Origin: a virus
Length of the DNA: 31,410 bases
IMG/VR virus record: IMGVR_UViG_3300050821_024081
Span: 1-31,410 of that record
Direction: 5' to 3' (one strand)
Below, in pieces: positions 1-31,410 of this stretch (position 1 is the stretch's first letter; each line of letters begins with the position of its first letter). The notes below the pieces were generated by a model. That model saw nothing but the letters and a program-made list of their open reading frames with translations, ran no database searches and had not been told where the DNA came from. The position numbers and the translations under genes were made by a program.

Positions 1-1
1 T

Positions 2-10
2 TTATCCACA
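2..10 (+). promoter_or_regulatory. Perfect DnaA box
   Basis: TTATCCACA matches the bacterial DnaA-box consensus at all nine positions. Weaker relatives occur at 9741-9749 (TTATCCCCA) and on the - strand at 28378-28386 (TTATCCAGA). A single perfect box can occur by chance in 31 kb, so an origin role is only suggested by its place in a non-coding region near int. Confidence 0.4.
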
Positions 11-19
11 GTTTGCCGT

Positions 20-47
20 TTGACTTAATCCACCACGGCGCTATTGT
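20..47 (+). promoter_or_regulatory. Putative promoter for the left-end rightward genes
   Basis: TTGACT at 20-25 is followed after 16 bases by TATTGT at 42-47. This is the same -35/16-base spacer geometry as the promoter-like elements at 6245, 20684, 28546, 29240 and 25303 (- strand). Transcription would start near 54 and run into the gene at 369. Assigned from sequence only. Confidence 0.4.
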
Positions 48-236
48 TAAGGAGTTCATTGGATCGGTGGCGCGGTATGCGGGTGGGGTCCGAATAGGCT
101 GTCCGGCCCCGGCAATTTTCTCCAGCTTCCCCCAGGGGAATAGGGAGAACGCCCGCACGAGGGACATGCTCTCGCTCGCCGCGAAGGTGCGCTGATGACG
201 CCGCGCGGGTCAGGAAATGGCCAATTCCTCCGCCTT

Positions 237-263
237 GTGGGTTCGACTCCCACCCCACGCCCA
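237..263 (+). other. tRNA T-arm/acceptor-like segment, possible attP core
   Basis: A perfect five-base stem (GTGGG and CCCAC) encloses the loop TTCGACT, the classic tRNA T-arm, followed by a seven-base acceptor-like strand CCCACGC and then CCA-like bases. I could not find a matching 5' acceptor strand or an anticodon arm with U33, so this is not an intact tRNA. Phages whose integrase targets a tRNA gene carry the tRNA 3' end in attP, and this segment would lie next to int if the genome is circular. The att role is inference. Confidence 0.35.
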
Positions 264-368
264 TTTGATGGCGCGGGTAGAACAGAAGGAAGGTTCGGCG
301 GCACCAGCGCATCTCCCCAGGGCCAGCGGTCCGCTCCCTCCCGCGCCACCATCGAAGAACCTACCTCA

Positions 369-758
369 ATGTCTCTACCCCTCGAAAAACAAGTCTGCTC
401 TCTCGATCTCGCCAAGAGGTTGAAGGAGCTGGGCGTGAAGCAGGAGAGCGAGTTCTACTGGTGGACCTACCGCACTGGCACCATCTCCGAAGTCCGCTGC
501 AAACACCAACTCGAAAACTCCGAGAATCCTATCTTTTCCGCCCTCACCGTCGCGGAACTCGGGGAGATGCTGCCGCAACACTACTCCTCCCACTGGCACG
601 CACTCCAAGATGGGCAAGCCACAACCACATGGGTCTGCGAGGAAAGTGTCTACGACTACTCGATTCGATTCTCTGCATGGACCGAAGCGGACGCTCGCGC
701 GAAGATGCTCGTCGACATCATCGAGAACAAGCTCATTGAACTCCCATGCCCCCCCTAG
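369..758 (+). CDS. Conserved-type phage hypothetical protein (129 aa)
   Basis: I recognise the N-terminal style (MSLPLEKQVCSLDLAKRLKE, then an aromatic FYWW stretch) as that of small proteins widespread in phages, but no function is known to me. The frame is open further upstream to 195, but that part covers the tRNA-like segment and reads like non-coding DNA, so I chose the ATG at 369, where the conserved-looking protein begins. It is the first gene of the left rightward block and overlaps the next gene by 13 bases. Confidence 0.75.
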   Translation: MSLPLEKQVCSLDLAKRLKELGVKQESEFYWWTYRTGTISEVRCKHQLENSENPIFSALTVAELGEMLPQHYSSHWHALQDGQATTTWVCEESVYDYSIRFSAWTEADARAKMLVDIIENKLIELPCPP

Positions 759-913
759 ACCTCATCCGGCAGAGACTACAGGACAAGATTGAAGGCTTGG
801 AAGAAGCCCTCCTAGACCCGCCAAACGAAGGTGACGCGCTCTACTTCCGCGAACAGCTTGAAACCGCGCGGAAAGACCTCGCTTCCCTCCAAGCAATCCC
901 CGGAGACCATTGA
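746..913 (+). CDS. Small helical hypothetical protein (55 aa)
   Basis: A 55-residue frame starts at an ATG inside the end of the previous gene. The protein is charged and predicted by eye to be helical, with regularly spaced Leu, Glu and Arg (DKIEGLEEALL, then FREQLETARKDLASLQ), like a short coiled coil. There is no Cys pair, signal or membrane segment. The tight overlap with the preceding gene and lack of a competing frame support it. Function unknown. Confidence 0.55.
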   Translation: MPPLDLIRQRLQDKIEGLEEALLDPPNEGDALYFREQLETARKDLASLQAIPGDH

Positions 914-934
914 GTTCCTCGCATCACTACTGAA

Positions 935-1147
935 ATGACCGAAGCAAAGAAAACTTGGTACATCTCGTTTTACACCGCCGCCGGGTGGGCTCTCCGCGAA
1001 CAAATGACCTACCGCGCCGCGAATGTTACTGACGGCAGATTGCTCGAAGCCGCGCGGAAGAAAGGAAAGAAACTCGGAGCCAATTACTTCCAAGTATTCC
1101 AGGAAATCCCCCGACACTTCCTCATCCCTTCCGAGGACGAATCCTAA
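935..1147 (+). CDS. Hypothetical protein (70 aa)
   Basis: A 70-residue, basic and aromatic protein beginning MTEAKKTWYISFYTAAGW. The N-terminal half could form beta strands and the middle is Lys/Arg-rich (AARKKGKK). It follows the previous gene by 21 bases with no Shine-Dalgarno site. I do not recognise the family. Confidence 0.55.
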   Translation: MTEAKKTWYISFYTAAGWALREQMTYRAANVTDGRLLEAARKKGKKLGANYFQVFQEIPRHFLIPSEDES

Positions 1148-1186
1148 CCCCCTCCCTTCCTAAGCCACCAAACCAACCCTCTCCCA

Positions 1187-1435
1187 ATGAACAGACCGAA
1201 AGATAATTGGCAAGTTTTCCGGCGCAACTTCGCTATCCATGAGGAAGACATGCTGGCCGAAGGCGCGAGGCAAATACCTGCTGTCGTTTTCATGAACCAG
1301 AGAACAGGCGAACTCAAGCTGTTTTCCCGAAAAATGACGGAACGAATCGGCTCAAACAACCTCGAATTCTCTCCTCTCCCTCCCAAGCCATCCCGGAAGA
1401 CTAAAGGTCGCAAATCAACCAAGCCCTGCACATGA
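1187..1435 (+). CDS. Hypothetical protein (82 aa)
   Basis: An 82-residue protein with a Pro/Lys/Arg-rich, probably disordered tail (PLPPKPSRKTKGRK). Its upstream sequence is C- and A-rich and contains AAACCAACC with no Shine-Dalgarno site, the leader type seen before many genes here. Its stop codon overlaps the next start (ATGA). Function unknown. Confidence 0.55.
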   Translation: MNRPKDNWQVFRRNFAIHEEDMLAEGARQIPAVVFMNQRTGELKLFSRKMTERIGSNNLEFSPLPPKPSRKTKGRKSTKPCT

Positions 1436-1593
1436 ACATCAACCACATCGGCAAGAACACGGACAAGGAGATGGAGTTTATCTTCGACGAGATCTGCTGG
1501 GACTACCGCGAATCGCCCCTAGAGACCATCCTCGCCTTCATCGGCTTCTGTGCTCTCATCGGTGTCATCGCGGCACTTCTCTTCGTCCGATGA
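1432..1593 (+). CDS. Small membrane protein, one C-terminal TM helix (53 aa)
   Basis: The ATG overlaps the previous stop (ATGA) and the frame runs 53 residues. The N-terminal half is hydrophilic and acidic; the C-terminal half is one hydrophobic helix (ILAFIGFCALIGVIAALLF) ending in an Arg, so a C-anchored inner-membrane protein is likely. Both neighbours overlap it by four bases, which argues for a real translationally coupled gene. Small early membrane proteins in phages can act in exclusion or host takeover, but nothing here assigns that. Confidence 0.6.
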   Translation: MNINHIGKNTDKEMEFIFDEICWDYRESPLETILAFIGFCALIGVIAALLFVR

Positions 1594-1727
1594 GCCCCTC
1601 CGAGAATTGCCCCGATTGCGCCGGAACAGGACTAGTCTACAAAACTGTAATATACGAAGAAGACGTAGACAAAATTGTCCCCTGCCACTGCACCAAAGAG
1701 CACGACGGCGACGGACCTGACGATTAG
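1590..1727 (+). CDS. Mini zinc-ribbon protein (45 aa)
   Basis: A 45-residue frame coupled to the previous gene by ATGA. It has CPDCAGTG, the CxxCxGxG half of a DnaJ-type zinc finger, and a second metal-binding pair CHC about 25 residues later, followed by an acidic tail. The four Cys/His ligands suggest one small zinc site. Function unknown; it belongs to a set of tiny Cys-rich proteins spread over this genome. Confidence 0.55.
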   Translation: MSPSENCPDCAGTGLVYKTVIYEEDVDKIVPCHCTKEHDGDGPDD

Positions 1728-1798
1728 CTCTTTCCCGCATCAGTCAAATTAACCAGTCGAAAAAAGTTCGCATTCGCCGGGGGCTGGACATCGGAATC

Positions 1799-2026
1799 GT
1801 GTACCCCGATGACGGAAGTTTCTGCGAAGTTTCTTCCCCTCCGGCGAATTACAAAATCACCCACATGCACATCTTCAAAATCGAGGTGTCCGAGACCCAA
1901 GGAGAGTATTGCGACCGCAAGAAGTTTGAGTTGCAAGTCGGCCTCACCGAGGAGCAGTTTCAGACAATCGTCGCTGGCATCGTAAAAGCCGCCACCACAT
2001 CAACCAGAGAGGAAGTCCCTTTCTAA
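1799..2026 (+). CDS. Hypothetical protein (75 aa; start uncertain)
   Basis: The GTG at 1799 gives 75 residues; an in-frame ATG at 1865 would give 53 (MHIFKIEVSE...). The frame is also open upstream without a good start. The sequence looks like a small alpha/beta protein ending in a helix (LTEEQFQTIVAGIVKAA) and the peptide REEVPF. No recognised domain. It sits between the zinc-ribbon gene and the nuclease gene and probably shares their transcript. Confidence 0.5.
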   Translation: MYPDDGSFCEVSSPPANYKITHMHIFKIEVSETQGEYCDRKKFELQVGLTEEQFQTIVAGIVKAATTSTREEVPF

Positions 2027-2037
2027 GTTCCGCTCAC

Positions 2038-2901
2038 ATGAACAAACAAATCCGAAAAGTGGACGACGCGAAAGGCATCGTCCAGATTACGACCTACGAC
2101 GAGCGCTGGTACGCGCGACCCGAAGACGACCCTGTTACCAAGCTCCCGACCTATTCATTCGTCCCGTCCGTGACCTGGATATGCGGCCACTACCCGAAGT
2201 CCATCGGGTTCTACAAGTGGCTCGCGAACACCGGCTGGGATGAATCCCAAGCGCTGAAGAACGCCGCCGGCGACAAGGGCTCGAAGATTCACCTTGCCAT
2301 CGCCGACCTTCACGCCGGAAACGCCGTCGAGATCGACTCGAAGTATCCGGTTGGCGAATCCGGCCAGGCCGAGGAACTCACCGCCGAGGAGTACGAAGCC
2401 GTCCTCTCCTACGCCGAATGGTTCGAGAAGGTGAAGCCGGAAATCCTGGGCTTCGAGTACACCGTCTGGAACACCGCTGAAGGCTACGCAGGGACCGTGG
2501 ACCTGAAGTGCCGCATCGACGGCGAGGTCTGGCTCATCGATGTGAAGTCATCGAAGGATGTCTGGCCCGAGCACGAGCTGCAGGTGTCGGCCTACAAGCA
2601 CTCCGAAGGCCAGGAGGACGTACAGCGCCTCGCCATTCTTCAAGTGGGCTACGCACGCAACAAGATTCAGAAGTTCAAGTTCACCGAAATCGAGGATGTG
2701 TACCCGCTCTTCCTGGCCGCGAAGCAAATCTGGACGCACGAAACCGCCGGGCAGAAGCCATCACAGAAGGACCTGCCGTTCTCCGTGAAGCTAGACTTGC
2801 CCCAGCCGGGCGACAGGGCATCCGGTACCACGCCGATTCAGATAGATGAAGACGCCGAAACGGCTCCGAAGGCCGCGAAACCATCACGCAAAGCGGCATG
2901 A
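2038..2901 (+). CDS. PD-(D/E)XK exonuclease, RecB/Cas4-like
   Basis: The 287-aa protein carries the ordered motifs of the PDDEXK_1 (RecB-nuclease/Cas4/phage exonuclease) superfamily: His85 in GSKIHLAI, Asp155 in AGTVD, Asp168-x-Lys170 in LIDVKSS, and Gln182 plus Tyr in LQVSAY. This fold binds Mg2+ and degrades DNA ends. The last 40 residues are Pro/Ala/Lys-rich and probably disordered. There is no Cys cluster, so it is unlikely to be an iron-sulfur Cas4. In phages such nucleases usually pair with a single-strand annealing protein; none is recognisable here, though the unknown genes at 3568 and 4203 are candidates. Confidence 0.85.
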   Translation: MNKQIRKVDDAKGIVQITTYDERWYARPEDDPVTKLPTYSFVPSVTWICGHYPKSIGFYKWLANTGWDESQALKNAAGDKGSKIHLAIADLHAGNAVEIDSKYPVGESGQAEELTAEEYEAVLSYAEWFEKVKPEILGFEYTVWNTAEGYAGTVDLKCRIDGEVWLIDVKSSKDVWPEHELQVSAYKHSEGQEDVQRLAILQVGYARNKIQKFKFTEIEDVYPLFLAAKQIWTHETAGQKPSQKDLPFSVKLDLPQPGDRASGTTPIQIDEDAETAPKAAKPSRKAA

Positions 2902-3236
2902 AACTTACTGCGGGATTAAGAGAACGCTGTCGCAAGTGGCTTGATGTGCCGGCCCCGTGTTCGTGCGGGTCTGCACCTTTTCCTTTCACGACGCACCGCG
3001 AATATATGGACGACATCGTGCGCCGCCTGGGCAATCTAGCCGAGACATCAATCCCCACGTGGTACGCGAAAGAGATGAGCGACAAGCTTAACGCGGTTGT
3101 CCAACACCTGAACCTCGTCGCCAAGTACGAGGAAGTTCCGGACCCAATGGTTCTTCCGCCGCTTCCAAAGACCATACGAGTGCTTAGACTCATCCCTCAA
3201 AAGGCCGCAGCGAAATCTACCAAGAAAGCCGGATGA
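2898..3236 (+). CDS. Hypothetical protein (112 aa)
   Basis: It is coupled to the nuclease gene by ATGA and to the next gene in the same way. The N-terminus has a Cys-x-Cys (APCSCGS), the middle is helical, and the C-terminus is Lys/Ala-rich (KAAAKSTKKAG), suggesting nucleic-acid contact. I do not recognise a family. Strict overlap with the nuclease suggests a related role in DNA processing, by inference only. Confidence 0.6.
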   Translation: MKLTAGLRERCRKWLDVPAPCSCGSAPFPFTTHREYMDDIVRRLGNLAETSIPTWYAKEMSDKLNAVVQHLNLVAKYEEVPDPMVLPPLPKTIRVLRLIPQKAAAKSTKKAG

Positions 3237-3571
3237 CCAAAATCTCGAACGAACAAGACGCCATCAAGCAGGCGGTAGAGGCGGGGTATCGCCCATACGA
3301 TGTGAAGATGTATTACAGGTTCACAGAAGATGTGACGGGCGACCTTAGAGAACATGAGCATCCCTTTTGGTCGCTTGATTGTCTTTTCACCGACCCCGCC
3401 TTCTGGCAGGCGCTCGGTAAGGCGCGGAGGTGGAGCGACATCAGTAAGTTCGGCGACATCAACTTTGAGCGGCTTGGCGTACACCCAGGATGGCTCACGT
3501 TGGCCCTCCGCTACTTCGAGGTGAAGCTGAGTGGCGGCGATCTAAACCAATTCTGGACCTCGCTCCCATGA
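3233..3571 (+). CDS. Conserved-type phage hypothetical protein (112 aa)
   Basis: The 112-residue protein has an aromatic core (FWSLDCLFTDPAFWQALGKA) and a C-terminal segment with WLTLALRYFEV and NQFWTSL. Proteins with a similar 'FxDPxFWQALGKA' stretch are frequent in phages and in bacterial accessory DNA, without a known function. It is coupled by ATGA on both sides. Confidence 0.65.
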   Translation: MTKISNEQDAIKQAVEAGYRPYDVKMYYRFTEDVTGDLREHEHPFWSLDCLFTDPAFWQALGKARRWSDISKFGDINFERLGVHPGWLTLALRYFEVKLSGGDLNQFWTSLP

Positions 3572-4152
3572 TCCCCGAGCCCTTCCGAAAACAGGTAGGC
3601 GAGGAAATCCACCAGGTCATGATGACCGCGCGTCTCACCGGCACGACGAAGGACGCAAATGCCTGGCAGCTCATCCGCGTGCTCCAGCCGTACCTGAAGA
3701 CCATCTCGGCCCACTCGATGACCGCGCTGTATGTGGACGCACTCTTGAAGTTCCGCGCTGCCGTCCGGCACTACGGCCGGAACAGCATCCATCTTCGAAA
3801 GGACCTGAACCGTGAGAGCCCCTTTCCGCTCTCCTTCGACCAAGTGACAAACTTCGCCAAGCTCCGCATGTTCGGCCTCGCCGTCCATGCGAACAAGGAA
3901 AACTCCCGCTCCGGCCTATGGCTCCTCACGGCGAGAGGCAACGACTTCCTGAACGGGACGATCGCCATCCCGAAGATGGTCTACACCTTCCGGGGCCACC
4001 CGCTGCATGCTGACCTGCCTGGTGAGAAGCGCGTCCACATCCTTGAGTACAAGCGTGAGCTCCCCGAGTTCGAGACGTACTACGACTATGTGCCGCCGCG
4101 CCCGACGAAACCCGTGGACCGAACCGAGAAGCTCCCCATCTTCACCACATGA
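3568..4152 (+). CDS. Phage hypothetical protein (194 aa), unknown function
   Basis: I chose the ATG at 3568, which overlaps the previous stop (ATGA), over an upstream in-frame ATG at 3490 that would lie deep inside the neighbouring gene. The first half is helical; the second contains SGLWLLTARGNDFLNG and AIPKMVYTFRGH, a pattern I associate with uncharacterised phage and plasmid proteins. No catalytic motif is evident. Lying between nucleases in a coupled run, it could assist recombination or replication, but that is context only. Confidence 0.65.
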   Translation: MIPEPFRKQVGEEIHQVMMTARLTGTTKDANAWQLIRVLQPYLKTISAHSMTALYVDALLKFRAAVRHYGRNSIHLRKDLNRESPFPLSFDQVTNFAKLRMFGLAVHANKENSRSGLWLLTARGNDFLNGTIAIPKMVYTFRGHPLHADLPGEKRVHILEYKRELPEFETYYDYVPPRPTKPVDRTEKLPIFTT

Positions 4153-4202
4153 CATCCATCCCAAAGGTCGTCCAAACAAACCAACAATCAGCATAGAAAC
4201 AC

Positions 4203-4565
4203 ATGCCCGATATTAAGTTCGACAGCGATTGGCTGAAGGCGAACAACAACGTCCACGAGGGCGACAACATCCGTTTCCTTGATGCAGGTGAACAGGACAA
4301 GGAAAAGAACTGGGTGTTCACGGTCGGCATCATCCCGAAGGGAACGATAAAGGTCGTGGCCGAGAAGAAGTTCTCGCTGAACAAGAAGAACTTCACGGCG
4401 ATCTCCGATGCTTACGGCACGAACAGCGATGCGTGGGTAGGCAAGGAGATGATGGTCGTCATCCGCCAGGTCGAGAACCCGCAGACCGGCCGCGAGGTCG
4501 ATGCGGTCCGCCTCCGCGCCCCCGGCGCTCCGGCAGGCTCCGACGACTTCGGCGAGCCGAACTAG
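4203..4565 (+). CDS. Phage early protein of unknown function (120 aa)
   Basis: The 120-aa protein has the pattern KFSLNKKNFTAISDAYGTNSDAWVGKEMMV, characteristic of a small family common in phage early regions and seemingly beta-rich, perhaps OB-like. A role in DNA binding or annealing beside the nucleases is possible but unproven. Its C-terminus is acidic and flexible (GSDDFGEPN), as in many SSB-like proteins. The 50-base leader contains AAAGGTCGTCC and then AAACAAACCAACA, with no Shine-Dalgarno site. Confidence 0.65.
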   Translation: MPDIKFDSDWLKANNNVHEGDNIRFLDAGEQDKEKNWVFTVGIIPKGTIKVVAEKKFSLNKKNFTAISDAYGTNSDAWVGKEMMVVIRQVENPQTGREVDAVRLRAPGAPAGSDDFGEPN

Positions 4566-4612
4566 GTCAGCAACATTCACCGGGGCCGGTATTCGGCCGG
4601 CCTCTTCCCACC

Positions 4613-5053
4613 ATGAGAATCAAAACATCCGATTTGCTCGAAACTGTTGAAGAGGAGAAGGACCTCCTGCAGCAGAAGATCGACGCGATAGACGCTCTCC
4701 TCGCCGCCTATTCGTCCGACAACTCTCCGACCCTGAGAGACACTCACGTCTCGCCGGCGACGAAGACTAGGCCCAGCTCTTCTACTCGCAAGTGCAGCGG
4801 ATGTGGGCAACCGGGCCACACCGTCGTTACCTGTCCCACAACCCGCCATCCGAATCACGCCAAGGCTCCTGCGAAGAAGCCGCGCACCGAACCCGATACT
4901 TCGGATGACCCCGACGACCCTGACACAGCCGCCGAACTTGCCGAGCGCATCCAGGAGCTGAAAGACGAAGGGATGGGGTCCATGGCCGTGGCCGTGAAGC
5001 TCCACGTACCGCTTAGCAAAGTCAACGAGTACTGGGTAAAGGAGGAGCAGTAA
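4613..5053 (+). CDS. CCHC zinc-knuckle protein with C-terminal HTH-like segment
   Basis: Starting at the ATG at 4613 (an upstream open frame to 4433 lies inside the previous gene), the 146-aa protein has three parts: an N-terminal coiled coil (residues 8-31), a perfect CCHC zinc knuckle (C61-x2-C64-x4-H69-x4-C74, CSGCGQPGHTVVTC), and a C-terminal helix-turn-helix-like segment (about 107-142, with DEGMGSMAVAVKLHV). The linker is basic, then very acidic. Zinc knuckles bind single-stranded nucleic acid. The architecture suggests a multimeric nucleic-acid-binding regulator or accessory replication factor. Confidence 0.7.
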   Translation: MRIKTSDLLETVEEEKDLLQQKIDAIDALLAAYSSDNSPTLRDTHVSPATKTRPSSSTRKCSGCGQPGHTVVTCPTTRHPNHAKAPAKKPRTEPDTSDDPDDPDTAAELAERIQELKDEGMGSMAVAVKLHVPLSKVNEYWVKEEQ

Positions 5054-5076
5054 AGCCAACCAATCAATTCGGCGAA

Positions 5077-5400
5077 ATGTCATCGCAACTACCGCAAAAG
5101 GAATCGGAGATCCAGCGCCTCATCCTCGATTGGCTCGACGCCAAGCGTATCTTCCACTACCGGCAGAACTCCGGCGCGTTCAAGGAAGGCACCCGCTTCG
5201 TGAGGTTCGGAGCGGTGGGCGCGCCGGACATCGTGGCCGTCGTGAAAGGCACGTACGTTGGCATCGAGGTCAAGGCCCCGCGCGGGCATCAGACGTCGTC
5301 CCAGCGCGACTTCGAAGCGATGCTCCGAATGGCAGGCGGCGTGTATGTGCTCGCGCGGTCGCTCGAGGAGGTCGAACAAGCAATCAATACCATCCCATGA
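5077..5400 (+). CDS. VRR-NUC domain nuclease
   Basis: The 107-residue protein is a stand-alone VRR-NUC domain: Glu9/Glu11 in the first helix, Asp51 in GAPDIVAV, Glu64-x-Lys66 in GIEVKAPRG, then HQTSSQRDF with Gln76. These are the catalytic positions of this PD-(D/E)XK branch, whose members cleave branched or single-stranded junction DNA. The size is normal for the phage form. It follows the zinc-knuckle gene by 23 bases with an AACCAATCAA-type leader and overlaps the next gene (ATGA). Confidence 0.88.
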   Translation: MSSQLPQKESEIQRLILDWLDAKRIFHYRQNSGAFKEGTRFVRFGAVGAPDIVAVVKGTYVGIEVKAPRGHQTSSQRDFEAMLRMAGGVYVLARSLEEVEQAINTIP

Positions 5401-5645
5401 CCAAAGACCAATTCATCAACAAGCTCATCGAACCCTATGCCGTCGCGCTCAAGAAGTGCATGACGGTTCACACACCGGGCCGCGCCGGAGACATCTGCGC
5501 CCTCTGCGGGATGAGCGTCGCTACCCTCCGCCAAGTCCTCACCGAAGCATGGGAGGCCGGGAAAAAGGAAGGCCGAAAACCCTATCCTTGCCACGATACC
5601 GAATGTCCTCACCTTGAAACAGTCGGCAAGCACTTACACGCCTAA
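5397..5645 (+). CDS. Cys/His-rich small protein (82 aa)
   Basis: The ATG at 5397 overlaps the nuclease stop. The protein has Cys/His ligands that could hold a zinc ion: Cys and His in KCMTVHTPG, CALC in the middle, and CHDTECPHLE near the end. The rest is helical. No known family is recognised. It forms a translationally coupled pair with the VRR-NUC gene, so a DNA-related job is plausible. Confidence 0.6.
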   Translation: MTKDQFINKLIEPYAVALKKCMTVHTPGRAGDICALCGMSVATLRQVLTEAWEAGKKEGRKPYPCHDTECPHLETVGKHLHA

Positions 5646-5652
5646 TCCGCCC

Positions 5653-5877
5653 ATGATCGAACGCCCGGAATCCCAACTCTCCAACTGGCAGAAGGAGCAT
5701 CAACAGAAGCTCGCGGCGGAAGGACTCGAGTTCCCGGACGGCCCGGAAGACCCTCCCTTCACCCACTGCAAACGATGCCACCGGGACATCCAGGAGGCAG
5801 AGTACGCGAAGCACTACCGAGACTGTCCGGGCTTCGCGTCGAAGTGCGAGGAGTGGAACTGTTCGGCGGCTGCCTGA
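5653..5877 (+). CDS. Small zinc-finger-like protein (74 aa)
   Basis: I chose the ATG at 5653, just after the previous stop, over an in-frame ATG at 5614 within that gene. The protein has HCKRCH followed by AKHYRDC, giving a C-x2-C-x12-H-x3-C finger (C2HC type), then two more Cys. It is the last gene of the left rightward block. Function unknown; single-finger phage proteins of this size are often nucleic-acid binding. Confidence 0.6.
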   Translation: MIERPESQLSNWQKEHQQKLAAEGLEFPDGPEDPPFTHCKRCHRDIQEAEYAKHYRDCPGFASKCEEWNCSAAA

Positions 5878-5898
5878 GCCTCCTCGCAATCCCCGAAA

Positions 5899-6150
5899 CT
5901 ACAAATAAGCTTGTGCCAAAGCCTCTTGCACTCGATCTCCCAACATCATCCGCTCCTCTCGTAAGAACAGATATTCACGCTTCTCCCCGCCACGCGGCTT
6001 GATCACTACCCTAACAGGCTGGCCAATACGCTTTGTATCATGCCCGATTGAATAGAAATCGTCGGCGCTCTCGCCACGGCGCATTAGCTCGGCCAACACT
6101 CTCTCTTTCACTTCTTCCCCGAAGTTGTCCAACTGATCACCATAGAACAT
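5899..6150 (-). CDS. Leftward small protein of unknown function (83 aa)
   Basis: This is the only gene between the left block and the HNH gene and it points left. Its reality is supported by a consensus promoter (6215-6187) and AGGAGG at 6169-6164, 13 bases before the ATG. The protein is charged: an N-terminal helix (GEEVKERVLAELMRRGE), a beta-like centre (PVRVVIKPRGG) and a C-terminal helix. No domain recognised. Its isolated position and host-like promoter, overlapped by a palindrome, suggest it may be made when the rest of the phage is silent. Confidence 0.65.
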   Translation of the reverse strand: MFYGDQLDNFGEEVKERVLAELMRRGESADDFYSIGHDTKRIGQPVRVVIKPRGGEKREYLFLREERMMLGDRVQEALAQAYL

Positions 6151-6186
6151 GTTTTTTTGTCACCCTCCTATTATCAGAATATAGTT

Positions 6187-6215
6187 ATTATACTACACTT
6201 TCCTTTGACGGTCAA
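6187..6215 (-). promoter_or_regulatory. Consensus sigma70 promoter for the leftward gene
   Basis: Read on the - strand, TTGACC (6215-6210) and a perfect TATAAT (6192-6187) are separated by exactly 17 bases. Transcription would start near 6180, giving a 30-base leader that contains AGGAGG. It is the best sigma70 match in the window. Confidence 0.75.
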
Positions 6216-6217
6216 AG
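6203..6217. promoter_or_regulatory. 15-bp palindrome (operator candidate)
   Basis: CTTTGAC and GTCAAAG form a perfect inverted repeat with a one-base centre. It covers the -35 box of the leftward promoter, so a bound dimer would block that promoter; it also lies 28 bases upstream of the -35 of the divergent HNH promoter. I found no second copy by eye. Confidence 0.55.
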
Positions 6218-6244
6218 TTAGCCGACATTCCCCTTAACCCTACC

Positions 6245-6272
6245 TTGACGATTCCTCCAGACCTTCTACGCT
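6245..6272 (+). promoter_or_regulatory. Putative promoter of the HNH gene, leaderless geometry
   Basis: TTGACG (6245-6250), 16 bases, then TACGCT (6267-6272). The HNH start codon begins at 6279, seven bases after the -10, so the expected transcription start coincides with the ATG and the mRNA would be leaderless. The same geometry occurs at 25303-25269 on the other strand. Confidence 0.5.
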
Positions 6273-6278
6273 GAAGCT

Positions 6279-6842
6279 ATGAGTAGAATTCAGATTACAT
6301 GCGGTGCGTGCGGCAAAGTCTTTCTCGAGTATCCACGCCAAGACTACAAAACGCGGTTCTGTGATCGAGCTTGTAAGTTCGCTGGCCAGATCGGAACGAC
6401 GATTTCGGCTAAAACGAGACAGAAACTTGTGAACTCTCACCTCGGCAACAAGAGCGCGCTTGGTAAGCACTGGAAAGTCAGTGCTCAGGGTAGAGCTAAC
6501 ATGAGCGAAGGGCAAAAGCGACTCGTTGTGCTTGGCATTCACAGATTCTGGAAGGGTGGTGTCCGCAAGGTGAGTAACGAGCGGAATGACCCTGCATACA
6601 TCCTTTGGGCGCAGAACGTGAAGAGGAGAGACGGAAGAACCTGTCGTTTGCAGGACAAACATTGTTCAGGCCGCCTGGAGGCGCACCACATCTATCGATG
6701 GGCTGACTACCCCGACAAAAGGTACGACATAAACAACGGCATTGCATTGTGCCAGGGTCATCATCCGCGACGGCGTGAGGATGAACAAAGGCTGATACCA
6801 GTTCTATCCAGGCTGGTAGGGTCGAATCTTCTTACACTTTGA
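6279..6842 (+). CDS. HNH endonuclease with N-terminal zinc ribbon
   Basis: The 187-aa protein starts with a Cys4 ribbon (CGAC at 8-11, CDRAC at 28-32), continues with a NUMOD3-like linker (SAKTRQKLVNSHLGNKSALG), and ends in an HNH domain: Cys122, Cys129, His136-His137 in EAHHIY, Asn152/153 in INNGIALC, and HH at 161-162. This is the layout of homing-type HNH nucleases, which nick or cut DNA to spread. HNH genes next to terminase genes can also assist packaging, so either role is possible. It has its own promoter-like element and no Shine-Dalgarno site. Confidence 0.8.
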   Translation: MSRIQITCGACGKVFLEYPRQDYKTRFCDRACKFAGQIGTTISAKTRQKLVNSHLGNKSALGKHWKVSAQGRANMSEGQKRLVVLGIHRFWKGGVRKVSNERNDPAYILWAQNVKRRDGRTCRLQDKHCSGRLEAHHIYRWADYPDKRYDINNGIALCQGHHPRRREDEQRLIPVLSRLVGSNLLTL

Positions 6843-6985
6843 GCAGAAAGTTCGACCGCGCCCGGCAAGTTCACGAAGCCACTCTCCAAGTCCTGAAGGG
6901 CTCCATCCGCCGGAAGCCTCGCTGGATCCCTCGATTCCTCTGGAACCCTATCTACTGGCTGGCCAGCCGAATCGTTTTCAAATGA
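6839..6985 (+). CDS. Small basic amphipathic peptide (48 aa, TTG start)
   Basis: A TTG overlapping the HNH stop codon (TTGA) opens a 48-residue frame that ends overlapping the next ATG (ATGA), so it fits exactly between two genes. The product is strongly basic and Trp/Pro-rich at its end (RKPRWIPRFLWNP, then IYWLASRIVFK), compatible with a membrane-surface or nucleic-acid-bound peptide. There is no Shine-Dalgarno site; translation would depend on coupling. Unknown function. Confidence 0.45.
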   Translation: MSRKFDRARQVHEATLQVLKGSIRRKPRWIPRFLWNPIYWLASRIVFK

Positions 6986-7185
6986 ACCAACCCCGCAAAA
7001 TCTTCGTCGTCAGGAAGTACGTGAAAGCAAACTCCGCAGCCGAAGCCATCCGCATGGAAAGAGGTATCGCTCCCGATGAGTGTTTCCTCGACGAAGAATG
7101 GCGGAAAGCCAACCTTGATGCCTCCACGGGTAAGGTGATGGGGTTCCAGGTCGGGCGGAAAACCAAGAAACTGTCCGATGCCTAA
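6982..7185 (+). CDS. Hypothetical protein (67 aa)
   Basis: A 67-residue basic protein (MNQPRKIFVVRKYVKANSAA...) with a beta-alpha start and a short amphipathic helix. It overlaps the terminase small subunit start by eight bases and directly precedes the packaging genes. No known domain. Confidence 0.55.
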   Translation: MNQPRKIFVVRKYVKANSAAEAIRMERGIAPDECFLDEEWRKANLDASTGKVMGFQVGRKTKKLSDA

Positions 7186-7705
7186 GCACCCCGGCGGCCG
7201 ACCGACCAAGTACGACCCGAAGTACTGCGCCGAGATCGTGGCTTTCTTCGAGATCGAGGCCTACCGCAAGGAGGTCTCCGAGAAATCGAAGGAGTTCTTC
7301 GCCGACGGCAAGGTCAAGAAGACTGCCGAGAAGTACCGCTTTGTTCCGAATCAGTTGCCGACGTTCGCCCGTTTCGCAAAGAAGATCGGCGTGAATGGCG
7401 ATACGGTCGTCGAGTGGGCGAAGAAGTTCCCAGAGTTTTCCGCCGCCTATAACGAGGCGAAGGAATCGCAGAAGCAGTTCCTCATCACTCTCGGTCTCGC
7501 CGGCGCCTCTCCTCCCGCAAGCTTCATCTTCGTCGCGAAGAACGTGACGGACATGCGCGACAAGCAGGAGGTCGAATCCACCAAGACGTTCGACGTGACG
7601 GGCCTCGGAGGCCTGAGCGAAGAACAACTCGATGAACTCATCAAGGGACTCCAAAATCGAGTTAGCAACCGCGCTCCTCGAGAAGAACAGGCGTCAGGCG
7701 CTTAA
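7178..7705 (+). CDS. Terminase small subunit
   Basis: The 175-aa protein opens with GGRPTKYDPKYC, the typical start of many phage small terminases and their DNA-binding HTH region. It continues with helical segments matching an HTH (FARFAKKIGVNGDTVVEWAKKFPEF) and a C-terminal region containing FVAKNVTDMRDKQEVE, also usual in this group. It recognises the packaging site and loads the large subunit. The gene runs 74 bases into the terminase large subunit frame. Confidence 0.88.
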   Translation: MPKHPGGRPTKYDPKYCAEIVAFFEIEAYRKEVSEKSKEFFADGKVKKTAEKYRFVPNQLPTFARFAKKIGVNGDTVVEWAKKFPEFSAAYNEAKESQKQFLITLGLAGASPPASFIFVAKNVTDMRDKQEVESTKTFDVTGLGGLSEEQLDELIKGLQNRVSNRAPREEQASGA

Positions 7706-9053
7706 CCCGCTCGCCTACGCCGCGCAGCATTCTAAGCAGCTCGCAGCCAGCGCCTCTCGTGCCCTGATCCGCGCGCTCTTCTGGGGCAACCGCGTTGGAA
7801 AAACGGAATGGGGCGCACAGGAAGTAGCGAAGGTGGCCCTCGGGGAGCACGGATGGATTCAGCCGGGCGAGATCTGGTCCTTCTCCCCGTCCTTCGACGA
7901 GCAGAAGGACACCACCCAGAAGAAGCTCCTCTCGTACATCCCGGAGCATCGCATCAAAGACCGTACCTGGATTCGGAAGGGAATCCTCAAGGAGCTCGTC
8001 ATCGACGCTGGCAATGGCCGCGTCTCCAAGATCGCCTTCAAGAGTTATGAACAGGGCCGGGAGAAAGCCCAGGGTGCCGGAAAGGTCCTCATCTGGTTCG
8101 ACGAGGAACCCCCGAAGGACATCTTTGACGAGTGCTCCGTACGTCAGGAAGCGGGCATCGAGCTTTACATGATCCTGACCATGACGCCGGTCAAAGGCAT
8201 GACGTGGGTCTACAACGACATCTACCTCAACACCTCGAACCCCGACATCTTCGTTTCCGAGGCCTCGTGGGAGGACAACCCGTGGTTGCTCCAGGAGCAA
8301 CAAGCCCAGATGCGCCGCCTACTCACCACTAAGGCTCTCCTCGTCCGCGAGAAAGGCAAGTTCACGAAACAGACCGGCCTCGTGTGCTCGTGGTTCGAGC
8401 GGGCCGTCCACGTGGTCAATATCGACACTCTTCCGCCCGGCGACACGCTCTTCGGCCTCGATTTCGGATTCTCGAATCCATCGTGCGGCATCTGGGTTCG
8501 CATCGATCGCGAGTTCAACTGGTGGCTGTTCGACGGCTTCTACCGCCGTGAGCTCACAAACCCCGACATCCAGGCCATCATCAGGCTCAAGGAACAGGGC
8601 CTCGGCCGGGTCATCCGCATTGGCGACTCCGCGCAGGCGAGCGACATCAAGCAGTTGAACGACGCCGGGATTGCCATTGAGGGCGTGAAAAAGGAACCCG
8701 GAACTAACGCTGAGAACTGGGACGAATGGCGTGCGCGGCTCATGGAAGAGCAGGGCCGTATCCAGGAGGGAACCGGCAAACCGAAAATTTTCGTCTCATC
8801 GAAGCTTGTCGATCTCGACGAGGACGGCAACGAGTTCAACTTCTTCGTGAAGGAGGCCGAGAACCTCCGATGGGAGGAGACGAAGACCGACCTCGGAATC
8901 GAGCAGAAGCCAACGTGGGGGAAGCAGCCGAACCACGCGATCGACACGTTGACCTACCTCCTCGCGAAGGTGCACAAGCCGCTCGGCTCCGGCTTCATCC
9001 CCCCGCCGACCACGGGACTCGTGAAGCCGTTCTACCCGGGGTTGGGGGTGTAG
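7632..9053 (+). CDS. terL: Terminase large subunit
   Basis: The 473-aa protein has the packaging ATPase and RNase H-like nuclease. The Walker A loop is GNRVGKT at 52-58, the Walker B strand VLIWFDEE at 152-159, and a coupling motif LTMTP at 182-186. The nuclease acidic residues are Asp277 in LFGLDFGF, Asp332 in IGDSAQ and Asp438 in NHAIDTL. It translocates DNA into the head through the portal and cuts it. Length is normal. The only ATG near the N-terminus is 7632, inside the small-subunit gene; a later non-ATG start is possible, as residues 1-25 show no conserved feature. Confidence 0.95.
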   Translation: MNSSRDSKIELATALLEKNRRQALNPLAYAAQHSKQLAASASRALIRALFWGNRVGKTEWGAQEVAKVALGEHGWIQPGEIWSFSPSFDEQKDTTQKKLLSYIPEHRIKDRTWIRKGILKELVIDAGNGRVSKIAFKSYEQGREKAQGAGKVLIWFDEEPPKDIFDECSVRQEAGIELYMILTMTPVKGMTWVYNDIYLNTSNPDIFVSEASWEDNPWLLQEQQAQMRRLLTTKALLVREKGKFTKQTGLVCSWFERAVHVVNIDTLPPGDTLFGLDFGFSNPSCGIWVRIDREFNWWLFDGFYRRELTNPDIQAIIRLKEQGLGRVIRIGDSAQASDIKQLNDAGIAIEGVKKEPGTNAENWDEWRARLMEEQGRIQEGTGKPKIFVSSKLVDLDEDGNEFNFFVKEAENLRWEETKTDLGIEQKPTWGKQPNHAIDTLTYLLAKVHKPLGSGFIPPPTTGLVKPFYPGLGV

Positions 9054-9062
9054 AATGTTCGC

Positions 9063-9731
9063 GTGACTAAGAACGACCAATTCATTAGTCCTAGCTTCAA
9101 CGGGGACAAGCTCGATTCAGGCTCGCTGGAAGACAAGATTGATGTCTTCGAAGACCAAGTGAAAGGCTGGACGCTTCAACACGCCTACTATCTAACCACG
9201 AAGGAGAACCCCTCCGGCGCTCACAACGCCGGCTTTGCCATCCTCATGCTTGTTGGCGCTTACTTCGAGACCATCGAGAGCTGCTATCGCGGAACGTCAA
9301 GTAAGGGCAAATCCAAGGCCTTTTTCCGCGCGGGCTTTCTAAGGGTCTTTCCCGACCTGCCCAGCAAGGCTCAACCGATCATTAAAGGCAACCTGTCCGA
9401 TGAGGTAAACAAGCTTGTCGACGAGCTTTACACTGAGGTTCGTTGCGGTCTCTATCACGGAATGGCGACCAAGACGCGAGTGCTAATTACTAGAAACCGC
9501 ATACCCGTAACATTCGCTCTTAACAACTTCACTCTTTCAGCCATTGTCCTTGACCCTTGGTCCTTTCTCGAAGCGGTTGGCAACCATTTCGTCACGTTCT
9601 TGAAAGAGCTCCGCGACCCGGCAAACGCCTCTCTGCGAACCTCCTTTGAAAGATTCTTTGACGGCCAACGCGCAGCGCCGCCCGCTGCATTACCACCAGA
9701 CTTTTTCACTGGCGCCCGCTCCACCTACTAA
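9063..9731 (+). CDS. HEPN-like accessory protein between TerL and portal
   Basis: The frame begins at a GTG nine bases after the terL stop. The 222-aa protein is all-helical by eye. It contains VRCGLYHG at residues 126-133, an Arg127-x4-His132 arrangement matching the R-x4-6-H motif of HEPN RNases, followed by a basic segment (MATKTR). Similar lone proteins with an 'EDVRCGxxH' stretch occur in many bacteria as hypotheticals. It has no packaging motif and separates two normally adjacent head genes, so it looks like an inserted cargo gene. A role in abortive infection or superinfection exclusion is inference. Confidence 0.65.
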   Translation: MTKNDQFISPSFNGDKLDSGSLEDKIDVFEDQVKGWTLQHAYYLTTKENPSGAHNAGFAILMLVGAYFETIESCYRGTSSKGKSKAFFRAGFLRVFPDLPSKAQPIIKGNLSDEVNKLVDELYTEVRCGLYHGMATKTRVLITRNRIPVTFALNNFTLSAIVLDPWSFLEAVGNHFVTFLKELRDPANASLRTSFERFFDGQRAAPPAALPPDFFTGARSTY

Positions 9732-9804
9732 ATCACTGAGTTATCCCCAGCCCCGCTCTATCCCCTAGACGCACGCGCGTTACGATGAAGGCAAAGCCCT
9801 TCAC

Positions 9805-11562
9805 GTGCCCGCACCCACCGTCTCCATCGAAACCCTCCAGAAGAACCTTCTCTCCGACAGGTACTTCCGCGAGCGCCGGCATCCGCAGTGGACCGACAAC
9901 TACTGCCTCTACCGGGACACGGTCATCGTGAACCGCCTCACCCAGCGCCAGAGCGTGAACGTCCCGCTCATGAAGGAGACCATCAAAACGATGCTCTCCC
10001 GCGTGGACGAGCCCATGGACCTCGACTTCGAGGAGCTCGACAACGACGGCGCGAAAGAACTTTACATCAACGCCTTTTGGGACGACGTGACCCAGAAGAA
10101 CCATCTGGAACTCCAAGACACCGTTGACGCGAAGCAGGTCTTCCTCTACGGCCGGACCTTCCGGAAGCTGAACATCCTCGACGGCGAGTTCCGGATCGAA
10201 GTCATTGACCCGCAGGACGTGCTCGTGGACCGCTACGTGAACCCTTGGGACCTTGAATCCGCGAACCACATCACGCACGTAGGCATCTACCGCACGCTCG
10301 CCCAGGTCTCCATGAACCCGATGTACGACGGCGCTGCCCTCATGCGCCTCAAAGAGTTCTTCGCCACGCAGCAGGGGCTCGTGAAGGCGGGCGAGAACTC
10401 GCTCATCGTCGCCGACCGCAATCAGCGCATGCAGGACATGGGCGTACCGGACGTCGAGAACCCTATCGTCGGCGAGACCTACGTCGAGCTGAACGAAACC
10501 CAGATCAAGGTCTGGCACCCGGACGAGATGAAGCTCGTCGTGCATGTGGTCGTAACCGCGAACGGCACCGAGATCCTCATGGACAAGCCCTTGCGGGACA
10601 TCCTCGGCGTCAACTTCTTCACCTGGACGACCTGGGCGGATGACATCGAGCGCACCGATTTCTGGTCCGATGGCATCGCTGACATCGTGCGCGTCCCGAA
10701 CCAGATTCTGAACGTGTACTTCTCGCAGCTCATCGAGAACGGCATCCTCCGGGGCTACGGCATGCACTTTTACGACGCGACCGTACCAGGTCATGAAGGC
10801 TGGAGCCCGGTCGGCTACACGCCGTCGCCCTTCGGCTTCTACGGCCTGCCCGGACCCCCTGACAAGATTCTGCAGACCATCCAGATACCCGAACTCACGA
10901 GCCACATGGACGAGATGCAGATGATGCGGACCATGGTCGGCACCGCTACGGCCGCCACTCCCACCGAATCCGGCGGCAACCAGCCCGATGTGAAAACTCT
11001 CGGAGCCTTGGAGCTCATGACGGAGAAGGCCGAAGAGCGAATCAAAGACCTGCCGAAGTACGCCCGCATCCACTCGAGCGAGATGGGCGACAAGTTCTCG
11101 AAGATCGTCACGTCGCCCCTCGCCGCGAAGCTCCTGAAGCCCGTCACCCTGTACAAGAAAGGTGCGTCCGGAACCTACTACGAGAAAACCCTGAAGCCCT
11201 CCGCCTTCGCCTCGAAGAAAGGCTACAAGTGCAAAGCAACCCAGAAGAGCCAGCAGGAGTCCGACTCGCTGAAGGAGATTCAGAAGCTGAAGATAGGCGC
11301 ACAGCAGTTCCCGATGAACGTGCCGCTTCAGAAAATCCTCTCCGACCGCATGCTGTCCTGGCTCGACCTCACGCCCGAGGAGAAGAAGGAAGTGCAGGAC
11401 TTCCAGCAGCAGAACCCGCAGTCCATGCTTCCCCAGATGCCCGGCATGCCCGGTCAGGGCGGTCCCGCCGGTCAACCCGGTCCGATGCCTCCCGGCGCCG
11501 GAGCTCCCCAGATGGCTCTTCCCGCACCAGTCGCCCAGCCTCAACCCGCTTACGCGCAATGA
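9805..11562 (+). CDS. Portal protein
   Basis: The 585-aa protein follows the terminase and precedes scaffold and capsid genes, and has the length and layout of podovirus-type portals: a long N-terminal domain (RYFRERRHPQW... IKTMLSRVDEP), a clip/wing region around 150-330, and a helical region with MQMMRTMVGTATAATPTESG. It ends in a Pro/Gly/Gln-rich tail (PGMPGQGGPAGQPGP), probably flexible. The ring of twelve copies forms the DNA channel. The start is a GTG; no in-frame ATG lies nearby and no Shine-Dalgarno site is seen. Confidence 0.88.
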   Translation: MPAPTVSIETLQKNLLSDRYFRERRHPQWTDNYCLYRDTVIVNRLTQRQSVNVPLMKETIKTMLSRVDEPMDLDFEELDNDGAKELYINAFWDDVTQKNHLELQDTVDAKQVFLYGRTFRKLNILDGEFRIEVIDPQDVLVDRYVNPWDLESANHITHVGIYRTLAQVSMNPMYDGAALMRLKEFFATQQGLVKAGENSLIVADRNQRMQDMGVPDVENPIVGETYVELNETQIKVWHPDEMKLVVHVVVTANGTEILMDKPLRDILGVNFFTWTTWADDIERTDFWSDGIADIVRVPNQILNVYFSQLIENGILRGYGMHFYDATVPGHEGWSPVGYTPSPFGFYGLPGPPDKILQTIQIPELTSHMDEMQMMRTMVGTATAATPTESGGNQPDVKTLGALELMTEKAEERIKDLPKYARIHSSEMGDKFSKIVTSPLAAKLLKPVTLYKKGASGTYYEKTLKPSAFASKKGYKCKATQKSQQESDSLKEIQKLKIGAQQFPMNVPLQKILSDRMLSWLDLTPEEKKEVQDFQQQNPQSMLPQMPGMPGQGGPAGQPGPMPPGAGAPQMALPAPVAQPQPAYAQ

Positions 11563-11870
11563 TCTCCGAAATCCTCCAAAAGCTGGGACTCAAATACGAA
11601 GACCTCAAACCCGAAGAGAAGAAGGTCTACGACGCATGGTCCGCTGTCCTCCAGAAGCCTGATGTCACGATCGAAGACCTGAAGCGAATCCTCCCCGCCG
11701 AACTCGCGAAGGCCCGCGCCGAGCACGAGAAGTACGAGAACAGCGAGAAGGCGGAGCTTTTCTGGAAGGCGTATGTCCGCATCCTTTCCATGCTCACCTC
11801 CATCATCACGACACCCGGCCAGGAGCGCGAGGCGCTTAAAGAGCAGCTTGCGAAGAAATTCAGTCTCTAA
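11559..11870 (+). CDS. Small helical head-module protein (103 aa)
   Basis: The ATG overlaps the portal stop (ATGA). The protein is 103 residues, highly charged and helical (LKPEEKKVYDAWSAVLQ, then AKARAEHEKYENSEKAELFWKAY). A small helical gene next to portal is common in this kind of phage; roles in portal assembly or scaffolding are possible. I do not recognise a named family. Confidence 0.65.
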   Translation: MISEILQKLGLKYEDLKPEEKKVYDAWSAVLQKPDVTIEDLKRILPAELAKARAEHEKYENSEKAELFWKAYVRILSMLTSIITTPGQEREALKEQLAKKFSL

Positions 11871-11892
11871 AGGTCGCCCAACACTTCATCCC

Positions 11893-12120
11893 ATGGACCA
11901 AACCACAGAATCACAACTCTCGGCCATCCTCGCAAAGGGACCCACAGGCCTAACCGAAGCGGATGCGGCGTTCCTGCGGGCGCGCCGAGACTACCTGACC
12001 GCCGACCAGCAGATCACCTACGCGGCCGCCCTCGATGCAGCCCCGGCCCCCGCGCCTGAACCGGCGCTCGAAGACACCGCAGACCAGACCGCAGACTCCC
12101 CGAAGAAGAAAGCGAAGTAG
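11893..12120 (+). CDS. Small head-module protein (75 aa)
   Basis: I chose the ATG at 11893 after a leader with AAAGGTCGCCCAA. The sequence GPTGLTEADAAFLRARRDYL resembles a short phage protein motif found near capsid genes, followed by an Ala/Pro/Glu-rich tail ending KKKAK. Function unknown; the location between portal and scaffold suggests head assembly. Confidence 0.6.
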   Translation: MDQTTESQLSAILAKGPTGLTEADAAFLRARRDYLTADQQITYAAALDAAPAPAPEPALEDTADQTADSPKKKAK

Positions 12121-12178
12121 AACCTTCACACGTCGTAAACCAATCGCCCAAACCCCTTAAATGGGACGGGCCAAACCA

Positions 12179-12880
12179 ATGTCAGACATTCCAAACCTCC
12201 CCACGGAGACGGAAGTGCAGCCGGAGACTGTTCAAACTCCACAGCCGGCAAGCGAGCCGACTGTCCCCTCGACCCCGCCAGCAGCGCCCATAGCCGACCC
12301 CGTCGACTACCGGACGAAGTTCGCGGAATCGACCAGGGAAAATCAGGTTCTTGCCGCCCGGCTCGCCGAAGCGGAAAAGAAGTCTCGCCAGGAATTGACA
12401 ACTGAACCAACCGACTCGGATCTCCGGGCAGCATTCCCGGAGTGGGAGTACATGGACGATGTCGCGAAGCGCAGCGCCACTCTAGCCTTCAAAGCAGATA
12501 GGCGCTCCGCAGCCGTTGCCGCGGAACGCGAAGCCGAAAAGGCCGAGCGCTCCTGGCAGAACGACCTCGAGATTGCGGTCGCCGCCCACCCCGAACTAGG
12601 GGAGAAGGCTCGCGAGTTCAAAGACTACGCCTCCAAGCCCTCGCATCGCGGCGCACCTATCGAAGTCCTCATCAGCGCATTCAAAAACGACTCAACCACC
12701 ATGACCACACCACAACCCGAAACGCCAGCTCCCGGCCTCCTAGGCGGGAACGGCGGCCCACGAGAACCCGAGAAGCCGAAGACCTTGTCCGGCGACGAAC
12801 TCAAAGCCCTTCGCGAAAGCGACGAGCGAGCGTGGAGAGAATACGTCTCTACGCACGAGATCGACCCGGACGCACTCTAA
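12179..12880 (+). CDS. Scaffold-like protein (capsid assembly)
   Basis: It lies immediately before the major capsid gene and has scaffold-type composition: a Pro/Thr/Glu-rich disordered N-terminus, a long charged coiled coil (residues about 45-65 and 110-140), another Pro/Gly-rich linker and a charged C-terminus (SGDELKALRESDERAWREYV). Scaffolds of HK97-fold phages guide capsid assembly and leave or are cleaved. I prefer the ATG at 12179 (preceded by CCAAACCA) over that at 12161, which would add six residues. No protease is recognisable in the head module. Confidence 0.75.
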   Translation: MSDIPNLPTETEVQPETVQTPQPASEPTVPSTPPAAPIADPVDYRTKFAESTRENQVLAARLAEAEKKSRQELTTEPTDSDLRAAFPEWEYMDDVAKRSATLAFKADRRSAAVAAEREAEKAERSWQNDLEIAVAAHPELGEKAREFKDYASKPSHRGAPIEVLISAFKNDSTTMTTPQPETPAPGLLGGNGGPREPEKPKTLSGDELKALRESDERAWREYVSTHEIDPDAL

Positions 12881-12904
12881 GGCTTTCATCTTCGACGGTT
12901 GGAG

Positions 12905-12927
12905 CCAGCAACCCCCTTGGGGCCTGG
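12905..12927 (+). promoter_or_regulatory. Stem-loop in the capsid gene leader
   Basis: CCAG and CTGG form an outer stem, and CCCC and GGGG an inner stem around a short loop, 21 bases before the capsid ATG. Together with the stem-loop after the capsid stop it brackets the capsid message. It could protect or process the mRNA; no U-tract follows, so termination is unlikely. Confidence 0.4.
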
Positions 12928-12948
12928 TAACACACATTCCAACCTCAA

Positions 12949-14037
12949 ATGAGTGCATACGCAACAAAGCTCGCCGAAGGTTTTTCGGCGAAGCTATCAA
13001 AGGAACTGTACGCGAACGCCCTTTTCGACCAGGCGGTCAACCGGGACTACGAAGGGGAGATCCTGAATGTCGGCTCTTTGCTGAACATTCTCGATTTCGC
13101 GCGGCTCTCTGAGAAGGACTACTCGGGTTCCAACCTCTCGGTTGACGACCTGAACGAGAACAACGGCCAGCTCTCGATCGATAAGCAGAAATCGTTCTAC
13201 TACCGCATCAAGAGCATCGACCAGTTCAAGTCCTACATCAAGAACCCGCAGTCCACGCTCGTGCAGCAGACCGCCGAGGAACGCCGGAAGAACATCGACA
13301 TCTACGTCTTTGGCAAGTACGGCAAGACCGCAGCAGGCCAGCGCATCGGCACGGACTACACGACCGGCACCGTCACCGTCACCACGGGCACGGGCGCAGT
13401 CGTGGGTTCCGGCACCACGTTCACCGCAGGTATGGTCGGTCGTGGCTTCAAGGCCACCGGCCACACGAAGTGGTATCGCGTCGCGACCTTCACGGACACG
13501 ACCCATATCACCATCGAGAACGACCTGGATGACGTAGCTTCGACCTACGACGGCGGCTCCATCTCTGGAGGCACCGCGTACGTCATCGAGGCCAATACGC
13601 CTATCCAGATGACAACCTCGAACGCGCTGCAGCTCTTGCTTCAGTTGAAGCAGAAGCTCGACGCGGCCGAAGTTCCGACGGCGGATCGCGTGCTTGTCCT
13701 CCCTACGGAGGTAGGCACCGTTCTCCCTCGCGGCACGAACATCAACATGGCGGTCCCCGCCGTGTACGACCAACTCATCAAGACCGGATGGCTGACCGAC
13801 CTGGCCGGCTTCCGCATCTACATGAGCGCCCGTCTCTCTGGCGACAACACCAATGGATACCACTCCATCGGCAACCAGAGGGGATGGCAGACCTTCGCCG
13901 ACAAGGTGATCAAAGCTCAGATGGAAGAGGACCTGATCGGGAACTTCGGTTCCGCGTTCAAGGACCTTTACGTCTACGGCTCCAAGGTCAAGGACAACCG
14001 GCGCAAATTCGGCGCTGAATTGTTCGTCTACGTCTAG
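12949..14037 (+). CDS. Major capsid protein with inserted beta domain
   Basis: The 362-aa protein sits after the scaffold-like gene. Its N-terminal arm (FSAKLSKELYANALFDQAVNR), E-loop-like region and C-terminal segment (MEEDLIGNFGSAFKDLYVYG, ending in VYV) match phage capsid proteins of the HK97 fold. Residues about 135-215 (TVTVTTGTGAVVGSGTTF, MVGRGF, TKWYRVATF) form a beta-rich insert of the kind seen as an extra surface domain in virion proteins. Hairpins flank the gene on both sides. Confidence 0.85.
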   Translation: MSAYATKLAEGFSAKLSKELYANALFDQAVNRDYEGEILNVGSLLNILDFARLSEKDYSGSNLSVDDLNENNGQLSIDKQKSFYYRIKSIDQFKSYIKNPQSTLVQQTAEERRKNIDIYVFGKYGKTAAGQRIGTDYTTGTVTVTTGTGAVVGSGTTFTAGMVGRGFKATGHTKWYRVATFTDTTHITIENDLDDVASTYDGGSISGGTAYVIEANTPIQMTTSNALQLLLQLKQKLDAAEVPTADRVLVLPTEVGTVLPRGTNINMAVPAVYDQLIKTGWLTDLAGFRIYMSARLSGDNTNGYHSIGNQRGWQTFADKVIKAQMEEDLIGNFGSAFKDLYVYGSKVKDNRRKFGAELFVYV

Positions 14038-14043
14038 ACCTTA

Positions 14044-14088
14044 CTCGCGTGTCTCCTCGGCCTTTCGGGGCCGGGGAAGGCACACGAG
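14044..14088 (+). terminator. Strong stem-loop after the capsid gene
   Basis: An extended hairpin begins seven bases after the capsid stop: outer arms CTCG and CGAG, a mid stem, and an inner seven-base stem CTCGGCC/GGCCGGG with a short TTTCGG loop. No run of T follows, so it is more likely a partial terminator or an RNA-stability/processing element than a strong intrinsic terminator. Confidence 0.5.
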
Positions 14089-14120
14089 AAAGGTCGTCCC
14101 AATCAACCAACATCACATCC

Positions 14121-14216
14121 ATGCAAGAAACTCAACCAACCCCGCAGCCGGAGCAAGCCGCTCCCGCTCCGGCTCCGGCTCCAGTCCCCGAACCCGCTCC
14201 CGAACCCGCGCAGTAA
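14121..14216 (+). CDS. Tiny Pro/Ala-rich peptide (31 aa)
   Basis: An ATG preceded by the leader motif AAAGGTCGTCCCAATCAACCAACA opens a 31-codon frame. The product is almost only Gln, Pro, Ala and Glu (QAAPAPAPAPVPEPAPEPAQ). Its reality rests on having the same leader pattern as clear genes (4203, 14778), on the exact fit between neighbours, and on Pro/Ala tails of similar type in nearby head proteins. It could also be a fragment of a former longer gene. Function unknown. Confidence 0.4.
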   Translation: MQETQPTPQPEQAAPAPAPAPVPEPAPEPAQ

Positions 14217-14249
14217 AAGGGCGAACAACATTCACCCAATCTCAAACTC

Positions 14250-14747
14250 ATGTCTCGAAACAAATCAATCGTTTTCCCGAACACCGAAGGTGAGCTATCC
14301 GCTCTCTTCGACAAGCTGCAACGGGCCGTGACGAACAAGCTCCTCGTCTCTGGAGCGCTCGCGATCCACGGCTCCGCCTCGGCCCTTGCTAAGACCGCCG
14401 CAACGGCCTACGTCCTGATCGACGGCAAGCTCTACTCCAAAGCAGCGGCTGACATGCCAGCTCTCGTCGGCACCGTCACAAACGCGGACTTCAACGTCTT
14501 CGTCTTCACCGTGAACGCAGCCGGTACGCTGAAGACCTACGCCGGCACCCAGGCCACCACCCTCGGCGGCGTCGTCTTCCCCACCGTCGCAGACGGCGAA
14601 GCGTCCCTCGGCTTCATCATCGTGAACCCGACCGGCACCGGCGACTTCGTCGGCGGCACGACCGCCCTTGATGACGCCACCGTCGTGCCGAACGTCGTCT
14701 ACGTGAACTCCGGCGAAGGTCTGCAAGCGCAATTCGCAACCATCTAA
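14250..14747 (+). CDS. Virion structural protein, decoration-type
   Basis: The 165-aa protein has a short helical start and then beta-rich, Ala/Gly/Thr-rich sequence (YVLIDGKLYSKAAADMPA, LGFIIVNPTGTGDFVGGTTALDDA). This style is common in phage virion proteins encoded after the capsid gene. Head decoration is likely by position. No enzyme motif. Confidence 0.65.
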   Translation: MSRNKSIVFPNTEGELSALFDKLQRAVTNKLLVSGALAIHGSASALAKTAATAYVLIDGKLYSKAAADMPALVGTVTNADFNVFVFTVNAAGTLKTYAGTQATTLGGVVFPTVADGEASLGFIIVNPTGTGDFVGGTTALDDATVVPNVVYVNSGEGLQAQFATI

Positions 14748-14777
14748 AGTCGAACCAAACCAACCAACCACAACGAA

Positions 14778-15236
14778 ATGAAATACGTAGCATCAACCAT
14801 CGGTCCCGGCATGAACATCACCGCCGCGACCACGCAGAACGTCATCCTGTACAACCCCGCTTCAGCCACGATGTCCGCTCCGAAGGTCTACGAGTTCTCG
14901 ATAGGTCCGGCCGGCAACAGCGCCGACAACACCTATGTCGTCCGCGCCATCCGGTCCAGCACCACCGGCACGTTCACGAACTCCATCACGCCTTCGCCGC
15001 TCGACGCCAAGGCAAGCGCTTGCGTCGCGCTCTGTAAGAACACCTCGTCCGCCGCGGCCACCGTAGCAACGGAGCTCGGACGCTGGGGTTTCCACATGCG
15101 CGGCGGCTACCGCTGGGTGGCGATTCCAGGCGGCGAGCTGGTCATCGACCTGGTCTTCAGCCACGGCATCACCTGGGACACCACCTTCGCCCAGGGGTCA
15201 GACGTCATGAACTGGAACATCTTCTTCGACGAATAA
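14778..15236 (+). CDS. Virion structural protein (152 aa)
   Basis: A beta-rich 152-residue protein (NITAATTQNVILYNPAS, WVAIPGGELVIDLVFSHG, ending MNWNIFFDE) in the structural block. It probably forms part of the head surface or tail. Its leader reads GAACCAAACCAACCAACCACAA without Shine-Dalgarno, the clearest example of the repeated leader type. No named family. Confidence 0.6.
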   Translation: MKYVASTIGPGMNITAATTQNVILYNPASATMSAPKVYEFSIGPAGNSADNTYVVRAIRSSTTGTFTNSITPSPLDAKASACVALCKNTSSAAATVATELGRWGFHMRGGYRWVAIPGGELVIDLVFSHGITWDTTFAQGSDVMNWNIFFDE

Positions 15237-15243
15237 CACCGCC

Positions 15244-15432
15244 ATGAACGAAACCACACCATGCTGTGAGACCAAGCAGGGCGTTCCAGCCCACGACCGC
15301 CTCGACCTCGTCCAGCAGACCGAACAGTACGCCGCGCCGGAATGCGGAACCGTCAGTCCCGCGACCGGCAAGGCTGCCTACTGCTGCTTCGACTGTCCGA
15401 CCCTCGTCGCCAAGATCAAAGACGCTTCCTAG
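15244..15432 (+). CDS. Cys-rich small protein (62 aa)
   Basis: The 62-residue protein has CC near the N-terminus (TTPCCETKQG), a central Cys, and CCFDC near the C-terminus. The spacing could support one metal site or disulfides. It starts eight bases after the previous stop. No known family; position in the structural block suggests a virion or assembly role. Confidence 0.5.
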   Translation: MNETTPCCETKQGVPAHDRLDLVQQTEQYAAPECGTVSPATGKAAYCCFDCPTLVAKIKDAS

Positions 15433-15434
15433 CC

Positions 15435-15809
15435 ATGATCAAAGGCGAGAAGGCATCCGGATACTTCTCGACGATCGACGTTCGCTCCGGCCTTAAAGTT
15501 GAAGGTGAGACGCGACAGTGTTCGCACTGTCAGTTCACCTGGCAATATAAGGCCGGTAGCGGCCGGCGCGTCGGGCTTTGCGGTTCCTGTAACGGCCTCA
15601 TGTGCACGCAGGAAGCCTGCCGCACCGATCAGCTCCGCAAGATCAAATTGCTCGAACTCGAAGACGGCAAGACCTACGACTGCGTACCTTTCGATGAATG
15701 GAACTATCACCTCCGCATGAAAGCCGAAAAAGTAAAGCAATCCACCGGAGCGAAATACGGCCAGGACTTTGTCTTGAACGATAACGGCATCCTTCTACGA
15801 CCCGATTAA
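15435..15809 (+). CDS. Zinc-ribbon phage protein (124 aa)
   Basis: I chose the ATG at 15435, two bases after the previous stop, over an in-frame ATG at 15342 inside that gene. The protein has CSHC followed by LCGSCNGLMC about 20 residues later, a four-Cys zinc ribbon; the C-terminal half is helical and charged. Similar small zinc-ribbon proteins lie near tail or head-completion genes in many phages, with no known function. Confidence 0.6.
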   Translation: MIKGEKASGYFSTIDVRSGLKVEGETRQCSHCQFTWQYKAGSGRRVGLCGSCNGLMCTQEACRTDQLRKIKLLELEDGKTYDCVPFDEWNYHLRMKAEKVKQSTGAKYGQDFVLNDNGILLRPD

Positions 15810-16502
15810 ATGCCCATCTCCCGCCCCGACACCCCCCATCAGGCCAACGGATTGACTGGCACATCCGGCACCGTCCAACACACCTGCTCCGGTTCCAACC
15901 GGATCGTTTTCGCCGCCGTTGAGGCCGGAGGTGCCCAGCCCACCGGCGTCACCTACGACACCGTGTCGATGACCCAGATTAACGTCCAGGTCCAGGGCGG
16001 CCATCACTGGTCACTCTGGTATCTCCTGAATCCCAACACAACGTCCAACGCGAACTGCAAAGCCAGCTTCTCCGGCTCGCAGTCCTACATCGACATCATG
16101 GTCGCGAGCTACGCGGGCGTGAACCAGTCCATGACCTACGGCGGAGGCAGCCCGACCGATGTCAATGTCGTCGGTAGCGGCGGCAGTCCCTACACCTCGA
16201 ACTTCACTACGATCAAGGACAACTCCTGGGCCATTCTCTACGGAGCTGACACCACGAGCGGTACCGCTCCCACCGCGAGCACCGGCTCCGTCTTCCTCAT
16301 CACGACGAGTGACGGCACATCGCTCTACGACACGAACGCCGCGCTTACGCCTGCCGGGGGCTGGGGCATGACGCTCACCTTTTCAAGCACCATCTACACC
16401 ATCGTCGCATCCTTCTCCCCAGCCGCCGCCGACCCGGCTCTCGAATCCATGCCGCCCGTCTCCCAGCCCACCTCCCACTGGATCCCCCAACTTTCCATGT
16501 AA
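15810..16502 (+). CDS. Virion surface protein, beta-sandwich type
   Basis: The 230-aa protein is Ser/Thr/Gly-rich and all beta. Segments such as NRIVFAAVEAGG, PTGVTYDTVSMTQIN and SYAGVNQS are typical of a domain found in phage and metagenomic virion or fibre proteins. The C-terminus is Pro-rich (PPVSQPTSHWIPQ), a style continued by the next gene, which starts directly after this stop codon. Likely exposed on head or tail. Confidence 0.6.
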   Translation: MPISRPDTPHQANGLTGTSGTVQHTCSGSNRIVFAAVEAGGAQPTGVTYDTVSMTQINVQVQGGHHWSLWYLLNPNTTSNANCKASFSGSQSYIDIMVASYAGVNQSMTYGGGSPTDVNVVGSGGSPYTSNFTTIKDNSWAILYGADTTSGTAPTASTGSVFLITTSDGTSLYDTNAALTPAGGWGMTLTFSSTIYTIVASFSPAAADPALESMPPVSQPTSHWIPQLSM

Positions 16503-17879
16503 ATGCGGACCGCCATTCCCTCCCCAAGCCAAGTACCCGGATTCATCCAAGGTCCGACCATCCAGCCGTGGTTCGTCTACCCCACGAACCAGCCCGACCA
16601 GGCCCGCTACGACCTTCTCCGCTCCGCATTCCGCTACATCGTCGCGGCCACGCCCCAGGTCCACCAAGCCGCCGCGTCCCTGCGCACGGACCCCATCCCT
16701 CCCGTCACAACCAGGCCGGAACTCCGTTACAACATCCCCGACCTGAACCGCGCATGGATGTGGGAAGGCCCCGAGCAGCAGCTTGACGGACCAACCTCCC
16801 AAAGAACCGACCCAATCCCCCCTGTCACCGCCCGCCCGGAGATGCGCTACTACTTGCCCGACGCGAACCGATATATCTGGGAAGGCCCCGAACAGTTCTT
16901 CGACGGGCCTACCGTCTCGGCGACCGTTCCAATTCCCCCGGTCACCACCCGTCCAGAGCTGCGGTATTACCTTCCCGACATCAACCGCTACATCTCCGAA
17001 GGCCCTGAACCACAACTGGACGGGCCGACCAAGATGCGGACCGACCCGATTCCTCCTGTCTCCAAACCGGAGATGGCCTACTACTTCCGGGATGTGGACC
17101 GCATCCTCGCGGGCGCGGGACCGACGAAGCAGTACGACGGGCCAACCTCGATGCAGACGCATCCCACACCACCCGTCACCACTCGTCCCGAATTTCGCTA
17201 CTACGTCCCAGACATCAACAAATACATCTCTGAAGGGCCAGAACCCCAGCTCGACGGACCCACGAAGCTACGTACCGACCCTATCCCGCCTGTCACGACC
17301 CGGCCCGAGCTTCGGTACTACTTGCCGGATGAAAACAGGTACATACCTCAAGGCCCGCAACCGCAGCTTACCGGGGCACCCGTCATGGACACCGTGCCTG
17401 TCCCGCCTGTCACTACGCGACCCGAATATCGTTATTACCTCCCTGACGAGAACCGTTACATGCGTCAAGGTCCGAAGGAGCAATTCGAGGGCTCGACCGT
17501 GATGCGAACCGATCCAGTGCCGCCGGTCTCCAATCCCGTGCTTCCCTACTGGCAGGCCGCGCAGCGAAACCCGAACGCCATTCAGGGTGGTCTCGGACCC
17601 GCCCCGCAGACGACCGGACCCGTCAACCAACAGACCTATATCTTCCCGCCGAACAAGCCGGAGTTCGCCTACTACTTCCGAGACGTGAACCGCGTCATGT
17701 CCGGATGGGACCGGCTTCTTTCCCACGTCACCGATTTCTTCTCGCGCTACCGCAAGAAGTACCCGAGCGCTCCTGGCTCCTACGCTACGAAGTACGCAGA
17801 CGCCCCGGGCACCTACGCCGACAAATACCCCAAGGTCGAAGGTACCTACTCCGAAAAATACCCCTCAAATGGAGCCTAA
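16503..17879 (+). CDS. Proline-rich tandem-repeat virion protein (458 aa)
   Basis: About nine repeats of 39-40 residues fill residues 61-400. Each runs roughly DPIPPVTTRPELRYYLPD, a polar spacer with NRY, then EGPEPQLDGPT. Unit starts are near residues 61, 101, 140, 179, 218, 257, 296, 335 and 377. The tail (418-454) has a second repeat of 11 residues (KY-x-x-APGTY-x-x). There is no signal, Cys or catalytic motif. It begins right after the previous stop and is followed by an overlapping coiled-coil gene, within the virion block. I know no family of this kind; a rod-like or decorating virion protein is inferred. Confidence 0.75.
   Translation: MRTAIPSPSQVPGFIQGPTIQPWFVYPTNQPDQARYDLLRSAFRYIVAATPQVHQAAASLRTDPIPPVTTRPELRYNIPDLNRAWMWEGPEQQLDGPTSQRTDPIPPVTARPEMRYYLPDANRYIWEGPEQFFDGPTVSATVPIPPVTTRPELRYYLPDINRYISEGPEPQLDGPTKMRTDPIPPVSKPEMAYYFRDVDRILAGAGPTKQYDGPTSMQTHPTPPVTTRPEFRYYVPDINKYISEGPEPQLDGPTKLRTDPIPPVTTRPELRYYLPDENRYIPQGPQPQLTGAPVMDTVPVPPVTTRPEYRYYLPDENRYMRQGPKEQFEGSTVMRTDPVPPVSNPVLPYWQAAQRNPNAIQGGLGPAPQTTGPVNQQTYIFPPNKPEFAYYFRDVNRVMSGWDRLLSHVTDFFSRYRKKYPSAPGSYATKYADAPGTYADKYPKVEGTYSEKYPSNGA
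16683..17705 (+). repeat. Coding tandem repeats, about 117-120 bp, nine units
   Basis: Unit starts lie at about 16683, 16803, 16920, 17037, 17154, 17271, 17388, 17505 and 17631. Units 4 and 9 are diverged, reading KPEMAYYFRDV and KPEFAYYFRDV instead of RPELRYYLPD. DNA differs at many third positions, so the copies are old or kept by protein-level selection, not a recent expansion. Confidence 0.8.
17754..17870 (+). repeat. Coding 33-bp (11-aa) tyrosine repeats
   Basis: At the C-terminus, four successive KY-starting units (KYPSAPGSYAT, KYADAPGTYAD, KYPKVEGTYSE, then a partial KYPSNGA) follow a fixed 11-residue period. Confidence 0.75.
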
Positions 17880-18165
17880 AGACCACGACGTCCTCGTAAC
17901 CATCGCCACCCAAGTGGAACGCCTCATCTCTGACGTGAAGGATGTTCGCGCCGACATCGCCGATGTAAAGAGCGACCTTGCAAACCGCGTGGCCACCCTC
18001 GAAAGCGAGAAGCTGTCCAGAGCCGATTTCACCGCTGCGCAAAACGAGCACGTTGCGATGCACAAGGCGTTCGATGACCGTCTGTCTTTCGTCGAGCGGG
18101 CCGTATGGATAGGAATCGGCGGCCTCGGGATACTCGAAATAGCCTTCAAATTTTTCATCAAATGA
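17869..18165 (+). CDS. Coiled coil plus C-terminal TM protein, XhlA-like
   Basis: The 98-aa protein has a long coiled coil (ATQVERLISDVKDVRADIAD and onwards) and one C-terminal membrane helix (VWIGIGGLGILEIAFKFF). This is the layout of XhlA-type and related phage membrane proteins, which cooperate with holins in lysis. It overlaps the repeat-protein gene by 11 bases and the next gene by four. Its place in the tail block leaves a virion-assembly or membrane-anchoring role open. Confidence 0.6.
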   Translation: MEPKDHDVLVTIATQVERLISDVKDVRADIADVKSDLANRVATLESEKLSRADFTAAQNEHVAMHKAFDDRLSFVERAVWIGIGGLGILEIAFKFFIK

Positions 18166-19820
18166 TCAAGAGCGCTCCCTTCGGCTTCCCACGGACGTAC
18201 GGCTTCGGAGACGGGCGTCATTCACGCGGTCGCTACCCCATCGAGTACTACTTCTCCCAAGGCATGCAAAAAGGCATGTGGGGCCTCATGACCGGAATGA
18301 ACGTCATCAAGCTCAAGGACTCCGTCGACCTCTCGGGAATGGGAAACATCAAATGGTTCGCCGATGCGAGCGGGCATGTCTACGCCATCGACGACGTCGG
18401 CAAAGTCTGGAAAGAACAGACCCCCGGCGTAGGGGATTTTGCGGCCGAGCACACCGTCTCCGGTTCCACCTCCTCCGGCCAGGGTCTTATCGGCGACCAA
18501 CAGGGCCGCATCCTCGCTTTTGCGACGACAACCATCTCCAAGTACGACGGCACTTGGTCGGACTCCTGGAAGACCGGCCTCACGAACTACGAGCACCCTG
18601 CCGACACCTACGAGGACATGGTCATCTTTGGCAACAAGGACGCGGTGGGACTCATCGACAACGCCGACAACATGAACCTCGTCGGCCTGAACCTTCCCAT
18701 AGGCATGACCGTCGATTGCCTCAAGGCCGGAAAGACCGGAATCCTCATCGGAGCAAATCTTGGCAACCGCGGCGTGCTCATGCTCTGGAACACGCAAACC
18801 GACCGCTCACTCGCGCCCTGGTATTGGGCCAGCGGCAAAATCCAATCCATCGAGCGCGTAGACAACGGCTGGATCGTCGTCACGCAGAAGCAGATACTTC
18901 TCACGACCGGCTACGCGACCCGCGAGCTCTTCCCCATCCTCGACGACCCGATGGGCTACTCGAACTATGTCGTCGCTCCCCAGGGAACCCTTGTCGTCAA
19001 CAACAAGCTTTTCATCCTGAACCAGTCGAACGGCTACACCCGCCTGCGTTCCGGCCTCTACATCTTCGACCTCTCGACCACCTTGAACGAGTTCGTGCCC
19101 GTCTCGACGCAGAATGTCACCACCGTCATACCGAACGCGATCTACGCCGCGAAGACAACCACGCAAGAGATATTCCTCGGCTATCGGGACAGCTTCTTTT
19201 CCAAGAACTACATCGGCAGCCTCGTTGTCTCCGGCGGAACGATCGCGCAGTATTACCCGGAGATTCTCGCCGACACGCCCGAAGAGAAGGTTGCGAGCGC
19301 CGTCATCCTGAACCTCGGCCTCGGAACCGTACTCTCTTCGGTCCAGAACCTCAGCTTCAACATCGCCGTGAAGCTCTACAACTTCAAGCGACCTCTTTGG
19401 GGAGTGAATGTCACGAACGCCACCGACCTCGTGACCACGCTCCGCGTTGACGGAACGAACGCCAGCCTGACCCGTCCCCAGATAGGCGACGAAGTCACTA
19501 TCCTCGAAGGACTAAATGCCGGCCTCTCCCGACATGTAACCGCCATCGCTTTCCAGGGAGCGTTGAACGAGACATGGACGCTCGACTCTGCGCTACCGAA
19601 TGTCACGGAAACTTCCGTTCACTTGAGCATCCAGCCTTTCGTGCTCGTCGAACGAAAGCTCATCACGTCCGCAGCGAATCTCCCTGAGATGTTCTTCAAC
19701 GTCAAGAACAGTTACAAAGGCAAGAAGTTCCTCGCAAAGGTCGTCATTGATTCCGCGAGCACCCAGCTCGAAATTCACCGCTCCGAGTTCTTCTACGACG
19801 ACCTCGGCCTCACCACATGA
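18162..19820 (+). CDS. Large beta-rich tail/virion protein (552 aa)
   Basis: I chose the ATG at 18162, which overlaps the previous stop (ATGA). The protein is built of repeated beta blades (IKWFADASGHVYAIDDVGK, QGRILAFATTTISKYDG, GWIVVTQKQILLTTGY), suggesting a beta-propeller-like N-terminal two thirds and a smaller C-terminal beta domain. Such proteins in short-tailed phages form tail or host-contact parts. No peptidase or hydrolase motif is evident. Confidence 0.65.
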   Translation: MIKSAPFGFPRTYGFGDGRHSRGRYPIEYYFSQGMQKGMWGLMTGMNVIKLKDSVDLSGMGNIKWFADASGHVYAIDDVGKVWKEQTPGVGDFAAEHTVSGSTSSGQGLIGDQQGRILAFATTTISKYDGTWSDSWKTGLTNYEHPADTYEDMVIFGNKDAVGLIDNADNMNLVGLNLPIGMTVDCLKAGKTGILIGANLGNRGVLMLWNTQTDRSLAPWYWASGKIQSIERVDNGWIVVTQKQILLTTGYATRELFPILDDPMGYSNYVVAPQGTLVVNNKLFILNQSNGYTRLRSGLYIFDLSTTLNEFVPVSTQNVTTVIPNAIYAAKTTTQEIFLGYRDSFFSKNYIGSLVVSGGTIAQYYPEILADTPEEKVASAVILNLGLGTVLSSVQNLSFNIAVKLYNFKRPLWGVNVTNATDLVTTLRVDGTNASLTRPQIGDEVTILEGLNAGLSRHVTAIAFQGALNETWTLDSALPNVTETSVHLSIQPFVLVERKLITSAANLPEMFFNVKNSYKGKKFLAKVVIDSASTQLEIHRSEFFYDDLGLTT

Positions 19821-20668
19821 TCAGTTCCGACGACATTCAAAGCGCGAGGACGGCGCAAGCCGCTACGGAAGCGGCAGCCGCACAATCCGATACCTCATCC
19901 GGCTCCTCTCCCTCATCGAGCGGCCCAACCGACTCGTTCACCCTCGACGATTTCCTGCCCATCCTCACGAACCTTCTCGTCCCCAGAAACTTTCTCGCCG
20001 CAGCTCCCACATTCACGCCGAAGACACTCGTCGATTCCATCCAGTTCGTTTTCGACGGGACCACCTACAGCCTCTACCTCTTCATCAACGGCGACTGGCG
20101 TCAATTCACGAACTCAAGCCCTGTAACCCAGATCATCGCCGGACCCGGCATCACCGTAGCTCCGGGCAGCGGCATCGGTGCCGTGACTGTCGGGAACGGC
20201 GGTGTCGAGCAACTTCTCGCAGGCTCCAACATCACTCTTTCCCCCATCGGAGGTACAGGTATCGTAACCGTGAACGCTCTCTACCCTCCCACCTTCCAAG
20301 TAACCACGGGCCTCGCTACCCGCGCCGGAAACGCCTCCTCCGGGAACCAGACCATCCCCCACGGCCTCGGCAAAACCCCCTCGCTTCTCAAGATCGCTGC
20401 CCTATGGGCTTCCGGGACGCCAGTACTGCTGCAATCCTTCGGCACCTACAACGGCACTCTCACGAATACAGCCTTCTCCTGGACCATGGTAGGAACCGGC
20501 GGCGGCGCGGACCACGACACCACGAACATCGTCTTCATATCAGACCACTCCGGAAATACTCAGATTGCCACCGTCACGATGGACGCGACCAACATCAACC
20601 TGGCCTGGACCGCCTCTGGTTCGCTCGGCGCGAACCTCATCCAACTCCTCTGGGAAACGTGGGGCTAA
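19817..20668 (+). CDS. Tail-fibre-like protein (283 aa)
   Basis: Coupled to the previous gene by ATGA. The N-terminus is Ser/Ala-rich and flexible. The centre has GPGITVAPGSGIGAVTV and AGSNITLSPIGGTGIVTV, repeats typical of trimeric fibre shafts; the C-terminal domain opens with IPHGLGKTPSLLKIAALW, like the terminal domain of many phage fibres. It probably binds the host surface. It ends the first structural block; a promoter-like element follows. Confidence 0.75.
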   Translation: MISSDDIQSARTAQAATEAAAAQSDTSSGSSPSSSGPTDSFTLDDFLPILTNLLVPRNFLAAAPTFTPKTLVDSIQFVFDGTTYSLYLFINGDWRQFTNSSPVTQIIAGPGITVAPGSGIGAVTVGNGGVEQLLAGSNITLSPIGGTGIVTVNALYPPTFQVTTGLATRAGNASSGNQTIPHGLGKTPSLLKIAALWASGTPVLLQSFGTYNGTLTNTAFSWTMVGTGGGADHDTTNIVFISDHSGNTQIATVTMDATNINLAWTASGSLGANLIQLLWETWG

Positions 20669-20683
20669 TCCACCTTCCCACGG

Positions 20684-20711
20684 TTGACCCTCCCGCACCA
20701 TCGTCTACGAT
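20684..20711 (+). promoter_or_regulatory. Putative promoter of the connector/ejection block
   Basis: TTGACC (20684-20689), 16 bases, then TACGAT (20706-20711) in the 61-base gap before the ATG at 20730. The element shares the CTCCCGCACC stretch after its -35 with the one at 28546. Confidence 0.5.
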
Positions 20712-20729
20712 TAAACCAACACCTCTTCA

Positions 20730-21479
20730 ATGACTCTCATCGAAGCGAAGACCGCACTCTGTAACAAGCTCAATATCAACCTCTCGAACGTCCAAGCCGG
20801 AAGCGACGCTCTCTTCGCCGACGCAGACCTCACCGACGCCGTGCAAGAGGGCGTGAATCTCTCCTGGGACTACCGCGGCTGGGACTTCACGACCGACGCG
20901 CTCAAGATGACCTACTCGCCTCCAGCATCCGGCGGGTTTTATGTCGATTACCCGAACACCTTCGAGGACGAGAGCATCTCTTTGCTTCTCGTGAACGACA
21001 TTCCATGGACAGAAGGCAAGCGGAACTTTGAGGACTATCAAAAGTACTTCGGCGACAACCCCAACGCCACCGACAAGTTCTGGACGCACTTTCAGCGCAA
21101 GTGGTTCGCAAACAAGAACGCTCTCACGAACGGCGACGAGCTCGCGGTCTTCGGCAAGCTCCGCGCACCGACCCTCGCCGCGTCCGGCGACCTTCTCCCG
21201 TTCTCGCCCGACATGGACAACAACGAAACCAGCGGCAACCGCGCCGTCGTTGAACTGGCCTATGCCTCCATTCTCGACAGCAAGAAGAAGAACGACCAGC
21301 CAGGAGCGGAGGCCGCACGCAAACGCGCCTATTCCTGGCTCGACAACCTTTGGGCTCCGATCGCCGAGCGTCGAGCCAAGGAGCAGAGCCTAAACCGTCC
21401 CTTCTTTGACACGCCTGATTTCTTCTCACCTGGAAACCGTAGTGGTATCGGTCCCACCACGATAGGCAACTTCCCTTAA
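20730..21479 (+). CDS. Head-tail connector/adaptor-like protein (249 aa)
   Basis: The N-terminal half (IEAKTALCNKLNINLSNV, LTDAVQEGVNLSWDYRGWDF) resembles podovirus head-completion or adaptor proteins that sit below the portal; the C-terminal half carries a helix with many charges (NRAVVELAYASILDSKKKND). The assignment rests on this pattern and on position before the ejection proteins. Confidence is moderate. Confidence 0.55.
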   Translation: MTLIEAKTALCNKLNINLSNVQAGSDALFADADLTDAVQEGVNLSWDYRGWDFTTDALKMTYSPPASGGFYVDYPNTFEDESISLLLVNDIPWTEGKRNFEDYQKYFGDNPNATDKFWTHFQRKWFANKNALTNGDELAVFGKLRAPTLAASGDLLPFSPDMDNNETSGNRAVVELAYASILDSKKKNDQPGAEAARKRAYSWLDNLWAPIAERRAKEQSLNRPFFDTPDFFSPGNRSGIGPTTIGNFP

Positions 21480-21482
21480 ACC

Positions 21483-23408
21483 ATGGACTCCACTTACACA
21501 ATCGCTCCTGGCGACACCTTCTCCGCAATCTCGGCAAAAACCGGCGTCGGCATGAACGACCTCCTTGCCGCGAACCCGCACATCACCGACCCCAACAAGA
21601 TTTACGCGGGACAGTCCCTCACTATCCCAGGAGCGAAAACCACATCGCCCACCGGCACCACTCCAGCCGCTACGCCGATGACGCCCCCGACAATGTCTAC
21701 TGCGCCGACTACTCAACCAGCGGGCACCGGTTCAACCAGCACCAACTCTCCTCCAAGCGCAGTCCCCGATGCTTCTCAGAACGACCTTCTAGCCCAACAG
21801 CTCGGCTATAAGGACTACACCGACGCGATCACGCAGCTCACCGCGCCCCCGCCGTCCGCGACCGATTTCTACAACACCGCGTACGCATCCGCCGGATTGC
21901 CCGACATCTTGAACCAAATTGCCAGCAAGAAGGACGCTCTGAACTCCGCGCTCGGAGTCGTGAACGACAATCCCTGGTACGACGAAGCCTTTCGGAAAGG
22001 CGAGGCTGGGAGACTTCAGACCCTCGCGGATGCCGACATCAACAATTTGCAAACCAACTACAACACCCGTCTCGCCAGCGTCCACGACCTCGTAACCCAG
22101 CACACCAGCGACTCTTCGATGACCGACGCCGCGAACAAGGCCCGGCTCTCGTATCTCGAAACCCAGGCGAAGGCTAACGCTGATGCGCTTGCCGCCGGTC
22201 CGAAGACCGTCACGGGAGGCAACGGCGAAGTCTATGCATGGAATCCCACCACGCAAACCTTTGACTCGGTCATCGGGCCTAAGACCACTTATCAGGTTGT
22301 CAAAGGCAACAACGTCACGGACGCATTCGGCAACACTACGACCACGCCCGACAGAATTTTCGATCCCACGACCGGCAAGTTCGTTACCGGTGGCGGTGGC
22401 GTCTCATCGAGCGCCGGCGGAGGCGGCGGACTAACCGGGGGCAATCGCGCACCTTCCAGTGCCGCAGGCGGTACGCCTTCTGTAGGAACTGGCCCGAACA
22501 AGCTCGACTTCAACCAGTACGGGCTCCTGGCGAACACCGACCTCAATCCGAAATCATCTCTCGACATGCTTGCCCAAAAGTATCTCGACACCTACCTCAA
22601 GGACGGCACGGTCCCGACCTACACATCCTTAGGCCGTGGCATCTCACCCAGCGGTTTCGCTCAAGTAACCACTCGCGCGGCCTCCCTGTACTACCAGGCG
22701 ACCGGGAACCCGCTGCCCACTCCACAAGTAATCAAGGGCTACCAGCAGAACATCGTCAAAAACAACACCCTCGGCAACAACCTCCAGTACCAGGTTGACA
22801 CCGTGAAGGGAAATGTAGACCTCTCGCTCTCCAACATGACTAGGAACGGTTTGAACTCTTCCGGCTTCAAACCGCTGGATGACCTGATCAACAACGTGCG
22901 GGCCGCGTTCCAAGACCCGAATGTCGGACAACTCCTGGCCCAGAACACCACGATACAGAACGAGCTCGGTTCTCTCCTTGCCGTGAAGAACGCCGGAGGC
23001 ACGACCGTCTTCGACAAACTCTCCTCGGCCGGCATCATCAGCTCTGGCGATTCACCCGCCGTCATCCAACAGAAGGTCCAGGCGCTCATCCAGGAAGCCA
23101 GCATCTTCAGCGATTCCCTGGCGAACGCGAACGCCAGCCAATACAGCCAGACCGACCCGCTCCTTCAGGACGCGAACAACCCCGCGAGAGCCACCTACGC
23201 GCAGCAGCAGTCCAACCAAGCATCCGGACTCGCGCCCGAGTTCTCCGCGATCCAGTCCTACTACAGGGGCGGGAAGTTCCAGATTCCGAACCACCCCGAC
23301 ATCTCGACTCGCGAGCAGCTCATCGCCTCGCTTCAGAAGACCTATCCCAGAATGGCGCTCGCCGACATTCAAAAGGCCGTCTACAGCCAATTCCCTGACC
23401 AGAAGTAA
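21483..23408 (+). CDS. LysM-domain virion protein (641 aa)
   Basis: Residues 4-49 form a LysM domain (YTIAPGDTFSAISAKTGVGM, ending YAGQSLTIPGA), which binds peptidoglycan. A Thr/Pro-rich linker, a helical region, a Gly/Ser-rich linker (GGGGVSSSAGGGGG) and a long helical C-terminal part follow. No signal peptide or hydrolase motif is seen. An N-terminal LysM on a large phage protein without an enzyme suggests a virion part that contacts the cell wall during ejection. Its stop overlaps the next start (TAATG). Confidence 0.7.
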   Translation: MDSTYTIAPGDTFSAISAKTGVGMNDLLAANPHITDPNKIYAGQSLTIPGAKTTSPTGTTPAATPMTPPTMSTAPTTQPAGTGSTSTNSPPSAVPDASQNDLLAQQLGYKDYTDAITQLTAPPPSATDFYNTAYASAGLPDILNQIASKKDALNSALGVVNDNPWYDEAFRKGEAGRLQTLADADINNLQTNYNTRLASVHDLVTQHTSDSSMTDAANKARLSYLETQAKANADALAAGPKTVTGGNGEVYAWNPTTQTFDSVIGPKTTYQVVKGNNVTDAFGNTTTTPDRIFDPTTGKFVTGGGGVSSSAGGGGGLTGGNRAPSSAAGGTPSVGTGPNKLDFNQYGLLANTDLNPKSSLDMLAQKYLDTYLKDGTVPTYTSLGRGISPSGFAQVTTRAASLYYQATGNPLPTPQVIKGYQQNIVKNNTLGNNLQYQVDTVKGNVDLSLSNMTRNGLNSSGFKPLDDLINNVRAAFQDPNVGQLLAQNTTIQNELGSLLAVKNAGGTTVFDKLSSAGIISSGDSPAVIQQKVQALIQEASIFSDSLANANASQYSQTDPLLQDANNPARATYAQQQSNQASGLAPEFSAIQSYYRGGKFQIPNHPDISTREQLIASLQKTYPRMALADIQKAVYSQFPDQK

Positions 23409-25201
23409 TGCTCTTCGGCGACCTTCCACAACCCGCTACCGGAGCCGGACGCCCATCCACCTTCTCGCCCCAGCTCAGCCCTGGCGCTCAACCGAAAGCG
23501 GTGCTCTTCGGCGATGTTCCACAGAAGTCGGCGCCTGCACCCACGCCGTCCCAGGCAACGCCGCCCCCCGCCGGCGAGAACAACCTTTTCGGTAACACCC
23601 CGGCCGGCAAGGTCGCCAACCTCGTTACCGGGAGCGAGCAGACCTTCGGCAAAGCCTTGTCCACTGCCATTCCGTCGAATCCAATCACCGGCAAGAACGC
23701 CCCCGACACCGCAGCCGAGATCAATTCATCCGCTGACGCGAGCAAAGGTCTCCTCCTTCAGGCGATACACGCTCAGACAGACCCTGTCAAAGCCCAGCAC
23801 ATGCTCGACGCCTACCAGAAGATATGGGGCAATGTCGGGCCAGTCTCAGCAGGCGACATCAATCCCGGGTTCAACCTGACACCAAGGGAGGTCGCGGGCG
23901 CTGCGGCAGGCACCGCGCTCGACACACTCTCTGCAGGAAGCTACGGCAAAGCCGCCGAAGGAGCTGAAACCGGGAAACTCCTCGTCAAGGGAGGTGGTGC
24001 GGTCGAAGACCTCGCCGGGAAGGTTGGCATCCCTACGACCGAAAAGGCGGTTGCACCCCTAGCCGAAACGGCCGCGCGCCCCGCTCTCGGGCAAGCCCTC
24101 AAAGACATCGGGACGAAGACCGCCGCGCGAACCGCCGTCGGCGCTGCTACCGGGTACGGATACGATGTCTCCCAGAATCTCCAAGCCGGTGCTAACGGCC
24201 CTGCCGCCTTAAAACCCGGCATGGGCACGGTCCTCGGTGGAAGCGTTCCTCTCGGTATCGGTGCGCTCGAGGCCGGTGCCGCTGTCACCAGAGACATCGC
24301 CCCCCGATTCATAAACAGCCTCATCAAACCGAACGCCGCCAGCTTTTCCTACGGCAAGGATCCCGGTCGCACCGTCGCGACCATGGGCATCACCGGGAAC
24401 AATCTCGCCGATTTTGCCAACAACATCTCGAAAGCGAAGGACGACGTCGGAAGCAAAATCGGCGACATCTACTCGAACCCCGCTAACGCCGACGCGCGTA
24501 TCAACGCGACCCCCACCCTCGAAAAGCTCGATTCTGCCATCGGCGCCGCCGCGAAAGGCGGCAAGAACAACCAGGGCATCGTAACCGCCCTTCAGAACGT
24601 CAAGGACGCGCTCCTCTACGATCACACGGTGGACGGCGAAGGCAACATCGTCAAAGCTGGTACTACCCCGAAAGACCTCTCAAACCTTACGCCCCAACAA
24701 GCCTTCGATCTCAAACAGGCCATCTCCGACAAAACGCAGTTCACAGGTCGCCCCTCTGACGACAAAACCGTCAACGCAGTCCTGAAGAGCATGTACGGCG
24801 ACTTGAAGGGAAAGCTCAACGCCTCGGTTTCAACAAACAATCCTGAAATAACCACTCTTAACCAGCGCTACGCTGACCTCACCTCCGCGGCACTTGCTAC
24901 GAAAAATCGCGACGCCATCGTTCAACGCTCCAATATGGTCAGCCTCAAATCCGGCGGAGCAGGAGCAATAGCCACCGGAGCAGCCATTCTCGGAGGAGCA
25001 GCTACGATCCCCGCCGCACTTGCTGGCGTCACGGCCGCAGCTCTAGAACAAGCCATGGAAACAACCGCGGTCAAGTCGAGAGTCGCGGCATGGCTCGGCA
25101 GCGAATCGCCCAGCGTTGTCACAAAGGTCCTCCAGCAAAATCCGGCCATCAAGACCGTGCTTTACCGAGCCCTACCGAAATTCGCCAGCCAGCTTCGCTA
25201 G
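23408..25201 (+). CDS. Large ejection/pilot-type virion protein (597 aa)
   Basis: The protein begins with LFGDLPQ, repeated as LFGDVPQ (33-39) and LFGNTP (60-65), separated by Pro-rich linkers. The central part is helical with Gly/Ala-rich stretches, and near the C-terminus lies a long Gly/Ala hydrophobic segment (GAIATGAAILGGAATI, then PAALAGVTAAALEQ) able to enter membranes. This architecture fits internal ejection proteins of short-tailed phages. The N-terminal LFGD repeats may be docking peptides. No enzymatic motif. Confidence 0.6.
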   Translation: MLFGDLPQPATGAGRPSTFSPQLSPGAQPKAVLFGDVPQKSAPAPTPSQATPPPAGENNLFGNTPAGKVANLVTGSEQTFGKALSTAIPSNPITGKNAPDTAAEINSSADASKGLLLQAIHAQTDPVKAQHMLDAYQKIWGNVGPVSAGDINPGFNLTPREVAGAAAGTALDTLSAGSYGKAAEGAETGKLLVKGGGAVEDLAGKVGIPTTEKAVAPLAETAARPALGQALKDIGTKTAARTAVGAATGYGYDVSQNLQAGANGPAALKPGMGTVLGGSVPLGIGALEAGAAVTRDIAPRFINSLIKPNAASFSYGKDPGRTVATMGITGNNLADFANNISKAKDDVGSKIGDIYSNPANADARINATPTLEKLDSAIGAAAKGGKNNQGIVTALQNVKDALLYDHTVDGEGNIVKAGTTPKDLSNLTPQQAFDLKQAISDKTQFTGRPSDDKTVNAVLKSMYGDLKGKLNASVSTNNPEITTLNQRYADLTSAALATKNRDAIVQRSNMVSLKSGGAGAIATGAAILGGAATIPAALAGVTAAALEQAMETTAVKSRVAAWLGSESPSVVTKVLQQNPAIKTVLYRALPKFASQLR

Positions 25202-25269
25202 CCGTTCTGATTCATGAGAAGCGCTACCGGGACACCCACGACCAACACCACGACAATGAATAGCGTCAT
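25198..25269 (-). CDS. Antisense 23-aa hydrophobic peptide, possibly leaderless
   Basis: On the - strand an ATG at 25269 opens a 24-codon frame, mostly hydrophobic (MTLFIVVVLVVGVPVALLMN, then QNG), ending at a TAG that overlaps the stop of the pilot gene. A TTGACA-N16-TACGGT element ends seven bases before the ATG, the geometry of a leaderless mRNA and the same as for the HNH gene at 6279. It could be a single-span membrane peptide. Its very small size keeps confidence low. Confidence 0.35.
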   Translation of the reverse strand: MTLFIVVVLVVGVPVALLMNQNG

Positions 25270-25275
25270 GTCCTC

Positions 25276-25303
25276 ACCGTACGCCAACTTATGCACTTGT
25301 CAA
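25276..25303 (-). promoter_or_regulatory. Putative leftward promoter
   Basis: On the - strand, a perfect TTGACA (25303-25298) is followed after 16 bases by TACGGT (25281-25276). It would transcribe the 23-aa peptide and then run antisense into the pilot-protein gene. Confidence 0.45.
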
Positions 25304-25330
25304 CCCCGCCACATCATCCATTCTTAATAC

Positions 25331-26188
25331 ATGCCCGCTGTAGACCTCGATCTCAACCTAGGAGCCCTCGAATCCACTGATCCCCGGAATATCCCGCTCG
25401 GTGCTGTTCAGCCTCCTGTGCCCTTTCCTGCTACTTCCCGCCTCGATGTCTCCGCCGTACCCACCTACTACCAAAACGGCCAGCCTGCGTGCGGCGGCCA
25501 TGCAGGAGCGTGGTTCAAGTCCTACCTTGACTTCCTGAACCTGCAGCTTGCCATCGCGCGTTCGCCCCGTTTCATCTACGACATCTGCAAGCGCGACGAT
25601 GGCGTACCGAACGACGACGGCACGACCCTCAACGCCATCTTCAAGTGTCTCCGCGACCAGGGCGCTCCACAACTCGCGCTGTATCCGAACGACATCCATC
25701 TCGCGAAGCCCGTCTATCGTGACGCGTCACAAATCCCCGCGAACGCTTTCGCTGACGCCGCTTTAAACAAGACCGGCCCGTGGGCCTTTCTCTCCGACTT
25801 GTCATTCGATGGAGTACGCCGCGCCGCCTGGCAGAACCAGGCCGTCATCCTCCTCATCTACTGCGACGACGGTTTTTTCGGGACGAACACGCCTACTTTC
25901 ACGACCAAGAAGTACGGACACTTCGTCGTTGCCATCCCCAACTACGACGACAACGCGATCACCATCATTGATTCGACCGAACCTACCTCCGCGTTCGCAC
26001 GCAAGTCCATTCCCCGTTCCGCATTCGATCAAGGCTTCGTCCGTCAGGCCGCAACCGCCGTAGATGTTCCGAACTGGAAACTCCGTGGCCTCACCTCGCA
26101 ATCCGCGGTCGTGCGCTGGATTACCCTGACACTCGCCTCCCTCCACTCCGCGCTCGCCGCAAAGGTCGCAACTCCATCCAACCCATGA
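25331..26188 (+). CDS. Papain-like (C1) cysteine peptidase
   Basis: The 285-aa protein has the papain-fold active-site pattern: Gln48 (oxyanion) six residues before Cys54 in QNGQPACGGHA, His197 in YGHFVVAIPNYDD, and Asp214 in TIIDS where papains usually have Asn. It lacks a clear signal peptide and propeptide. It precedes a holin-like gene with ATGA coupling, so it may cut cell-wall peptides in lysis or be a virion-associated or host-directed protease. Confidence 0.75.
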   Translation: MPAVDLDLNLGALESTDPRNIPLGAVQPPVPFPATSRLDVSAVPTYYQNGQPACGGHAGAWFKSYLDFLNLQLAIARSPRFIYDICKRDDGVPNDDGTTLNAIFKCLRDQGAPQLALYPNDIHLAKPVYRDASQIPANAFADAALNKTGPWAFLSDLSFDGVRRAAWQNQAVILLIYCDDGFFGTNTPTFTTKKYGHFVVAIPNYDDNAITIIDSTEPTSAFARKSIPRSAFDQGFVRQAATAVDVPNWKLRGLTSQSAVVRWITLTLASLHSALAAKVATPSNP

Positions 26189-26508
26189 TTGCAACCATCC
26201 TCGCGTTCCTCGGCTCTGGCGTGGGCACCGCGTTCATCACCGAGGCTCTCTCCTGGCTGAATAAGAAGCTCGCGGGCACGCCCCTCGACGGCGCCGCACC
26301 GTTCCTTTTCTCATTCGCGGCCGCGTTTCTGATGGCGACCATCCAAATCGCTGTCACCGGCGTAAGCACGCCTCATAGCGTCCACGACATTCTTGTCATC
26401 GCCGGAGCCGTCTGGATCGCGTCCCAAGCCTTCTTCCAGCTCGTCATGAAGCAGGTCGACGCTATTCACGTCACGCCTTCCGCCGACCCCTCCCAGCCGC
26501 TCGCCTAG
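26185..26508 (+). CDS. Holin-like membrane protein (107 aa)
   Basis: Three hydrophobic stretches are visible (IATILAFLGSGVGTAFI, FLFSFAAAFLMATIQIAV, ILVIAGAVWIASQAFFQLV), with a charged loop (NKKLAG) and a polar C-terminal tail. Size and layout match class I-type holins. It is coupled to the peptidase gene (ATGA) and followed by a large RNA hairpin. A holin would form the membrane hole that triggers lysis. Confidence 0.65.
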   Translation: MIATILAFLGSGVGTAFITEALSWLNKKLAGTPLDGAAPFLFSFAAAFLMATIQIAVTGVSTPHSVHDILVIAGAVWIASQAFFQLVMKQVDAIHVTPSADPSQPLA

Positions 26509-26512
26509 CTCC

Positions 26513-26557
26513 CTGACGGTCTGCGCCGCCGACCTCGCCGGTAGGCGCAGCGGTCAG
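26513..26557 (+). terminator. Large stem-loop after the holin-like gene
   Basis: CTGAC/GTCAG forms the base and CTGCGCC/GGCGCAG the upper stem, with a further CCG/CGG pairing in the loop. No T-tract follows, so this is a terminator only in part, or an RNA element controlling the next genes, which are unusual in having strong Shine-Dalgarno sites. Confidence 0.45.
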
Positions 26558-26611
26558 CGAACTCCCTCGCTGGGCACCCCCAAAACCGAATACGAAAGGA
26601 GGACTCCGCTC

Positions 26612-26695
26612 GTGCGAATCCATTTCGACGAGTTCCGCGCCGCGTTTCTCATCCTCGCCCTTCTCTACCTCGCCGCCGCGATTGGAGGCGGATGA
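26612..26695 (+). CDS. Tiny membrane peptide (27 aa, GTG start)
   Basis: AAAGGAGG at 26595-26602 lies nine bases before a GTG that opens 27 codons: a short charged start (RIHFDEFR) and one hydrophobic helix (AAFLILALLYLAAAIGGG). Its TGA overlaps the next ATG (TGATG). The strong ribosome site and the coupling make it very likely translated. It could regulate the holin or act as a small lysis protein; no direct evidence. Confidence 0.6.
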   Translation: MRIHFDEFRAAFLILALLYLAAAIGGG

Positions 26696-27015
26696 TGCTC
26701 TTCAAGCACTCGTCCGGCCTCTCTTTCACCCGAAGCGTGAACGGCCTCACCCAGACCCACGGCCTCTACTGGCTCCTCGACTTCATCGCGGCCCAACAGA
26801 AGCGCATCAAAAAGAAATCGCGCTTCAAGGTCCAGCGTTGGGTCCATAAGGTCCAGTTCCGGCGAGCAACGATCTACTGCTACGCGGGCGATTCTGACGA
26901 CGACCCGCTCGTCTTTCCGCAAGGCATCTACTCCGCCGTCACTGAACCCGTCATCACTCTCTACCTCGAAGACGGCGTGCTCAAAACCCAGGAGGACCGT
27001 GATGCTCCGGTTTGA
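26695..27015 (+). CDS. DUF6876-like protein (106 aa)
   Basis: I chose the second of two tandem ATGs, six bases after GGAGG (26684-26688). The sequence GLYWLLDFIAAQQKR, a WVHKVQFRRATIYCYAGD-like beta region and the end ITLYLEDGVL match the pattern I know for DUF6876, a small family of unknown function common in phages and mobile elements. It is coupled to the tiny membrane gene and overlaps the next gene. Confidence 0.7.
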   Translation: MLFKHSSGLSFTRSVNGLTQTHGLYWLLDFIAAQQKRIKKKSRFKVQRWVHKVQFRRATIYCYAGDSDDDPLVFPQGIYSAVTEPVITLYLEDGVLKTQEDRDAPV

Positions 27016-27340
27016 ACGCTATCTCCACTCTCGCTTCTGGGCTGTCTACTCCGGTAAGGAGCTGATTGCGGTCTGTGTCTACAAACGCGGCGCACAGGCC
27101 ATCATCAACTTCTGCACCACTGGTGATCCGCTCACCGGCCCCTTCGACCTCAAACCGCTACGCAAACGAAAGGAGTGTCCCACTTGTTCAACTACAACCG
27201 CGTCACCGTCACCGGCTACCTCGGCAAAGACCCCGAAACCGCTCCCGCTGGAGCAACTACCGTTACTAAGTTCTCCATCGCCGTCACCGACCGCTGGAAG
27301 GATTCTGCAGGTGAACGACAGGAGCGCACCAACTGGCTGA
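27002..27340 (+). CDS. Small hypothetical protein overlapping SSB
   Basis: AGGAGG at 26990-26995 lies six bases before the ATG at 27002. The first 55-60 residues (MLRFERYLHSRFWAVYSGKE, then LIAVCVYKRGA) look like a real small protein. The frame then runs on for 157 bases inside the SSB gene, giving a low-complexity Ser/Pro/Thr tail that is probably only an out-of-frame reading. Either the protein truly has this tail, or a stop was lost. Function unknown. Confidence 0.55.
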   Translation: MLRFERYLHSRFWAVYSGKELIAVCVYKRGAQAIINFCTTGDPLTGPFDLKPLRKRKECPTCSTTTASPSPATSAKTPKPLPLEQLPLLSSPSPSPTAGRILQVNDRSAPTG

Positions 27341-27576
27341 ATGTCGTCGTCTGGAACGGCAACGGCGAGAACGCTTCCCAGTTCCTCCACAAGGGCAGCC
27401 ACGTTCTCATCGAGGGTTCGCTCCGAACCTCCGAGTGGGAGGACAAGGCCTCCGGTCAGAAGCGCTGGGCCGTCGAAATCCACGCCTCCCAGGTCATCTT
27501 CCTCGACAAGAAGCCGGAGGACACGCAGCAGCGCCTTCCCGCAGCCACCTCCACCCGCAAGAAGAAGGCCCCATGA
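27184..27576 (+). CDS. ssb: Single-stranded DNA-binding protein
   Basis: The 130-aa protein has the SSB OB-fold: NRVTVTGYLGKDPET, TKFSIAVTDRW, RTNWLNVVVWNG, KGSHVLIEGSLRTSEWEDK, then a strand AVEIHASQVIFLD. The C-terminus is basic (TRKKKAP) and lacks the acidic DDDIPF-type tip of host SSBs, so it probably does not recruit the usual SSB partners. I chose TTG at 27184, eight bases after AAAGGAG (27169-27175); the GTG at 27175 overlaps that site. It protects ssDNA in replication and recombination. Confidence 0.9.
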   Translation: MFNYNRVTVTGYLGKDPETAPAGATTVTKFSIAVTDRWKDSAGERQERTNWLNVVVWNGNGENASQFLHKGSHVLIEGSLRTSEWEDKASGQKRWAVEIHASQVIFLDKKPEDTQQRLPAATSTRKKKAP

Positions 27577-27788
27577 GGCTCGACCACCGGGTGACCATCT
27601 GCACCTGCGGAGACCAGAAGCGCGACCACCTGAACACCAAGTCTGTCCCCGCTGGTCCCTGCCGATTCTGCCCCTGCACCGCCTTCACGCCCGAAGCCAT
27701 ATGCAAGTGTTCGCATGGCTTCAAAGCGCACCGAAAAGGCGCATGCCATGAATGCGGGAGGCTTTGCCCCGCGTTTCGCCCCATCTGA
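27573..27788 (+). CDS. Cys-rich zinc-binding protein (71 aa)
   Basis: The ATG overlaps the SSB stop (ATGA). The protein holds about ten Cys in pairs: CTC, CRFCPC, CKCSHG with a nearby His, then CHECGRLC. This could bind two zinc ions. Small proteins of this pattern with CSH.. and CxxC are common in actinophages and other GC-rich phages. Role unknown; coupling with SSB suggests DNA work. Confidence 0.65.
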   Translation: MRLDHRVTICTCGDQKRDHLNTKSVPAGPCRFCPCTAFTPEAICKCSHGFKAHRKGACHECGRLCPAFRPI

Positions 27789-27794
27789 CGAATT

Positions 27795-27824
27795 GCCGCG
27801 TATCGGAGTAATTCTTTACGCGGC
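27795..27824. terminator. Terminator between convergent genes
   Basis: GCCGCGTA and TACGCGGC form a perfect eight-base stem with a 14-base loop. On the + strand TTTCATTT follows, a moderate U-rich tail for the SSB transcript. The right arm overlaps the stop codon of the leftward HNH gene. Confidence 0.6.
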
Positions 27825-28334
27825 TTTCATTTCGCCCGGAAAGTTAAGCCGCGCGAACTCGCCTTGAATTTTGACCGCCAACTTGTCGTATGCTTTCGCA
27901 GCCTCCACTGGATTCTTGAATGCTCCACCGTAGTAAACCTTTCTCTTCCCACCTTCACCCTTTGCCACGGCCACCTGCCAAGACTGCTTCTGCTCGGACC
28001 ACTGCACGCCCTTGTATCCGCTCCGACTATTCTTGTTTACACGTCTGTTCAACATGTTCTCTTGGTGCGTACAAACTCGCAGATTCATTCTCCGATTGTC
28101 CAGGCCGTTGCCGTTAATATGGTCCACCACCATGCCCATCGGCGCCTGCATCAAAAACTGGCCCATCGTCACTGAATGTATGCCACCGCACTGCAATACG
28201 AAGTTGTGTCGTGCATAGCCGCTATCGCGCTCATCCCGACCCGGCTTATATGTCCATTTATATGCGTTCACCATCGCATAATCGCTACTGTCCACTATCG
28301 CCCGCGCTCCCCTCGTTAGTGTGATGTACTTCAT
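27816..28334 (-). CDS. HNH-AP2 homing endonuclease
   Basis: I chose the ATG at 28334 (GGAAAC just before it) over the ATG at 28403, whose extra 23 residues do not look conserved. The 172-aa protein has an HNH core (VVDHINGNGLDNRRMNLRVC, then THQEN) and a C-terminal AP2 DNA-binding domain (about residues 105-165, SGYKGVQWSEQKQSWQV, AAKAYDKLAVKI). This pair defines a common family of phage homing endonucleases that spread by cutting unoccupied sites. It points against its neighbours, as a self-contained insertion would. Confidence 0.9.
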   Translation of the reverse strand: MKYITLTRGARAIVDSSDYAMVNAYKWTYKPGRDERDSGYARHNFVLQCGGIHSVTMGQFLMQAPMGMVVDHINGNGLDNRRMNLRVCTHQENMLNRRVNKNSRSGYKGVQWSEQKQSWQVAVAKGEGGKRKVYYGGAFKNPVEAAKAYDKLAVKIQGEFARLNFPGEMKAA

Positions 28335-28625
28335 GTTTCCATTATGAACCACACACCAACGCACACAAGTGCGCACCTCTGGATAACTTGTTATGCTTAC
28401 CACCAGATACTCCGCCGTCCACTCACCGGGCTATTAGCCCAGAAAGGAGAACCGACCGCGCGGAAGTTCCCTGAGCCCCTCAAAGGCTGACAGTTCATTC
28501 CAGACCTCGCTTTCGGCGGGTCTCTGTCTTGTGCAGAACCCCGGCTTGACCTCTCCCGCACCCGTTTCATACTTACGAGGCTCCTTCCGAGACGCCTCTG
28601 CCGAGCCGGGGAGAACCGGCACCCG
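28335..28625. other. Non-coding gap upstream of the lysozyme-like gene
   Basis: No supported gene lies here. It contains a small hairpin (GGGCT, ATT, AGCCC at 28428-28440), a promoter-like element (28546-28573) and a weak DnaA-box relative on the - strand (28378-28386). A long - strand frame that crosses the region has no gene-like features. Confidence 0.5.
28546..28573 (+). promoter_or_regulatory. Putative promoter of the lysozyme-like gene
   Basis: TTGACC (28546-28551), 16 bases, then CATACT (28568-28573). It shares CTCCCGCACC after the -35 with the promoter-like element at 20684. The expected leader to the ATG at 28626 is about 45 bases. Confidence 0.45.
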
Positions 28626-29033
28626 ATGCACCCCTGCATCAAAATCCTCTTCGTGAGCGCGCTAGTAATCGCCTCCCTCGGGATGAACGCAACGACCGCG
28701 AAGACTTCAAATGAATCAACGCTCACAGTTACCCAGCCCGACGCTCTCGACCTCTACATCGAGCAGCTTCGCTTTGCGGAGAGCTCCGGGCACGACGACA
28801 TCGTGATCATCGATACCAATGGGAAGAAGAGCTATGGCTGTCTTCAGTTTCAGGAGGCCACCTTCAGGCGATCCGCGGCGAAATATCATGTTGAAGGGGA
28901 CATCCTCGACTGCGCCACCCAGCGACACCTTGCACGCGCCATCCTTGCCAATGAGCGCGAAGGGTGGCGTAATTGGTTTACCTCGGTTATCACGAAGGGT
29001 TTGGGCCTCCCGCCGCACGAACTGACTTCCTAA
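28626..29033 (+). CDS. Exported lysozyme/transglycosylase-like protein
   Basis: The 135-aa protein has an N-terminal signal-like segment (residues 4-22, CIKILFVSALVIASLG) and then a lytic-transglycosylase-type core: Glu52 in LRFAESSGHDD, and YGCLQFQEATF at 70-80, the G-x-LQF turn of the SLT/goose lysozyme fold. Glu52 is the expected catalytic acid. The domain is short, like minimal phage lysozymes. With a signal it would reach the periplasm without a holin; it may be the main endolysin. Confidence 0.75.
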   Translation: MHPCIKILFVSALVIASLGMNATTAKTSNESTLTVTQPDALDLYIEQLRFAESSGHDDIVIIDTNGKKSYGCLQFQEATFRRSAAKYHVEGDILDCATQRHLARAILANEREGWRNWFTSVITKGLGLPPHELTS

Positions 29034-29214
29034 TCCTTCGGCGGCTGCGCTGAGCTTAGCCAGGCGTTGCCGGGCACTCCTCACCCAGTATTTCGGCTTG
29101 CTCCCTTTTTCGACCGCCTTACAGCGCGTTTTTTGACGGTTGCGGAGAAAAACAGTCTGACGTGGGGCGGGACCGGAACCCTTCCGAGTCTGTTTGAAAG
29201 AAAGTTCCCGAAAC

Positions 29215-29232
29215 TGCACAACCTCATGTGCA
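29215..29232. promoter_or_regulatory. Inverted repeat, operator candidate
   Basis: TGCACA and TGTGCA are perfect six-base inverted arms six bases apart, ending eight bases before the -35 of the repressor-type promoter. The 18-bp size suits a dimeric HTH protein such as the one encoded at 29697. Confidence 0.5.
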
Positions 29233-29239
29233 CTCGACT

Positions 29240-29267
29240 TTGACGCTCTTCCGTTCCGAGCTACGTT
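29240..29267 (+). promoter_or_regulatory. Putative promoter of the lysogeny genes
   Basis: TTGACG (29240-29245), 16 bases, then TACGTT (29262-29267), matching the TTGAC-N16-TACGNT form seen elsewhere. It would transcribe the S24-like, HTH and unknown genes to 30301. Confidence 0.5.
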
Positions 29268-29358
29268 CGTTCCGGCCGGTCCCGCTCGGATGTTTCAAGC
29301 CTGGGCTCACACACCCTCGGTTGCTCTTGTAACCCGACTGGGGCCGTCCGCTTTTCTT

Positions 29359-29700
29359 ATGGACACCATCGAGATTGAACTTGCCGGGGAGTTTGAGCAC
29401 GGACGACCGCTCCGGCTCTCCGGTGCCGTCGCTCGCATCCCACCAGAGGCGATAGACGAGCACGAGATCGTTTACCGGGTCCGCCGCGCCCCCGAGATGG
29501 AGAAGGGCGACCTCCTCATCATCGAGCCCCGCAACTCCGCTTTCACCGGGGAGCTCGTCCTCGCTTTCCGCGGTTCCAACCTTTTCCTCGGCCACTGGTG
29601 GGCGAAGCACGGTCTCCGCGAGCTTCGCATCGAGAACGAAACCCTCACCGGCGAGCTGACGATCGCCGGCGCCGTGACAGTGATCGTGAGGCCAATATGA
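29359..29700 (+). CDS. S24/LexA-like protein lacking catalytic residues and HTH
   Basis: The 113-aa protein aligns by eye with the LexA/CI C-terminal fold: a strand YRVRR, then GDLLIIEPR, TGELVLAF and LFLGHWW, and a final IAGAVTVIVR like the last strand of LexA. The Ser of the usual Ser-Met pair is replaced (APEMEKGD) and the position of the catalytic Lys holds Gly-His, so it should not self-cleave. It has no HTH; the next, overlapping gene supplies one. I used the ATG at 29359; one at 29290 would add 23 residues. Confidence 0.6.
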   Translation: MDTIEIELAGEFEHGRPLRLSGAVARIPPEAIDEHEIVYRVRRAPEMEKGDLLIIEPRNSAFTGELVLAFRGSNLFLGHWWAKHGLRELRIENETLTGELTIAGAVTVIVRPI

Positions 29701-29909
29701 CAAAGCTAGAGGCGTATCTGAAGGCCAAGGGCATCAAACCCGCTCATCTTGCCGTCGCAAGCGAATACTCCCGCCAGCACCTTCTCCGCATCCGTATGGG
29801 GCGCATGGAACCCTCCCGGAAGTGCATCAAGGCCGTCGTGTCCGCTTGCCGGCGGCTTGCCCGCGAGCACGTTACGGCAAGCGAGCTATTCGACCTGGAG
29901 GAGCCATGA
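29697..29909 (+). CDS. HTH DNA-binding protein (Cro/CI-like, 70 aa)
   Basis: Coupled to the S24-like gene by ATGA, this 70-aa protein is a single XRE/Cro-type helix-turn-helix domain: LEAYLKAKGIKPAHLAVASE, SRQHLLRIRMGRMEPS as recognition region, then helical CIKAVVSACRRLARE. No oligomerisation domain is attached. It is the best candidate for the phage repressor or Cro, acting with its S24-like partner; the TGCACA-N6-TGTGCA site upstream may be its operator. Confidence 0.75.
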   Translation: MTKLEAYLKAKGIKPAHLAVASEYSRQHLLRIRMGRMEPSRKCIKAVVSACRRLAREHVTASELFDLEEP

Positions 29910-30301
29910 GAAAGACCTTGAAGTTCCGCCGCATCACTGCCGCGCAGTTCGAGCAGTATTTCTCGCTCGATTCTCCCGGCTATTACATCGCCAAGGAACA
30001 GTTAGAGGCAGGCGAGATTCACAATCCGCAGGATGCGCTCGAAGCCCTCTGCCTCACGAACCAGCTCTACGAACTTATCCTGTCAGAGTTCATGGTGAAG
30101 GCGCTCACGCCGTACGGAAAGGCCGTCGAGTACTTGAAGATGGAGGACCGCGACGAGGTAGGGGAGTTCGTCGTCGGCGTGCTCGGCCGACCGCGCGCAA
30201 TTGCTGTCATGCGCTCCGCGCTTGACGAGCTTCGCGTCCGGGCAGACCTCCCAGAGCGGCCGAAAGTAAAAAGCGGCGCCTATGCAGCGCCGCCTCCTTG
30301 A
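29906..30301 (+). CDS. Hypothetical protein (131 aa) of the lysogeny operon
   Basis: Starts at an ATG coupled to the HTH gene (ATGA). The protein is helical and charged (ITAAQFEQYFSLDSPGYYIA, PQDALEALCLTNQLYELIL) with a Pro-rich end. Its last codons lie over the integrase stop and terminator on the other strand. No recognised domain; the operon suggests a regulatory or immunity role. Confidence 0.6.
   Translation: MRKTLKFRRITAAQFEQYFSLDSPGYYIAKEQLEAGEIHNPQDALEALCLTNQLYELILSEFMVKALTPYGKAVEYLKMEDRDEVGEFVVGVLGRPRAIAVMRSALDELRVRADLPERPKVKSGAYAAPPP
30264..30293 (-). terminator. Intrinsic terminator of the integrase gene
   Basis: GCGGCGC and GCGCCGC form a seven-base GC stem around a seven-base loop, followed on the - strand by TTTTTAC. 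The integrase stop codon lies in the loop. The element is also inside the convergent gene ending at 30301. Confidence 0.75.
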
Positions 30302-31410
30302 ATCACTTTGAGCTTCGGTTCTTCGTCCCACACTGCCCGGATAGCTGTCTCCAAGGCTTCCTGCCTGCTCTTCACCCACGGGGCGTAATGCTTCAAGCAG
30401 ATCGCAGGTGAATGCCCCAGGATGGCCGCCACGCTCTCCACCGGCACTCCTTTTGCGAGTAGGTCCGTCGCCAGCGTGTGCCGGAAGACATGGGCCGAGC
30501 CGTGGTTCACTTCCGCGAGCTTCAGAACCAAGCGGAGCGTCCGGTCCCAACTGCCCCGCACCGTCTTCTCCGCAGCCTGTCCCGTCTGGAAGTAGAACTG
30601 TCCGTGACGGGGAACCTTGGAGAGAATGTCCGAGACGAACTCCGGAATCGGAACCCACACGAGCGTTCCGGTTTTCTCGGTTCGGAGGAACACGCGGCCG
30701 TTCTGCACCCGTGACGTGTCGAGCTTCGCAGCGTCAGAGATGCGGAGACCTGTGTACCGGAGAATCAGGATGAAGGCTTTGACCCGGATGCTGTTCTCCT
30801 CCGTACCGTACCTGCCTCTGGTCACGAGCTTGTCGCATGCTGCGATGATGCGCCGGACCTCTTCATCCGTGAACGGCATCTTCGAGGTGCCTTTGACCTT
30901 CGGCGGTTTCAGAACCTTCGCGGGGTTCTTCTCCATCCAGCTCGAATCCACGCAGAAGGTGAAGAAGGTTCGGAGGCGTTCGAGCCGCCGAGCTGCCGTG
31001 ACAGGCGCCCAGGTCCAGCTTTCGCGGTAACGACGGACCACCGGAACATCCAGTCTCCGAAGGTCCGTAATGCGTTGCGCCTCGCACCATTTCACGAAGT
31101 GGCCTTTGAGGAAGCGGCGGTAGAGGGTAACGGTCGCCTCGGCCAGATTGCGGGCCTCCGCATCGAGTAGAAACGCTTCTACGGCTTCTCCTGGCGTCTT
31201 CCGCTTCTTAGCCTCAGCGCCTATCCTTCCGGCTTCTTTCCATTGCTGGATGAGCTCCTGGGCCGCGTCTAGGGAGGTCAGATCAAGAGACTTCCTGACC
31301 TTCTCCCCTCCGAGGGAACCCTGCACCCACACGGGGCAGGAACAGCGGCGGTAGGCGCGGGACTTTTTCCCGCACTCCGGCGTGTGTCGCCGATAAACAG
31401 AAAGCCCCAT
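30280..31410 (-). CDS. int: Tyrosine recombinase (phage integrase)
   Basis: The 376-aa protein carries the full catalytic set: Arg223 in TGLRISD, Lys246 in TEKTG, His307-x-x-Arg310 in AHVFRHTLA, His333 in LGHSP and Tyr342 in KHYAPW. The N-terminus has His9, Cys13, Cys23 and Cys25, a possible metal-binding arm region, followed by a SAM-like core-binding domain (about 74-165). It recombines attP with a host attB. The ATG is at the last base of the window, so its promoter is outside or, if the genome is circular, within 1-60. An intrinsic terminator follows the stop. Confidence 0.95.
   Translation of the reverse strand: MGLSVYRRHTPECGKKSRAYRRCSCPVWVQGSLGGEKVRKSLDLTSLDAAQELIQQWKEAGRIGAEAKKRKTPGEAVEAFLLDAEARNLAEATVTLYRRFLKGHFVKWCEAQRITDLRRLDVPVVRRYRESWTWAPVTAARRLERLRTFFTFCVDSSWMEKNPAKVLKPPKVKGTSKMPFTDEEVRRIIAACDKLVTRGRYGTEENSIRVKAFILILRYTGLRISDAAKLDTSRVQNGRVFLRTEKTGTLVWVPIPEFVSDILSKVPRHGQFYFQTGQAAEKTVRGSWDRTLRLVLKLAEVNHGSAHVFRHTLATDLLAKGVPVESVAAILGHSPAICLKHYAPWVKSRQEALETAIRAVWDEEPKLKVIQGGGAA

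Follow-up and report, generated by a model that had tools for sequence, protein, structure and literature searches.

The gene at positions 16503-17879 (+ strand) of the window, the 31,410-nucleotide stretch of viral DNA analysed here (IMG/VR virus record IMGVR_UViG_3300050821_024081), is open for 458 aa and encodes a repeat protein, which probably serves as the stalk and docking half of a two-polypeptide virion-surface adhesin in a temperate phage of soil Acidobacteriota (Thermoanaerobaculia). The adjacent upstream gene would supply the lectin-like binding half, the two being joined via a TAA/ATG stop-start junction. A conserved C-terminal helix followed by four 11-residue Tyr/Lys repeats would attach the fibre to a conserved partner in the virion, and the eight to nine Pro/Tyr-rich units would form an extended, length-adjustable spacer keeping the lectin off the particle.

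The protein begins with 59 non-repetitive residues (IQGPTIQPWFVYPTNQPDQARY; 16503..16679, + strand) that are conserved in an ortholog on contig L110 and show no significant similarity to the 39-residue unit when searched with a unit profile; they may be where the upstream lectin protein makes contact. The putative stalk (16680..17630, + strand) consists of eight tandem units, each 39-43 residues long, which are defined by their period, anchor motifs and unit profile and have the consensus xRTDPIPPVTTRPELRYYLPDxNRYIxEGPxPQLDGPTx. Full units start near residues 60, 100, 139, 178, 217, 256, 295 and 334, and a ninth, half unit (NKPEFAYYFRDVNRVMS; 17631..17702, + strand) is recognized by the unit profile with an i-Evalue of 2.7e-5. 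A previous reading from sequence only had counted nine 39-residue units. The period stands, with 139 identical residue pairs at lag 39 against a maximum of 54 at any lag of 20-79 in 2000 composition shuffles, while the count becomes eight full units and a half. The strictness of the period is likewise borne out by nine anchor motifs at residues 64, 104, 143, 182, 221, 260, 299, 338 and 381, whose spacings (40, 39, 39, 39, 39, 39, 39 and 43) stay within 39-40 residues except for the last. The two unit classes that had been described are real, units 4 and 9 being of the KPE-AYYFRDV type, and the diverged unit 8 represents a third type, more readily recognized in the L110 ortholog (NPEMSYWQRD). 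At the DNA level, Tandem Repeats Finder found only two units alike enough to report (75% matches). The Pro/Tyr-rich array contains 19% Pro and no Cys, and its composition falls just past the boundary towards disorder in a charge-hydropathy comparison. It is followed by a helix (residues 401-419; 17703..17759, + strand) that aligns with a conserved helix (..KKYLNGLLxxFS..) of related fibres. The C-terminal tag, a putative docking element at 17757..17876 (+ strand), contains the KY-x-x-APGTY repeats noticed earlier, four in number with a period of 11 residues and the last one truncated (KYPSAPGSYAT KYADAPGTYAD KYPKVEGTYSE KYPS).

The units are maintained by purifying selection. Among RPE-type units identity is about 0.77-0.87 at second codon positions and 0.31-0.51 at third positions, in agreement with the initial impression of a conserved protein with drifting third positions. 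Synonymous sites are near saturation across units 2-7 (mean ps 0.72) and pn is only about 0.13-0.29 among RPE-type units, indicating that the array is old and has been held by selection at the protein level. The same regime is seen between orthologs. L110 is a 156-kb contig of a Thermoanaerobaculia metagenome-assembled genome (isolate Chersky.9_17) that carries a provirus with the same gene order as the window and a major capsid protein 97% identical to that of the window. Its repeat protein has 417 residues with 79% identity and lacks exactly one 39-residue unit, the only other gaps being two of a single residue each; the comparison gives dS 1.19, dN 0.15 and a dN/dS of about 0.13. The number of units thus changes between orthologs, and tag and genomic position are conserved. 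On the right side of the L110 provirus the integrase adjoins tRNA-Asp, with bacterial-type genes beyond. Together with the shared gene order, this makes it most likely that the window phage is temperate in Thermoanaerobaculia (Acidobacteriota).

These two proteins are the only known members of the 39-residue stalk type, and the unit itself is not seen beyond the window and L110. Among 149 Thermoanaerobaculia genomes the repeat protein occurs in none except L110's own. IMG/VR scans with the repeat protein, the L110 copy and the repeat units gave no homolog (the window itself is an IMG/VR record), a scan of species genomes with the repeat protein gave no match, and tblastn gave weak matches, with E values of 0.01 and 0.09, to two virus records of marine origin. 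L110 was found later via its capsid protein, so direct homolog scans can miss real copies. The 39-residue unit has no significant match in Pfam, PHROG or PDB profile/sequence searches. Nor does the whole protein match any PHROG profile, minor tail protein PHROG 553/2106 included, or the Ig-like domains of Hoc-type head decoration in Pfam. Two Pfam identities were rejected: BBP2 falls below the curated cut-off in both orthologs, and Spectrin_5 is a weak match below its own cut-off.

A regular rod or ring of units had been anticipated, and the models do not show one. For three units supplied with an alignment of other units, AlphaFold2 returned neither fold nor secondary structure (mean pLDDT 51, pTM 0.11). 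In the full protein the helix at 401-419 reaches a pLDDT of about 80 and the tag repeats form one-turn helices, with the rest mostly below 50. Both models rest on shallow alignments, of 7 and 10 rows. Either an extended chain or a stalk that folds only upon oligomerization is conceivable.

The tag connects the protein to a wider group of fibres. Related uncultured phages were gathered by homologs of the capsid protein and of a conserved 571-aa virion-block protein (18105..19820, + strand), whose homologs mark the fibre locus in relatives. Most relatives carry a long fibre-like gene between a capsid-side 165-aa gene and the 571-aa gene; in three with the 571-aa gene (L092, L093 and L108) the interval up to the 165-aa gene holds no fibre gene. 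The fibres share one plan, consisting of an N-terminal lectin-like domain, a tandem-repeat stalk, a short helix and, at the C-terminus, between two and five repeats of 11 residues (for example FSDKYSSRGTSYSDKY), and tagged genes of this kind lie at the locus in L002, L003, L008, L017, L031, L060, L061, L063, L064, L076, L086, L087, L089, L090, L094, L096, L104 and others. The N-terminal domain is LamG (Pfam PF13385) in L002, L008, L031, L061 and L086. Other relatives have a non-LamG beta-sandwich-like N-terminus, of the lam230 type in L003, L096 and the partner gene of L110, and the lam230-type domain matches minor-tail-protein PHROGs. A tag profile built from the last 75 residues of relatives, with the window and L110 excluded, finds residues 402-455 of the window protein at E=2.2e-12, whereas among 500 copies in which the tail was shuffled the best reached E=0.68. 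Across all fetched loci the tag pattern occurs in 37 ORFs, some from the same contig fetched twice, versus 2 after the C-termini were shuffled. The lectin-stalk-tag family is defined in this analysis. The repeat protein has its locus between the 165-aa and 571-aa genes, its helix and tag and its tandem-repeat stalk; the lectin-like domain is not in the same polypeptide but in the upstream gene instead. Fused fibres (L002, L003, L008, L060, L061, L076, L086, L091, L096, L104 and others) accordingly share locus, stalk, helix and tag with the window protein but are built on unrelated 18-, 20- or 24-residue repeats and usually carry the lectin in the same polypeptide. The sequence-only reading knew of no such family, which stays true of the 39-residue repeat, without a Pfam, PHROG or PDB family, and gives way for the protein as a whole, which the tag links to a modular fibre family.

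Stalks of different types replace one another within this family. Their periods among relatives are 18, 20, 22 or 24 residues, and the distant phages L051, L071 and L075 have similar C-terminal repeats behind quite different stalks, made of Ser-Pro low complexity or of 14-residue Trp/Tyr or RDLRITG repeats. In the L051 protein (18910-20571) an N-terminus that looks discoidin-like by eye is followed by a long low-complexity Ser-Pro stretch and the 11-residue-type tag TYTDKYEVKNNTYIAKY; that of L071 (8925-9389) is a 154-aa protein of 14-residue Trp/Tyr repeats (FTYKWNICGLLTRT) with a tag-like end. The even periods of these other stalks (14-24) would suit beta-strand alternation, whereas 39 is odd. 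For the L061 stalk, a Pfam identity as PhiKZ gp86 was rejected, being below the curated cut-off and absent from other stalks of the same type. Mapped on a 27-tip tree built from the 571-aa protein, the stalk classes require 13 changes; the mean for shuffled labels is 16.1 and the minimum possible 5. Phages of the 39-residue class form a single clade of one origin (support 98/96), nested within phages whose stalks have 18-, 20- and 24-residue repeats. The repeated changes on the tree indicate that the stalk is exchangeable and the C-terminal tag constant. Because this end is constant, it is taken to dock on the particle with the lectin outward; that the C-terminus, and not the N-terminus, would face the particle is deduced from conservation alone.

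The free exchange of stalks also bears on the possibility that the protein is an internal or neck component, for example a tail needle, a plug or an ejection protein, whose array would be flexible and rich in Pro. The position in the virion block and the predicted lack of a stable fold in the repeats would suit such a component, but needle and ejection proteins do not trade their stalks in this way, and the LamG or lectin-like domains within the same polypeptide in relatives fit an exposed protein, so that this is a very improbable assignment.

The putative binding half of the adhesin is encoded immediately upstream (15810..16502, + strand) as a 230-aa beta-sandwich/lectin-like domain protein, recognized by its similarity to the N-termini of fused fibres. 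Over 191 aa it shares 37% identity with the N-terminal part of L003:7644-10058, a fused fibre; identity is 33% to the L096 fibre and 59% to its L110 ortholog. Its ligand would be a sugar. The L110 ortholog matches PHROG 553 'minor tail protein' (E=3.9e-6), while the window protein has no match. In the window the upstream stop meets the repeat-gene start in frame (ATG TAA|ATG CGG). In L110 (TAA ACG ATG) the two genes are also separate and in frame, with the stop one codon away. The N-terminal part is likewise a separate upstream gene, divided at the same domain boundary, in L087, L064, L094 and L017. These layouts make it unlikely that the window carries one nonsense-interrupted gene produced by assembly error. 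The reading frame is kept in five of six splits (binomial P 0.018; 0.045 if the two orthologs count as one), and the split genes possibly derive from a fused ancestor. Repeat units do not run across the stop, since the C-terminus of the upstream protein scores within shuffles against the unit profile. Three of these split lectin/stalk pairs, at L087:8022-9602, L064:13240-14331 and L094:8539-9971, have short end motifs in common: the upstream proteins end in QA[IV]xR..Y and the downstream proteins begin with MARFGRxQP or MRHGRSFP. These motifs are possibly the joint between the two proteins. The adhesin reading has to be set against the facts that the repeat protein itself carries no lectin domain and was given no confident fold and that its stalk type has two known members only; the fusion of a lectin-like domain to the same stalk-tag architecture in relatives is observed directly.

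The gene was placed in the virion block from the outset, and its neighbours confirm this, with TerL, portal, scaffold and capsid protein genes upstream and the 571-aa protein, adaptor, LysM and ejection-type genes downstream. The major capsid protein (12949..14037, + strand; PHROG 267, E=2.6e-13) is the synteny anchor. Directly after the repeat gene comes a 98-aa coiled-coil protein with a C-terminal membrane segment, as judged by eye (17869..18165, + strand), replaced by a holin-like gene in L086, L087 and L089. Two other genes lie in this region: one at 15342-15809, encoding 155 aa with several CxxC pairs (zinc-ribbon-like) and 53% identical in L110, and one at 9063-9731 between terminase and portal, encoding a 222-aa protein, possibly a HEPN-like accessory by eye, that has no PHROG match and no homolog within the 60 kb read from the L110 contig. 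A location in the virion would be consistent with the setting of the repeat gene. The holin-like neighbour in some relatives, and the indirect nature of the virion assignment, would also allow a repeat protein outside the virion, with a surface or regulatory role, that the prophage encodes within its late operon. This is improbable, given the conserved position within the morphogenesis block and an N-terminus that by eye has no obvious signal peptide.

Its relatives give hints as to whether such an adhesin would sit on the tail or on the head. Gp24 of phage Archie, a mycobacteriophage minor tail protein (PHROG 553/2106), has an N-terminal domain related to the family of the upstream gene, a repetitive body with short C-terminal repeats (by eye) and a preceding small 'head protein' gene, as in L003. 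Archie differs in being a long-tailed mycobacteriophage with another C-terminal repeat and no 39-residue units. The likeness points to a tail adhesin, although annotation names are not proof. A head-decoration fibre of the same architecture, docked on the capsid like T4 Hoc or phi29 gp8.5 and adhering loosely to cells or surfaces, is rather unlikely but has several points to its credit. The gene follows the capsid protein gene and the conserved 165-aa gene, which is probably a capsid accessory, and the gene just upstream in L002 and L003 matches PHROG 240 'head protein'. T4 Hoc displays outward beta-sandwich domains with its non-Ig domain 4 on the capsid (PMC7602432), and Hoc and the phi29 gp8.5 head fibres both serve adhesion, are exposed and have a docking domain (PMC7602432, PMC6542822). 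Against a head fibre, the best known relatives of the lectin domain are mycobacteriophage minor tail proteins, and in the more distant relatives L051, L071 and L075 a greater distance separates the tag protein from the capsid gene. Both known fibres are alike in the proposed exposed-fibre plan, but no sequence similarity to the window protein was found, and phi29 gp8.5 docks by its N-terminus (residues 1-110; PMC6542822) whereas the conserved end of the window protein is the C-terminus. Tandem repeats in a phage protein are also known from the crAssphage BACON-domain protein (PMC6949934). The BACON repeats are carbohydrate-binding domains, in contrast to the 39-residue units, which have no predicted fold.

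Beyond the two-part adhesin, a broader reading is put forward tentatively, as possible rather than probable. The C-terminal 11-residue Tyr/Lys repeat might be an unrecognised general docking tag that brings any stalk or lectin joined to it into the virion, and so a socket for exchangeable fibres in many soil phages, with the window fibre further split into two proteins and given a new Pro/Tyr-rich spacer. If this is true, a short C-terminal peptide would define virion docking across many uncultured soil phages. Searches with the tag would then reveal fast-changing adhesins that are otherwise unrecognisable and hint at their binding targets, and the family would provide a test case for how stalks of different repeat chemistry replace each other in one fibre.
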